A DNA stretch of 64,000 bases, from positions 36,001 to 100,000 of the forward strand of contig CAUYUJ010017789.1 of NCBI GenBank assembly GCA_963575745.1, written 5' to 3'. How positions within the stretch are numbered: the first letter of the stretch is position 1; each line of letters starts with the position of its first letter. This DNA is from Prorocentrum cordatum. Its lineage: Eukaryota > Sar > Dinophyceae > Prorocentrales > Prorocentraceae. Shown here piece by piece: positions 1 to 64,000 of the stretch. The notes under the pieces were generated by a model. That model did not search any database. It saw only the letters and a program-made list of their open reading frames with translations, and was not told the origin of the DNA. The position numbers were made by a program, and so were the translations under genes.

Positions 1-249
1 AGGAGATGGAGGAGGAGAGGGCGGAGGAGGAGGAGGAGGAAGAGGAGGAGGAAGATGGGAGGAGGACCAGGAGGATGAGGATGAGCAGGAGGTCGAGAAT
101 TACGGGGAGGAATGGGAGGAAAAGAGGAGCGGGATGATGAGGAGGAGCTTTCGTGGAATGGGGGGAGGCGAGGGTGAGAAGGAAAACGCCGTGGATGCGG
201 GCGAGGAGGAGGAGGAGGAGGAGGAGGAGGAGGAGGAGGAGGAGGAAGG
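1..249. repeat. GGA/GAG purine microsatellite, two blocks
   Basis: Degenerate GGA runs occupy about 1-75 and a purer GAG run about 201-249. The sequence between them is low complexity and I see no gene in it. Long open frames here are poly-Glu or poly-Arg translations of the repeat. Confidence 0.8.
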
Positions 250-341
250 AGGTGGACGACCACGATCACCACCGAAAGCTCGACGACGACGCCGAAGGCG
301 CAGGCGGATCAGGAGCAGCAGGACGCGCGAACACTCTGACG

Positions 342-357
342 AGCCACCTTGGCTCAA
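342..357 (+). other. possible decayed spliced-leader relic
   Basis: AGCCACCTTGGCTCAA differs from the core of the dinoflagellate spliced leader at two positions. The 5' CCGT part is missing and no convincing gene starts directly after it, so this may be chance. Confidence 0.2.
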
Positions 358-872
358 AAAGTAACGGTTTGGGGATACTGGACCCTGGCTGTCGCTTCTT
401 GCCCCCCCGTTGACGAGCACCCGAGGAGCTCGCGGCCGCGGCGCGCGCAGCGCCGGGCCTGCCCGGCGGCGCGCGGGGCGGGCCGCGCTCCGCGGCCTTC
501 CGCCAGGCCGGGCCTCTGCCGCCCGATCCGCCCACGCAGGTGCCCTGCGGTCCGCTGCGCCCCGCGCCTCCGCCGCCCGCGCCGCAGCAGTGCCCGCTCT
601 CCTCCTCGGTGCCGCCCCCGCCGCCCGGGGGGCCGCAGTGCCCATCGCCGGCCTTGGCGCCGCCCCCGCCGCCGGGGCCGCGGGGCCCGGCCTCAGCTCC
701 GGCGGCGCCGCCGCACTCCTGCACGGCCACCACTGCCTCTGTCGCGTCTGCGCTGTCGGCGGCCGCGCCGCCGGCGGTGGAGTCGGCGGCGGCCGCGGCG
801 GCGAGGCGTGCGGCCGGAGTGCCCTCGGCGGAGGGCGCAGGGTCTGTGCGGCCAGCCGCTGGCGCGTCTGCC

Positions 873-1291
873 ATGCCCGCGGCCGACGCGGCGGCTGGGG
901 GCGGCGTCGCGGAGGCGCCTCCTCTCCTCCTCTCTCCTTCTCCTCCTCCCTCCTCCTCCTCCTCCTCCTCCTCCTCCTCCTCCTCCTCCTCCTTCTCCTC
1001 CTCCTCCTCCTGCGCCTCTTCCTCCTCCTCCTCCGCCTCCTCCTTCTCCTCTTCCTCCTCCTCAGAGGCGGAGGGAGGTCGGCCCGCTGTGGCGGTGGTG
1101 GACTACGACGCGGAGGGCGGGGGCTACATCTCCGTGCGAGCGGGCGACCGCCTGTGCGTGCTCTTCGACGATGCCGGCTGGGCCTGGGCGGCGCCTCGCG
1201 GGCCCGAGGGCGCGAGGCCGGACCTGGTGCGCGGAGGGTGGCTGCCGAGCTCTGCGCTCCGACCGAGCAGCGGCTGCGGCCAGTCAAAAAG
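873..1291 (+). CDS. probable exon with a Ser-rich stretch and an SH3 domain
   Basis: The open frame runs from an in-frame ATG at 873, through a Gly/Ala-rich start and a poly-Ser stretch encoded by a TCC array, into an SH3-like segment at about 1089-1265. SH3 features seen are a VVDYDA strand (the usual ALYDYDA), a VRAGD turn, a GWAWA motif in place of the usual GWW, and a GWLPSSAL end like the usual G-FPSNYV. SH3 domains bind proline-rich ligands in signalling or cytoskeletal proteins. A good donor (AAG/GTG) follows at 1291/1292. The frame stays open upstream of 873 through Pro/Ala-rich sequence, so the true start is uncertain. The rest of the gene was not found; it is probably an isolated exon or gene fragment. 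The SH3 call is by eye. Confidence 0.42.
942..1070. repeat. TCC microsatellite
   Basis: Interrupted TCC/TTC/GCC triplets, overlapping the poly-Ser part of the SH3 exon. Confidence 0.9.
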
Positions 1292-1533
1292 GTGTTGTCC
1301 TCCTGCCTGCTCCCGTTTCTCCTCTTTTCCTGTTCCGTTCCTGCTCCCTCTCCCTCTCCGCTCCTGTTCCTCCTCCGCCCGCTCCTCCTCGTCGCCCTCC
1401 TCCTCCTCGCTCTCCGCCTCCTGGTCCGCGGGCTCCTCGTCGTGCCCCTTGCCATCCTCCTCGTTCTCGTGCTGGAGCGCGGTTCGGAGCGCTAGCCACG
1501 AGCGCTTCTTCTTCTGGAGCTTCTTGCGGACGC
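1292..1533. other. low-complexity stretch, strand unclear
   Basis: The plus strand reads as Ser/Pro-rich. The minus strand reads as an acidic, Lys/Arg-containing segment (KKLQKKKRSW, then many Glu) that looks slightly more protein-like. Neither can be assigned. Confidence 0.25.
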
Positions 1534-1534
1534 A

Positions 1535-1585
<51 letters not shown>
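1534..1585. repeat. CTG microsatellite, about 17 units
   Basis: Uninterrupted CTG triplets, bounded by a unique sequence on both sides. Confidence 0.95.
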
Positions 1586-1588
<3 letters not shown>

Positions 1589-1654
1589 GACACGTCTGCG
1601 CGGACAAGCTTCGATGTGACCACCTGTACAAGAAAGGTGCACCAGCGATCCACT

Positions 1655-4600
1655 ATTGGGACGCTGGTGCGGTAGCGGAGGAGACGAGCACCGCAGTGGC
1701 TCGCCCCAAGAGGACTGCAATCCGCTGCCGCCAATCGCGGAGCGGCGACCGTGCACAACCCGTGCCACGGAGATGGCTCTGGTGCCGGGTGAGGCTTGCC
1801 AGCTGTTGCAGCAGACACGTCAGCTGCGGCCCGTGGCGGCCGCCGAATTCAAGTGCAAGGCCTTGCGCGCTGGTGCCGCCTCGAGCTCCATATTTCGTTA
1901 CTTTCGCAGCCTCGGCAGCGGTCGCGCCAGCGCCGGCGGTCGCCGAACGGCCGCGGCGGTTGTGTGTGCTGACAACTGTGAAGTCCCCGTGGAAAATTGG
2001 GAGCGAGCAGTGGCCCCAGAGCTGCACGTCCACGCGCGGCTCACGCATGGTTGCCGTGGCCAGCTCTGGAAGCACGACCTGCGTGTGGCTGCAAGGCCGG
2101 CTGGGCGAGCGCACGCCCCGAGCTCGTCGCAGACTCCATCATGCAGACGATTGTGGGCTCCACCGATCATGCAAGATATCGCGTGATCTCCAAGCTCGTC
2201 GAGTGCGTGGCCACAGACCCTGCCAGCGCGCGTGCGGTGCTGACAAAAACACGCAACGCCGAAGAGCGGGAGCCCGAGACGCCGGCGGAAATTGATGCGG
2301 AACTCATCGTCCGACCAAGGGGCCAAATCCCCAGTGGCGTTGGCTGTGAAACCAAGCCCGCCTTCTGGGCCGCCTTCGTACAGCCAGTGCTTTCGCTGCT
2401 CAGGCGTCCCTGCAGAGAGTACGGCATCGGCCGCTCGGAGCATCCACAATTTACGACGGTGCCGCAGCGCTGCGCCTGCAGCTACCGCGTGCTCGAGCGA
2501 AAATGTGTGGGCACCTGTTTGCGCATCAGGCTCCGGCTGCGGCATCCCCCACGCGTCGAGGAACACGCCGTTCGCCGCCAACCGCCCAAGGCAATCTCTG
2601 GCAGCAGCGAGCATGCCGGAACGCTCGTACCCTACGTCGATAACAGCTGGCTGCAGGTGGAGGACAAGCTGCCGAGAGGCTTTCGGCAGCACGCGGAGGA
2701 GCGTGGCGAGATACGAAAAATGAGCCTCAAGAGCAATGGGTCGAAGCGCCATGCCTCCATGGCTGAGCGGTGCATTCAGGGTGCTGAGACAGGCCTGCCA
2801 CTGCGGGTCCGTGCAAGCAGGCCCCAAGAAAGCTGCCCGGACAAGATCGCTGACCGCGTTGTCCAAGCGACGTGCGTACGGCAGGAAGGCTGCCGCCTTC
2901 ACAACACAGGCGCCGTAGGACAGAGCGCGGTTCAAGACCAAGCAAGCAAGCTTCCATAGAGGGCCCAACTTACGGCAAGTGAGTTCGGCATGCGCAACTC
3001 GCTTTAAAATCGAAGCGAATGCGATCGCTTTCTCGCACCGCTTTTGCACTGGGCCGAGGGTGGCCCCGTCGAAACTAAAATTCGCGCTGCACTCGCCTTC
3101 GGCGTGAGCTCCATGGAGAGTAAGACCAGACGCGTCGAATTCAGCATGCGGGCGCAGCTCGGCAGCGAGCTCGCCAGCGAGGGCCAGGTTTGAACGGGCA
3201 GCTGGCACGTGGGCTTTGGTCTTGTCGACGCGCAGTTTCAGCCCCCGTGCCGCAAAGCACCGCGTCGCGATCCGCATCGCTTGCAGCCAGTGCTCACGCG
3301 GAGCGGCGACGCAGACGTCGTCGACGAAAAGGCGGAGACGCGGGCGAGAGGACTCATCTGCGAACGCCTTGGAGTAGGCCTCAGAGATGTCGCAAATGCT
3401 AGCCGAGAATGCGAGGCCGAAGTCCGAGGTTGCACTGCGACCGCCCTGGCAGCAACCCTCCTGATCTCCAGCGTCTTGAACTGCTCCCCCACCTGGGCGT
3501 AGCGCAGCTGCCGGACTCCCCCGAACCACATGTTGTGCTGCAGTGTCGCCGTGCGCGGAGAGCAGGCGCGGGCCTGCTCGCGGGCGTCCTGGCGGCGGGC
3601 AGTGCCGAAGGCGTTCTCGAAGTCGAGCCCGAGGTAGACCCAGTGCATGTGGGCCGCCATGTCCGCCTGGACCTCGGTGATGAGGGCGGCAGTGCCACTC
3701 TCTGCGCCGGGCGCATGCTGGTTGCTGACGACGTGCGCGGAAACCCTGTGGAGCTCCGCGCGGCTGATGGTGCCCGCGGCGAGCTTGAACAGGACCTCCT
3801 GGAACACGATGGGGCGCGCCTTGCCCCCGCCCTTGTCCGAGGCAATGAGCTGCACGTGGAGCCACGGCTGCCGGATGAAGGCCGGCAACTGCCGGCGGGC
3901 CCACATCGATGCCCACCTCGAGAGTGTCCGCGTCGCGCGCGGGCTCCTGAGGGGCGCCTGGACGTGGGAATTACGCTCCCCGCTGGGCCCGGCGTGCGCC
4001 AGTGCACGAGCGCTCCAGATGCACGCGCGGGCCTGCTTGCACTCGACGGGGCTGCACTTGGACACTGGCGGGGCTGGCGGTCGCGAGGCGCGAGCCTCGG
4101 CGGAAGCAGGCGGCAACAGCGCGGTCAGCTTCTCGTGCGTCTCCTCCGTCGGCGGGAGGAGCTTCGCTCCTGTCAGCAGGCGCTTGGCCTTTCGGAGGTC
4201 GCCGATGTCGGCGGCCTCCAAAGCGCGAGTCCACGTAGACGTAGAGTCAGCATGCTGGGTGGCCGGCCCCCCGCCTGCATCGGCGGTAACAGGAGCAGGC
4301 GGTGCGTCCCGGAGGTGGCTGGCATGTCCAGCGCCACGCTCGGCATGACCCGCAGCCCACTTGCGTTCGTCCTGAGCGGCAGCAGTGACGAGGTCAAGCC
4401 ACTGAGCAGCATTGGCGAGCTGCATCCTCGCGCGGAGGAGGCCGGCGAAGCTCTGCTGGGGCTGGTCTTTCTCCCCGCCGGCCCCGTCAGGGTCTGGCTG
4501 GACTGCGGCATGCTCGTCTGGGTCGGCAACGCGCTCGCGAAGCAGCAGGTGCGGCACCGCGAGCACCAGTAGGTTGAGCTCCTCCTGCACCAACGGCGGG

Positions 4601-4862
4601 AGGTCAGAGTCCAAGGCGTCCATGACCCTGTCGAGGGCCTGCAAGCGGACAGCCGCGCACTGGCGAGCGAGCCGCGTGGGCACCCACCTCGCCAGCGGTA
4701 CGCGGCGAACGACCGGAAGTTGTCGAAGCGCCAGCAGTAGCTGACGCGGCCCACTTACTTCACCTGCAGCCGCCCGAGGCGGGCTGTCGGAGACAGCGGC
4801 AGGAGGTGCCTGCAGGGGCGGCACCCCCAAGAGCGAGTCCACCGCTGCTGCTGGTGCCGCGC

Positions 4863-4902
<40 letters not shown>

Positions 4903-5290
4903 CTGCTGCTGCTGCTTGCTGCTGCTGCTGGCCATGCGCGCACAGCTGCCGCTGCTGCTGCGGTTGCTGCTGCACCTCACTGCGGCTGCCATCCGTGCGC
5001 TTGCTGCTGCCGCTGCATCTCCTTCGGCTGTTGCTGGCGCTAGTCTTGTTCCCCGCTGCTCTGGGGTTTTCACGTCGCCCGCGAGGGCGCTCGCCCGCGA
5101 AGGCGAAGCGGGTGCGAGGGTGTTGCTGCGGACGTTGCTGCTCTCCACTGCGGTATTCATCGGTGTGCATGCTGCTTCCGCTGCCGCAGTCCTGGGTGCG
5201 CATGCTCCTTCCGCTATCGTTTGTCTTTTGGCTGTTGCTGCTCCTCCTACTTTTGGAAGCTGTCTTTGCACGCGCTTCGCTCGGCGTCAC
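1655..5290 (-). pseudogene. decayed non-LTR retrotransposon reverse transcriptase
   Basis: Read on the minus strand, a Gln/Ser/Ala-rich N-terminus containing a CTG-encoded poly-Gln tract (4863-4920) leads into a reverse transcriptase. Motifs seen are KARPIVFQE (about 3797-3823), motif A GLDFENAF (3601-3630) and the catalytic FVDD (3317-3328). A CGHALDE...DHAISC zinc-type motif lies at about 2140-2220, and the C-terminus ends near 1655. The reading frame is broken: motif A and FVDD are in different frames, with the switch near 3455-3466, and a second switch lies near 2090. No endonuclease or RNase H was recognised, and no SL relic or target duplication was found. The 5' end is uncertain. It is an old, inactive copy, unlike the intact element at 8191. 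The RT call is secure; the exact clade is not. Confidence 0.8.
4863..4920. repeat. CTG microsatellite (poly-Gln on minus strand)
   Basis: CTG triplets with one GGTG interruption, inside the N-terminal part of the minus-strand RT pseudogene. Confidence 0.9.
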
Positions 5291-5315
5291 CCCGACATAC
5301 TTCTACTATATGTGC

Positions 5316-5352
5316 GTCGCCCCCCCCCCCCCCAGGGGCGATGCGCGCACCG
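5316..5352. repeat. C-run hairpin
   Basis: A 14-C run sits between GTGCGTCGCC and its near-complement GGGGCGATGCGC. It can fold as a hairpin; no role is suggested. Confidence 0.5.
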
Positions 5353-5504
5353 AGAAATCTTATAGTATATGCGTCTTGGCGGGCGCTTGACTTGGTTGTT
5401 CGGGTGTCTTTTTGCCCCGCCTCGGTTGAAGCTTAAAGGGGCGGAGTCTCCGATCCATTCTTTGTGCGCTGCTTGTTTTCTTTACTTTGAGAGGCCGGCC
5501 CACG

Positions 5505-6305
5505 CCAGGGATGAGGCTTGCCTGGGCCTGGCGTTCTTTACACCAGGGGTAGCATTGCCGAGTCGTCCTGGCGTCGCCTAGTTATTAGACTTTGGGTACA
5601 TATGCGCGCTCGCTGTCTGCGCGCGTATCAGGCGCCCCAGATGTGGGGGAAGGTGTGCCGCACGTGTGGATGGACTTATACCGTGGGCTTGGCACGGGGG
5701 TGGATCTCCGCCCTGACGGATGCTATGCCTCGGGGTCTTGTTTCATCTCTTGGCAGACAGATCTGTATGAAGCCTTTTTCCCCCGCGCTGGAGCGGAAGA
5801 AGGTGGGTCCTTGATCGCTCCGCCCAATTGGCCATAGGGCCGTATCTGGAGGGCCCACCACGGGGACACTGGCTCGTCGGTTGAGTTAGGCCCGAAACAG
5901 GGATGGAGCTGGCTATCGTCCTGGAGTTCGTTACACCAGGGGTAGTGCAGCCGAGGCGTCCTGGCGTCGCCTTGTGTGTCTGACGCGCACGTGCGTGAGC
6001 GCGTTTGTTCGGGCGTCAGGCTCCCCAGTTGTGGGGGACGGTGCGCAGCACGCGTTTTGCGAGCTTGACGTGGGCCTGGCACGGGGGCCTCGACGCCCTG
6101 ACCGTTGCCTTGCTCAGGCTCTAATTTCTGTCATCGTCCTGGCGTTCGTTACGCCAGGGACGAGTGTTGTCGTGCGCTGTGGGTGGGATGCTTGCACGTG
6201 TATCAGGCACCCCAATTGTGGGGGAAGGTGCCCTGCGCGTGTGGATGGATTTCCCTGTGGCTTTGCACGGGGGCGGAGGATGTCCGCCCTGACCGATGCC
6301 AAGCC
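5505..6305. repeat. tandem array of three diverged ~200-bp units
   Basis: Units at about 5505-5728, 5898-6106 and 6109-6301. Each begins with a TGGCGTTC(T)TTACACCAGGG-type block, has a GTATCAGGC(G/A)CCCCA block in the middle, and ends in GCACGGGGG...CCCTGACNGATGCC. The gap at 5729-5897 shows nothing recognisable. Confidence 0.8.
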
Positions 6306-7719
6306 ACTGCAGGTTGGTTCCCCTTTCTCCCCCTCCTTTTCCCTGTTTGGGGGTTGGTTTCCCTGGAGCACGGCCAGTGGCCCTCGTGGGCCCCCAGCGA
6401 CAGCTGCGCAGGCGAAGCCAGTGTGAGCCTTTCCCATTCCCCCTTCTGCTCAGCGCGGAGGGGGCAGCGTCCCTGGGCGCAGCGCCGCCCAGGGTGGCAT
6501 TTTGCACCAAACGAGCGTCCTCTGAGGGTTTCGCCGCCCCTTAGTTGCATCGTGGCTGCATGGTGGATGTTAAAGCAAATCGCCCTCCTCCTCCTCCTCC
6601 TCCTCCTCCTCCTCCTCCTCCTACTCCTTGTGGGACTCTTCTGTTGTTTTCTTGAACGTGATCAGAACCGTTTTAGCGAAACGCAGCGCGCCCCAAGAGA
6701 CCTCAGCTTTCAACGTGCGTGTTCGTCGTACTAGTGTCCGTGGATTGCGTCTCTACGACTTGCAGTGCGCGCGTCTCGCTGCTCCTTTGCCGGTAGATCG
6801 CGCGATTGGGATAGCCCTCTGATGGGCAGCGGATCTCTTCACCTGCCTTTACGGATTGCTTTCTCGTGGAGGAGCCCACAAACACAACAAAAACAACATC
6901 CTGAGAACAGGAAAAGTGAAAAAAGGCAGGTCGAGGAGTAGGAGGTCGGTAAAGAGGGTAGTGAAAACGTGCAGTCCCAGGTATGCCGACGGCTTCCGAG
7001 GGAACCCTGCTCCCGCCCACTCGGTCTGCCGGCGCCCTGGCTCGAGCCAAGGCCCCCGCCCTACGGCAACGCCCTCGCAGCGGCTCCTCCCCGGCGCCCC
7101 GCGCGCGCGCGAGCGCCTGCGGCGGCGGCGCGCAGGCGTGTCGCGCATGGGGGCGCCGTTGGCGCCCTCCGGTGAGTTCGCCGAGGAGGTGGCGCAGGGC
7201 GCCACCACCGTCGTCGTCGTCGGCGTCGCCGTGCGCGCTGCTGCGCCGCCGTCATAGTTGAGTCGTTTGTCGTCCTCGCCGCCATCACTCGTCTTCGTCG
7301 TCGTCGGCGTCGGCGTCGGCGTCGGTGTTTCTTTGGGTCGCGCCGGACCTCGTGCCCCTCTGGGCGCGCGTGGCCAACCCAGAGTCCCAACATCCAAGGT
7401 TTCGTAGGGCCAAGGCCGTCCTGCACTTGCAGAGGTCGAGCCTCGAGGCTTTCGGATGTTCTCACCGGTTCCCTGCGGCTTGCCAGTCTCGAGGTGCCTC
7501 CCAGCAGCTGCACCCCGCCGGGATCGTGTGGGGGCTTGCAGACCGCCCCGCGAGGCCGCCGGAGGCCCGAGGCATGGTCAGGGCCGAGCCGAGTTTGGGT
7601 CCGCTCTGCACCCGGCTCCTGCACTCCCCGCGTCCCCCCCTCCTCGCGACAGAACGACACGCGCGTTCTCGGCCACTTCTCGGCCTCCGGGGGCCCCTAC
7701 CGGGCCCCAGGACCCAGCC
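6306..7719. other. no gene recognised; short TCC and GTC runs
   Basis: Contains a TCC run at 6583-6624 and GTC-rich stretches at 7208-7330. Overlapping open frames on both strands (about 6980-7400) are Arg/Pro/Ala-rich with no motif I recognise. Confidence 0.6.
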
Positions 7720-7915
7720 ACGACCCAGCGGCGACCCACCCGCGACCTACCCCGCGACCCACCCGCGACCCACCCCGCGCCCAGTCCGCGACCCACCCGC
7801 GACTCACCCGCGACCCACCCGCGACCCACCCACCCGCGACCTGGCCCGCGCCCCACCCGGGCCCCACCCGCGACCCACCCGCGACCCACCCGCGACTCAC
7901 CAGTGACCCACCCAC
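7720..7915. repeat. minisatellite, 11-bp unit CCCACCCGCGA
   Basis: About 16 slightly varied 11-bp units. The same unit recurs at 22735-22800, next to a different repeat. Confidence 0.88.
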
Positions 7916-7982
7916 ATTGCTTTGACGAAAACATCGGCGCCTGCGGCGGGCTCGCTGGATAAGACCTGTTTCCTTATTTTTG

Positions 7983-8190
7983 GGGCATGCCGGGCGTTAT
8001 GGCCCCCGCCGCCCCCCCCATCCCCCCATTGACGCAACGGTCCCCCCCCAGTGCGCTCTGGGCACTGCCACCGTGCGCATCGGGATCCGCAAAGATGTAG
8101 GAATCCGCATCGGATTCTGGTCCGCGGTCGTCGTCGTGGTCGTCGTCGTGGTCGTCGTCGTGGTCGTCGTCGTCGTCGTCGCTCGTCGCT
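7983..8190. repeat. repeat family L, left part (split by the retrotransposon)
   Basis: The block from GGGCGTTATGGCCCCC through GTGCGCATCGGGATCCGCA into a TCG array is homologous to 20936-21170. Here the element is interrupted at 8190. Its right part resumes at 14768, after the retrotransposon. Confidence 0.85.
8175..8190. repeat. 16-bp target-site duplication, left copy
   Basis: GTCGTCGCTCGTCGCT, identical to 14768-14783. It abuts the SL start at 8191. The match lies in TCG-rich DNA, but the GCTCGTCGCT phase and the exact abutment on both sides support a true duplication. Confidence 0.8.
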
Positions 8191-8212
8191 TCCGTAGCCA
8201 TTTTGGCTCAAG
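8191..8212 (+). other. genomically encoded spliced-leader sequence (exact)
   Basis: T followed by CCGTAGCCATTTTGGCTCA and AG: an exact match to the conserved 22-nt dinoflagellate SL that is trans-spliced onto nuclear mRNAs. The following base is the A of an ATG. An SL RNA gene would continue with the SL intron and Sm-site region, which is absent, so this is the SL of a reverse-transcribed mRNA. Confidence 0.95.
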
Positions 8213-11200
8213 ATGGTCACTGCCCGTGGCAGAGCACGGAGACCCTTGGTCCAGGGCCAGCTAGAAGGACTAAGCTATCACGCCTTCCTCGCGCCCGCGA
8301 GGTCGAGCTTCATATCCCGGCCGAGGCCGATCCCATCGCTCCCATGGCTCTTGGCGGCGGTGGTGGTGGCGAGTGCGGCAGTTTCGTACGGCGTCCATGG
8401 GCAAAGGTGTGGCCCTGGCGTCAGCAGGAGAGAGGACGGAAGGCATTCTGTCAGCAGTGTTGCGCTTGGCTGTTCATGGACAGGCTCGCGGACGCTGACT
8501 TCAAGTGCAAGTGCGGCGCCAGCAGCTGGGGGGCGGAGCCATCAGGAGGAGGAGCACCAGATCGTTCGCAACGTGACGGAGGCTTCGACGACTGGGGCTG
8601 GCCAGTCCTCGGAGCAGGGCGTGGCAAAGGCAGGCGCAAGGGTACTGGAGGAGGAGGTGATCTACAGCGGCCAGGAGGTTACGGAAATCAATCTGGTGGT
8701 GGAGGCGGCGGCAAGGATGACAAGGTGGCCGAACTTCTCGCACAAGCAGCAGCACTGGCTGGCGACGGCGCTTGGAAGCAGAAGATCGAGGCCCTACGCG
8801 CAGAGGCAGCACCACATCCACCAGCAGTTCAGCATCCACAGCCTGGATCCCGTCAGGCGCTCAGAGCAGCAGAAGATCGAGTACAAAAGGCACAGAGTGC
8901 GCAAACGAAGGCCTATCGCCGCCGAGAAAGGCTTCGAGAAGAACTCAAGCAAGCGGAGGATGACTTCAAGCAGCGCAGTGCAGAAGTGGCGGCGGCAGAG
9001 GCAGAGGTCAAAATCGAACTTCAGCGACATCCCCTCGGAGGCGACCTCAAGTGTGACGGGGCGCAGAACGCGAAGAAGCAGCGCGTGCTGCCCCTGGGCG
9101 CCCTCCTGGAGGACGAGGAGATCGACGTCGACCTGGGCAGCCTCTTCGAGTGCGCGAGCGACGACAACATCTCGGAGGCGGACAAGCAGGAGCTCGAGAA
9201 GAGGAAGAAGCTCTTCCTGGAGGCCGCGAAGGGAGCGGCGAAGGAGGCCTTCGCACAGGCGGCAGCTACACTCAAGCAGCAGAAGCAGCAGGAGCAGGAG
9301 TTCCTGGATCGGATTCGGAAGAAGCGCAAAGCGGACGCAGCCGAGTCTGAACTGGACGGAGCTGAAGCTGGAGCATCGGGAGGAGCGCCAGCGTCAGGCG
9401 GACCCCCTGCAGCTGCAGTGGGTGGGGCTCCACCAGCAGCGGCACAGCCAGCAGCAGCGGCAGCACCCGAAGCAGCAGCGCTATCCGAGAAGGAGGCGAA
9501 GGAGAAGCGTGAGCTGGCGGCAGCGGTCGAGGCCGCAAGGGTCGCAAACGCAGCTGGGCGAAGGGGTACGGCGAGCTCCTAGCCATACGATTTTCACGCA
9601 GAACTTGTCGACCTGGGGGCCCAGGTTGAAGAAGAAGATCGACTCGCTCAGGGACGACGTGATTATCTTCCCTGAGACGCACGTCGGCGCCGACGGCACG
9701 AACGAGATCGTCGAGCACCTGGACTTCAGGGGCTTCAAGGCGGTGGTCACGCCGTCGGTCAAGAACAGGCGGAGTGAGTTGGCAGGCGGCATCGGCATGG
9801 CCATGAGAGGTTTCTTGTCAGTGACGTCTATGCGACACTTGGCAGCGAAGAAGGAGCAGGCAGTGGGGATGCGGTATCTGGACGGCGATTGGGAGCCAGG
9901 GCCGATCGACTTCCAGGACATGGTAGCAGCGCAGTGGCGGTGGCGCGGGCAGTCGGTCCTGGTCATCGGCATGTACCTCACGTCGTCTATCGGCATGAGC
10001 GGCGAGAACCACCAGAAGATGGCGCGCCTCGCGGCGCTCACGCGCGGCCACAGTGGGCCGTGGGCTGCGATAGGCGACTGGAATGCGGAGCCGAGGGAGC
10101 TCCAGGCGGCAGGGTGGTTAAGACTGCTCGACGCGAAGGTGATCACGCCAGCTGACGTCAGCTACACGTGCACGCGCAACCCTGCGCGCATGCTCGACTA
10201 CGTGGTGTGCTCGGAGACGTTCTCGATGATCGTGGATAGAGTTGATACAGATCGCCATGACCCTGGGGATCACTACGGCGTACGAGTCCACTTGAGGGGG
10301 GACTCGAGGATCGCGATGCAGCGCAACCTGCAGCTCGCGAAGCCCTTTCCCTTGCCAGATATGCCGAAGCGGAAGGCGGACCCGAACAGCAAGCGGTCCA
10401 GGCAGAAGGCGAAGAAGCAGAGCGAGTACGAGGCAGGTGCGTTGAGCGCTGCGAGGAATGCGGAGGCCCCGCCCTCCTCGGAGCCCTCCCTCCCCAGGTT
10501 TGATCGAGGCGAGCGGAAGAAGGACGTGGTCGTCTGCGAGGCGGTGCCGCAGGAGTGCCAGCAGCAGAGCGAGCTGGCGGAGCTTTTCGGCGGGAGCAGC
10601 GACGAGGACGGGATACTCAGCGAGAATGAGGAGGCCTCGGAGGAAGCTGTCGCCGAGCCGAAGGCGGACGAGATCTTCGACCTGGAGATCGAGAAGCGCA
10701 ACCTCCTGTGGCACGAGAAGTACCGCACGGCAGTCGCCGAGGACCGCATCGCCTGGAGGCAGCCAGCGCAGTACGTGAAGCAGACGCTTGCCTACACCTT
10801 CGACGAGGAGGGGGCACGCGAGCTTGGGGCACGCTACGGCGCCTGGGTGCACGCGGTGGAGCAGTACTACATGGCGTCTCTACAGATCAAGGCCGAGGAG
10901 CGCAGCATCTACCTCGGGCGCGGCGAGGAGGTCAGGTTCAAGAAGGGCAAGACCAAGCTCGGCATCGGCGTCAGCGCCGACCTGGATCAGTCAATCAGGT
11001 GGTGGGGCACGCTGGCGTCGTACCTGGTCGAGCTGCAGCGCTGCGAGGGCAAGGGGCAACGAGCGCAGCGGCTACGTGACGACTGCAGAGCACTCAGCAG
11101 CACGATGCCTAGTGGCGGCGTCATCAAGATGACAGCGAAACAGAAGAGGAAGTGGCGAGTGGCTCTCAGCGGCATACGCGGCATGTCCAATGTGCAAGTG

Positions 11201-14200
11201 CAGCACCTCGGCGTGGCCGCGCTCACCACAGCAAAGAAGGGTAAGCGCACGGAGGTTGGCGAAGCTTTGCTGGCCTACACTAATTGGGTGCAGGAGCAGG
11301 AAGCGGCAGGCAGCGGCAAGTTGCACCGCAAGACGAAAGACAAGCCGAGGTGTGACAATGAGGTGCGCAGCCAGGGCGTCACCGCATCGGACATGGTGGA
11401 GTACATGGACGCGAAGGGCGCGGTGTGGAGCAAGAAGTGGAAGAGCAACTTCAGCACGCAGGCAATCGTGCAGCGCCTGGAGCAGTCTCGGAAGGTGGCC
11501 ACGGAGGAGGACTGGGCGCCCATCACCATCGAGAGCCTCAACGTTGCCATCGACACGATGGCGAAGAGCAAGGCGAAGGGCGTAGAGCAGATGGGCGCCC
11601 TGGCTTTCAAGTGGTTGCCCCCAGAAGCCAGGGAGGAGTTGCGCATCATCATCGAGGAGGTCGAGCGCACTGGTACATGGCCGTGGCAGCTGATGGTCAC
11701 GCTTGTCAGCTTGCTGCGCAAGGATGCAGGAGGAGACAGGGCGATTGGGCTGCTGCCCGAAGTGGTCAAGCTCTGGTCCAAGGTGCGAAGCGAGTTCACC
11801 AACGAGTGGGTCGTCGCCATGGCGGGGAAGTGGGATGCAGCGATCGCGGGGAACAGTGCTCTCAAGGAGGCCCTGGTTCGCTCCTTCTCCGACGAGGTGA
11901 TAGAGTGGATGCCAGTGAAGATCTACTCGGTGACAGCGCTGTGGGACCTGGCGGAGTTCTACGACACTCTAGAGCCCCTCCTCATCCTGGACGAGGGGCT
12001 CAGGCTGGGGCTTCCAGCCCGCACTCTGCACCTGGAGGTGCTGAGCCACCTAAGTGCACGCCTCATCAGAGAGAGGACGGCTTACGCAGAGCCGATCGCG
12101 CCCGACAGGTCCATCTGCGCGGGCGCGAGGCGGGGCATCGACTTCGGTAGGGTTGCGCTTTACGCCGTGCTGGAGCGGGTGAGCACAAAGTACGAGCAGG
12201 TACGAGTGCGATCGTGGGTCGACGACGTCACGACGAGGATGGAGGGCTCCAAGAAGGAGGTGATCAAGCAGTTGACGGGCGCGGGCGTGGAGTTCGCAGC
12301 TGGAGTGAAGAAGTCAAAGCTGACGCTCTCCACCAAGTCGGCGCTGATCGGCAACGACATGGACGTGGTGAAGGAAGTGGCCCTCAAGCTGAGGGCGCGC
12401 ATGATAACGGTGAAGGTAAGGAGTCAAGCGCCCGACTTGGGCATCGACCGAGGCCGCAGCATCGCGGGCGGCAAGGGCAAGCACGCGAGGAGGGCGGCGC
12501 ATGCAGACAGACAAGTAGCGCGCACCCTGAAGATGGCGCGAAGTGGCAGGCGCGCCAGAGGCGGCGCACGTGCAGTGGTGCAGCGCGGGTCCTTGCCGCG
12601 CGCCGCCTACTCGTGCAAGGTGTTCGGGATGGCACCCAGCACCGTGCTGAAGTGGAGGAGGAGGCTAGCAGCGACCATCGCCCCGAGGCTGCGGGGGAGG
12701 TGCCTCACGACGCTGCTCAGCATCGAGATTGCGAAGGGGGACCCCGCGTTCGGAGCCGTTTTCGCGCTGCTGGACTCGTGGATGCACATCATCAGCGACA
12801 AGTTGAGGAGGCAGAAGGTCAGCATCATCTGGCCGCGGATCGTCGAGAAGGTGTCGAAGCTGGACCCGAAGAAGCGCTGGAAGGGTGTGACGGGCATCAC
12901 CAGGGCGATGGTCAACACCCTGCTGGACTTGGGCTGGTCCATGCTGGGGCCGCGGCACTGGGTCTCGGACGACGGCGAGGAGTTCGGCAGCGACGACCCC
13001 TCGGCGCTCGACGGCGGCGTGGACACCAGCGACTTGAAGCAGGCGATCGCCAGTACTATTGAGAGGAAGCAGTGGCAGCAGGCGGTCAAGCACTACGCGG
13101 GAGGCGGCATGGAGGCGGGCGCGGACACGCGCTCAGCGAGGTCGCTCATCAAGAAGCTTAAGAGGAAGGGCGAGCACGACAAGGTCGGCGCGCATTTGGC
13201 GTGCTTGACGGGCGGAGTCTGGCCGAGGCAGCGCGTGGCAGATCTCGGGCTGGAGATCGAGGATGTCACGTGCCCGCGTTGTGGCGAAGCACCAGAAACC
13301 TGGCAGCACCGCATGTGGGAATGCAAGTGTAACGAGCTGATCGAGGAGTGCCAGAAGTCCAAGCACCTAGAGGAGAAGGCCGTGAGGGGCGTCGAGGAGG
13401 TGCCGTGCCTGTGGCTCAGAGGCATTTTGCCGAAGAGCTGGACGCAGATCCCACCCCCGCCTGAGCCAGGGACAGAGATGTGGGAGCAGTTCGGTAACCT
13501 GGAACGTCTCAGGGTCACTGCCCCCTCAGGCACGCACCGCCCACCCTCCCAGCCCGTTTGGCAATGGAGGGCAGGGAGTACCGACCTGGGGGAGGCCAAC
13601 CCTGTGGACGACGGTGGCTGGCTCATTGCTGCAGGCGACGCATCGGGCGGCGAGTACACCATGGACCCCAGGCTGAGACGGGTGGCTTGGGGCTGGGTTG
13701 TGATGCAGCCAGAGAACGTGAACGAGCCGATGGTGGTGGCAGGAGCGCGTGCCGCTCTGGGCGGCTGGCGGCAGAGCGTCAACCGCGGCGAGCTGACGGC
13801 GCTGAAGGAGCTGATGGTGGCCACCGCCAACTACAAGAGAGTGCAGTACATTGCGGACTCGTCCTACGTCATGCGCGGGGTCGAGAAGTTACGCAGAGGG
13901 AAGATGCCCAAAACTCACATCGACTTATGGAACGAGCTGAAGGTGGCCATGGTCGGTAGAGAGCTGTGGATGATCAAGGTCGAGAGCCACATGTCCGCGG
14001 TCGAGGCAGTGGCGGCAGGCATCGACCCGATCAGCTACCTGGGCAACTCGTTAGCGGACAGCTTCGTGGACGGCATCATCGAGCGGGTGCAGGTGGCGCG
14101 CGGAGACGCACTCAGGGTCGGCTGGTGTGACGGGATCGCCTCGCTGATCAGGAGCAGAGGATACGCGACTCTGATGGCGGCGATCGAAGTGGAGCCGTCG

Positions 14201-14683
14201 ATGGCGCCAAGCAGACCACAGCGCCACGAGGCGTACCTCAAGAAGCAGAGGAGGAAGGAGCGTCTCACCAACACGCAGCACGTGATCGAGGAAGTCAACG
14301 ACGGCAAGCAGTTCCGCTGCACGCGGTGCGGGAGCCTGGTGCCTGTCGTTGGCGCGGACACAGACAAGTGGCTGGAGGGCAAGTGCGTGAAGCTGGTGCG
14401 CGAGCAGGCGTCGGAGTTCGGCGCCTCGTCCCTGGGTGTGCAGGTGGGCCACCAGAGGGCGCACCCCTCCCACCAGCTGAACTACAACGAGGAGCTCGGC
14501 CTGCACTACTGCCTCAAGTGCGGGTGCATCGCACGGGAGAGCATGCGTTCACTCGCGATGGAGTGCGGGGAGCTGAAGCAGATGGGCAAGCAGAATCTGT
14601 CGCAGATCAAGAAGGGGCTCCAGCCGGGCACGAGCAAGTTCGCGCGGGACTGGAACCGCAAGAAGAAGGAGGCGCTGGGTTGA
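8213..14683 (+). CDS. retrotransposon ORF2: endonuclease, reverse transcriptase, RNase H
   Basis: This frame is open for 2156 codons from the ATG touching the SL (AAGATGG, strong context). Conserved protein begins only near 9590. An AP-type endonuclease shows ETH (Glu488), GDWN (621-624), LDYVV and GDH (686-687). The reverse transcriptase shows GDRAIGLLPEVVKLW, motif A WDLAEFYDT, and the catalytic WVDD at residues 1335-1338 (12215-12226). A CPRC...H...C zinc motif starts at residue 1687. RNase HI has Asp1809, Glu1860, Asp1882 and Asp1949. Two C-terminal zinc-ribbon-like CxxC pairs follow (CTRC, CLKC). The domain order matches an APE-type non-LTR pol protein. Residues 1-457 overlap ORF1 in another frame and look like low-information Arg/Ser sequence. 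The next in-frame ATG (9797) lies inside the endonuclease, so ORF2 must start at 8213 or be reached by frameshift or reinitiation. Confidence 0.88.
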   Translation: MVTARGRARRPLVQGQLEGLSYHAFLAPARSSFISRPRPIPSLPWLLAAVVVASAAVSYGVHGQRCGPGVSRREDGRHSVSSVALGCSWTGSRTLTSSASAAPAAGGRSHQEEEHQIVRNVTEASTTGAGQSSEQGVAKAGARVLEEEVIYSGQEVTEINLVVEAAARMTRWPNFSHKQQHWLATALGSRRSRPYAQRQHHIHQQFSIHSLDPVRRSEQQKIEYKRHRVRKRRPIAAEKGFEKNSSKRRMTSSSAVQKWRRQRQRSKSNFSDIPSEATSSVTGRRTRRSSACCPWAPSWRTRRSTSTWAASSSARATTTSRRRTSRSSRRGRSSSWRPRRERRRRPSHRRQLHSSSRSSRSRSSWIGFGRSAKRTQPSLNWTELKLEHREERQRQADPLQLQWVGLHQQRHSQQQRQHPKQQRYPRRRRRRSVSWRQRSRPQGSQTQLGEGVRRAPSHTIFTQNLSTWGPRLKKKIDSLRDDVIIFPETHVGADGTNEIVEHLDFRGFKAVVTPSVKNRRSELAGGIGMAMRGFLSVTSMRHLAAKKEQAVGMRYLDGDWEPGPIDFQDMVAAQWRWRGQSVLVIGMYLTSSIGMSGENHQKMARLAALTRGHSGPWAAIGDWNAEPRELQAAGWLRLLDAKVITPADVSYTCTRNPARMLDYVVCSETFSMIVDRVDTDRHDPGDHYGVRVHLRGDSRIAMQRNLQLAKPFPLPDMPKRKADPNSKRSRQKAKKQSEYEAGALSAARNAEAPPSSEPSLPRFDRGERKKDVVVCEAVPQECQQQSELAELFGGSSDEDGILSENEEASEEAVAEPKADEIFDLEIEKRNLLWHEKYRTAVAEDRIAWRQPAQYVKQTLAYTFDEEGARELGARYGAWVHAVEQYYMASLQIKAEERSIYLGRGEEVRFKKGKTKLGIGVSADLDQSIRWWGTLASYLVELQRCEGKGQRAQRLRDDCRALSSTMPSGGVIKMTAKQKRKWRVALSGIRGMSNVQVQHLGVAALTTAKKGKRTEVGEALLAYTNWVQEQEAAGSGKLHRKTKDKPRCDNEVRSQGVTASDMVEYMDAKGAVWSKKWKSNFSTQAIVQRLEQSRKVATEEDWAPITIESLNVAIDTMAKSKAKGVEQMGALAFKWLPPEAREELRIIIEEVERTGTWPWQLMVTLVSLLRKDAGGDRAIGLLPEVVKLWSKVRSEFTNEWVVAMAGKWDAAIAGNSALKEALVRSFSDEVIEWMPVKIYSVTALWDLAEFYDTLEPLLILDEGLRLGLPARTLHLEVLSHLSARLIRERTAYAEPIAPDRSICAGARRGIDFGRVALYAVLERVSTKYEQVRVRSWVDDVTTRMEGSKKEVIKQLTGAGVEFAAGVKKSKLTLSTKSALIGNDMDVVKEVALKLRARMITVKVRSQAPDLGIDRGRSIAGGKGKHARRAAHADRQVARTLKMARSGRRARGGARAVVQRGSLPRAAYSCKVFGMAPSTVLKWRRRLAATIAPRLRGRCLTTLLSIEIAKGDPAFGAVFALLDSWMHIISDKLRRQKVSIIWPRIVEKVSKLDPKKRWKGVTGITRAMVNTLLDLGWSMLGPRHWVSDDGEEFGSDDPSALDGGVDTSDLKQAIASTIERKQWQQAVKHYAGGGMEAGADTRSARSLIKKLKRKGEHDKVGAHLACLTGGVWPRQRVADLGLEIEDVTCPRCGEAPETWQHRMWECKCNELIEECQKSKHLEEKAVRGVEEVPCLWLRGILPKSWTQIPPPPEPGTEMWEQFGNLERLRVTAPSGTHRPPSQPVWQWRAGSTDLGEANPVDDGGWLIAAGDASGGEYTMDPRLRRVAWGWVVMQPENVNEPMVVAGARAALGGWRQSVNRGELTALKELMVATANYKRVQYIADSSYVMRGVEKLRRGKMPKTHIDLWNELKVAMVGRELWMIKVESHMSAVEAVAAGIDPISYLGNSLADSFVDGIIERVQVARGDALRVGWCDGIASLIRSRGYATLMAAIEVEPSMAPSRPQRHEAYLKKQRRKERLTNTQHVIEEVNDGKQFRCTRCGSLVPVVGADTDKWLEGKCVKLVREQASEFGASSLGVQVGHQRAHPSHQLNYNEELGLHYCLKCGCIARESMRSLAMECGELKQMGKQNLSQIKKGLQPGTSKFARDWNRKKKEALG
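8344..9582 (+). CDS. retrotransposon ORF1, zinc-binding coiled-coil protein
   Basis: This is a 412-residue frame from ATG 8344 (context CCCATGG) to TAG 9580-9582. The start was chosen as the first ATG in this frame. A CQQC...CKCG four-cysteine zinc motif lies at about residues 36-60, followed by a Gly/Arg-rich linker. Charged heptad-like helices span about 124-226 and 273-332 (ELEKRKKLFLEAAK, then IRKKRKAD), and the C-terminus is Ala/Pro-rich. This layout suits the RNA-binding or RNP-forming first ORF of a LINE-type element, though I recognise no named ORF1 family. The whole frame overlaps the open ORF2 frame. ORF2's endonuclease begins immediately after the ORF1 stop. The first ATG of the SL-capped mRNA is 8213, not this one, so ORF1 would need leaky scanning. 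Confidence 0.75.
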   Translation: MALGGGGGGECGSFVRRPWAKVWPWRQQERGRKAFCQQCCAWLFMDRLADADFKCKCGASSWGAEPSGGGAPDRSQRDGGFDDWGWPVLGAGRGKGRRKGTGGGGDLQRPGGYGNQSGGGGGGKDDKVAELLAQAAALAGDGAWKQKIEALRAEAAPHPPAVQHPQPGSRQALRAAEDRVQKAQSAQTKAYRRRERLREELKQAEDDFKQRSAEVAAAEAEVKIELQRHPLGGDLKCDGAQNAKKQRVLPLGALLEDEEIDVDLGSLFECASDDNISEADKQELEKRKKLFLEAAKGAAKEAFAQAAATLKQQKQQEQEFLDRIRKKRKADAAESELDGAEAGASGGAPASGGPPAAAVGGAPPAAAQPAAAAAPEAAALSEKEAKEKRELAAAVEAARVANAAGRRGTASS

Positions 14684-14767
14684 GTTGCGCGCCGTTTGCG
14701 CGCCGCTCTCGCCCTCCGCACTGCCCCCAGCCTGGGGGACCAGCGCCGCAGGCCAGGTCTTACAAAA
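14684..14767 (+). other. 3' UTR and end of the retrotransposon
   Basis: 84 bp after the ORF2 stop, ending in ACAAAA directly before the right target duplication. The A-run is only four bases long. Confidence 0.7.
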
Positions 14768-14783
14768 GTCGTCGCTCGTCGCT
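14768..14783. repeat. 16-bp target-site duplication, right copy
   Basis: Identical to 8175-8190. Confidence 0.8.
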
Positions 14784-14837
14784 CGTCGCTCGTCGCTCAT
14801 CGTCGTCGTGCGCGCGTGCGCGGTTGGAACCTGTTTT
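14768..14837. repeat. repeat family L, right part
   Basis: GTCGCTCGTCGCTCATCGTCG, then GTGCGCGCG...GGAACCTGTTTTTT; homologous to 21160-21228 in the uninterrupted copy. Confidence 0.8.
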
Positions 14838-15441
14838 TTCCCTACCTAGGCTCTGCCTAGAAGGGTTCTTACTCTCTTTGCTTAAAGGGGCCGGGCAGTG
14901 TTCCCCGCCCCAGGCGGTTCCCCCAGGATCCGCCCCGCGGTTCCCCCAGTTACGTCCCCTTAGTTTAGCGTTGCTTATATCATCTTAGCTTAGCTTGTTT
15001 CATCTTAGCTTAGCTTAGCTTCATTTTAGCTCAGGTTTATCTTAGCTTACCTTCATCTGAGCCTCGCTGAGCTTTAGCATAGCATAGCACAGCATAGCGT
15101 AGCATAGCATCGCGCAGCATAGCATATCATAACATAGCCCATCATAGCATAGCATAGTGCAGCATAGCATAGCATAGCACAGCCTAGCATAGCTGAGCAT
15201 ATCTTAGCATAGCTTAGCATAGCTTAGCTAGCACAGCGCAGCATGACATAGCATAGCTTAGCATGTCATAGCATTACATAGCATATCATAACATATCATA
15301 GCTTAGCGCATCATAGCATAGCATAGCATAGCGCAGCATAGCGCAGCATAGCATGGCATAGCATAGCATAACATAGCATAGCATAGCATAGCATAGCAGC
15401 TAATGCTGCTTTTCTAGGGGCTCCAACTTCTAGGTAGGGTC
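14838..15441. repeat. repeat family K, copy 1 (AGCTT/AGCAT-rich)
   Basis: A unique 125-bp head (CCCTACCTAGGCTCTGCC...GGGCCGGGCAGTG...GGCGGTTCCCC) is followed by about 400 bp of degenerate AGCTT then AGCAT pentamers. A tail follows: CTAGGGGCTCCAACTTCTAG and GTAGGG. The ends are inverted relative to each other (CCCTACCTAG / CTAGGTAGGG), suggesting one element. Confidence 0.75.
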
Positions 15442-15543
15442 GCACTGGGGTAATTGATTTTTTTACCCCAGGCCGATGACGGCAATCATCTGGGGGAGGG
15501 AGGGCGTCTGGGAATGCTCAGGAATGACCGAGGACGGGTAGCA

Positions 15544-16572
15544 GCAGCATGTAGGTGGCGATCTGCACCACAGCGCTTGTGTACACCACACCGCCTATGT
15601 ACACCACAGCAGCCGCGTGCAGCACAGCGCCAGTGTGCGCCACAGTGCCTGCGGGCACCACAGCGCTTGTGCACACCACAACGCCTGCGTACACCACATC
15701 GTGTGCAACAGAGCACCAGTGTACACCACAATGCCTGTGTACACTACAGCGCCTGTGTACACCACGGCGCACGTGTGCACCACAGCAACCGTGTGCAACA
15801 GAGCACCACTGTTGTAGATAGAATGTTTGAAAATATCCGTATGACAAAATCGAGTGAGTGTGGATTCCACAGAACAGTTGCTTTATACAGGCTTTGGAAA
15901 GAAATGCTTATGACAGAAGTAGCGCCGCTGGAATCTACGAGTCCTCCCGAGTCCGCCCGCATCATCCGAACTTCTCCCATTTGCGTCCACGAGGCTCCGG
16001 CTAAATTGGCCGTCCGAGAACCAAGTGGATGGATTCACTCGACCAGTCTGCGGTGCACGCTGAGATGCGCACGTGCGCTGTAGCGCCGACCCGCACGACA
16101 GGAGGGAAGGGTGGGGGAGGAGGAGGAAGAGGAGGAGGAGGAGGAGGAAGTCGAGGTGGTGGAGGAGGGAGGAGGGAAAAACGTCGCATTCTATTATCAG
16201 CGGTTCCCTGGCGTGGCGTTTAGCTGTCCGCAGCAGGTCTTCACCTATATACTCCTACTACCGGTCCTGTGCACGCAAGCGGTGTGGTGTACACCAACGG
16301 TGCGTTGCACGCGGATGCTGTGGTGTAGACAGGCGCTGCGGTGTGCACAGGCGCTGCGGTGCACGCAAGCGTTGTGGTGTACACAGGCGCTGTTTTGCAC
16401 ATGGCTGTTGTGGTGTCCATACTCGCTGTGGTGTACACCGGCGCTGTAGTGCACGCAAGCATTATGGTGTACACAGGCGCTGCGTTGCTTGTGGTGTATA
16501 CGCGCGCTGTGGTGTACGCGAGCATTGTGGTGTACACAGGCGCTGTGGGGCAGATCGCCACCTACATGATGC
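15544..16572. mobile_element. foldback-type element with repeat-built inverted arms
   Basis: The outer ends are inverted copies (GTAGGTGGCGATCTG at left, CAGATCGCCACCTAC at right). Both arms, about 15544-15815 and 16262-16572, are built of ~20-bp subrepeats of the type GTGTACACCACAGCGCCT in opposite orientation. The 446-bp middle (15816-16261) has a GGA run at 16117-16150 and no recognisable gene. The structure resembles FB-type foldback transposons. No clear target duplication was seen. Confidence 0.72.
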
Positions 16573-16735
16573 TCGCGTCGTCTTCGTCGTTCGTCGCTCG
16601 TCGTTCGTCGCTCATCGTCGTCTGGCGCGCGGGCGCGGTGGTGGTGCCGGAGCCACACGGCGGGGGGGGGGCGTTGCGTCATACCCCCCCGCCCCCCCCC
16701 TCTTCCCCATGATGCCCGTCATCGCCTAAAAGAAA
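16573..16735. repeat. repeat family L, rearranged fragment
   Basis: The TCGTCGCTCATCGTCG and GGCGCGCGGGCGCGG part is fused to an inverted piece of the family's left end (GCGTTGCGTCAT...ATGCCCGTCAT). Confidence 0.6.
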
Positions 16736-16749
16736 GAAACGCGCTCCGC

Positions 16750-16995
16750 CAAGCCCACCTGAGAGAGAGAGAGAGAGGGAGAGGAATGAGGAGAGAGAGA
16801 GAGAGGAAGAGAGAGAGCGAGATAGGGATATAGAGAGAGAACGAGAAAGAGAGAGAAAGACAGAGACCGCGCCTTGAAGGAACAACGTGTACTTCTGTTC
16901 TTTACGGCTCATTGTGGGTTTCGGAGTTGGGGGTTTATTATATACCGCACGTCGACACCATGTTGCATCGCCTCACGCGCAAGCGCGACCGCATG
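16750..16995. repeat. repeat family M, copy 1 (GA run plus 130-bp block)
   Basis: A GA-rich run is followed by CCGCGCCTTGAAGG...TTATTATATACCGCACGTCGAC...CATGTTGCATCGCCTC. A closely similar copy lies at 22803-22990. Confidence 0.8.
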
Positions 16996-17614
16996 CTTCA
17001 TGATTCGCCCCCTTCCTACGCCCCAGACTCATTTTCGGGGTCATGGCTCGGATTCGTCGGATCCCTCGCTCGCCGCCCACTCTTGGGCCTTTTTGGGGGG
17101 GTCATTTGGCCGTCTTGTAGGCTTTCTCCACCGATGCGGCGATAATGCTGTGGCAGCACCTGTAAAAACAGTAGGATCGAGCCATTTTGGACCTGTTTGG
17201 CTGTTCCCTTGAACCTCGAAGAAGGCCCGCGAGATGCCGTGGCGAGCATAGGAGAAAGGCTTCTGTCCAACCCGACTACGACCTGGAGCGGCGAGTTTGT
17301 GGAGCCCCAGGTGTCCGCAGGGAAATGGAGGAAGTTCGATCGCAAATCTTGCGAGCCATGTGTACCCTTGCATGTCAGTCTTCAGAGTGCACTGGCGCCG
17401 ATGAGCGTCTGGAAATCGACGAGATAGCCTCGACTTGGCGTCGATCAGCATTGACTAGCGTCGATTAGCGTCGAGTCAGCGTCGACGAACGTCGATTCGC
17501 AAGGGCCAGCGAGGTGCTGCGGGAGGCTCCGATGGGTTGCCACCGAAGAGGGAGAGGTGTGATTGTGAATTCGTCTCCTGGCACCTCAAGAACGCCGACA
17601 GGGCCGCCAGCGTC
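16996..17614. other. no gene recognised; short GCGTCGATT repeats
   Basis: Open frames on both strands show no known motif. About 17425-17505 holds short degenerate repeats of GCGTCGATTAG type. Confidence 0.5.
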
Positions 17615-17743
17615 GGAGGAGGAGGAGGAGGAGGAGGAGGGGGAGGAAGAGTAGGAGGAGGAGGAGCAGGAGGACGAGGAGGAGAAGGAGGAGGACGGGG
17701 AGGAGGAGGAGGAGGAGGAGGAGGAGGAGGAGGAGGAGGACGA
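17615..17743. repeat. GGA microsatellite flanked by a direct repeat
   Basis: The array lies between two copies of a ~20-bp sequence, AACGCCGACAGGGCCGCCAG (17590) and AACGCCAACAGGGCCGCCAG (17771). Confidence 0.8.
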
Positions 17744-17789
17744 TTGGACGACCAGCGGGCGCCTCCTCACGAACGCCAACAGGGCCGCC

Positions 17790-18200
17790 AGATTCCAGCA
17801 CGGTAGGCTCGTGCGGCGTCGGCGCGCCAGCGACGCCTGCGAAGGCGTTCAGGGCTGAAGTCTGCGACGCGGAGGCACCGAGGGACACGTCAGCGCCACT
17901 GGGCCAGACGGAATTCAACCTTGAAGGATCGGGGCCGCGATTCGCACGAAGCTAGGCCGAGGATAAGTCCGTTCCAGAGCGCTCCGGAACGCTCTGAGAG
18001 CTCTGAGAAGGCCGCGGCGCCCAATGCATCGTCCAGAGCCGCTGGATTGCAGAGAGTCTCGATGTTCTCCTCGCCCGATTTCTATCCTTCTCCTGGCTGC
18101 GTCCTCTAGTAGCTAGTGGTCGGTGCAAGGTGGAACGATCGACGCGGTGTCGAAAGCCTTTGGGCGCGCCGAAGCCACGCGAACTTGCCGTTCAGTCAAC
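17790..18200. other. no gene recognised
   Basis: GC-rich unique-looking sequence on both strands without a domain or repeat I can identify. Confidence 0.4.
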
Positions 18201-18345
18201 CCGAATAGTAAGGATGGGCCTTGCACCCCTGCCTCCTCTGTCCACCCTTCGCCGCTTTCGTCGGCCGCGCCCCGCTCGAACAGCTTGGCAACGTGCGTCC
18301 GAGGCCCTTGCATCCTTCTCGCGCATCCATACTGGACTGGCTGAC
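18200..18345. repeat. dispersed repeat N, copy 1
   Basis: CGCCGCTTTCGTCGGCCGC...GAGGCCCTTGCATCCTT is homologous to 62680-62790. Confidence 0.6.
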
Positions 18346-18394
18346 TGCAGCAAGCGAGCCTTCCAACGAGCTGCGCTGGTCGGGCGAAGAGAAC

Positions 18395-18548
18395 TGTGCA
18401 CATGCACCGGTCCTGGCCAGGCCCATCCTTGACCCCAGGATCGGTGCATATGCCTTCCTGGCCAAGGCAGGGGGGTGTATGCACCGATCTTGGGCTCAGG
18501 ATGGACCTGGCCAAGATCGGTGTATGTGCATGGTGTACGTGCCAAAAA
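18395..18548. mobile_element. foldback element E, copy 2
   Basis: An imperfect palindrome built of GCACATGCACCGGTCCTGGC and its inverted counterparts. It is related to the element nested at 31118-31284. Confidence 0.65.
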
Positions 18549-18835
18549 GTGGGGGGGGGAAGACTAGAACCCAGAAAACATGGGAAAGTATGTGGGGAAT
18601 CCTGTTGTTTGTGTCTGTTTATTTGTGTGCCCCAGGGCCCCTTTCTACCAGACTGGCTGGCTGCAGCACGCGAGCCTTCCAACGAGCTGCGCCGGGGGGG
18701 CACTCCGCGGGGGGGTTTGCTGCGGCAGGCGGGAGCTGCGCGGCGGGGGTGGGCCAGTGGAGGCCAGCTCGGAGTGCCCAGGGGGGGGGGGGATCGGGGC
18801 GCCCAGGAGGCCCCCAGGCGACCTCGAGATTCCAG
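18549..18835. other. no gene recognised
   Basis: GC-rich sequence with a G-run at 18781-18791. It lies between two mobile elements and shows no coding motif. Confidence 0.4.
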
Positions 18836-18836
18836 T

Positions 18837-18992
18837 CGGGCCTGTCCCTCTGCAGGAGGACTGAGTCAAGAAAGGTCAAAGCATAGTCTGGGGCACGATC
18901 TTTGCACAACTAGTGTGAGCATTCGGGGAGCGTTTGTAGGGTATTGTTTCATCATTTGTCGCCCCACAATCCCCCTGTAGGGGGACAGGCCC
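18837..18992. mobile_element. TIR element A, copy 1
   Basis: Left end AGTCGGGCCTGTCCCTCTGC, right end CTGTAGGGGGACAGGCCCGA. About 155 bp, with an AT-richer core and no coding capacity. Confidence 0.85.
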
Positions 18993-18999
18993 GACCCAG

Positions 19000-19165
19000 C
19001 TCAAGGTGGCCCGAGCTGCCCGAAGAAAGCTCCAAGGCGGCCCCAGGACGTCCCAGGACGACCCACGGACGGCCGAACAAAAGCCTGCGGGAGGGTACCA
19101 GCAGGGCCGGAACACGATGCCCAGAAGTCCGCGAGACGTGCCAGGACGGCCGAAGAGGTCCCAAG
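19000..19165. repeat. degenerate ~11-bp minisatellite
   Basis: Variants of CCCAGGACG / GGCCGAAGAGG. Same type as 51980-53720. Confidence 0.5.
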
Positions 19166-19189
19166 ATTCCGACGCCCCCCTCCGAAGGA

Positions 19190-19206
19190 AGCCATTCTGG
19201 CTCAAG
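19190..19206 (+). other. decayed spliced-leader relic
   Basis: AGCCATTCTGGCTCAAG matches the last 17 bases of the SL with one transition. It lies 88 bp upstream of ATG 19295, suggesting that the following gene is a retrocopy of a trans-spliced mRNA. The 5' five bases of the SL are not preserved. Confidence 0.6.
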
Positions 19207-19294
19207 GCATTCGGGATCAGGCCCGGAAAAAACTTTACCGGAGTGAGTTCACTCATCGTCTCATACTTGGCATTGTTACTTGATTTGGCGAGCG

Positions 19295-20649
19295 ATGGCA
19301 GCCCACAAGGGGCTATCAACTTTGTTCTGGTTGGTACATGTCCACGGCACATCCACCGCGACTTCTCTGAGGACAGAATCCAATGCTAATGCGTCGGTAG
19401 TCGGGTATTCGTACTCAGTGATCCTTAACACCCACTGCGGGGGCGGGTCCATCTACACGTGGGCTAATGGAGAAGCTGCTAACTATGGCCAGGGTTTCGT
19501 AAACGACATTCCTGGATGCAAGACGATGTGTGACAGTCATGCCGACTGCGCCGGATTTGTTCAACGCGACACAGACAACAGGTGTTCATTCTGGAAGTCC
19601 GCTCCTCTGGGATACGTCGCCCAAGGTACCTACACCCACCATCATTGCTACGAGAAGGGGGCTGCGATCACCAGTAGTCCGACGCCCAACCCGACGCCCT
19701 ATCCCACGCCCTACCCCACGCCCTACCCCACGCCCTATCCCACGCCCTACCCCACGCCCTATCCGACGGCCTTCCCCACGCCCTACCCGACGGCCTTCCC
19801 CACGCCCTACCCGACGGCCTTCCCAACGGCCTTCCCGACGGCCTACCCGACAGCGTTGCCGACGCCTTTTCCGACTGCCTTCCCCACGGCTTTCCCCACG
19901 CCCTACCCGACGGCCTTCCCGACGGCCTACCCCACGGCGTTGCCGACGCCCTTTCCGACTGCCTTCCCCACGCCCTACCCGACGGCCTACCCAACGGCCT
20001 TCCCGACGCCTTTTCCGACGGCCTTCCCCACGCCCAGCCCGACGTCGAGCCCGACGTTTCCTCCGGGCTGGCCGACGCCATCCCCGACGTTTCTTCCTGG
20101 AGCTCCCATGGCGGGCGGAGCTGGCGGCGTGGCTGCCACGGGCGATCCCCACCTACAGAACGTTCTCGGTCAGCGATTTGATTTGATGAAGCCGGGCAAT
20201 CATATTCTGGTGAACATCCCTCGCGGAAGGCAGACACGCGCATTGCTTCGCGTTGAGGCGGATGCGCGCCGATTGGGTGGACATTGCGCGGACATGTACT
20301 TTCAACAGGTGAACGTCACGGGTCTTGGGCAGAGGCCAAGCAAGCTGGGGGGTACCACTACGACGTATCACAAAGTGCAGTCGAGACTCCACAGTGGGCT
20401 GAGCTCGGTGCTGTTCAGCTGAAAGTCGTTCATGGACGTACGGACAGTGGACTCCAGTATCTAAATGTGTACGTGAAACATTTAGGGCGAGCAGGTTTTG
20501 CCGTCGGAGGCCTGCTGGGGGAAGACGACCACACGGAGGCCGCGACGCCTCCGCCGGTGTGTGCCAGTGCTACGTCTCTTCTGGGAGCGCAGGCGAGCAA
20601 CAGGGCTCCCCCTTCCGCGTCGTCAGTTGCAAAAGCCGTTTTCGAGTGA
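19295..20649 (+). pseudogene. secreted-type protein: PAN-like domain, PT-rich linker, vWF D-like domain (one-base frameshift)
   Basis: The frame from ATG 19295 has a weakly hydrophobic N-terminus and a Cys-rich PAN/apple-like segment (about residues 48-119, including [14 protein letters not shown]). A linker of [10 protein letters not shown] repeats from a 12-bp DNA unit follows (about 128-275). A von Willebrand D-like domain starts at GDPHL (residue 283). The frame then stops at 20422. The rest of the domain (QLKVVHG, LNVYVKHL, GGLLGEDDHTEAATP) continues in another frame to 20649. The two frames meet at the six-G run 20347-20352: one extra G would restore continuity. This could be a real deletion (pseudogene) or a base-calling error. 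The protein type is probably cell-surface or secreted; its function is unknown. No intron is seen, consistent with retroposition. Confidence 0.72.
19676..20100. repeat. 12-bp coding minisatellite (PTPYPTAF)
   Basis: Units of the type CCGACGGCCTTC / CCCACGCCCTAC, in frame with the vWD-like gene, differ mostly at the fourth amino acid (Tyr/Phe/Leu). Confidence 0.9.
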
Positions 20650-20935
20650 CCATGCGGCAGAAGTTCGCTTTAAATAAGGCGATTGGCAAATGGCGCACCC
20701 TATTCTGGACAGGGCGCGCTCTTTCTGTGGTAACAAACGTGACTGTGCAGGCCAGCGAAAAACAACTGCCCCGAGAGAACCTGTAGACGACCCAGAGGAG
20801 CTGACGCTGGATCAAGGCGGTCCTCGGAACGGCCCAAAACGCCCCACGAAACGGCCCCAACACAGCCGTAAGAAACACACCAAGCGACCCCAGTACGTCC
20901 ACCAAGCATACATGAGCCTGTTTCTGTATAGCTTG
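20650..20935. other. no gene recognised
   Basis: The open frame 20559-20786 contains a few Cys and may be remnant 3' coding sequence of the vWD-like gene in a third frame; otherwise nothing. Confidence 0.35.
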
Positions 20936-21083
20936 GGGAATGACGGGCGTCATGGCCCCCGCTGGCCCCCCCACCCCTTATGACGTAACGCTCCCCCCCA
21001 GTGCGCTCCGGGCACTTGCCGCTGTGCGCATCGGGATCCGCATTGGTGTCCGCATCGGAATCCGCAAAGGATTCTGGTCCGCA

Positions 21084-21163
<80 letters not shown>

Positions 21164-21235
21164 TGTGCTCGTCGCTCGTCGCTCATTATCGTCGTGCGCG
21201 CGGACGCGGCTGGAGCCTGTTTTTTTATTCTCTTG
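20936..21235. repeat. repeat family L, uninterrupted copy (empty site)
   Basis: Left part GGGCGTCATGGCCCCC...GCGCATCGGGATCCGCA, TCG array 21085-21166, right part GCTCGTCGCTCATTATCGTC...GGAGCCTGTTTTTTT. It matches 7983-8190 plus 14768-14837 with the retrotransposon removed. Confidence 0.85.
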
Positions 21236-21254
21236 CACAGCTGTGCTCTAGAGC

Positions 21255-22005
21255 TCGGACCTCTTTAGTTTCGTTCGTCGTCGTCCCCCTGGTCCGGTCC
21301 TGGCCCTGGACCCAACCTCCCCCCTGGTCCTGGCCCCAGCCCGCCTCGCCATGCTGGCCCTGGCCCTGGACCCAGCCTCCCCCGGCCCCGGCTCTGGCGC
21401 CAGTCCCCCTCGCCCTGGACTTTTGATTTTCGTTCGTCGTCGTCCCTGGTCCAGTCTTGGCCCTGGGCCCAACCTCCTCCCCTGGTCCTGGCCCCAGCCC
21501 CCCTTGCCCCGCTGGCCCCGGCCTTGGACCCAGCCTCCCTCCTGGCCCTGGCCCCAGACCCCCTCTCCCTGGACCCTTTATTTTCGTTCGTCGTCGTCCC
21601 TCTGGTCCTGGCCCTGGACCCTGCCTCCCCCCCTGGCCCTGACCCCAGCCCCCCTCGCCCTGGACCCTTTGTTTTCGTTCGTCGTCGCCCTTCTGGTCCT
21701 GGCCCTGGACCCAGTCTCCTCCCCCGGCCCTGGTCCCAGCCCCCCTCGCCCTGGCGTCGTCGTCCCCCTGGCTCTGGCCTGCTTCCCCTGGCCCCCTCGC
21801 CCCAGTCCTCCTGCCCTGGCCCTGGACCCAGCCTCCCTCCTTGGCTCTGGCGCCCCCTTGGCCCTGGCCCCAGCCCCCCTCGCCCCGGACTCTTTATTTT
21901 CGTGGTTCGTGGTTCGTCGTCGTCCCCCTGGCTGTGGCCCGCTTCCCCTGGCCCTAGGCTCTGGCCCCAGCCCCCACTCGCCCCGGACCTTTTATTGCGA
22001 AGGCC
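21255..22005. repeat. tandem satellite, ~100-130-bp units (CCCTGGCC... TTTTCGTTCGTCGTCG)
   Basis: About seven units of CCCTGGCCCCAGCCCCC(T)CGCCCTGGAC followed by a TTTATTTTCGT(GG)TTCGTCGTCG motif. A second block lies at 22460-22735 and an inverted, shorter one at 51670-51890. Confidence 0.82.
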
Positions 22006-22059
22006 TTACGGCTGGTGCCGCCGACCCTGGAGGGCGACCCATGCGTTCTCGTATGTGGC

Positions 22060-22385
22060 GGGGGGGGCCTCTTGGGGCTTCCTGGGGGCCTCTTGGGGGT
22101 CTCGTGGAGGACTCTTGGGGATTCCTAGGGGCCTCTTGGGGGCCTCTTGGGGCCTCTTGGGGACTTCCTAGAGCCTCTTGGGGCGTCCTGGGAGCCTCTC
22201 GGGGCTGAAGGGTCGAAATGTCCGTTCGGGTGAACCATCTGGGCAATCTCTTGGAGCCGTCTTGGGGGTCTGTTGGGCGCGGCTCGGGCGTGGCTCGGGC
22301 GTGGCTCGGGCGCGGTCCGAGCACGGCTCGGGCGCGGCTCGGGCGCGGCTCGGCGGCGGCTCGGGCGGCTCGGGCGCGGCCCCGA
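22060..22385. repeat. two short minisatellites (GGCCTCTTGGG; GGCTCGGGCGC)
   Basis: 22060-22210 holds ~11-14-bp GGCCTCTTGGGG variants. 22268-22382 holds 11-bp GGCTCGGGCGC variants. Confidence 0.8.
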
Positions 22386-22459
22386 AACAATAAAGAATCC
22401 CTACGTGCAGTACTTGCGGGGGGGGCGTCGTATCTGAGTGGCGCCCCCCCCCCGGGACC

Positions 22460-22735
22460 CCCCCCCTCCTGCCCTGGCCCTGGACCCAGCCTCCCTCCTT
22501 GGCTCTGGCGCCCCCTTGGCCCTGGCCCCAGCCCCCCTCGCCCCGGCCTCTTTATTTTCGTGGTTCGTGGTTCGTCGTCGTCCCCCTGGCTGTGGCCCGC
22601 TTCCCCTGGCCCTAGGCTCTGGCCCCAGCCCCGCTCGCCCCGGACCTTTTATTTTCGTGGTTCGTCGTCGTCCCCCTGGCTCTGGCCTGCTCCCCCTGGC
22701 CCCCTCGCCCCCGTCCTCTTGCCCTGGCCCTGAAC
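22460..22735. repeat. second block of the 21.3-kb satellite
   Basis: Same unit types as 21255-22005, followed by the 11-bp CCCACCCGCGA minisatellite at 22735-22800. Confidence 0.8.
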
Positions 22736-22802
22736 CCGCGACTCACCCGCGACCCACCCGCGACCCACCCACCCGCGACCTGGCCCGCGCCCCACCCAGG
22801 CC

Positions 22803-22990
22803 AGAGAAAGAGAGAGAGAACGAGAAAGAGAGAGAGAGAGAGAAAGAGAGAGACCGCGCCTTGAAGGGACAACATGTACTTCGGTTCTTTACGGCCCATT
22901 GGGGGTTCCGGAGTTGGGGACTTATTATATACCGCACGTCGACAACATGTTGCATCGCCTCACGCGCAAGCACGACCACATGCTTCTACA
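22803..22990. repeat. repeat family M, copy 2
   Basis: The GA run and the TTATTATATACCGCACGTCG block closely match 16750-16995. Confidence 0.8.
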
Positions 22991-23072
22991 GTGGGAATAT
23001 CCAAAAATATAGTTAAGAAATAGCCTGAAGACTATTGTTTGAGTATTTTTCTTTTTTTATAAGCATTTTCCC

Positions 23073-23575
23073 CTACCTAGGCTCTGCCTACAGGGTTCTT
23101 AGTCTATTAGCTTACCAAGGGGCCGGGCAGTGGGCTTCGCCCCAGGCGGTTCCCCCGGTCCCCGCCCCGCGGTTCCCCCAGTTGCGCCCCCTTCCCTTAG
23201 CTTTGCGTATCTCATCTCAGCTGAGTTTAGCTTAGTTAAGGTTATCTTAGCTACATCTTAGCTTCGCTTAACTGTAGCTTAGCTTCGCTTCGCTTAGCTT
23301 AGCTTACCATATCATAGCATAACCCAGCATATCATAGCATAGCGCACCGTAGCACAGCATAGCATATCATAGCATAGCACCGCGCAGTATAGCACAGCAT
23401 AGCGCAGCATAGCATAGCCTACCATAGCCTAGCATAGCATAGCGCAGCCTAGCGTAGCATAGCATAGAGCAGCATCGCGCAGCATAGCATCGCATATCAT
23501 AGCATAGCATAGCATAGCATAACATATCATAACATAACATAGTGGAGCATCGCAGAGCATGGCATAGCATAACAA
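23073..23575. repeat. repeat family K, copy 2 (head plus AGCAT pentamers)
   Basis: CCCTACCTAGGCTCTGCCTA...GGGCCGGGCAGTGGG head, then degenerate AGCTT/AGCAT pentamers. The K-type tail is not found here but at 26490-26535. Confidence 0.75.
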
Positions 23576-23700
23576 CACAACACAGGCAAACCAACAACAG
23601 CAACAGCACAGCAAAGCACAAACAACGCAAATCAAAACAAAGCAAAAGCAACAACAAAGCAAAGGAAAGGCAAAGCAAAGGCAATGTGCGACAGATGCCG
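23576..23700. repeat. A-rich GCAAA repeats, left copy
   Basis: Degenerate AGCAAA units ending in AAAGGCAATGTGCGACAG. A similar stretch ending in AAAAGCAATGTGCAACAG lies at 26235-26335. Confidence 0.7.
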
Positions 23701-23743
23701 AGCTAGCCTCGATGGCCGGACCGGAGCCCCGCAAACAGTGCCT

Positions 23744-23765
23744 TCCGTAGCTATTTCGGCTCAAG
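23744..23765 (+). other. spliced-leader relic, two transitions
   Basis: TCCGTAGC, T instead of C, ATTT, C instead of T, GGCTCAAG: 20 of 22 SL positions match. Located 34 bp before ATG 23799. Confidence 0.85.
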
Positions 23766-23798
23766 CCCGGAGGCCCTGCCACACAGCCGCCCACGCTC

Positions 23799-25679
23799 AT
23801 GTCCCGAGGTTGGCGGAGTGAGGCTTTCAGCGGTGCTGCGCAGCCCGCCTCGGCACCAGGTGGTGCTGCACAGCCCACCCCGCCTGTTGTGGCCATCGAT
23901 GTGGGCGACGTCGCGTCCAAGCGGAACGACGATCAGCGGGTTAAATGCAGCGAGATGTACGCGGCTGTCGAGGAGGGCTTCTGGGCGTTCGTTGTGCTCT
24001 TTGTGGCTGAGTTCGGCTTTCAGGACATGCGTTTCATCAGTCGCACGACGCGGGGCACGTGGCGCTCGCGCCATGCCCGCCTGGGGAGGGTAGAGGCGTG
24101 GGTCGTCAGGCTGATCTGGAGCACAGGCTTGCTCGAGATGGGGATGCCTGAGGCGAACATCCATTTGACGTCTGAGAAGAGCGGCCTGGCTGGTAAGGGC
24201 GTTGCTTCTCGGGACTTGCAGCTGACCCACATGATCGACAACGATCTCGAGTGCTTGTGGAGTGTCTTCAATGTCTTGAACGACCGAGCTGGCAACTCGG
24301 GCCTGTCGATCAGGCGGAGCTAGGGCCGCGTCATCCAGCGCATGCGCCTCCGCCCTGCGCGCAGCCGGTGGTGGCGTAGTGAAGACGACGACTGTCTGGA
24401 GAGGTGCAACTCGTGGTTCGAGCATGCCGAATATTTCCAGCTGCAGCCGCTGGACATCTGGGATGAGTTGGCGCAGCTCGGGCCGCCGGCGATGCCCCGC
24501 CCCGCGTCGCGCCGAGGCGAGCCCTTGACAGCGGCGGAGGTGATCGATCTGTGTAAAAGCGGCGGTCGCCGCGAGCCTAGGCGCACGCGCGGCCGCGTGC
24601 GCCATCGTCGCGGCGACGACGATCACGATCATGCTGATGATTCTCGCCGAGTTGAGGCCAGGCGCCGCAGGGGCGGCGGCGCTGCGCAGCCCGCGTTCCC
24701 GGCAGGGCCACGCAGCGCCAGCGGGGATGCGTCGGTGGCGCCGCGCAGCCCACCTTGCCGCGCAGCGAAGCGTCCCTCGCGCGAACAGGATGCGAAGCGT
24801 ATCCGAGTTGTCTACCGAGGCGAAGTTCTACGCTCTGCGCCATCCAAAGATGTTGGGCCTGACAAAGACATCACATTGGAAGATCTCGAGGACGTCTTTA
24901 ACTCCGACAAGACCATGATAGTGGACACCCTGTCTGAGCCTCGCATCGATTTCGCCTTAGTGGCAGATCTCTCCGATGGCAGGATCGCCCAGATAACCTT
25001 GGCAAATATGGCGAGTGCTGCACTGGCCGCTCCGGTCGCCTTCCACTTCTCGGCCAGGGGTAGTTGCCAGATCCAGACGTTCAAACCGGTTATGGACGTT
25101 CTCCAGAAGGCCTGCGACTTGGTTCGCTATTCCCACGTGCTCTTCACGCGGTTTGATGCAGAACCCCTGTCCAGCGTCGTCGCAGAGTGGATGGAGCCAA
25201 ACCTTGTGGCCCCGTTCTATCAGACCTGGCGCAAGGAGATGAATGACGTCATCTTCGCGTTGCCTGCTTCTCGGTTCCTGGGCGCGTGCGAGCGCGCGAG
25301 TGAAAGGGCGCCGGGCCCCGCCCGCGCGGGCGCCGGGCCCCCGCAGGGCGAGGTCCAGGTCGAGGACGCCCCGCCGAGCCCCCGTCGAGGACGCCCCGTC
25401 GAGCTCGAAGGCCGAGGCAGAAGCAAAAGCAATAGAAAACAACAAAGGCAATGCAAAAAAAAACGAGCTCAAAGCAAACGCGACAGCAGCGGCGAGGGGA
25501 CACAACTCCCCGCTAACGCCCAACCGCCGACGTTATTTTCCCTTAACTTCCTCCCGCGGCCTGTTGAGACGCTAGCACCGACACTCAAGCCCCACCAGCA
25601 CTGCACTCGACTAGCATCGCGCCCTCGACCAGCGCGTAGAGCCCGAGGTCACTACAAAGCGCCCCACGACCAGCACTAG
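23799..25679 (+). pseudogene. retrocopy of an unidentified trans-spliced mRNA, one in-frame stop
   Basis: The frame opens at ATG 23799 and runs for 174 codons to TAG 24321-24323. The same frame then continues without a shift to 25679 (445 more codons after the next ATG, 24342). The two halves read as one protein: VFNVLNDRAG before the stop, WWRSEDDDCLERC after it. The first part holds a hydrophobic FWAFVVLFVAEFGF segment. The middle is Arg/Pro-rich with a basic KRPSREQDAKR stretch. A globular-looking region follows (VDTLSEPRIDFALVADL, VAEWMEPNLVAPFYQTW), then a low-complexity basic tail, which may be beyond the original end. The SL relic upstream and absence of introns indicate an mRNA copy. 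I do not recognise the family. The stop could also be a polymorphism or read error. Confidence 0.6.
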
Positions 25680-26140
25680 AGGCCGAGGTCCCTACAAGAC
25701 GTCCCACGACTTGCACGTAGTGGCCGAGGTCCCTACCAAGCGTCCAACGACATGCACTAGTGGCCGAGGTCCCTACCAAGCGTCCCGCGACGAGCACATA
25801 GAGGCTGAGGTCACTACAAGGCGCCCCACGACCAGCACTAGAGGCCGAGGTCCCTACAAAACGTCCCACGACTTGCACGTAGTGGCCGAGGTCCCTACCA
25901 AGCGTCCAACGACATGCACTAGTGGCCGAGGTCCCATACCAAGCGTCCCACGACGAGCACGTGGAGGCCGAGGTCACTACAAAGCGTCCCACGACCAGCA
26001 CTAGTTGCCGAGGTCCCTACAAGACGTCCCACGACTTGCACGTAGTGGCCGAGGTCCCTACCAAGCGTCCAACGACATGCACTAGTGGCCGAGGTCCCTA
26101 CCAAGCGTCCCACGACGTGCACGTAGAGGCCAAGGTCATT
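25615..26140. repeat. higher-order minisatellite, ~41-bp monomers in ~163-bp blocks
   Basis: Monomers of the type GGCCGAGGTCCCTACCAAGC differ in a fixed order (CACTAGAGG, CACGTAGTGG, CACTAGTGG, CACATAGAGG). The order repeats about every 163 bp, roughly three times. Confidence 0.88.
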
Positions 26141-26485
26141 ACAAAAACAAATACAAAACCAAGCAACAGCAAAGCAACAGCAAAAGGCTTGGTTTAGCTT
26201 AGCTTAGTTTAGTTAAGCTTAGCTTAGCTTAACTAAGATACAGCAGCAGCACCAGCAAAGCAAAGCACTAGCAACGCAAAGCAAAGCACAGCGAAAGCAA
26301 GTCAAATGAAAGGCAAAGCAAAAGCAATGTGCAACAGTACGATCAGAGAGCCCACCCGGTGAGCGAACGCACAAACATGCGAGTGCGTGTGTGCGAAGGC
26401 AAAGCAAAAGCAAAACCAAGCAAAAACAAACACAAACAAAAGCAATACGACGATGAGAAGGAGGAGGACGGCGTTTACCGTTACT
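26141..26485. repeat. AGCTT and GCAAA pentamer repeats, right copy
   Basis: Degenerate AGCTTAGCTT, then AGCAAA units; counterpart of 23576-23700 on the other side of the retrocopy. Confidence 0.7.
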
Positions 26486-26489
26486 ACTG

Positions 26490-26535
26490 ATGTTGCTTTC
26501 CTAGGGGCTCCAACTCCTAGGTCCTAGGTAGGGTC
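26490..26535. repeat. repeat family K, tail
   Basis: CTAGGGGCTCCAACTCCTAG...CTAGGTAGGGTCGC matches the tail at 15413-15447. Together with the head at 23073 it encloses 3.4 kb containing the retrocopy. Confidence 0.65.
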
Positions 26536-26552
26536 GCGCTGGGGTAACTTGA

Positions 26553-26600
26553 TATATTTCTTCGTCCAAAATCCCCCTGTAGGGGGACATGCTCGACTTG
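26553..26600. mobile_element. TIR element A, right end only
   Basis: TTCGTCCAAAATCCCCCTG, TAG, GGGGACATGCTCGACTT. The left part is missing. The TAG at 26580-26582 is the acceptor proposed for the following exon. Confidence 0.75.
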
Positions 26601-26747
26601 ACGCGAGACTTCTCGAGGGCGGTGGTCGCCCAGGCCCAGATGCGCGCCGCCCGGCTGTCCGCGCGGTCGCGCGAGATCCGCCGGCCCGAGGTGGCCCCTG
26701 GCGTCGACGGCGAGCTGGCGCAGTTGGAGCGCGAGCTCACCAGGGAG
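26583..26747 (+). CDS. SH3BP5-like gene, possible exon 1 of those visible
   Basis: 165 bp, 55 codons, phase 0 at both ends: acceptor AG 26581-26582 and donor GT 26748-26749. It encodes a helical, charged segment with QAQMRAARLSARSREIRR and VDGELAQLEREL. This would be N-terminal extension to the coiled-coil region of the next exon. The acceptor lies inside the right terminus of a family A element, and the first six codons are element sequence. Support is weaker than for the later exons: reading frame, phase and helix-like composition only, without a clear family match. It could instead be a chance frame in GC-rich DNA. Confidence 0.4.
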
Positions 26748-26774
26748 GTTTTTGTTGGGGGGGAGGGGGAGGGG

Positions 26775-27042
26775 GGATCGAGCTCCTCCCCCTCCCCCTC
26801 CTCCTCCTCCTCCTCCTTCTCCTCCTCCTCCTCCTTTTCCTCCTCCTCCTTCCCCCTCGACCCGCTCCTCCTCCTCCGTCCTCCTCTTCCTCCTCCTCCT
26901 CCTCCTCCTCCTCCTCCTCCTCCTCCTCCCTCCCTCCTCCTCCTCCTCCTCCTCCTCCTCCTCCTCCCCCTCCGTCCCTCCTCCTCCTCCTCCTCCTCCT
27001 CCTCCTCCTCCTCCTCCTCCTCCTCCTCCTCCTCCTCCTCCT
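26775..27042. repeat. TCC microsatellite
   Basis: About 250 bp of TCC with CTT/CCC interruptions, inside the proposed first intron of the split gene. Confidence 0.95.
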
Positions 27043-27270
27043 AGTGGCGAAGGGTCCTGGCGTGCTTATAGGCCTACCAAACCTTGTTCTAAGAACCCCG
27101 CGTGGTTTCCACGGGATGTTCTCGGAACGCTACTGGCTGGGACTGTCTTGTTTTTCCCCATCGGGCTAGGGTTCTAAGAACATTGCTCTGGTTCTCACAA
27201 CATCTGGGGGTTCTAAGAACATGTCGTCGTAGGCCTATAGGGATGCCGGGACGGTCGGTCCCTGCTCAAG
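27041..27270. mobile_element. TIR element H, copy 1
   Basis: About 230 bp with internal GTTCTAAGAACATG motifs and ends related to CTCGAGCAGTGGCGAAGCG / CGGTCCCTGCTCGAG. Other copies at 41690, 54446 and 59585. Confidence 0.8.
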
Positions 27271-27539
27271 AGGGGGAGGACAAGCTGGGTGCGGTAGCAT
27301 CACATCTGACGTCCCACCCCGCCCTCCCATCGCTTGCCATGGCGTAGATATCCTCTCCATTCGCACGGTCGGAAATGGAGCGGCGCTGCAGCGGGAGCAC
27401 GATTCGGCAGGGCTGGAGCGCGGGAACGAGGACAGAAAACGGGAGTGAGGCCACCGCTGCAGCGGGGCCCGGGTGGGGGAGGGGGGAGGAGGAGTCCGTC
27501 GAGGAACAAGTCGTGGCACGGCCATGCAGCTGTCCGATG

Positions 27540-27650
27540 CGTCCGCGCGGATGTCTTGTGTCGGCGCTGGACTCCGCTCCCTGGCGCCCCCCCTCGCCGC
27601 CAGGGGGGCTCCGGCGCCGGTCCGAGAGCTCCGCGCGGACCCCCGACAGT
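27540..27650. mobile_element. palindromic element F, copy 1
   Basis: GTCCGCGCGGAT...GGCGCTGGA and GCGCCGGTCCGAGAG...CCGCGCGGAC face each other across a GC-rich loop. Confidence 0.75.
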
Positions 27651-27686
27651 TGTTGTGTGCAGGTCATTGCCTGGTCGAGCATCGAG

Positions 27687-27840
27687 TCGGGCCTGTCCCT
27701 CTGCAGGGGGAACCTCCAAAAATAGTCAAAACATAGTCTCGGGAAGATGTTTTGAGCATTTGTGCACATGTTTGGGGTATTGTTTGACTATTTTGGATTT
27801 CTCGTCCGAAGTCGGCCTGTAGGGGGACAGGCCCGACCTA
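27687..27840. mobile_element. TIR element A, copy 2
   Basis: GAGTCGGGCCTGTCCCTCTG...CTGTAGGGGGACAGGCCCGA, about 154 bp. Confidence 0.88.
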
Positions 27841-27848
27841 ATTCGGAG

Positions 27849-28014
27849 GTGGATAGACCTCCTACCCTGACACGTCGATTATGGAATTGGCCGTTTTCGA
27901 TTCGCGAGTGGGCGTCGCGGCCGTCATGTTTGCGGGTCCAGGTCCGTTGGTTTCGGTCCCAGGCCGTTTTCACCAAGGGGAGGTTTTTTACAGGGAGGTT
28001 TGTCCACTGCCGCC
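27849..28014. mobile_element. TIR element G, copy 1
   Basis: GTGGATAGACCTCCTACCCT at left and AGGGAGGTTTGTCCAC at right; body with GGGCGTCGCGGCCGTCATG. Related copies at 44724 and 49285. Confidence 0.78.
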
Positions 28015-29160
28015 GACTACTTCCAGCATGAGCTTGCAACGCCATGGTCTGTTTACTATGTTCACTTGCAAGTACGTCGGCTACGGCACCGCCTGATTCC
28101 GAGGCTTTGCCTCCTCCCGGCCTCGTTCTGAGGCTGCGCCCGCCTTTTCCTCCCCCATCTCTGGTTAATTCAAGCTTCGCGCGGCCCGCTTAGCTTAGAC
28201 CGGAAGAGGTGCGCTCTCGACCCGCGAATCAAACAAATCTGTTTACTATGTTCATGCCATGGCTAGGTTGTGCAGCGCTGCCGTCGGGAGCTTGGGCTTC
28301 GCGTGCCGCGCCGCTGGCCGGGGCCCACCGCTCTTCGGCGCGAGGAGCTGACCGCGTCCCATCCCCTGAGCGTCTACGTCCCGAGCCTTCTCCATCCCCC
28401 CCTCCCCAGATATCCAACGTACTGGACAAATCAAGGCGGAGGTTTTTTTCGTATTTTTCGGCCTCGAGGGGCCCTCGCCGGGCCCTTGGGCCGTCCGAAA
28501 GCGACTCAGGATGAAGAGCCGGTCCTGGGGAATGGGTCGAGACTTCCGGGGACCCCGTATTGAAAAAATCACGACGTCGGATCTCTGGGTCTGCGGAGCG
28601 GAGCGACGCCTCTACAGGCTCGCGGGGCATAGCGTGTCGCCTGAGCCGCCGCCGCGACGCCTTGAGAAGCAGTTCCCGACCGCAGAAGGGGATGTGCAGG
28701 CATAGGGTTGTGGAAGTCGATGAATGGAGAGGAAGCGTGCTGCCAAATAATTTCCAGATATCCAGGACAAATGTTTCAAGCATGTTTTAAACATGTAAAT
28801 TCATGTGTGAAACATGTTTACAACATGTCTTACACATTTTAAAAACATGTTTCATTCAATGGTAGGATTGTTAGAGTGTCCATTGCCATGGCATCCACAT
28901 GCATAGAGGGGGGGTGCACCGGCCCCGATCGCCGATTGATCGCCGAAGGGGGCTCAACAGCCCGCCCTTCTCAGGACCGTACGGGCTCCCCATCGGGGGC
29001 CTGTCGCCGATGGATCGGCGTTGCATCGCCGATTCCAGGTCGAATTCCCCCCCTGAGCCAGTACTCCACTATCGTTCCTCCTCAGAGGGGGGGAGGGCGA
29101 AAGAAGGGGAAGGAGGGAGGAGGTGCTAGGCGTGCCGAAGGAGGGCGGCCACAAATGAGA
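28015..29160. other. no gene recognised; ACATGTTT palindrome cluster
   Basis: AT-richer 28765-28860 holds several AAACATGTTT-type inverted motifs. The rest is GC-rich without a recognisable domain. Confidence 0.5.
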
Positions 29161-29164
29161 AGGG

Positions 29165-29600
29165 GGAGGAGGAGCACGGAGGAGGAGGAGGAACGTAGGA
29201 GGGGAATTCTTGACGCTTCGCGTATCCTCACCAGCCCATCCAAAAACGATGCCCAGGCGAATTGCAGTGATCAGGGAAGTGAGGGAGCATACAGAGTAGC
29301 AAAGGGCTGGGGGACCCGTCTTACCCAAGAGGGCGAGGATGGAGGAGGAGTCGGAGGGGGAAGAGGAGGAGGAGGAGGAGGAGGAGGAGGGGGAGGAGGG
29401 GCAGCAGGTGGGAAAAGTGGGAGGAGGGAGGAGGGGGAATAGGCGGATGATGAGGAGGAGGGGGAGGAGGAGGAGGATGAGGAGGGGGAGAAGAGAAGAG
29501 GAAAGGAGGAGGAGGATGAGGCTGATAAAGTTGAGGAGACGGAGGAGGAGTAGGCCGACAAGGAGGAGGAGGAGGAGGAGGAGGGGGAAGAAAGATGAGA
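29165..29600. repeat. GGA microsatellite, interrupted
   Basis: GGA/GAG blocks at 29165-29205 and 29336-29595. Confidence 0.9.
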
Positions 29601-29639
29601 AGGAACACGAACAATGACGTGCACAAGAGCCTCCTAGGA

Positions 29640-29850
29640 TGTCCCTTGGAAGTTGTTTTGGAGTCCTCTTGGAGCGCCTGGGGGATTCTTGGATGCCTCG
29701 GGGATCCTCTTGAGGCCTCTTGGGGGTCTAGGGAGCCTCTTGAGGCCTCTTGGGGACCTCTTGGGGCCTCCTGGGCGCCTCTTGAGGCCCTCTTGGGGCG
29801 CTCTTGGGAGCCTTGGGAGCGCTCTTGGGGCCATCTTGGAGGTGATCGAT
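29640..29850. repeat. GGCCTCTTGGGG minisatellite
   Basis: Degenerate 11-15-bp units, same type as 22060-22210 and 42725-42855. Confidence 0.8.
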
Positions 29851-30099
29851 CAAAGGAAGGGGGTCCCTCAATTAGCATCCCCCCTCGGGAGCCTCTAAAA
29901 TCGGCCAAAACCATAGTAAAATCTATGATTTTGGCTTCCTCGCCGAGGCCGTTTTGGACGCTCCAACTACCAGCGAAACCCCCCGTCCAGGTCCAGGGGA
30001 GGGGGTTAGGGGGAGGGGTAAACCCCTCCCCGAAGGGGAAGAAGGAGGGGTGGAAGAGGAAATTCCCGGAGCCACGTACGCCCAGAGGGCTGGTGGGAT

Positions 30100-30870
30100 T
30101 ATGGAGGGAGGGAGGGAGGAGGCGGAGGAGAAGGACGGAGGAGGAGGGAGGCAGGGAGGGAGGCAGGGAGGAGGGGAGGAGGAGGAGAAGGAGGAGGAGG
30201 AGGAGGAGGAGGAGGAGGAGGAGGAGGAGGGGTCGCACTCGTTGAGACAAAGGTCTGCAGCTCGAAGCTGGAAGGAGGAGGAGGAGGAGGAGGAAAAGGG
30301 AGGAGGGAGGAGCGAGGAGGAGGGACAGAGGCGGAGTGAGAGCGCAACGATTCGGACGAGGGATTCGACACTGGGCGGATGGTACAAGCGCCTCCTGCCG
30401 GCACCGCATTGGCGGGAGGCGCCGATTGTACATTTCAGGAGGAGGAGGCAGACATGGAGGAGGAGGAGGAGGAGGAGGAGGAGGAGGAGGAGGAGGAGGA
30501 GGAGGAGGAGAAGGAGGAGGAGGAGGAGGAGGAGGAGGCGCCAATGGAGGAGGAGGTGGAGGAGGCGGAAATGTAGGAAAAGGAGGAGGAGGAGGAAGCG
30601 GAGGAGGAACAAGAGGCGGAGATGGAGGAACAGGAAGAACAGGAGGAGCAGGAGCAGGAGGAGGAGGAGGAGGAGGAGGAGGAGGAGGAGATGGAGGAGA
30701 TGGAGGAGGAGGAGGAGGAGGAGGAGGAGGAGGAGGAGGAGGAGGAGGAGATGGAGGAAGAGGTGAAGGAGGAGATGAAGGAAGAGGTGAAGGAGGAGGA
30801 GGAGGAGGAGGAGGAGGAAATGGAGGAGGAAATGGAGGAGGAAATGGAGGAGGAGGAGGAGGAGGAGGAA
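30100..30870. repeat. GGA microsatellite, long
   Basis: GGA/GAG arrays at 30100-30235, 30270-30330 and about 430 bp at 30438-30870, ending just before a predicted exon. Unique sequence lies at 30236-30437. Confidence 0.95.
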
Positions 30871-30889
30871 ATGGGCCTCGAGCCCGGAG

Positions 30890-31057
30890 CTCCCAGAGGT
30901 CCCGTCACTGCTCGAGGCCCTCGGCCGCGCCTCCGACGAGGCGGGCCTCTGCGAGCGGCGCGCGGGCGAGGCCCGGCGGCGCCACGAGGCGCTGCTAGAG
31001 CAGCGCGCCGCCTGCTACGAGGACCTGCGCGCTCGGCACGGCGCGGCGGTGGACGCG
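30890..31057 (+). CDS. SH3BP5-like gene, exon with first coiled-coil helix
   Basis: 168 bp, 56 codons, phase 0: acceptor AG 30888-30889, donor GT 31058-31059. It encodes LLEALGRASDEAG...RRRHEALLEQ...LRARHGAAVDA. Set against my recollection of animal SH3BP5 (EKLNQSTDDINR...DELVKKIGKAVED), it aligns over about 50 residues without a gap and with the same hydrophobic spacing. SH3BP5/REI proteins are long antiparallel coiled coils that act as guanine-nucleotide exchange factors for Rab11 on endosomal and recycling membranes. Here the exon stands alone between a GGA array and a D element. Activity in this organism is inference. Confidence 0.7.
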
Positions 31058-31079
31058 GTGACCCTCGGCCGTCCTCGCG

Positions 31080-31448
31080 GGCCTCGAGGTCGACACCCAC
31101 ACCAAGATCGGCGGTGTCCGGAGGGCACCAGCTATACACCTGCATCGATCTTGGCCAGGCCAATCCCGCGCCGAGGATCGGTGCAGATGCCTTCCTGCCC
31201 CGGGCAGGAGGGCGTACACGCCGATCCTTGGCCCAGGGTGATCCTGGCCAGGATCGGTGTTGGTATATAGTTGGTGCCCTCCTAGGTGTGCCCCACCGAG
31301 GGAAGAAGATCCCGACCGCGGTGATGGTGGGAATAATTCTGGCCTCCAAGGTGGCCGAAATATTTCCACCAACACCGAAATCTAGGGATCGTCCTACCCC
31401 TGTGGAGGCAACCCCCTATGTTGGTGTTGGTGCCCAGTTCCAGGCCTC
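31080..31448. mobile_element. TIR element D, copy 1 (host of a nested element)
   Basis: Left end GGCCTCGAGGTCGACACC, right end GGTGCCCAGTTCCAGGCC. The body matches the uninterrupted copy at 51195-51390, except for the insertion at 31118-31284. Confidence 0.82.
31118..31284. mobile_element. foldback element E, copy 1, nested in D
   Basis: A 167-bp imperfect palindrome beginning CCGGAGGGCACCAGCTATAC and ending GTTGGTGCCCTCCTA. It is flanked by GGTGT at 31113-31117 and 31285-31289, present once in the empty D copy. Confidence 0.82.
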
Positions 31449-32510
31449 CAACCCTCGGCCTTCCCTCGTCAAGGGGGGGGGGATGTCAGAGGGGGAAGAG
31501 GCACTCTGGGTTTACTCATAAGCGCGGGGGTGTGCACCCCCCCGACGGGGGTCAACCTCGCCTCCTCGTCGCCCCACGGCGGGGGTCGGAGCGCCTTCGG
31601 CGCGGTGCGGCTGCCCGCGACGGGGGTCGATGTGGGGCTGTCGGGGCGGGTGACGCCGGACGCTTATTCAGAAACTCGGAGTACCCCTACCGCTGCCCTT
31701 CGTTCATTTTCCTTCTTTTGGGCCTCCTCGGAGGCCCTCGTCGCCACCGCCGGGTTCGCCTCGAAAACCTAGTCAGAACGCGCCCCGGCAGAGGTCCAGG
31801 AGTAGCAGTATCGGTACATGTTGGCTTCGAAAATAGAGGCCTTTTCTAAGATCTTGGCGGTGCAGTTTTTTCACAGCGGGCGTTTTCGTTAGTTTCGAGC
31901 CCTGGGGCCTGGGGCCCTCACAGATCGATCCAGCTGGAAAAATGACGCAGGAAGACGGGGTCCATTACGTTGCGTCTTCGGGGGACCTCGCTTGTCCCCA
32001 AAATTGGTGTCTTTTCTTGTACCCAACGCGGGCTCGATGCGGCCTCGACGCGGATTTGGCGTAGACTCGACGCGGATTCGACACGCGTTCGACACGGATC
32101 TGACGAGTCCGGCATGGATTCGACACGGATTCGACGCGGATGGGGCCGAGAGGGGACAGAGGAGGCCCCCCGAAGATGCAACAGAAGGTCCAGGGCTCCG
32201 GTTGTGACTTTTTGCGATGCGGTATTTGTTTGTCACGTCGGGTCGCCGGGCTCGAGACTCGAGTCGCGACCAGGCCAGCGCCGAGCGCTGTGGAGACGAT
32301 CAGGGCTGGGGCAATTTGGGCCCTTTCCACCTCCAGGAGCCGAGGGGCGAGTCAGGTTCAGGAGCGAAAGGTGGGCGTGCGCGTACTCGAGTCCACGGCG
32401 GCTTCGAGAGTACGCACGGCGCGGATATTCGTATCATGCGGCGGGTCTCGCGGATCCAGGGGCCGTGCTCATGTGCATACACATTGTTGATTTCTAATGC
32501 TAGGGGGAAA
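31449..32510. other. no gene recognised; short TCGACGCGGAT repeats
   Basis: 32035-32140 holds degenerate 12-bp units of the type TCGACACGGATT. Remaining sequence shows no domain on either strand. Confidence 0.5.
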
Positions 32511-32516
32511 ACAAGC

Positions 32517-32649
32517 CTACCTCGCTTTTGACCACCCTCGCTTCCAAGAGATACCAAACGATGCCAAACTACGGCCTGTACTGGTCAGGCCGCTGGACGA
32601 GGAGGCGCGTGGTATGATTTGGTTTTGCCTGGAAGCGAAAGCGGGGTAG
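32517..32649. mobile_element. small palindromic element
   Basis: CTACCTCGCTTTTG...CTCGCTTCCA at left, inverted as TGGAAGCGAAAGCGGGGTAG at right. About 133 bp. Confidence 0.65.
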
Positions 32650-32775
32650 GTAATTCACGCTCTAAAATGCTTAGAAAGTTCTTTGATTTTTGGGGGCCAA
32701 GATCCTTTCAAGTTCTAGTTGTTCGATCCTGGGCCTCTTCCTGGCCACTAGGGGGCCAGGCAGATTTAGAAATGA

Positions 32776-33390
32776 GCACCATTAGAAATGAGCACGATTG
32801 GACAGGAACGACGTGCAGTTGGGCGCGGGGACGCCCTCTGTGGGCTCCCTGCAGGCCCGGCTCTCCCCCCGCGGTTCCCCGACCGCTCGGCTCGGCTTTT
32901 CTCCGAGCCTGCTCGGTTTGCTGCAGCGGGAGCGGAGGCCCCAGGACGTCCACCGACTGTCTGGCTGTGGGATCGGGGGCCCCCAAACGGTGCGGTGACC
33001 ACACCGTGCATTGAGTCGGTGGGGATTCGGGCTCACCTCACGGTTTTGGGACTCGGGTCGTTCTCCGAGGACGTCTCGGGCGACGGGGGCATCCGAGGTC
33101 CCAAGACCGTGCGGTGACGGGCCGTGCGGTGAGGTCTCTTGGGGTTCCGAGGTCACCGCACGGTCTGTCACCGCACCGTTTCGGGACTCCAAAGTGGGAA
33201 CGCCACCCTTCCCACCACAAAACCATCGAAGCCTGCGAGACCCAGGGTACCCCTGGAGGCACGCAGGGCGTCTCTGGGCGTGGGTCCCCGTGGTGATCCT
33301 GCCTGCGAGATCGCGGAAGCCCCTCCCCTCGTCCTCCCCCCGACGAGGGGGCGGGGAGAAGGTCGAGAGGAACTGACAGTCACATGCTCT
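32776..33390. other. no gene recognised; repeated inverted GTGCGGTGAC
   Basis: GTGCGGTGAC/GTCACCGCAC motifs occur at least five times in both orientations between 32990 and 33182. No coding motif. Confidence 0.45.
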
Positions 33391-33393
33391 GGA

Positions 33394-33499
33394 GGTCCGC
33401 GCTAATTCTTGGGATCGGCGGTGGAGCCCCCCCGGCGGCGCCCCCGGCGTGCCCCCCCGCGCCAGGCAAGGGGAGCCAGCCCAGCGCCGATCCAACACT
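33394..33499. mobile_element. palindromic element F, copy 2
   Basis: GGTCCGCGCTAATTCTTGGG...CAGCGCCGATCCAAC, decayed relative to 56021-56215. It abuts element C. Confidence 0.6.
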
Positions 33500-34174
<675 letters not shown>

Positions 34175-34295
34175 TGCAAGACCTCCGCCCGAACCTCCGA
34201 AGGTTTGGATGCTTGTGCCATTGCCTGCTCCTCGAGAAGGGGCCCCTCGAGGATCGAGCCGAGGAAGCGAGCACTCGGGGCAGAGCGCGCGGGTA

Positions 34296-34474
34296 CGGTC
34301 GGGCCGCGGAAGAAGCAACCCTTTTCGTTTGGGAGGGGCTCCGTGTGCCTTATTTGTTCTGCAGTGCTCCCTGGATCGTCCTGAGGTTTCCCATGGAACA
34401 TCGGAGTTTAACTTACTTGTGGGAAAAGGGGCCTCGTGCCCTATGTATCGCTCCTTGGGTCAGCGCCCCGACTG
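34296..34474. mobile_element. TIR element B, copy 1
   Basis: Starts CGGTCGGGCC and ends GCGCCCCGACTG, with the same body (AAGAAGCAACCCTTTTCGTT...GGGCCTCGTGCCCTAT) as 48515-48691. Confidence 0.85.
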
Positions 34475-34916
34475 CAGGCGATGCGTCCCGCGCCCATGCG
34501 TTGACGCGCTCCGTTGCCCAGCCATGCGGCCATGGCCTCGCGCTCCGAGGCGTGCCGCTCTCGAGCCGCGGATCCTGGCGCCCCCACGCGCACGGAGCCA
34601 CGGGTCGGCTTGTCCATGCCAGCGCGCGCGCGCGCCCGCATCGAAGATGCAGGTTCGGCATCTCGTGGGTCCCGTCGCCACAGCGGGAGCGAGGCGGAAG
34701 CGGCAAGCAGAGAGAGAGGTCCGAGAGCGTCGCCAGGCAGGCGCCAGCGAGTGGTGGACGAGCGCGCGGTGCTCCCCCCTTTGGTCGTTCGCGGGCCGAG
34801 GGGGCTCCCTTGCCCAAGAGGCCGCAGGGTGCCTCCGTGCCGAGGAGAGCCCACGCCGGCCCCGACGCGGGGTTGCTCGGTGCCAGACGGCAGGCCCCCG
34901 GCCTGCCCCACCCCCT
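34475..34916. other. no gene recognised
   Basis: GC-rich. Open on several frames with Arg/Ala/Ser-rich translations, no domain. Confidence 0.4.
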
Positions 34917-35085
34917 CTCCTCCTCCCTCCTCCTCCTCTTCCCTCCTCCTCCTCCTCCTCCTCCTCCTCCTCCTCCTCCTCTTCCCTCCTCCTCCCTCCT
35001 CCTCCTCCTCCTCCCTCCTCCTCCTCCTCCTCCTCCTCCTCTCCCTCCTCCTCCTCCTCCTCCTCCTCCCTCCTCCTCCCCCCGG
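34917..35085. repeat. TCC microsatellite
   Basis: TCC/CTC array with few interruptions. Confidence 0.95.
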
Positions 35086-35176
35086 CCCGCTCGCGGGGCA
35101 CCCGCGCATCCCCCGCGCGGTGGTGGGATGGAGGAGCGGCCCGCCTCCCGCCCCCCCCCGGGCCGCACGTGTAGTT

Positions 35177-35349
35177 CGAATAGTGGATCGACTACAGAAT
35201 TGATCTACCCCGAAATTGATTTCTTCATCGAAGCGATTAAAGTGATGTTGACTGCTCAGTAGATCTACGGAGCATCCTACGACTTTCTCGCAGATTCAAC
35301 GGAAAATCAATTCAGGGGTAAATCAATTCTGTAGTCGATCTCCTACTCG
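35177..35349. mobile_element. TIR element J, copy 1
   Basis: CGAATAGTGGATCGACTACA at left, inverted as TGTAGTCGATCTCCTACTCG at right; arms of about 38 bp. Copies at 47241 and 47598. Confidence 0.88.
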
Positions 35350-36296
35350 AGTACTGCCCGAGTCGAGGTTCCGTGGGATTCGAGCTGAAGTTTGTGAGTG
35401 AGCCCCGCCCCTTCCCTGCCTGCCCCCCCCCCCCTGGCGCAGAGAGCCCTCCACCCACTCCGTGCCAGGAGGCCAGGGGACAAGACCCGAGGAGGCTGGA
35501 TTGGCAACGTCGCACCCGCAGGCAGGGCCTGCGTGAGCAGGGCTTCCAGGAGCGTGACTTCCATTGGGAAATCCACGAACGGGACTTGCACAAGCACGAG
35601 TGCCACAATGAGGTCCAGTTCCGGTCGTGCTGGTCACAGCGGTGTTGTTGTTCCCGTCGCGCTAGTCCTTTTCTCGCTGCTGTCCGCACGCATGCTGTTC
35701 CCCGGCACACTGCCAGTCCACACAATATGGTAACATTCGTACCGCATGCCTTACGTGTGCTGCTCACTGGCAGGTTGTTGTTTTTTTCGCTGACCGACGA
35801 AAGTGCTGCTGGTCCCAGTCGTGATGGACACAATCTTCGGAGTCTCCCGGTCGCCGTGGTGCTGCTGGCTCCTGCGGGGAAGGAGACGGAGAGAGAGAGG
35901 TGAGGGGAACGGCAAGGGGCGGGGGGAGCCACCAGGGGGGAGTCTAGACTACCCTCCCGCCCTGCCCCTCCCAGAGCCAATGCGTTCTCTTCAGGAGGGG
36001 CAAAAACGCACAGACAAAGAAAATATGCGAAACTATGGGAAGTGGGGGGGAAGACGCAGACCCAGAAAATATGGGAACATATGGGGAATCATGTTAGTTG
36101 TGTCTATTTCTTTGTGTGTCCCAGGGCCCCGTCATCTCTGGAGTCTATGGGCGCACCCCGGGAGAGGGGGAGTGGTCGGGGGCGGGGGCGAGCTGTAAAA
36201 ACAAGCCGCGCGGCCCTGACCTCCAGGCCGCCCAGCCTGGGTCGAAGCGGACGGAGACCGTGCATCGCTCCGCATCGGGGATGTGGCGCCATCCTT
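35350..36296. other. no gene recognised
   Basis: Open frames on both strands (for example 35373-35903 plus) have no motif I know. The stretch holds a C-run at 35427 and GGGGG runs near 35925, 36045 and 36170. Confidence 0.4.
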
Positions 36297-36446
36297 AAGC
36301 CGGGCGCCTATACAGGAGGAGTGCTCAAACATGTTCAAAAATAGTGCTGAACAGTCTGGGGGCGATTTCAAGGGATATTTGAACATGTTTGATTATGTTC
36401 AATGTTTTATCCAAAACCCGCCTGTAGGAGGACACGCCCGACCTAA
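36297..36446. mobile_element. TIR element A, copy 3
   Basis: TAAGCCGGGCGCCTATACAG...CTGTAGGAGGACACGCCCGA, with ACATGTTTGATTATGTTC in the core. Confidence 0.82.
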
Positions 36447-36603
36447 AAGTAGATGAAGTCCGTGCATCGTTCCGCATCGGGGATGTGGCGCCATCTAGGC
36501 CCCGATGTTTTCCGACCCGACATCGCCGACGCACCGCGCCGATGTGGCCCGATCTTCCGACCGTATCTACTTGGACCCCACTTGTGCGGCCTCCAGCTCC
36601 TTC

Positions 36604-36607
36604 CTCC

Positions 36608-36662
<55 letters not shown>

Positions 36663-36665
36663 TAC
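36604..36665. repeat. GTC microsatellite
   Basis: About 20 GTC triplets; decayed GTC continues to about 36720. Confidence 0.95.
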
Positions 36666-36822
36666 TGCCGTCGTCGCCGCCTTCTTCGTTAACGCACTGG
36701 CGGGCGGCGACGACGAGCGACGACCGACAACCATGACGACAACGACGTCGAGGGGGGGAGGGGGGGCAGGAGGAGCTAGGATTAGAGGTAAGGCCCCCAG
36801 ACCAGAAGGTGTTGGAGATGAG

Positions 36823-36882
36823 GGGGAGGAGGAGGACGGAGGAGGAGGAGGAGGAGGAGGAGGAGGAGGAGGAGGACAGAGT
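36823..36882. repeat. GGA microsatellite
   Basis: GGA array of about 60 bp. Confidence 0.9.
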
Positions 36883-37111
36883 ATGTAGGGGGTGTGGGGG
36901 ACGGTGAGGGCGAGGAGGAAGATGAGGTGGCGCGGAGGAGGAGGGGAGCGAGGGAGAGGAGTCGGACGATGACAACGAGGAGGGGGAGACGGAGCAGCAG
37001 GACGACACGGAAGCATGAGGATGAGGGGACAAAAGGACGAGGAAGACCAGCAGGTGGATGAGCGGGTAGGAAAAGGAGAGGAGGAGCAGGTCGAGGTGGA
37101 GCACGCACACA

Positions 37112-37116
37112 GCCGT

Positions 37117-37198
<82 letters not shown>
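37112..37198. repeat. CAG microsatellite, about 28 units
   Basis: A nearly pure AGC/CAG array, the longest of this type in the window. On the minus strand it reads CTG. Confidence 0.95.
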
Positions 37199-37199
37199 C

Positions 37200-38026
37200 T
37201 AGCAGTGACGCAGCGCGAGTACCAGCCATGCGAAATGGTTGCTGCACCAGTTGCGAGGATAGCAGCGCAAAGCGCGAACTGCTCAGCAGACCTACAGCGA
37301 TGCCGCCACCGCGACACGCTAAGCAACACATCCCGATCGTAGCCCCCTGCACTCCCGATAAGCCAACGCCAGGTGGGCAACGCAGGAAAACGAGGACCGA
37401 CCGCTCGGACGAAACCGCGCGGGGGCTGCCCACACAAGTCAGGCGATCGCAAACATGGATCAAGGGGGCGTGGATCAGCGACGGGCCCCGCTTCCATGGG
37501 ACATAGCGATTTTTCCGCCGCCGAACGAGGCGGCACCGGCCGCATTTTGGGGAGGGCACCTCCATTTGGCGACCGCGCGCCAATTCCATGGATCGCCAAT
37601 CCATGCTGGCGCGCCCTCGAGAAAGGGGCCTGAACGGGCTCGGAAGACAGCCCACAAGGGCACCCGCAGGTGTCGAAAACGGAGCAGCCAACTGGAGAGG
37701 GATACGGAGAGGCAGGGAGAAACACTCCCGCGAGCTTTCGAGGCCTCGGGAGGCTCTCCAGGGGCCCCCTGGGCAGACCAGCCATTTCTGGGAGAGCACG
37801 GGTCTGCGGGAGCTGGGGGCGCCCTCCTAGATGATATTCATCCGTTATGCAATTTCAAGCAATTGCACCTGAGACTTCGTGCTATTGTGATGCTGTAGGG
37901 TAGCAGCGACGGCCTTGGAATCAGCCCTGAAGGTGGCGCGAAACCCCTCGCTGGACAGGGCCAGAAATCCCATTCGACCCAGCACTGGGATGGCCGTCTC
38001 AAGCTGGGGCCACAACTAGGACAGCT
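37200..38026. other. no gene recognised
   Basis: Lower repeat content than its surroundings. The minus-strand frame across 37200-37785 is the most protein-like (WRWLIGSAGGYDRDVLLS) but matches nothing I know. Confidence 0.35.
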
Positions 38027-38479
38027 ATGCCAAACAAACATGAGCGTGAAGCCTATAGCACCCCGATGTCAAGACACCAGCACAACATGCATCCTGCACC
38101 TTTGGCTGAGCCGGCCAAGCGCTTCCATGAGGACGGCACGCAGGCATGGGGGCAATCGAGTGCGAAACAGCGCAATCGCTTGACATCTGACAGCTTGACG
38201 CGCGACGATAAACGGCGCCGCATCGACAAACTAAGACAAATATCCTGCATGCCCGCGCCTCGCAACGACGATCGAAACAAGCCAGGCCCGCCACGCAGCG
38301 CGCAGCAGGGAGACCAGCGGGCGCGGCCCCGGACCTGCAGGCCGCTCGTTGGCCTCTGGTCCTGTTTGGGCTGCTGTGCCGGGTGGCCTGCGCACGGCCG
38401 GGCGGCTCTCTCTCGGCCGGCCGACCTTGGCCTCGGCGCGTCGCGCCGCCGCTTCGGGCCCCGCCGCCGCTGCTGCTGA
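38027..38479 (+). CDS. hypothetical protein, 150 codons
   Basis: Opens at ATG 38027 and stops at 38477-38479. The first 100 residues are polar and charged with a basic cluster (RDDKRRRIDKLRQ) and His-rich start (SRHQHNMHPAP). The remainder is Ala/Arg/Gly-rich and may be chance open frame. It lacks a recognised domain, and no SL relic or splice signal decides its start. It lies within the largest intron of the proposed split gene, so it is either a fragment or spurious. Confidence 0.22.
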   Translation: MPNKHEREAYSTPMSRHQHNMHPAPLAEPAKRFHEDGTQAWGQSSAKQRNRLTSDSLTRDDKRRRIDKLRQISCMPAPRNDDRNKPGPPRSAQQGDQRARPRTCRPLVGLWSCLGCCAGWPAHGRAALSRPADLGLGASRRRFGPRRRCC

Positions 38480-38780
38480 GCGGCGCGCCAGCTGCGCGTT
38501 GGCCCCCCGAGCGTCAGCGCCCCGAGCCCTGCCCGGCGCCTCCGCCCCGCGGGGCGAAGCGACACGCTACGCCAAGGGCTGAAGAGCCGCCCCTTACCCC
38601 GGTGTGCGAGGCGCCGTGCGCTGACGCTCCTGTGGGCTGACAGGGTAGACCCTGCGTGATGTGCGGCGTTCTGGCGTCCTCTGGGCTCTGGGGGCTCCCA
38701 GGAGGTTTACAGACCACGCGCTCGTAACCCAGGGTAGTTTTTTTACCCCCCCCCTCAACTACACGCTTGCCTGGCATAGC
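38480..38780. other. no gene recognised
   Basis: GC-rich DNA without recognised motif between the hypothetical frame and element O. Confidence 0.4.
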
Positions 38781-38968
38781 TCGACCAGACGTAAGAGTGG
38801 CCCTTCGCCGGAGTGACCTTTTGGTGCGGGCACATTGGGCCCCCCCGATCGTCGAACGCGATGCGATAGTAGCGCCTTGCGCGCCTGTGTTTGGTCCCCC
38901 CGTGGCTCCCCCCCAAAAACGCGCACCAAAGATCACTCTTGCCCAGGGTCATTCTTGCGTGTGGCCGA
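38781..38968. mobile_element. TIR element O, copy 1
   Basis: TCGACCAGACGTAAGAGTG at left, CACTCTTG...GCGTGTGGCCGA at right; body GATGCGATAGTAGCGCCTTG. Closely similar to 40847-41033. Element A follows 8 bp later. Confidence 0.82.
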
Positions 38969-38975
38969 ATAGCGT

Positions 38976-39140
38976 GAAGTCGGGCGTGTCCCTCTACAGG
39001 AGGAGTATTCAAGAATTGTCAGAAAGTAGTCAGGGGACGATTCCTGGACTATTTTCACGTATTTTAAAGGGGGCATTTGTTGGGGTATGTTTCATTTTTC
39101 GTCCAAAATCCGTCTGTAGGGGGACACGCCCGACCTAAGC
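38976..39140. mobile_element. TIR element A, copy 4
   Basis: AAGTCGGGCGTGTCCCTCTA...CTGTAGGGGGACACGCCCGA. Confidence 0.88.
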
Positions 39141-40120
39141 ATAGCGCGTCTCTGGCGCCGCCGCCGCGACACGCGACGAGAAGGTCCTCGTCACCGCGCG
39201 CGAAAGGTTGCCGCGTGCGCGTGCGCGAGGCCCCCCATGCTCTCTCTGCGGGCAAAACCACCCAGACCGGACAATTGGCGTTTACTCGACGGCCTTGGGC
39301 GTTTATTAAAAGCCCTGCCTTGTTCGATTCCTTCTTTGGGTGCGTTTGCTGCACGGCCTTGCTTGCCGGTGTGGTTATTATGGGGCTGATTTTTGTTGCC
39401 CTCCATGACGGTCCAGTTTTGTGGGGTTGGAATTCAAAGTAAAGTTGGAGTTCATGGTGGAGTTGGAGCACATGTGCTTGCGTGGCGAAACATTGGCGCA
39501 GCCGGAGTTCGCGTCGACTTTCAGACAAGGTCTCGTCAATTCCCTGACCCCCCCATCAAGCCAACCCGAGTGCCCCGAACCTGGGTCTCGCGTCTACCCA
39601 GCTCTGTAGCCCTTCGAGCGGAGGCCCAGGAGGAGGCCTCAGGTGGCCTCCAGGAGGCCCAGAGAGGGCTTTTCAGCAGGCTCGGTCAGGTAGTTATTGC
39701 CTGCATGGCATTTCCTTGTCCCCCTCGGCCGCCTCTTCCAGAAGCGCTGGGCCAGAAATGCGTACAAGGGCTGGAATCCGGATGGGGCCTCGCCCTGCAC
39801 CCGCCCCCTTGCCAACGCAAGTCTAAGGAACAAGGGCCTCAAAGAGCCAGGAACGTCCGAAACCTCACCCTCGGCGTTCGAGCCTCGAGCTTCTCTCGCG
39901 GACGCAGAGAGAGAGAGAGAGAGGAGACGAGCAGGCCAATAGAGCAGCACTGCGGCGGTCCGCGCGCCACGAGCTGGAGCCAGCACCGCCGCGACTCAGG
40001 CGGATTCGCGAGTCAGCTTCGCTCCGCGAGCGAGGCGCAAACCCTGCTCACAGGGGGGCGCGTGGCCACATCGAGCGACGTCTCCCGAGGAGGGGGGGCT
40101 CTCCCGCCCTCCTCGCCTCG
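39141..40120. other. no gene recognised
   Basis: Mixed unique sequence. 39610-39680 has a few GGCCTC-type units and 39905-39925 a GA run. No domain seen. Confidence 0.4.
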
Positions 40121-40455
40121 AGGGCGAGGAGGTGGAGGAGGAGGATGGCGAGGAGAGAGGAGAGAGGAGAGAGGAGAGAGGAGGAGGAGAAGGAGGAGGA
40201 GGAGGAGGAGGAGGAGGAGGAGGAGGAGGAGGAGGAGGAGGAGGAGGAAGGGGGAGGAGGGAGGTAAAGGCGGAAGAGAGAGGAGGAGAAGAAGGAGGAG
40301 GAGGAGGAGGAGGAAGGGAGGAGAGGACGAGGAGGAGGGAGGAGAGGAGGGGAGAGGAGGAGGGGATGGGGAGGAGGAGGAGGAGGAGGAGGGAGGGAGG
40401 AGGGGGAGGAGGAGCAGGAGGAGGAGGAGGAGGAGGAGGAGGAGGAGGAGGAGGC
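40120..40455. repeat. GGA microsatellite
   Basis: About 330 bp of GGA with AGA/GGG interruptions, ending 25 bp before a predicted exon. Confidence 0.95.
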
Positions 40456-40480
40456 CTCGAGCCTCGACTGTGCTGCCCAG

Positions 40481-40600
40481 GTGAGGCCATACTTTGACGC
40501 GGCGCAGGTGCTGAACGCGGCCTCGCACCGGGTGCAGGGCGCGACGCGGGAGCTCTGCGCGGCCAGCTCTGAGCAGCTGCGGGCCGAGGAGTGCCGCCGG
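40481..40600 (+). CDS. SH3BP5-like gene, exon with PYF motif
   Basis: 120 bp, 40 codons, phase 0: acceptor TGCTGCCCAG ends at 40480, donor GT 40601-40602. It encodes VRPYFDAAQVLNAASHRV...LCAASSEQLRAEECRR. This joins directly to AAVDA at the end of the preceding exon, recreating the SH3BP5 pattern AVED-SKPYWEAR in which Pro-Tyr-aromatic starts the second helix. The next conserved stretch in animal SH3BP5 also runs about 40 residues (to AAKETIS). The clean pyrimidine-containing acceptor and exact phase make this one of the best-supported exons. Confidence 0.72.
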
Positions 40601-40642
40601 GTCGACGACGACGACGACGACGACGACGGACGACGGACGACG

Positions 40643-40687
<45 letters not shown>

Positions 40688-40742
40688 CAAGACGACGACC
40701 AAGACGACGACCAAGACGACGACGGCGTGCGCCGCGCCCGAG
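40601..40742 (+). other. proposed 142-bp intron made of GAC repeats
   Basis: Starts GTCGAC and ends CCCGAG. Nearly all of it is GAC/CAA triplets. Phase 0 on both sides. The alternative is that it is translated as poly-Asp. Confidence 0.5.
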
Positions 40743-40817
40743 GCGGAGCTGCGGCAGGTGGAGCACCGTCTCCAGCTGGGCGCGCACCGGGTGGAGCTGC
40801 AGCCTGAGCAGCAGGAC
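40743..40817 (+). CDS. SH3BP5-like gene, 25-codon exon
   Basis: 75 bp, phase 0: acceptor AG 40741-40742, donor GT 40818-40819. It encodes AELRQVEHRLQLGAHRVELQ, a heptad-like amphipathic helix. Together with the 42 codons of the next exon it gives 67 residues between the two PYF/PCF landmarks' exons, close to the spacing I recall for animal SH3BP5. Element O starts 29 bp after the donor. Sequence identity to the family is low; support is length, phase and helical character. Confidence 0.5.
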
Positions 40818-40846
40818 GTTTCTGCAGGGGCTGTCCTGTGCACCAC

Positions 40847-41033
40847 TCGACTACACGTAAGAGTGACCTTTCGCCGGAGTGACCTTTCGCTGGGGTGACC
40901 TTTGGGCCCCCCCGATCGCCGAACGCGATGCGATAGTAGCGCCTTGCGCGCCTGTGTTTGGTCCCCCCGCGGCCCCCCAAAAGCCGCGCATCAAAGGTCA
41001 CTCTTACCCAGGGTCACTCCTGCGTGTAGCCGA
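40847..41033. mobile_element. TIR element O, copy 2
   Basis: TCGACTACACGTAAGAGTGA...GCGTGTAGCCGA, with an internal duplication of the GAGTGACCTTTCG segment. Confidence 0.82.
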
Positions 41034-41083
41034 ACCACCGCCGTGCCATGCCGAGGTGGCCCTCCACAGGAGAGCGAGTCTTA

Positions 41084-41240
41084 AGTCGGCACGTCCTTCT
41101 GCAGGAGGAATGTTTAAAAGTAGTAAACAATAGTCGGTGGGCGCCTTTTTTCAGTATGTTTGCATAGTTGTTGGAATCTTTTGGGTATTTTTGAGTTCTC
41201 CTCTCAAATCTGCCTGCATGGGGGACATGCCCGACCTAAC
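41084..41240. mobile_element. TIR element A, copy 5
   Basis: AAGTCGGCACGTCCTTCTGC...CTGCATGGGGGACATGCCCG, somewhat diverged. Confidence 0.82.
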
Positions 41241-41404
41241 AGTAGAGTTCCCCTTCGGTATGCCCCCCCGTGGCAGCAGCTGGGCGCAGCTCGGGGCACT
41301 GGAGCGCTGTGGCCCCGGGAGGGGTCCGGGGGCCACTCCTCGGAGCCGCTGTGTTCTCGGCTCGCCCTCCGCCGAATCTTTGGCCCCGGCAGGGTGCATC
41401 GGCC

Positions 41405-41590
41405 ATCTTCCTCCTCCTCCGCCTCCTCCTCCTCCTCCTCCTCCTTCTCCTCCTCCTCCTCCTCCTCCTCCTCCTCCTCCGCCTCCTCCTCCGCCTCCTC
41501 CGCCTCCGCCTCCGCCTCCTACTCCTAGTCCTCCTCCTCCGCCTCTTCCTCCTCTTCCTCCTCTTCCTCCTCCTCCTCCTCCTCATCCCG
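41405..41590. repeat. TCC microsatellite
   Basis: TCC with GCC and CTT interruptions. Confidence 0.95.
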
Positions 41591-41689
41591 TCCTCGTGGT
41601 TGGGCCCCCCTTCGCAAGGACGGGCTCTTGTGTGCTACGGCGCGGGTCCTGAGGCGCCGGCCGGGCAACATCAGGGGGGAGAGATACGC

Positions 41690-41924
41690 CTCGAGCAGTG
41701 GCGAAGCGTCCTGGCTTGCCCAGTAAGGCCCACCAAAGAGAGTTCTGAGAACCTTTTGTGGCCTGCACGAGATGTTCTTCGAACATGTCTGGCCGAGACT
41801 GTCTTGTTCTAGCGCATCGGGATTATGTTCTGAGAACCTTGCTTGTGTATAAAAACATTCGTGGGTTCTAAGAACATGTAGTGGTAGGCCTATAGGACTG
41901 CCGGGACGTCGGTCCCTGCTCGAG
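41690..41924. mobile_element. TIR element H, copy 2
   Basis: CTCGAGCAGTGGCGAAGCGT at left and CGTCGGTCCCTGCTCGAG at right, the best-preserved H ends; internal GTTCTAAGAACATG. Confidence 0.85.
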
Positions 41925-42318
41925 ATGGGGTCCGAGTAGACGGGGTCTTTGGATCGCGCCGCACGCCGACGTTCCCGATGCATCGGCGATGCGGCGTGAT
42001 CCTCCGACCCCATCTGCTCTGATCCCATCTGGGAGGCCTCTAGGTACGGTGAGGAGCGTTTGCTTGGCGTGTCGCGCCGCTGGTTCAACAGGCTTCGGCG
42101 CGACATGCTAACCGCGTCCCAGCCCCCAGGCGTCAAGGTCCCCAGCGTTTCCCAGCCTCCCGCCCCGCGGAGCAGAGCGGCGCGCCACATCAGCTTGCAG
42201 TGCACAGCGCGTGAAGCAGCAGCTCCTGACCGTAACCGCTGCGGCGGCCCGTCCCTCGTCGCCGGCGGGTGGATTCGCCTCGGCATTCTGGCCAGAGCGC
42301 ACCCCAGAAGAGGTCCAG

Positions 42319-42493
42319 TGATGGGCCTGTTTTCCACCACCACCACCACCACCACCATAAGTTGGAGGGGGAGGGGGTCCTCCTCCTCCTCCTCCTCCTC
42401 CTCCTCCTCCTCCTCCTCCTCCTCCTCCTCCTCCTCCTCCACCTCCTTTCCCCCTCCAACTTATGGTGGTGGTGGTGGAAGACAGGCCCATCA
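42319..42493. mobile_element. palindromic element with internal TCC array
   Basis: Arms of about 50 bp (GATGGGCCTGTTTTCCACCA / TGGTGGAAGACAGGCCCATC, each joined to CCTCCAACTTAT or its complement) enclose a 70-bp TCC array. Confidence 0.85.
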
Positions 42494-42724
42494 GAGAAGC
42501 AGTACCGGCAGACGGCTCAGCTTGGAACGTTGATCGCAGGGAAGGTTCGACGTCGCAGAGATGGTTCCAGAGGTCCGTGGGCCGCAGCTCGAAGTGGTCG
42601 CCGATTCCCCAGAAAATATAAGAAAATATGGGCAGTGGGGGGGAAGACAGAAACCCAGAAAATATGGGAAAATATTGGGGATCTTTTTATGTATTAATCG
42701 CTTCGCTCATTCCGCCTGCCCTGG

Positions 42725-42855
42725 AGCCCTCTTTAGGGCCTCTTGAGGGCCTCTTGGGGACCTCTTGGGAGTCTCTTGGGGCTCCTTGGCGGCGTCTTTG
42801 GGGGCCCCCAGGGCCTCTTAGGGGACTTTTGGGGGCCTCTTGGGGCGGGAGGGGG
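42725..42855. repeat. GGCCTCTTGGGG minisatellite
   Basis: Degenerate units, as at 22060 and 29640. Confidence 0.8.
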
Positions 42856-43539
42856 GGTAGTCGATTGCGGCTCCCCCCTCGGAGGCCACGATCCTCGTGA
42901 GGGGTGTCGAAAAATGGCCCTCCCCTGGAGTGCTCTGGTGGCTCCTCCCGGAACCTTGCCAGGGTACTTTTCGTCCGGGGGCCCCCAGGGGCCGCTCCGC
43001 GCGCGCGCGAACTGCAAATATTGTTAAACCGGTTGCCGGAGATCTCAGCACGCCTCTGGCCCGCTGGGCCGGCGAATTTGTGTGTCTTTATTTGTGCGTC
43101 CTGCAGGGCCCCTTCACAGAAATCGGGGGGGGGGGTAGTGGTGGGGTTCGCATGTGGCCCCCCGCGGTCGTGGCCGTCGTCGCCTCGCGGGCGCAAGCCT
43201 CCCAGAACCTGACCGGATGCCCGCGCGTCTTCCCCCCCCCCCTCTGGGGCTTCTGCGCTCGACCCCGCTTGACAGGTGTGCGCGGCGCCTGCACCCGACA
43301 GCGCCGTGGGGCCAAAACGTGGGTGCGAGGAGCTGCAAGGCTGGGACAAGCACGCACTCCAAAGCCCTCATTCATCGACCCCCCCTAAAAAAAAACGGAC
43401 CCCCCTCCAAATGCGGCCTAATATCCGTAAGGGCTTCGCCCCATGCCGCTGGCCCCCTGTCTCGGAGAATGGGAGATGCAAAAGCTAAATCATGAGGTCT
43501 GGGCGCCGCTGTGAAGCAGTGTCGGGACCTGCTTGTTTT
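42856..43539. other. no gene recognised
   Basis: GC-rich, with several G and C homopolymers. No domain on either strand. Confidence 0.4.
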
Positions 43540-44092
43540 TCGACCCTGACCCTACGGATCTGCGTCACGGGTGCCACCGAATTTCAGAAATGTAGCAAAT
43601 CCTATGTGTTTTTGAACCTTGACCCTACGGATCTGCGTGAGGGGTGTCGCCGAATTTCAGAAATGTGGCAAATCTCATGTGTTTTTGGACCCTGAGCCTG
43701 CCGATCTGCGCGAGGGGTGCCACCGCATTTTAAACATGTGGCAAATCCTATGTGTTTTTGAACCCTGAGCCTGCCGATCTGCGTGAGGGGTGCCACCCAT
43801 TTTTCAGAAATGTATCACATCCCCTGTGTGTTTGAACCCTGACCCCGCCGATCTGCGTGAGGGGTGCCACCGAATGTCAGAAATGTAGCAAATCCCATTT
43901 GTTTTTGGACCCTGACCCTGTCGTTCTGCGTGAGGGGTGCCGCCGAATTTTCAAAACGTGGCAAATCTCATATTTTCTTGGACCCTGACCCCGCCGATCT
44001 GCGTGAGGGGTGCCACCGAATTTCAGAAATGTAACAAATCCTATGTGTTTTTGGCCCTGACCCCGCCGATCTGGGTGAGGAGTGTCGATTTT
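43540..44092. repeat. satellite, 8 units of ~73 bp
   Basis: Each unit carries GACCCTGACCC(C/T)(G/A)CCGATCTGCG, GAGGGGTGCCACCG, AATTTCAGAAATGT and CAAATCCTATGTGTTTTT. Confidence 0.92.
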
Positions 44093-44309
44093 CCCCACCC
44101 CAGCAATTCAGAGCACACGCTCATGGCGTGGTCAAAATGCTTGGTTTGGGTCCATCAACAAGGAACAGTAAGCAGCAAGAAGTCAACAAGGAACAGTAAG
44201 CAGCAAGAAACATAACTGTAACAGTCGAAACTGTAAGCTGCAACTGGTATAGGAAACTGCGAAGCTTCGCCCTACAGCCTGGTGGCCCCACAAGGTGGCC
44301 GGCGGATTC

Positions 44310-44435
44310 CGGACCCCCAGACCCCCTCTTCGACGGGGTGCCTTAATGAGCCGGACCCCCTAAGCTCCAATCCAAAGAAAGCGCCCTAATGAAGCGGACC
44401 CCTCCAGTTACAAAAAAGGCGCCTTAAAAAACCGG
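44310..44435. repeat. short tandem repeat, about 3 units
   Basis: GCGCCTTAATGAAGCGGACC-type units of 45-60 bp. Confidence 0.65.
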
Positions 44436-44723
44436 ACACGGGGGACGAGGAATGAGGTATTTGGAGTATTCGGGTGGGCCAGCCGATTCTCGACCGCCTC
44501 GGCTTCTCGTGGCGCCGATGCTTTTCCCGGCGAGCGCGCGCATCCATCGGGCGGCATGTCGGCCACGTCCGCTGGAGGACAGCCCTCGCCCTGCGAGCAG
44601 CTCTGGCGCTTCGCGGCATCGTCGGCACCTGTTTCGGTCATCCTGGCCTCCTGTCCGCTGCCCAGACTCCCCGAAGCGGCTGGCCAGTCCTCGATGCCTC
44701 CGGCATCGGCGGCGCCAAATATC

Positions 44724-44890
44724 GGGGCTGGACAGAACCCCCAACAGTGACACGTCGATTAGTGAATTGTCCGTTTTCGGTTCTCGAAAGGGCGCCGCGG
44801 CCGTTATTTTCCAGGCTTCTCGCCCGCCAAGTTTGGGCCTCAGGTCGTTTTCACTAAACCACGTTGTACTAAAGGGGGGTCTGTCCATCC
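44724..44890. mobile_element. TIR element G, copy 2
   Basis: GGCTGGACAGAACCCCC...GGGGGGTCTGTCCATCC; body with GTGACACGTCGATTA as in copy 1. Confidence 0.75.
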
Positions 44891-45029
44891 CCGAAAAGAG
44901 ACGCCGCCTCTCCCGGGCCCCCGAGCCAGGGGCCCTCCCTCACCGAACTGGCACATCTCTCCGGCCCCTCCCTCTGTCGGGTCCTCCTGCCCCGCTGGAG
45001 AGACGGCGCAGGCTGGCGAGTGTACCTCC

Positions 45030-45535
45030 ACGGCGGTCGGGGAGGAGGAGGAGGAGGAGGAGGAGGAGGAGGAGGAGGAGGAGGAGGAGAGAGGAGGAGG
45101 AGGAGGAGGAGGAGGAGGACGAAGAGGAGAGGAGGAGGGAGGAGGAGGAGGTGAGAGGAGGAGGAGGAAAGGAGGGAGGAGGAGGAGGAAGGAGGAGGGG
45201 GAGGGAGGAGAGGAGAGGAGGAGGAGGAGGAGGAGGAGGAGGAGGAGGAGGAGGAGGAGGAGGAAAAGGATCAGGGGGAGGGGGAGGGGGGGAGGAGGAG
45301 GAGGAGGGGAGGAGGAGGGGAGAGGAGGAGGAGGAGGAGGAGGAGGAGGAGGGAGGAGGATAGGAGGAGGAGGAGGAGGAGGAGGAGGAGGAGGAGGAGG
45401 AGAGGGGGGAGGAGGAGGAGGAGGGAGGAGGAGGAGGGGAGAGGAGGAGGAGGAGGAGGAGGAGGAGGAGGAGTTGGAGGAGGAGGAGGAGGAGGAGGGG
45501 AGGAGGAGAGGAGGAGGAGGAGGAGAGGAGGGGAA
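45030..45535. repeat. GGA microsatellite, 500 bp
   Basis: The longest purine array in the window. Its predicted proteins are poly-Glu or poly-Gly artefacts. Confidence 0.96.
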
Positions 45536-45782
45536 GGCCAGGCGCAGGAGGGAGAGGGGGAAGAGGAGGTGAAGGTGGATGGTAGCGTCCGACCAAGGGC
45601 CCCGATGCCTACAGCCGCAGGCCCAGGAGGCAAAGGAAGAGGGCAAGGGCGGTCGTCTTAGGAAAGAGGCCTGGTCTCGACCCGTAGGGAACACCGCCAA
45701 GACTTTTGCCCCCACCACCCGCTGGGGAGAATGCCGAGGGCTTTGTCCTCACCCGACGGTGCCCGCGGTTCCTGCTCTTTCC

Positions 45783-46062
45783 CCCTCCTCTTCGACTCCT
45801 CAACCCTCCTCCTCCTCCTTCCTCCTCCTCCTCCTCCTCCTCCTCCTCTCCACCCTCATCACTCCTCCATTCTCCTCCTCCTCCTCTCACTCACCCCCCC
45901 TTTTTCTCCTCTCCTCCTCCTCCTCCTCCTCCTCCTCCTCCTCCTCCTCCTCCTCCTCCCCCTCCTCCTCCCCCTCCCCCTCGCCCTCCCCCTCGCACGC
46001 GCCCGCACTAAAAGCACTTGAGGCTAGCTACCTATGCCCTCCTCCTCCTCCTCCTCCTCCTC
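45783..46062. repeat. TCC microsatellite
   Basis: TCC/CTC arrays at 45783-45995 and 46033-46062. Confidence 0.95.
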
Positions 46063-46084
46063 CTGCTCCTCCCCCCCGAGCGGA

Positions 46085-46195
46085 GGCGGCGACGCGACGA
46101 CGGCGGCCGCGGCGGAGACGCAGGCGACGGCGACGCAGACGACGGCGACGCAGACGACGGCGACGAGGACGTCGGCGGCGTTGGCGGCGGCGCTG
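46085..46195. repeat. ACGGCGACGCAG tandem repeat
   Basis: 12-bp units. In one frame they read as Thr/Ala/Gln repeats continuing into VEPARLWLRG, possibly coding upstream of element C. Confidence 0.6.
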
Positions 46196-46225
46196 GCCCG
46201 AGTCGAGCCTGCGCGGCTGTGGCTC

Positions 46226-46477
46226 CGAGGCGGGAACTTGTACATGACCACCGCCTGGAGGATCACCTTTCGGGGACCTCGCAGGCGGTGGATCTGTGTA
46301 TATATATATATATATATATACATACATACATACATACACACATATATGCATATATATATATATATACATATATATATTCGAGCCCCTGGGGGCCGAACGA
46401 TATACACATCCGCCGCCCGCAGGGGCACCAGGATGTCGGTTCCCAGGCGGTGAATATATGGCTAAGTCCCCGCCTCG
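46226..46477. mobile_element. TIR element C, copy 2, with internal TA/CATA microsatellite
   Basis: CGAGGCGGGAACTTG...CACCGCCTGG at left; GTTCCCAGGCGGTG...AAGTCCCCGCCTCG at right. TA and CATA repeats fill 46294-46378. The sequence CAG at 46478-46480 follows directly and is the acceptor of the next exon. Confidence 0.85.
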
Positions 46478-46480
46478 CAG

Positions 46481-46606
46481 TGGCGCGCCCGCGAGAGGTG
46501 CAAGCAGGAGCGCGGCGGGCGCGAGCGCGAGCGCGCCCGGGCGCTGCGGGAGCAGGAGGAGGCCCAGGAGGCGCTGGAGGCGTGGCGCGCGCAGATCGGC
46601 GACGCG
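46481..46606 (+). CDS. SH3BP5-like gene, coiled-coil exon
   Basis: 126 bp, 42 codons, phase 0: acceptor CGCAG ending at 46480, donor GT 46607-46608. It encodes a strongly helical, charged segment beginning WRARERCKQERGG, then ARALREQEEAQEALEAW and RAQIGDA. Placed between the 40.7-kb and 50.3-kb exons it occupies the family's central helix before the second Pro-Tyr-Phe landmark. The acceptor abuts the end of element C, so that element may have created or extended this intron. The identity to the family is weak residue by residue. The case rests on spacing, phase and order. Confidence 0.58.
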
Positions 46607-46649
46607 GTCGTCAGGCCCCTGCCCTCCGGGCACGGCAAAGAGCCCCAAC

Positions 46650-46805
46650 CAGAGGAGGAGGAGGAGGAGGAGGAGGAGGAGGAGGAGGCGGCGGCGGCGG
46701 AGGAGGAGGATGCGGTGGCGGAGGCGGAGGCGGGTGCGGGTGCGGAGGCGGAGGCGGAGGCGGAGGAGGAGCAGGAGCAGGACCAGGAGGAGGTGGAGGA
46801 GGAGG
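46650..46805. repeat. GGA/GGC-rich repeat
   Basis: GGA array grading into GGCGGAGGC units. Confidence 0.9.
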
Positions 46806-47240
46806 TGAGAACGGAGTGAGGGCATCGCTCGGTCGTGTGCATTTCTCTTCGGCGAGGACCATCGAGGAGCATCCTCGACCATCGCGCCAACAAAAACACG
46901 CACGAAACCGAAACGTGCAAGGGGAATGGACGTCCGAGCGATGACAAGAAGAGCCCCAGCCGGAACGGGGTGAACATTTCTGGGGGGAGGGGGGGCCTTC
47001 GGGTGAGAACCCACTGACCTCGACACGAACACTCCGCCCGTGGTCGTGGTCGATGTGGTCGTCCCGGACGCCCACGCCGACCACAGCCAGCGCGAAGTAG
47101 CTTGTTGGTTTCGGAGCTCCGGCTGTTGCTAGCATGCGCAAGGCATCCCCGAGGGCTTGTCCTCGATGTGATAGCGGTCGCTTGCTGTCCCCACATGCCC
47201 GTCTTTGCGCCCGTGACCCTTTTGCTTGCGTTGGAGAGTT
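46806..47240. other. no gene recognised
   Basis: Unique-looking intronic sequence between the repeat and element J. No domain on either strand. Confidence 0.4.
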
Positions 47241-47397
47241 CGAGAAAGGGATCGACTACAGAATTGATGTACCCCAATATTGATTTTTCGCCAAATCCAC
47301 GGAAACTGCGTAGAGACCTGGTTGATCTACGAAAGTTCTACGTATTTGTCTACACAGTGGACTTAGGGGTAAATCAATTCCGTAGTTGATCTACTCG
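47241..47397. mobile_element. TIR element J, copy 2
   Basis: CGAGAAAGGGATCGACTACA...GTAGTTGATCTACTCG. Confidence 0.85.
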
Positions 47398-47597
47398 AAG
47401 AAATCATCGGCGACGAGCCCCAAGGCGCAAGGCAGAGGGTTTCGAGGCTTTCGGGCGTGTCCGTCGATCTTCGGCGGCCTTCCACCCTCGGGATGCGTGC
47501 TCCAGCGGCTGCGCCTCGCCGAGGGCGCTCTGTGAGAGTGCCTGGACCGTGCAGAACTGTCACGGGACAGCCGAGTTATGGCAAACAAACTACCATT

Positions 47598-47764
47598 CGA
47601 GCAGGGGATCGACCACGGAAGTCTTCAGGTACCCCAGAATTGATTTTGCCGCCGAAATCCATTCACGAATGCGTAAATGCTCAGCGGGTCCACGGAGCAT
47701 CCTGCGTAGTTGTTCGTAGAGTCGATGGGAATTTGGTGTACATCATTCTGTGATCCCCTGCTCG
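47598..47764. mobile_element. TIR element J, copy 3
   Basis: CGAGCAGGGGATCGACCACG...TGTGATCCCCTGCTCG; the terminal 13 bp are perfectly inverted. Confidence 0.85.
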
Positions 47765-47989
47765 AGCCATGCGTCCGAGAGGGGGCGGGCCTTCTCAGAA
47801 GTCCTCTCGGAGGGCGGCGGGGGTTCTCAGGAACCCTCCGGCCGCCCGAGAAGCCCTCCGCGGCTTCGCAGAAGGCTTCGGGCGCTTCTCTGAAGACCGG
47901 AGGCCTTTGCGCAGCCCCGCCGACGTCTGAGAAGTCCCGCCCCCCTCTGCCTGCCCCTCCTGGGCCCGCCCCGTGTCCAAGCTTCGGAG

Positions 47990-48162
47990 CCCTTCTCCTC
48001 CTCCTCCTCATCCTCCTCCCCCTCCTCCCCCTCCTCCTCCTCCTCCTCCTCCTCCTCCTCCTCCTCCTCCTCCGCCTCCTCCTCCTCCTCCCCCTCCTCC
48101 TCCTCCTCCTCCTCCTCCTCCTCCTCCTCCTCCTCCTCCTCCTCCTCCTCCTCCTCTTCCCC
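47990..48162. repeat. TCC microsatellite
   Basis: TCC array with CCC interruptions. Confidence 0.95.
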
Positions 48163-48371
48163 GTGCCTCAGGCCCGTCAAAGGACGGTCCCGTAGGAGAA
48201 GCAGGTCCCGGGAGGGAAGCCCCCGCGGGCCAGGAGCCGTCTTCGGCGGGACGCGCTCCCGCCTGCGTGCCAGCGCAGGCGAAGGCCCAAAGGCCCCCCC
48301 AGGGTCCTCCGCAGGGGCTCGAAGGTGGTCGTGCGGTTCACAGCCTTGGCCTGAGGCCCCCCCCCTGGGTT

Positions 48372-48714
48372 TGAGTCGGGCCTGTCCCTCTCCAGGAGGA
48401 AATTCCAAAAATCATAAAAGACAGATTGTCTGGGGACGGCGTTTGGGTTGTTGTTGAGCATGTTTGGAGTACGTTTCAGAGTATTTTCAATTGTTCGCCC
48501 AGCATTCGCCTGTACAGTCGGGGCCCTGAAGAAGGAACCTTTTTCGTTGGGGAGGGGCTCCGCGTTCCTTAAGTGTTTCACAGCTTGCCTCAGGCTTTTC
48601 CTTATGGTTACGACAAGAAATCGAAGGCTAACTTATGGAAAATAGGGGCCTCGTTCCTTATTTAGGGTGCCTTAGGTCAACGCCCCGACTGTAGTGGGAC
48701 ATGCCCGACCCAGC
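48372..48714. mobile_element. TIR element A, copy 6, split by element B
   Basis: Left end GAGTCGGGCCTGTCCCTCTC, right end TAGTGGGACATGCCCGACC. B (48515-48691) sits in the right terminus. Confidence 0.88.
48515..48691. mobile_element. TIR element B, copy 2, nested in A, TA duplication
   Basis: Begins CAGTCGGGGC and ends GCCCCGACTG. TA at 48513-48514 and 48692-48693. Removing B and one TA restores the A end. The CAGT ends and TA target are those of Tc1/mariner-type elements. Confidence 0.9.
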
Positions 48715-48717
48715 CCC

Positions 48718-48903
48718 GGGGTGCTGCGCGAGAGCGCGACGGTCAGCGTAGGCTGCGCGTCGCGCGGCGCGGAGCGGAGGGGCGAGCTGCGGTGGCCGTG
48801 GGCCCCCCGTGCCGCAGCGGCTGGAGCGCACTGCTCTTGCAGCAGGTGGCGCACACTGCTCGCGGCTGGATGCCGTGGATCGAACGTCGGAAGCTGGAAC
48901 ATA
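48718..48903 (+). other. open, possibly coding island
   Basis: One plus frame reads SALLLQQVAHTARGWMPW, then IERRKLEHIQ, between two mobile elements. It is helix-like, but without splice signals or a family match I can defend. Confidence 0.2.
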
Positions 48904-48905
48904 TA

Positions 48906-49081
48906 CAGTCGAGGCGTTGACCTAAGGAACCCTAAATAAGGAACAAGGTCCCTTTTTTCCATAAGTTGAACTTCGATTTCGTATCGAAAACCTAAGGAAC
49001 ATCCAAGGCAAGCTGCGAAACAATTAAGGAACACGGAGCCCCTCCCCAACGAAAAGGGTTCCTTCTTCAGGGCCCCGACTA
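48906..49081. mobile_element. TIR element B, copy 3 (inverted orientation)
   Basis: CAGTCGAGGCGTTGACC...GGGCCCCGACTA with TA at 48904-48905 and 49082-49083. The body is the reverse complement of copy 2. Confidence 0.9.
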
Positions 49082-49284
49082 TACATTACCAGTGGCGGGC
49101 TGTTTTTCAATCCCAGGACTTTTTGAGGGTCGGGGGCGACGTCGGAGTGGTGTGGTGTGTACTATTTTCCCCGTCTCCCTGGGGAAACAGCGAAACATGT
49201 ATACACCAGGATCCCGTATACACCAGGATCCGCTTTCGCTTGCTGCTGGATGCCGTGGATCGAACGTGCAAGCCTTGCATAAAT

Positions 49285-49456
49285 TCGGAGATTGCTAAGC
49301 CTCCTACCCTGATGCGTCCATCAGCGAATGGGCTGGTTTCGGTTCGCGAGAGGGCGTCGCGGCCGTCGTTGTTGCGGGTCCAGTGGTCCGTCGGTTTCGG
49401 CCCTAGGCCGCTTACACGAAGTGGAGGTTTACGAAAGGGAGGTCCGCCCACCGCCG
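49285..49456. mobile_element. TIR element G, copy 3
   Basis: CTAAGCCTCCTACCCTGATG...AGGGAGGTCCGCCCACCG; body GAGGGCGTCGCGGCCGTC as in copy 1. Confidence 0.75.
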
Positions 49457-49479
49457 AGCAGTGCATTATCATCCTGTGT

Positions 49480-49600
49480 CTGAGTTCTACACGGATCTCT
49501 TGCCTCTGCGCTGGACCACGCCTGGCGGCGCCTCCGGCGCCGCCCCTGGCGCGCTCCACGAGCCAGGGAGGGGGCGCTGAGCGCAGCCCCAGGGGAAGTC
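49480..49600. mobile_element. palindromic element F, decayed copy 3
   Basis: ACGGATCTCTTGCC...GCGCTGGACC and a GGCGGCGCCTCCGGCGCCGCC core; the right arm is decayed. Confidence 0.5.
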
Positions 49601-50293
49601 GCGCAGAGCCCCGGCGGGTTGTGCATGGTGCAGTCCGTCGGCTCTCCAGGGAGCGGGCCACGCAGCAGGAGGGGCCCTTCTCGGGCCCTCGCTGGCCCCC
49701 TGGGCGCCCCGGCAGGGCGTGGCCCGAACGAGGTCTGGTCAGGAGGGTGGCCCGGGGCGGGGGGGGGACCCGAGGACGAGCTTGAGCGCACGCTCGAGGA
49801 GGAGGAGGATGAGGAGGAGGAGGAGGAGAAAGCGCACCTTTCTTTTCGATTGACGCGCCCTGAGCTGAGATCCGACGTTGCAAAGCAAACACTGCGTAAC
49901 ATCGCAAGCACGTGCAGCATCGCCGAAAAAAGACGACCAGCGCCCTAGACCCCACCTTTTGTGAGGTGCTTTCCGAGCCGAATCGATCTGCGCAGGGCAC
50001 CAGAGCCCGAAGCCCGGTGCGACAGAAATTGCAACGCCGGGATCTCAGGGCGTGCGTGGACGAATGCCTTTGCGTGATATCCGGCCCCGAACCACACCGT
50101 TGGTCGGTTTTGGAGGTCGCCGCGGCGATCGCGGCGGCCATAAATGGAGTGGCATGTCCCTTCCCAGCCTCCTCCCCGCTCTGCGAAGCAGACGTAGCTC
50201 ATCATGAACACTATGGCGGCGGAGCGTTGTCAATTTATGTCCGACATGGGCAGCCATTTCTGTTGGGTTGGGGGCCAGCTGTCATGCAACCAG
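49600..50293. other. intronic sequence; no gene named
   Basis: 49795-49830 is a short GGA run. A plus frame (49619-49948) reads EDELERTLEEEEDEEEEEEK and then a Lys/Arg-containing tail; it could be an additional exon, but no splice pair is clear. Confidence 0.35.
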
Positions 50294-50525
50294 AACGGGA
50301 TCAGGCGCACCCTGCCTTGCTTCAAGCAGCTGCAGCAGCACCAGCTGACGCTGGCCTCCGAGCAGAACCGCATCGGCGCGCTTGATGAGCGCGCCGGGCT
50401 TGTCAGGGAGCAGTACGCCGCCCTGCTGCGGGAGTTGGACAGGATCAACCTGGCCGTGCATGCGGCCCCGACGACAACGGCGGCGGCGGCGACAGCGTCG
50501 GGCCCCGACACGTGCTCGTCGCGTC
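50294..50525 (+). CDS. SH3BP5-like gene, exon with last coiled-coil helices
   Basis: Acceptor AACCAG ends at 50293. The donor proposed is GTGAGA at 50526. It encodes NGIRRTLPCFKQLQ...NRIGALDERAGLVREQY, then AALLRELDRINLAVHA. Against remembered animal SH3BP5 (INKSKPYFELK...LTLAKGEYKMALKNLEMISDEIHE) it aligns over 55 residues without a gap, with Ile, Pro, Phe, Leu, Tyr, Leu, Leu, Ile and His at equivalent places. This is the strongest single match of the split gene. After that, the sequence is Ala/Thr-rich. The exon is 232 bp, so its 3' end is phase 1 if the donor is right. Downstream exons were not found. Confidence 0.75.
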
Positions 50526-50689
50526 GTGAGAACAGTCATGACGGAGGTTCTTCTTCGTGTTCGACCTCTGGGGGCCCTCGCTGGGCCCCGGGGGCCGTCC
50601 GCAGCACGACCCGGGAGGGAGAAGCGGCGCTGAGAAAAGCGCACACGCCGGGTCGACCTTGGAGAGCCAAAGGAGCCCGCCGCGTCGAA

Positions 50690-50836
50690 AAAACACACTG
50701 TGGGAAGAAAACGCACACGCACACATTGTGGGAACAAAAAAAACAAAACACACACACACACACAACAAAAAAAAACACACACTAGCGTGTGTGTGTGTGT
50801 GTGCGTGTGTGTGTGTGTGTGCTTGTGTGTGCGTTT

Positions 50837-50871
<35 letters not shown>

Positions 50872-50965
50872 TTTCCCCCCACACACACACTGTGTGTTTT
50901 TTTTTTCCACAGTGTGTGTTTTTTCCCCACAGACTGTGTTTTTTTCCAACAGACTGTGTTTTTTA
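50690..50965. repeat. AC/GT/T foldback of simple repeats
   Basis: ACACAC and AAACACAC on the left face GTGTGT, a 26-T run and repeated CACAGTGTGTGTTTTT or CACAGACTGTGTTTTT blocks on the right. Confidence 0.85.
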
Positions 50966-50969
50966 ATCC

Positions 50970-51194
50970 CCGCAGCCTCTCGTAGCGCTTCGGGCCCCCT
51001 CCGCGCCTGCGGTCGGGCGTCCCCGGGCTGCCGCGCCGCTCCGTCGGCTCCGTCCCCGCACGCGCTCCGGCGCGGCGCGCCGACCGCGCCGCCCGGGGCC
51101 CCGAGCAGCAGCGCCCCGCGGGCCCATCGAGGCCTCCCCTCTCGCGGAGCGGAGCCACGCGCCGCCGGCCCGCAGGGCAGAGCTCAGGATCGCA
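50970..51194. other. GC-rich open stretch, no gene named
   Basis: Open in all plus frames, Arg/Ala/Pro-rich. It could be C-terminal coding sequence of the split gene but nothing proves it. Confidence 0.25.
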
Positions 51195-51390
51195 GGCCTA
51201 GAGGTTGACACCAACAGCAATATCGGCGGTGTGCCTCCACCGAGGGAAGAACATCCCGATCTCGGTAATGGTGGTAACATTCTGGCTTCCAAGGTGGCCG
51301 AAATATTACCACCAACACCAACATCTAGGATCATCTTCCCCCTGTGGAGACGACACCCTGTGTTGGTGTTGGTGCCCATTTCCAGGCCTC
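51195..51390. mobile_element. TIR element D, copy 2 (empty site)
   Basis: GGCCTAGAGGTTGACACCA...GGTGCCCATTTCCAGGCC. It has CGGCGGTGTG without the insertion seen at 31118-31284. Confidence 0.85.
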
Positions 51391-51669
51391 CCACAGGAGG
51401 GAAATAAACACACGGACACAGTGAATCGTCGATTCCCCAAGAGAAGATGGGAAAATACGGGAAGTGGGGGGGAAGACAGGAACCCAGAGAGTATCAGAAG
51501 ATATGGGGGATCCTGTGATCTGTGTGTATTTTATTTGTGTGTCCTGGGGCCCCTTCAAGAGCGCGTCGCCGTGGCCGCCGCCGCGACACGCGAATCACGA
51601 GCTCCTGACCGTAGAGGTCCGTGCCCCTTCCTGGTGCCCTCTGTCGGCACCGGCGGCCGCGTGGGCGGC

Positions 51670-51895
51670 CGCAGCGGCGGCTGCGACGAACCACGACGAA
51701 CCACGAACCACGACGAAAATAAGGATGTCCGCGGCCCAGGGGGGCTCTCCTGGGAAGCCTGGACGGAGCAAGCCTCCGAAGGGTGGGTGGCCCAGGGGAG
51801 CTGGGGCTCAGGCTCAAGGGAGGGGCCGAGGGGGACGAACCACCACGAACCACGAACCACGAACCACGACGAAAATGAAGATGTCCGAGTTCTAG
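51670..51895. repeat. inverted fragment of the 21.3-kb satellite
   Basis: AACCACGACGAAAATAAGGA units and the end AGAGCACAGCTGTGCAAGA, the reverse of 21228-21250. Confidence 0.75.
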
Positions 51896-51979
51896 AGCAC
51901 AGCTGTGCAAGATAATAATTGAAGCATTCTTGCGCTCTCCCTTGTTCCGCCTCCCCACGGTCCCGGACCGCGTCAGAGG

Positions 51980-53720
51980 CCCTTCAGATCGCTCCAAGAC
52001 GGCCGAAGAGGCTCCCAAGAAAGCCGAGAGACGGCCCAGGAGGCTCCCCAGATAATTAAGTCAAGAGGGCCTCGAGAGTGCCCCAAGAGAGCCCCAAAAG
52101 CGACCCAAGGGGCCCGAAGAGCGCGATATTTCAAGGTCTCCGGCCTGAGAGGCTCCTAGGACGCCCCCGGAGGCTATCATGAGGCTGCCAAAAAGCCCCG
52201 TGAGGCTCCCAAGAGGCCCCCCGGAAGCCCCAATAGGCCCCCAAGGGGCCCCCAGGGAAGCCTCCTGCGGGCTCCCAAGACACTTCGGTAAATCGTATTT
52301 CCCAGACAGCTTTCCGGGAACATAATTCCTTGGGCTTCTGCCCACCGCCCCAACCATGTTTCCAATAGGCTTGCCGACAAGGCCAAAAGGCGCCCCTCGG
52401 TAAGCCCCCAGAGGCCCCCCTCTTAGAGAGCCGAACAAATCATGCTCCTGGAAAGCTTCCCAGGAACACGATTCTCTATCTCGGAGTAGGCCCGGGGGGG
52501 GGCGGGCCGCAGCCTGTTCCCCCCATCGGTGCCCACCGGGGGTTGTGGGGGGTTCCAGAGCTCCCGAGGCGGCCCGAGCCCGCCCCGAAGCAGGCCACGA
52601 CAGGCTAAGGGGGTCCCGAGAGGGTCCAAGACGGTCCCACGAGGCCTTGAAGACGCCCAAGATGCCCTCAAGACAGCCGACGAGGACTCCAACACGCTCC
52701 AGGACGGACTCAAGAGGCTCCCCAAGAGGGGCCTGGAAGGCAAGATTCACTCGTTTTCCGAGTGTTTTGGATTTTGGCGTTCTCGCTTTCCCCGCTTTCC
52801 AGCGCTCCCTTCACGGCCTCGGAGACTCTTCAGATCGCTCCAAGAAGGCCCACGAGGCCCCGACGAGGGCCCCAAGACGGCCCAGGAGGCTCCCCAGACA
52901 ACCCAAGCGTGCCCCAAGAGCGTGCCAAGAGAAGGCCCAGAGGGGTCCCGAGGTGGCCCGGGCCCGCCCCGAAGCAGGCCGCGACAGGCTAATGGAGGTC
53001 CCGAGAGGGCCCTAGACGGTCCCAAGAGGCTCCGAAGACGCCCAAGCTGCCCTCAAGACGGCCGACGAGGACTCCAATTCGCTCCAGGACGGACTCAAGA
53101 GGCGCCCCTGAGAGGACCCTGGGAGGCAAGATTCACTCGTTTTCCTATGGTTTTTGAAGGATTTAGGCGTTCTCGCTTTCCCCGCTTCCCAGCGCTCCCT
53201 CACGGCCTCGCTTGGAGGCCCTTCAGATCGATCCAAGACGGGCCACGAGGTCCCGAATAGGGCCCCAAGACCCAAGACGGCCCAGGAGGCTCCCCAGACA
53301 ACCCAATTGTGCAAGAGCTCCCCAAGAGAGGGCCCAGAGGGGGACCGCCAACCGATATTTCGAGGTCTCTGGCCCTAGAGGCCACCTGTAGGCCCCCGGA
53401 GGCCACCAAGAGGCTCCCACGAAGCCCCGTGAGGCGCCGAAGAGGCCCTCAGAAAGCCCCAAGAGACCCCCAAGGGGCTCCCAGAGAACGCCCAAGAGGC
53501 CCCCCAACACACCCCAAGACTAATCATGTCCCCAGAAAACCTTCCGGGGGCATGGTTCATCATGGGCCCGAGAGTCCCCGGAGGCCCCCAAGGGGCCCCC
53601 AGGGAACGCTCAAGATACCCCCCAACACACCCCAACAAACCATGTCCCCAGAAAGCCTTCCAGGGACATGGTTCATCATGGGCCCGCGAGTCTCCGGAGG
53701 CTTCGAAGTACCATCATGCT
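51980..53720. repeat. 1.7-kb degenerate minisatellite with internal duplications
   Basis: CCCAAGAGGCCCC-type units throughout. A ~386-bp block at about 52566-52950 is repeated at 52951-53330, and a ~110-bp CATGTCCCCAGAAA block repeats at 53525 and 53641. Confidence 0.85.
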
Positions 53721-53823
53721 ACAGGAGCTTTCTGGGAAGTTGATTGGGAACATGACTGATCACCTTCTCGCAACCCTCCGCAGATCGTTTCGCACAAAGT
53801 TGCCTCAAGTGCTCTCTTGAACC

Positions 53824-53841
53824 GACGACGACGACGATGAA

Positions 53842-53896
<55 letters not shown>

Positions 53897-53955
53897 CGCG
53901 TCCCAATAGGCGACGACGACATTACGACGACGACGACGACGACGACGACGGCGGC
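53824..53955. repeat. GAC microsatellite, two blocks
   Basis: GAC triplets around a GGCGCGTCCCAATAGG spacer. Confidence 0.95.
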
Positions 53956-54184
53956 ACGCCCCAACAGGCTCCCCAAGACGCCCCCAAACCCATGCTCCCA
54001 GAAGGCCTTCTGGGAACCCGATTCATACGGCCTCCGCCCCCCTACACAACCATTGTCCTCGAGGGCCTTTCGGAATGCAGATTGGCATGCGTGTACTGTG
54101 GTCCACTACGTCAGTGGAGCCTTGAATACGTCAAGGGCTGGGGCCTGCTAGACCCTGAGCGCGCGCGAAGCGCGCGCCATGGTT
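53956..54184. other. no gene recognised; GC hairpin
   Basis: GCGCGCGCGAAGCGCGCGC at 54160-54178 is a perfect hairpin. Confidence 0.5.
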
Positions 54185-54187
54185 CTA

Positions 54188-54244
54188 GTGTATGTGTATA
54201 TATATATATATAGATGCATGCATTTTATATACCTTTGCATATGC

Positions 54245-54280
<36 letters not shown>

Positions 54281-54318
54281 CTGTGTGTGTGTGTGTCTGT
54301 GTGTGTGTGTGTGTGGAA
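54188..54318. repeat. TA and GT microsatellites
   Basis: TATATA at 54198-54212 and GT-rich 54245-54316. Confidence 0.92.
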
Positions 54319-54445
54319 GGCCGTGCCCTGTCGGGTGCCGTCTGCGGTCGGCCCCAGCTGCAGCCGTGGGCGGCCGCGGCGACGGCGGCGGCGACGAGCT
54401 TGAGATCCGATGTTGGAGACAATTGCAACAGCGCGAGACGTCACA

Positions 54446-54681
54446 CTCGAGCAGTGGCGAAGCGCCCTGGCTTGCCTATGGGCCCACCAAAGCATGTTCT
54501 AAGAACCTCTTGTGGGTTTCACGAAATGTCATCCGAACATGTCTGACTGGGACTGCCTCGTCTTAACACATCGGGCTTTGCGTTCTAAGAATATTGCTTT
54601 CGTTCTGAGAACAGCGCCGGGCTCTGGGAGCATTTCTTGGGCAAGCCTGTAGAAATGCTGGGACGGTCGCTCCCTGCTCAA
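54446..54681. mobile_element. TIR element H, copy 3
   Basis: CTCGAGCAGTGGCGAAGCGC...GACGGTCGCTCCCTGCTCAA; internal GTTCTAAGAACCTC. Confidence 0.85.
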
Positions 54682-55082
54682 CAGCACACGATCGGTCCCT
54701 GCTGCGCCATGACTCGAGCTGGATCGAGCCGTGAGGGCCCCCAGGGGCCCGAAAGCGGGGCGACGCCGCCCGTGCGAGGAGCAAAAGCTGCCGCGCCCGG
54801 AGCGGAGCGGCCCCGAGTCCCGTGGGGGGGTGGTTCTGCTGGTCCCGGGGGCCCCCAGGAGGGTCCCCAGGGCCCGAAGTCGAGAAAGAGCGCTGGGACT
54901 GAAACAGTCATGCGAGCAGGGGCCCACCGTCCTGGCGCTCCTACAGGCCCACAGAGCAGGCAACAGAGACGGTGCCCTCAGAAGAGGGAGCCGGACCTCT
55001 GTTTGAGAACAAGAGAAAAGGACCATCTCGACCAGACATGCTCAAGGGACATCTCGTGCAGACCACGAGAAAGTGCTCATAA
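54682..55082. other. no gene recognised
   Basis: GC-rich sequence, open on several frames with no known motif. Confidence 0.4.
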
Positions 55083-55083
55083 C

Positions 55084-55432
55084 ATGGAGGAGGAGGAGGA
55101 GGAGGAGGAGGAGGAGGAGGAGGAGAAGGAAGAGAGAGAGGAGAGGAGGAGGAGGAGGAGGAGGAGGAGGTGGAGGAGAGGAGGTGGAGGTGGAGGTGGA
55201 GGGGGAGGGGGAGAGGGAGGAGGGGGAGGAGGACGAGGAGGAGGACGAGGAGGGACGACGAGGAGGAGGAGGAGGAGGAGGAGGGGAGAGAGGGGGAGGA
55301 AAACCAGGGAGGAGGAGGTGAGAGGAGAGGAGAGAGGAGAGGAGGAGGAGAGAGGAGAGGAGGAAGAGAGAGGATTGGAGGAGGAGGAGGAGGAGGAGGG
55401 AGAGGAGGAGGCCTCTGGAGGAGGGACTCCTC
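55084..55432. repeat. GGA microsatellite
   Basis: About 350 bp of GGA/GAG with interruptions, followed by GC-rich Arg/Pro/Ala-coding sequence to 55737 of unknown status. Confidence 0.95.
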
Positions 55433-55850
55433 TCGCCGGGAGCCCGGGCACGGCCCCCCGAGGCCCGCCCGCAAGGAGGCAGCCGCCGCGGCCCCGTGGG
55501 GCGCCGCGCCGGCGCCCGCGAGCGGGGGCCTCGCGGAGCCCGCGGGGCCTCGGGCCGCGCCGGCGCCCGCGGGGGGGGCCCCGCGGAGGCCGGCGGCGCC
55601 GCCGCGGCGCGGCCGCCGCCCGGCGGCGGCCGGGAGCCGCAGGAGGCCGGGAGGTTCGGGCGCTGTGCAACCACCGGAATGCGCGTTCTCCGCTGTCTGA
55701 GTTGTATGAGTTGTACGTGTGAAGTATATGATGCGTAATCCAGTAAGCACGGCTATCTTCGTTCGAATTCGCAGTATATAAGACGTTGTTTGGGCGTATG
55801 TACAAGTTAATCAAGACTAAACAGAGAGCTTGTTAATGTTAACAAAGCTC
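55433..55850. other. GC-rich then AT-rich, no gene named
   Basis: Includes the near-perfect hairpin GAGCTTGTTAATGTTAACAA (55826-55845, continuing AGCTC). Confidence 0.4.
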
Positions 55851-55858
55851 AAATAGTC

Positions 55859-55891
55859 ACTTTTGCTCCCCTGCAGGGGAGCAAAAAGTGG
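55859..55891. repeat. 33-bp palindrome
   Basis: CACTTTTGCTCCCC, TGCA, GGGGAGCAAAAAGTG: complementary arms with one extra A. Confidence 0.8.
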
Positions 55892-56020
55892 CATAAATAT
55901 AAAAGGCTCATCGCCAGAGCGTGGGTGTTGCCAATTCCCTCTCGCTGCCCCCCTCTGGAAGGCGCCGCGGATCGCGGGCGAAGGTCGCATCGGTTTCTCG
56001 CCATCGTTGGCCTCTTCATA

Positions 56021-56215
56021 GGGGAACGGAAAGTGGCATAAACATAAATACTCGGAGGTCCGCGCGGATTTCTCGGATCGGCGCTGGACCCCCCTCCCTG
56101 GCGCGCGGAGCGCGCCAGGGGCGGCGCCGGAGGCGCCGCCGGGGGGCCCCAGCGCCGATCCGAGAAATCCGCGCGGACCTCCGAGTATTTATGTTTGTAT
56201 CACTTTTTGTTCCCC
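56021..56215. mobile_element. palindromic element F, copy 4, TA duplication
   Basis: About 70-bp arms starting GGGGAACGGAAAGTGGCATA are inverted at the right end (...GTTCCCC). TA flanks at 56019-56020 and 56216-56217. Best-preserved F copy. Confidence 0.9.
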
Positions 56216-56363
56216 TATAAACGGTGTTTTTGGTGGTTTCGTGGGCCGTTTTCGTTTCGATGTCTTTTTGCGGGAAGGGCGGGCTAGAGACAGAAGCGAG
56301 GAATAACGAAAACAGAACGAACACGAAAAGCACCGTCTAGGTTCAGCCCTGACGCTGGCAGTA

Positions 56364-56523
56364 AGTCGGGCGCGTCCCTCTACAGGAGGAATATCCAAAC
56401 ATTGTCAAAGAATCGTCTGGGGGTGACGTTCGGTCGATGTTTTTGAATCTTTCTGGTTACTTTTGGGGTATGTCTGATTTCTCGTCGACAAGCCGCCTGT
56501 AGGGGGACAGGCCCGACCTGACG
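56364..56523. mobile_element. TIR element A, copy 7
   Basis: AAGTCGGGCGCGTCCCTCTA...CTGTAGGGGGACAGGCCCGA. Confidence 0.88.
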
Positions 56524-56526
56524 CCA

Positions 56527-56785
56527 GCGGGGGCGAAGCGCCCTGGCTTGCCTACTGTGCCGTGATGAAAGATTGCCCTATTTTGACGGGTCGGAAGAAG
56601 TTCATCGTTCGTCCGCAATGCGAGCACACGTCTGTGCCGTGATGACAGATTGCCCCACTTTGACGGGTCGGCAGAAGTGCATCCTGCGTCCGCAATGCGA
56701 GCACACGTCTGTGCCGCGATGACAGGTTGCCCCATTTTGACGGGTCGGCAAAAGTGTCTGCGTCCGCAATGCGAGCGCACGTCGC
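56527..56785. repeat. H-element fragment plus 3 units of ~77 bp
   Basis: 56527-56553 matches the left end of H (GGCGAAGCGCCCTGGCTTGC). It is followed by three TGTGCCGTGATGA...TTTTGACGGGTCGG...CGTCCGCAATGCGAGCAC units. Confidence 0.85.
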
Positions 56786-56929
56786 TAGTCGCTCCGTTAG
56801 GGACGTGGAGCCTGGTACAATGTTACGGGGAGGTGCCTCGCTTTCGGGGCGGAGTTCGAGACTGGGCTGTCGGGGCGGGGTTCGAACCTGGATCTGGCTC
56901 CTTAAATTAAAATTTTATTAAGCCAAACG

Positions 56930-57405
56930 GGATGGCGGTTCGAAAGCGGCAAACCGCGTGGGACCTCCTCACAACATTGGCTCTCAAGACGGTTCGAACT
57001 CGGTTCGAAACAATAGAATGCGGTTCGAAACAAAAGCAGAATGAGCGTTTCGCGTGGGGCTTCCCTCAAAATGCGGCGTCGGACCCAGTTCGAAACAAAA
57101 GGATGGCGGTTCGAAAACGGCAAACCGCGTGGGACATCCTCACACAATCTGCTGTCCTGATGGTTCGAACTCGGTTCCAAAGAAGGGGATGGCGGTTCGA
57201 AAACGGCAAACCGCGTGGGACATCCTCACACAAATTCTTGTTCTCACGGTTCCAACTCGGTTCGAAAGAAGGGGATGGCGGTTCGAAAACGGCAAACCGC
57301 GTGGGACATCCTCACAAAAATGGTTGTTCTGACGGTTCCACGTCGGTTCGAAACAATAGCATCGATTTCCAAACGGTTGGAAAACGACCGTTTCGCTTGA
57401 GACTT
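56930..57405. repeat. GGTTCGAA-rich tandem repeat
   Basis: Units of ~68-130 bp containing GGATGGCGGTTCGAAAACGG, CAAACCGCGTGGGACATCCT and AACTCGGTTCGAAA; about five copies. Confidence 0.88.
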
Positions 57406-57437
57406 CCTTGAAACTACGTTTGAAGCCCAACGGCCGC

Positions 57438-57438
57438 G

Positions 57439-57494
<56 letters not shown>

Positions 57495-57532
57495 AATGAC
57501 GACGACGACGACGACGACGACGACGGCGGTTA
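57438..57532. repeat. GAC microsatellite
   Basis: About 30 GAC triplets with one AAT interruption. Confidence 0.95.
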
Positions 57533-57781
57533 CGACGTTTACATGCGCTCTCGCCCGAATGCCGGCCACTCCTTAGTTCTCGCCTCACCGCCGGCCAGTG
57601 TCTCGGTCTGGCCGACCGCTCTCTGGGGTGGCGCCTGGAGAGGCCCCCGGTGCGGCGCTGGCCCCCTTCCGGAGGGGGGGACGTGCCGGGGGGAGACACC
57701 TGCCCCCCCCTTCAAGGGGGGGACCCCTTGGGGGGGGATACTGCTGTCACCCCCAAACAGCCACATTTTTGAAAAGGTCCC
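57533..57781. other. no gene recognised
   Basis: GC-rich with G and C runs that can pair (57660-57740). Confidence 0.4.
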
Positions 57782-58016
57782 GCCCGTTTGGGCTGCTTCT
57801 GCTTGGGCCGGCTGATCTACGCCATTTCCTATTGGAAAACCAATATGTTTTCCACTAGTTTTCCGGGCTCCGGTCTTTTCTGCAAAATCGTTTTTTTTTT
57901 CGACCCCACCCCGGAGGCCGAATCCATCGGGGAAAGCACGACTCATCCGCCCGTTTGGGCTGCTTCTGCTTGGGCCGCCTGATGTACCCCATTTCCTATT
58001 GGAAAACCAGTATGTT
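57782..58016. repeat. direct repeat of 68 bp, 166 bp apart
   Basis: CCGCCCGTTTGGGCTGCTTC...TTTCCTATTGGAAAACCA occurs at 57782 and 57948. Confidence 0.85.
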
Positions 58017-58225
58017 AGGAAGAGGGAGGATGAGGAAGAGGGAGGAGGACAGGAGGAGGAAGGAGGGAGGAGGGGAAGGGAGTGGGAGGAGGAGGAAGAG
58101 GAGGGAAATGATGAGGACGAGGAAGAGGAGGAGTAGGACAGGCGCCGAAGGTTTCGGTGGGGATCGTTCGAAGTAAGATATTGTCTGGGCCAAGTCGTTT
58201 TTTTTGGGTTTCACCCCAGCTCCGA

Positions 58226-59150
58226 AGGCTCAATCCAGCAGTCAAAACATGACCTTCTAGCAGTAAATGCGAGCGTGATCGCAACAGTCTCGATTGCTAT
58301 CGTAAGTCCAATGCAAATTCGTCCAGGTCGTCCTCGCTGCAACTTTTGGGGCAAGTTGAGGGGAGGAGGGGTGGAAGGATGAGGGAGGAGCTTGCATCGA
58401 TCAACTTTCAGGCTTTATTGATATTGTTGTGCTCTGCGTACTTGAGCTGTTTGTCAGCAGTAGTGTTCACTAGCAATGTGGCGTTCACAGGCGGCCGGGT
58501 GCTCACACTCACAGTGGTGTTCAGGCGTTGCTGGACTCGGGTAGTGTTGATCCGGCTCCGAGGCCAAATCGAGCAGTCAAGACATGGCCTTCGAGCAGTA
58601 AGTGCGCGCGTGGTCGCAACAGTCTCGGTTCTTATCGCAAATCCAATACAAGATTATCCAGCTTGTCCTCGCTGCAACATGTAGGACATGTTGGAGGGAG
58701 GACGGGTGGAAGGATGAGGGTGGAGCTTGCATCGATGAACTTTCAAGGCTTATCGATGTTGCTGCGCTCTGCGTTCCTGGTGTTCACTAGCAAGAGCTCA
58801 GAGTCACATTGGTGCTGAGGCGTTGTTGGACTCAGGCGGTATTGATCCAGCTCAGGCCGAATCCAAGAGGTAAACAACTGTCTTGGAAGAAATGCGCGTG
58901 CGGTCGCAGCAGTCTCGATTCCCAGCGCAAATCAAATACAAACTCGTCCAGTGTGTCTCCGCTGCAACTTCAAGTTGGAGGGAGGAGTGGTGGAAGGATA
59001 AGGGTGGATCTTGGCGATGTTGTGCCCACAGGCATCTGGGTGCTCACTGTCACTGCGGTGCTCAGGCGCTGCTGCGCCCAAGTAGCACTGATTGTATGTC
59101 GGTGCAACCAGCTCCACATCACAACGACACCGATCGAAGCACCCTCTCAT
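58226..59150. repeat. three tandem copies of a ~300-bp unit
   Basis: Recurring landmarks: GAGCAGTCAAGACATGGCCT, GGTCGCAACAGTCTCG, GTCCTCGCTGCAAC, GGAGGGAGGA...GGTGGAAGGATGAGGG and GTGTTCACTAGCAA. Copies start near 58231, 58564 and 58857. No coding signal is consistent between copies. Confidence 0.82.
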
Positions 59151-59347
59151 GCCACAACAGCGTGTGGATGCATCGTAGCCATTACTTCGGCTATGCTAAA
59201 AAAGGGCCAAACTTGAATCACGCCCATGTATCCCTGAGATCCGGGCGTCCCGATCTGTTTCGAGCCGGGCGTGCAGCCGCCCTCGCTCGGGCCCCGGGGC
59301 CCTGACGGATCGAGCCGGCCCGGAACATGAGGCAGAAGGGCGGTATC

Positions 59348-59506
59348 CTCCTCCTCCTCCTCCTCCTCCTCCTCCTCCTCCTCCTCCTCCTCCTCCTCCG
59401 CCTCCCCTCCTCCTCCCCTCCTCCTCCCCCTCCTCCTCCTCCTCCTCCTCCTCCTCCTCCTCCTCCTCCTCCTCCTCCTCCTCCTCCTCCTCCTCCTCCT
59501 CCTCTT
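59348..59506. repeat. TCC microsatellite
   Basis: TCC array of about 160 bp. Confidence 0.95.
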
Positions 59507-59584
59507 CCGTTGGAGTGAGAGCTTGCCTGGGACTCCGGGCGTGACGCTTGGCGGTGTTGTCATGTGGACTGCCACGTCGGAGCT

Positions 59585-60051
59585 CAGGGATAGGCCCCTT
59601 AGTGGGCCCTGGAAACGACAGGGCCGTTCTTGTTACTGGTTCCGTTTTGCCGTTTTTGTTGCCGGTTCCGACGCCGTTTTTTCTTACTGGTTCCGTCGCC
59701 GTTGCTTGACCGGCTCTGGCTCCGGGTCCAGTCCTGGAGCTGTTTTTTTGCCGTTTCGGGTCGCCGGTTTTTTGCCGTTTCCGTTTTCAAGGTTTTTTTT
59801 CGGAAGCGGTGAAAAAACGGCCCTGCCGTTTCCAGGGCCCACAAAGGGCCCACCACATAATGCTCTAAACATCTCTTGCGACTTGCACGGGGTGTGTTCT
59901 CGGGCCGGTTCTTGGTGAGGCCGTCTTGTTCCGATCCCTCGGTCTCTGGTTATGGGAGCAGTCCTGCTGCTCTTAGATCATTCGCGTTTTCTCAAAAAAC
60001 ATTTCGTGTTGGGCCTGCAGGAATGCCGGAACGGCCGGTTCCCGCTCAAGC
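59585..60051. mobile_element. TIR element H, copy 4, with a nested element
   Basis: Right part GGGCCCACCACATAATG...CAGGAATGCCGG...GTTCCCGCTCAA matches H. The left end is decayed, and 59602-59842 interrupts it. Confidence 0.75.
59602..59842. mobile_element. palindromic element I, nested in H
   Basis: GTGGGCCCTGGAAACG at left, CGTTTCCAGGGCCCAC at right (perfect 16-bp inverted ends), with AGGGCCGTT / AACGGCCCT following inward. Confidence 0.85.
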
Positions 60052-60745
60052 AACACGGGGGCGATAGTCGACAGATCCGGACGTTGAGATGCTTGGCGTT
60101 TCGCGAGTCCCCACCAGGCGACTCAATAGCAGACACCAGGCGAGTTGCCCTGATCAGGTCGTGATGCTTCGCAGCGCTGCATCGGATCTCAGCGAAATGG
60201 GGGGGGGGGAGAAAGGCACGCCTCTTGTGCCCCAGAGGGGCCGTGAAGGGCACCCCTTGGGCCCCAAAGGGGCACGAAAGGTGCTCGCTTGTCCCTCCCT
60301 CCCCGCACATGTATCGCCCCCCCCCCCCCCCTATGGGGCAGCGCCCGAAGAGGTGCCTGGGCCCGCGCCAGGGTGAGGCGCTGGAGGGGGCCGCCGATGC
60401 GCGGACTCAGACGACAGGGCGCGAGCCAAACGGCGCTTTCGCGATTTCGCGGGCTGTTCCCGCGCAGCAGGGGCGCAACGAAGACAGAGCGGGGGAAGGC
60501 GAACACTACGCGAATGCGGAGAACTCACCGTTTTGCTCGAGCTCCTGTCAGAACCGGGCGAGTCGAGGCGCAGCGGGGCCTGGCCTTCGTGGGGGGGCCT
60601 CGCCTCGATCCACGGCTGGACGCAGCACGGACATCTGGTGCGTTGGGATCCGGGGAGGGTTCCGCGGACGGATTCTGAGCCGCCGCTGGTCTCGACTCGC
60701 CCTGCTCGAGGAAGAGGAGGCGGCGTAGACACGAGCCTTCAGCGC
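60052..60745. other. no gene recognised
   Basis: C-run at 60316 and G-run near 60200. Open frames lack domains. Confidence 0.4.
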
Positions 60746-60872
60746 TGCGCGCGGATCTCTTGGACCGGCGCTGCCCCCGGCCCCCCCCGGCGGCGCCTCC
60801 GGCGCGCCAGGGAGGGTGGCGGGTGGGCCAGTGTCGATCCGAGGGATCCGCGCGGGCCTCCTGAAGTTTGAG
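60746..60872. mobile_element. palindromic element F, copy 5
   Basis: CGCGCGGATCTCTTGGACCG...GTCGATCCGAGGGATCCGCG. Confidence 0.75.
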
Positions 60873-61059
60873 TCTATGCGCCTTGTCTCCCTCCACGTGC
60901 GCGGGCACGGCCGCTGCCCTGCGGCCGCCCAGAGCTGCCCGAGGCCAGAAGTTGCCCCAGCGGCTGACGCGTGCAGGTGCCTCCGAGGCGTCGCAGAGGT
61001 GCAGGCCCTCCTCACGGGGGTGTCGGCTGGCCGCCTAGCCGATCCTGGCCGGGCCGACT

Positions 61060-61140
61060 CCTCCTCCTTCTCCTCCTCCTCCTCCTCCTCTTCCTCCTCC
61101 TCTTCTTCCGCCTCCTCTTCTTCTTCCTCCTCCTGGTCAG
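61060..61140. repeat. TCC/TTC microsatellite
   Basis: Short TCC array; the preceding plus frame (AADACRCLRGVAEVQALLTG) is open but unassigned. Confidence 0.85.
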
Positions 61141-61304
61141 GATGAGGTGAGGTGGTCAGCTGACATCCCGTCCCGCCTCCTCGTACTCCTCCCCGAGCCT
61201 CTGCCTCGTGCACCCTCCCTTCTCCCCCGGAGGATGCCGAGGGAGGAACGAGCGATGAGCGAAGGCCTCCTGGGGCATGGTCTCAGACGGCACACGCGGA
61301 CGTA

Positions 61305-61393
61305 GTAGTAGTAGTAGGAGGAGGAGGAGGAGGAGGAGGAGGAGGAGGAGGAGGAGGAGGAGGAGGAGGAAGGAGGAGGAGGAGGAGGAGGCG
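61305..61393. repeat. TAG/GGA microsatellite
   Basis: TAG x4, then GGA array. Confidence 0.92.
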
Positions 61394-61454
61394 TGGTAAG
61401 GCTTCGGGCTGCGCACGGGCAGCCCAGCCCACCGCCGAGCAGTCCCAGCGGGCC

Positions 61455-61605
61455 CGCCGAGCCTCCCCTGCAGTCCCCGGCGGGCTCCCGCCGAGCCTCC
61501 CCTGCAGTCCCCCGCCGAGCCTCCCCTGCAGTCCCCGGCGGGCTCCCGCCGAGCGCAGCCCCCCGCCGAGCCTTCCCTGCAGTCCCCGGCGGGCTCAGCT
61601 CGGCA
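61455..61605. repeat. minisatellite, GCCGAGCCTCCCCTGCAGTC units
   Basis: About five 30-40-bp units. Confidence 0.85.
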
Positions 61606-61704
61606 TGCCGCTGCCTCCAGCGGCGCCCCGGGGGCGCTCTGCGCCCCAAGGTGTTGAGGTGTTGAGCCCGCCCCGGACTGTCCGGCGGGCCTGGTGAGGC
61701 CTCA

Positions 61705-61882
61705 TTCTCCTCCTCCTCCCCCTCCTCCTCCCCCTCCTCCTCCTCCTCCTGCTCCTCCTCTTCCTCCTGCTCGTCCTCCTTCTCCTCCTCCTCCTCCTCC
61801 TCCTCCTCTTCCTCCTCCTCCTCCCCTCCTCCTCCTCCTCCTCCTCCTCCTCCTCCTCCTCCTCCTCCTCCTCCTCCCTCCT
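61705..61882. repeat. TCC microsatellite
   Basis: TCC with CCC/TTC interruptions. Confidence 0.95.
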
Positions 61883-61916
61883 TCTGAGACGCCTCCAGTC
61901 TCGGCGGCGGCCAGGG

Positions 61917-61965
61917 TTAGGTCGGGCGTGTCCTCCTGCAGGTGGATTTTCGACGAAAAATGGAA
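61917..61965. mobile_element. TIR element A, inverted terminal fragment
   Basis: TAGGTCGGGCGTGTCCTCCT...GATTTTCGACGAAAAA is the reverse complement of the usual A right end. Confidence 0.75.
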
Positions 61966-61988
61966 CATGTTCCATTGTCCCCCTAGAA

Positions 61989-62182
61989 TCGGACCGGACG
62001 AAAGGGGGGGATTGGGAAAGGGGGGGTTACGAAATCTGCTGTGTGCAGCTGGTTTCGGCCCTACCGAGGGGCCCATTCCTCGATACATAGCCGCCTCTGG
62101 CGCCGGGAGGCGCCGGGAAGATCAGCTACGTGAGCTGATTCTCACCCCCCCCCTTTGCTATCCCCCCCTTTCGCCCGGTCCG
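61989..62182. mobile_element. palindromic element P
   Basis: TCGGACCGGACGAAAGGGGG at left is inverted as CCCCCTTTCGCCCGGTCCGA at right; arms about 48 bp. Confidence 0.85.
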
Positions 62183-62227
62183 AAAAAACATGGGGGGCCC
62201 GTCTGTGCGCAGCCCGAAGCCGTACCA

Positions 62228-62325
62228 AGGAGGCGGAGGAGGACGAGGAGGAGGAGGAGGAGGAGGAGGAGGAGGAGGAGGAGGAGGAGGAGGAGGAGGA
62301 GGAGGAGGAGGAAGGGGAGAAGGAG
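62228..62325. repeat. GGA microsatellite
   Basis: GGA array. Confidence 0.95.
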
Positions 62326-63447
62326 TAGGATTTCTCCTTCCTCCTCTGACACTAACTGTTATTCGCTCGAAGATGCACCCGTGTGGAGCAGCCGGAAGGC
62401 GGGAGGCTGCCAGGCAGGTTGAACCGCATCCCGTCAGCATGGGCTCGATCGAGTCGTAACGGCAGGCTTGTTTTCCTATGGCGCGCGATTCCTACTTTCT
62501 GATTTTTCTGCGTGTGTTTCTTATCCTCCGCGCTCCGCGCTCCCCTCTCTGTTTTCCTGTGTCTCCCTCGTCCTCCTCTTCCTCCTCCTCCTTCCTCCTC
62601 TTTGGTCATTCACGAACAAGGATACAGGCAACCCAGCTAGTAAGGATGAGTGACTTTCCACGGTTACCTTTGTATCCTTCCCCTTCGGCCCATCCTTGGC
62701 CGCTTTCGCTGGCCGCACCCTGCTCGCACAGTGTCGACATGGCCCTCAAGGCCCTTCCATCCTTACCGCGGATCCTTACTAGCTGCGTTGACTGTAGATG
62801 TTTTCAAACACCTCTTGCTCTTTCGGGGCTTGGGGCATCCAAAGGCTTGCAGAGACTTCCGAAGACTCTCTGGGCCTCAGCGGCCGACGGAGATCTCCGA
62901 AAATTGCCTTCTCCAGTCTCCCTCATGGCCCTCCTTCCCATCATGACGGGACCTGGGCCACTGTCAGCCAGATCCCGGCACCGACGCCATCAACCTGGCG
63001 ATCTAGAGTCTGGAGCCGCAATGGAAAATCGCACCCCACCGTTTTGCCATGGGGATTTGGTGCCGGGGCAGCTTCTCCACACTCGTTTCGGACGGTTCCC
63101 ACACGAATGCCGGGAGGCGGGGAGGGGGGGGGAGAAACGTTGTGCTGAGCGGATGCGGGGTTCGGTCGGAGACCAGGTTTCGAGTTGTCGAGGAGGAGCT
63201 CAGGAACGGGAGAGGGGGAGGGCGAGGAGGAGCGACGCGCAGGAAGACGAGGAGTCCTCTCTCTCTGATTATCCTGGCGCCTCCGCCGGCCCCGCCCCGA
63301 CTCCTCCCCCCCGGTCTGCCTCCCCGCGCCCCTCCCCTGCCCCTCCTCGCGGAGCGGCGTGGAGGGCAGGGGGCAGACGCCACTCTCGGAGGAGGAGCGG
63401 CCGCTCCCGGCCCTCGCCCCCGCGCTGCGCGGGGTCGGTGCCCCCCT
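62326..63447. other. no gene recognised; repeat N copy 2 at 62680-62790
   Basis: 62680-62790 matches 18200-18345. Elsewhere open frames show no domain. Confidence 0.45.
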
Positions 63448-63611
63448 GAAGTCGGGCCCGTCCCTCCACAGGGGGGGCATCCAAAACTGATGCAGAAATG
63501 GTATGGGGACTATTTGGGGGGTATTTTTCTGGACCATTCGGGGATATTTTTGGGGGTCTTTCTTATTCTTCGTCGAAAATGCCCCCTGTAGGGGGACACG
63601 CCCGACTTCAT
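63448..63611. mobile_element. TIR element A, copy 8
   Basis: TGAAGTCGGGCCCGTCCCTC...CTGTAGGGGGACACGCCCGA; the outermost TGAAGTCGGGC and GCCCGACTTCA are perfectly inverted. Confidence 0.88.
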
Positions 63612-64000
63612 GACCCCCCCCCCCCCCCACGGAGCCCGCCGGCGGAGGCGGCGGCAGCCGGGGCCTGCGCCGAGCCGGCCGCGGAGGCCCCGCCGGCCGC
63701 GCCCGCGCGGGGAGGGGTTCCGGCGCGCACGCCCCTCCACCGAGGCAACGGCACCGCAACGGGTGCTTACTAACGGGCACTTTGCAATTTCGCCGAAAGT
63801 TGCCACTTCAGGGCCTCTTTCTGGCAATGCAGCGTTGCCCACATCGGGGAGGGTTGGGTTCGCTGGGTCCCTGGCCAAAGTGCCCGTCAGTGGAGTCCCC
63901 CCGTTTGAGGGGCGCCGACCGAGCGCGTGCCACTGATCGCAGAGTGCCCCAACTCGCAGGCGTCCGAAAAGCACACGTCTGCTGGGATGTAGTATGGAGT
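63612..64000. other. no gene recognised
   Basis: C-run at 63616-63629, then GC-rich and finally less repetitive sequence to the window edge. Confidence 0.4.

Follow-up and report, generated by a model that had tools for sequence, protein, structure and literature searches.

Dinoflagellate retrogenes tagged with the spliced leader (SL), known as DinoSL-DinoRL, were reportedly described by Slamovits and Keeling in 2008, and the LINE types that target microsatellites include Mino, Dong and Kibi. Such SL-tagged retrogenes are treated in the available portions of PMC6050394, PMC12014239 and PMC3229502, where the type of element responsible for SL retroposition is called unknown with LTR elements favoured (PMC6050394), and where it is noted that relict SLs may be excised by trans-splicing (PMC3229502). 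Ty1/copia ESTs have been found in Oxyrrhis, as an excerpt of PMC3942190 states, and in Hydra the host SL is present on some 30% of the Iso-Seq reads from TEs, according to an excerpt of PMC12220107. Neither LINEs with an SL head in dinoflagellate genomes nor relics of the SL at microsatellites are reported in the available portions of the matches listed from the open-licence PMC literature (PMC7245778, PMC10666404, PMC11453091 and PMC7789003 among them).

The DNA considered here is a 64,000-nucleotide stretch of the genome of Prorocentrum cordatum, a marine alga that forms blooms (the window; positions 36001-100000 of its contig, in an assembly of 4.13 Gb), and it carries a LINE of 6,577 bp at 8191-14767, base 1 of which is the start of an exact 22-nt dinoflagellate SL. 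Taken with its relatives the insertion suggests a family of jumping genes, headed by the SL, that copies itself back into DNA from spliced RNA and mostly into simple repeats. This would link an identified RT family to SL-tagged retroposition, a matter that the dinoflagellate literature leaves open.

The insertion and its family

The insertion and its flanks are made up of the following features.

8175..8190, + strand: left target-site duplication GTCGTCGCTCGTCGCT in a GTC-rich tract, an exact repeat at both flanks
8191..8212, + strand: 22-nt dinoflagellate SL TCCGTAGCCATTTTGGCTCAAG, starting at the first base of the insertion, with the same start in 8/8 full-length same-family copies with a readable 5' end
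8213..8343, + strand: leader (5' UTR) with a conserved upstream ATG and two covarying hairpins, common to other element families
8344..9582, + strand: ORF1, 412 aa, start CCATGG, no Pfam match above cut-off; 37/51 variable sites are third codon positions
9584..14683, + strand: ORF2 frame with endonuclease, reverse transcriptase and RNase H, open upstream to the ATG at 8213
14684..14767, + strand: 3' UTR of 84 nt, without poly(A), ending in TTACAAAA at 14767
14768..14783, + strand: right target-site duplication

The earlier note had the insertion starting at base 1 of the SL, ending in ACAAAA and lying between perfect 16-bp duplications, and all of this was found in the sequence. The duplication of the window copy falls within a GTC-rich tract and so its 16 identical bases alone are weak evidence, but the window flanks joined with a single copy of it give an uninterrupted array, and other copies have duplications that are not periodic. 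Matches to GTCGTCGCTCGTCGCT with one mismatch number three, of which two overlap the right flank and the third lies at 21168. Within the window the last 21 nt of the SL have one exact match and one with two mismatches, as against 0.00 in shuffles; the second, at 23745-23765, has no trinucleotide repeat upstream and is perhaps a decayed SL relic.

Judged by its EEP endonuclease, its RT, its lack of LTRs and its target-site duplications of variable length, the insertion is an APE-type LINE (non-LTR retrotransposon), and the SL and the duplications point to retrotransposition through RNA. Between 8150 and 14800 the direct repeats found are weak, internal and 30-31 nt long, and none is terminal. 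ORF2 of the window copy matches Pfam families only below their curated cut-offs, EEP among them (PF03372, E 2.3e-4), and at E 0.1 there is no direct RVT_1 match; in a relative 88% identical over the RT region (P0002) EEP reaches 25.8 bits, above the cut-off of 24.5. The reverse transcriptase is assigned because ORF2 residues 675-1247 align to P0007 (26% identity, 4e-29), residues 1374-1588 of which match RVT_1 at 2.9e-9. Eight ORF2 homologues were found among 7,989 candidates scored, six of them named Prorocentrum cordatum, and a PDB sequence search gave no useful match.

ORF1 has its first in-frame ATG at 8344 and carries a stop in copy L014, and ORF2 lies in a different frame with no ATG nearby; the ATG at 8213 is a possible start of its translation. 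Most elements aligned retain this ATG, which follows the SL immediately, and in the window family it opens a frame through ORF1 into ORF2. As a true protein the resulting 2,156-aa frame was set aside as incidental, since variation in the ORF1 region tracks ORF1 codons and since the same frame is short in other elements (2-169 aa in eight, 561 aa in L020 and 788 aa in L017). Seven of the eight copies have no stop in it before the end of ORF2 or of sequence, L009 has one, in L010 two nucleotides are deleted near position 6,168, and the sequence of L011 runs into N after 6,470. Substitutions shared between copies lie at third codon positions in 85 of 108 cases against 82 of 178 private ones (Fisher p 4e-8), the private ones being nearer neutral and still above one third (p 4e-4). 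Purifying selection on both ORFs is thus evident from the inherited changes, a bias which means that the lineages evolved while both proteins were functional.

Copies were sought with the first kilobase of the element, SL included, as the query, 40 of 369 candidates being scored and then aligned. Eight full-length copies with a readable 5' end, the window's and seven others 97.8-99.2% identical to it, came from this search, and young copies of this kind suggest that the RT family was recently active. They make up two clades separated by 62 shared sites, and the window copy and L009 share 21. Reading the bases 5' of each, a check that the earlier note had proposed, gave unrelated upstream flanks and a start at SL base 1 in all eight; the SL in them has no changes, which means little at their low divergence. 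Copies with a longer 5' UTR and no SL, which by that note would refute the reading, were absent from these eight, and could be missed given a query that contains the SL and the numbers of candidates scored (40 of 369, and 40 of 55 in a separate search with the 3' end). Of the 46 rows matched by the first kilobase 35 include the leader, and each of these starts either within the SL or before it. The 3'-end search added C14790 and C4136, whose 5' ends fall in N, C18736 and C4570 (91%), with no element sequence at the expected 5' place, and C10941, a short fragment with a 144-bp 3' match at 99%; it also recovered L021. The 3' end of L011 is cut by N, L019 has a degenerate SL, and L021 (97.6%) is 5'-truncated at element position 780 and is without an SL.

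Duplications were found in nine of the twelve elements tested, namely in all seven same-family copies with both ends assembled and in L017 and L020, and not in L016, L019 or L021. They are 16-19 nt long in eight elements, with that of L015 (30 nt) not delimitable in pure repeat, and all nine begin GTC/ATC and follow [GTA]TC. Those of L010 (ATCGTCATGGTTCTTTTT), L013 (ATCATCAGCAGAAGCATC) and L014 (GTCGTGGTCGGTCCCCT) are non-periodic, the last two bases in L013 and the last one in L014 being equally assignable to the start of the element. GTC/ATC triplets make up at least 40% of the 30 bp upstream in 9/12 elements with both ends and in 6/10 others, as against 0.64% of window positions, and the window family inserts in simple repeats above background. 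Five extra T stand before the SL in L010, and one extra A at the 3' junction in L014 and L020; those in L010 and L014 give a hint on cDNA end joining and priming.

Leader and tandem spliced leaders

A 5' UTR beyond the SL had been denied to the element by the earlier note, and here it has to be corrected: 131 nt of leader separate the SL from the ORF1 ATG, and since this leader is conserved across families with covarying hairpins the element does possess its own 5' UTR. SL and leader are common to L022, L024, L025 and L026, whose bodies have 65-73% DNA identity, and to L023, L027 and L028, whose bodies are unalignable; L027 gives a weak RVT_1 match (E 0.0017, below cut-off) and the scanned pieces of L023 have no LINE domain. 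The 3' part of the SL followed by ATG and the exact leader core stands at 148 places in the genome.

The hairpin rows were hand-chosen so as to cover different families, and kinship between rows can raise covariation counts. One hairpin (columns 104-119, 16 elements, 94.8% of cells paired) has 18 two-sided changes in five of its six pairs with a score that 0/500 shuffles reach. The second, from 16 partly different elements, is 95.3% paired with 14 two-sided changes and 0/500 shuffles, with two of five measures not above shuffles (pairs changed on both sides, 329/500; pair types, 500/500). A further hairpin, CCGTG/CACGG, is conserved yet without covariation, and the leader's folding energy is unremarkable for a GC-rich element (rank 112 of 216). 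The two covarying hairpins probably serve an RNA function, be it translation, RNP assembly or promotion. An HDV-like ribozyme or other known RNA in the leader was considered and rejected on there being no credible Rfam match, and none of the Rfam matches in 8050-14900, taken up to E 5, was a ribozyme. A likeness to the tRNA A-box was seen in the leader, by eye only. The leader of L040 matches the common one for 67 nt and then passes into other sequence, with CCATGG at the switch, possibly a template switch between families.

Tandem SLs, with a full SL before a truncated one, are exact in L015, L062 and L133 and occur with mismatches in L046 and L134. L015 is a same-family copy in which the full SL is followed by CCATTTTGGCTCAAG, and among 80 sampled exact-SL sites the exact tandem of SL and CCATTTTGGCTCAAG is seen at nine, of which L062 and L133 also have the leader hairpin; an approximate truncated SL (up to 4 edits) follows the SL at nine more, some of which may be chance. 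A full SL before a truncated one needs transcription from upstream of the inserted SL and then trans-splicing at the inner AG, and the tandems are the strongest sign of renewed trans-splicing and show that inserted copies can become templates. Dependence on flanking promoters, as the earlier note had supposed, is likely, and is the best reading of them. The other seven of the eight family copies have a single SL only, which may reflect use of the last AG of the inserted SL, or descent from masters, or a promoter at SL base 1, and the tandems favour the first. When private and shared mutations are compared, the SL varies much like leader columns 23-67 (30/352 versus 51/703 cells).

Spliced leaders across the assembly

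The last 21 nt of the SL occur exactly 14,218 times in the assembly, the reversed control giving 0. In a sample of these sites (the first 80 of 100 listed places, in contig order) a short-period repeat lies in the 40 bp upstream in 56/80 at a score of at least 0.6 and in 50/80 at 0.75, as against 13.6% and 7.9% of positions in the window and 0/79 downstream stretches. The 56 divide into CCT (32), AGG (14), ATT (1), ATC (1), CGT (1) and other (7) repeats. SL base 1 is T in 72/80, and by loose match (up to 3 edits) the leader hairpin is found at 17/80. Three hand-picked repeat-flanked insertions gave matches to LINE domains, all below curated cut-off (EEP 0.001 in L094, RVT_1 2.3e-6 in L095 and EEP 0.0017 in L096). 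A separate SL-headed group (L063, L068, L087, L089, L136) has AGG-rich flanks and its own leader, AAACG...GATTAG-like in most.

Of the 24/80 SLs that score below 0.6 a few still end in a short CCT run (L116, L121, L126, L133), and the remainder could be older insertions, retrogenes of the host or genes for SL RNA. Three of the sampled sites, L112-L114, are nearly identical copies of a single site and so are not independent; they lie on one contig with shared up- and downstream sequence and no repeat flank, and could represent SL RNA genes or a different repeat.

Many of the SL "relics" in this genome may be the 5' ends of LINEs rather than host retrogenes, and SL relics alone are no proof of a host retrogene. 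A wider proposal, to which slightly less than an even chance is given, is that the LINEs of P. cordatum as a group gave up their own promoter and 5' terminus, with the SL as their permanent head, the inserted SL as the acceptor for its own replacement and microsatellites as landing sites, so that most of the 14,218 SLs would be LINE 5' ends. If so, counts of dinoflagellate retrogenes that go by the SL would be too high and the RTs of these LINEs would be the likely source of true retrogenes.

Probable route of copying and comparison with known systems

For the window family the sequences make quite probable a route in which a read-through transcript from the flank, with the trans-spliced SL as its 5' end, is used for target-primed reverse transcription into GTC/ATC repeats. 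The LINE RNA would be part of a longer transcript starting in flanking DNA, and trans-splicing would make the 22-nt SL its 5' end. Reverse transcription would then be primed at the target, presumably with the first nick at TC^RTC, and would leave duplications of mostly 16-19 nt. In the next round the AG ending the inserted SL (CTCAAG|ATG) would normally be the acceptor, a new SL replacing the old, so that the head stays one SL long; use of the inner AG (CCGTAG|CC) instead would give the tandem form. Because copies retain every base from the SL onward, their RNAs must have been complete up to the SL|ATG junction. That a LINE-like element was reinserted from an SL-trans-spliced RNA, as first proposed, is borne out by the SL at base 1, the target duplications and the tandems. 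The proposed copying back of mature mRNA fits the 5' end and not the 3' end, where copies have ACAAAA (perhaps one A more in L014) and no poly(A) tract.

It is unlikely that all SL-tagged copies come from a few master loci equipped with a native outron and acceptor, the inserted ones being dead on arrival. The single SL of 7/8 family copies and the long shared branches of the two clades (62 and 21 sites) would agree with masters, but no full-length copy without an SL is among the eight read (two further 5' ends lie in N gaps and two were not located), and the tandems indicate that inserted copies can serve as templates. Improbable too is a leader that is itself an internal promoter and starts transcription precisely at SL base 1, much as Pr77 of trypanosomatids starts it at +1, with the SL inherited as DNA. 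Such a promoter would fit a leader of ~130 nt that divergent elements conserve and that holds two covarying hairpins, a start constant across copies, an SL no more conserved than the adjacent leader block and the single SL of most copies; it cannot alone place a complete SL before a truncated one (L015, L062, L133), and the HDV-like ribozyme that Pr77 has is unmatched here. An artefact of assembly or a chimera at the SL junction, for which the short repeats around the insertion and the gaps of the assembly might speak, is hardly credible given an identical junction in eight separately placed copies with different flanks, seven with their own duplications. A passively mobilised host mRNA (retrogene) is equally hard to credit, even with the 5' SL as a published mark of dinoflagellate retrogenes (PMC6050394, in excerpt), for an insertion that encodes endonuclease, RT and RNase H, lacks poly(A) and has several near-identical copies with duplications.

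Copying from trans-spliced read-through RNA suggests a way for a LINE to keep its 5' end by means of host trans-splicing, of which the tandem SLs would be the record. With the DinoSL retrogenes the family shares an SL at the 5' end of inserted DNA and tandems of SL and CCATTTTGGCTCAAG through re-trans-splicing at the inner AG, but instead of the host-gene origin of those retrogenes there are LINE proteins and a multi-copy family, and the copied RNA is that of a LINE which brings its own RT, lacks poly(A) and sits in microsatellites. The trypanosomatid L1Tc/ingi elements with their Pr77 hallmark, so far as the excerpts of PMC8190864 and PMC4035085 describe them, are likewise LINEs in a trans-splicing host with a short 5' sequence conserved across families, to which the leader is analogous; transcripts from Pr77 are unspliced and it contains an HDV-like ribozyme, whereas here the SL heads the DNA and no ribozyme family was matched. 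In the Hydra transposons, to judge from the same excerpt as above, the SL is on the RNA, whereas in P. cordatum it is fixed in genomic copies. Microsatellite-targeted LINEs, as far as the excerpted PMC4640811 goes, share the preference for simple repeats as insertion sites, and the P. cordatum elements differ from them in their targets, GTC/ATC for the window family and CCT and AGG for other SL-headed groups, and in the SL at their head.
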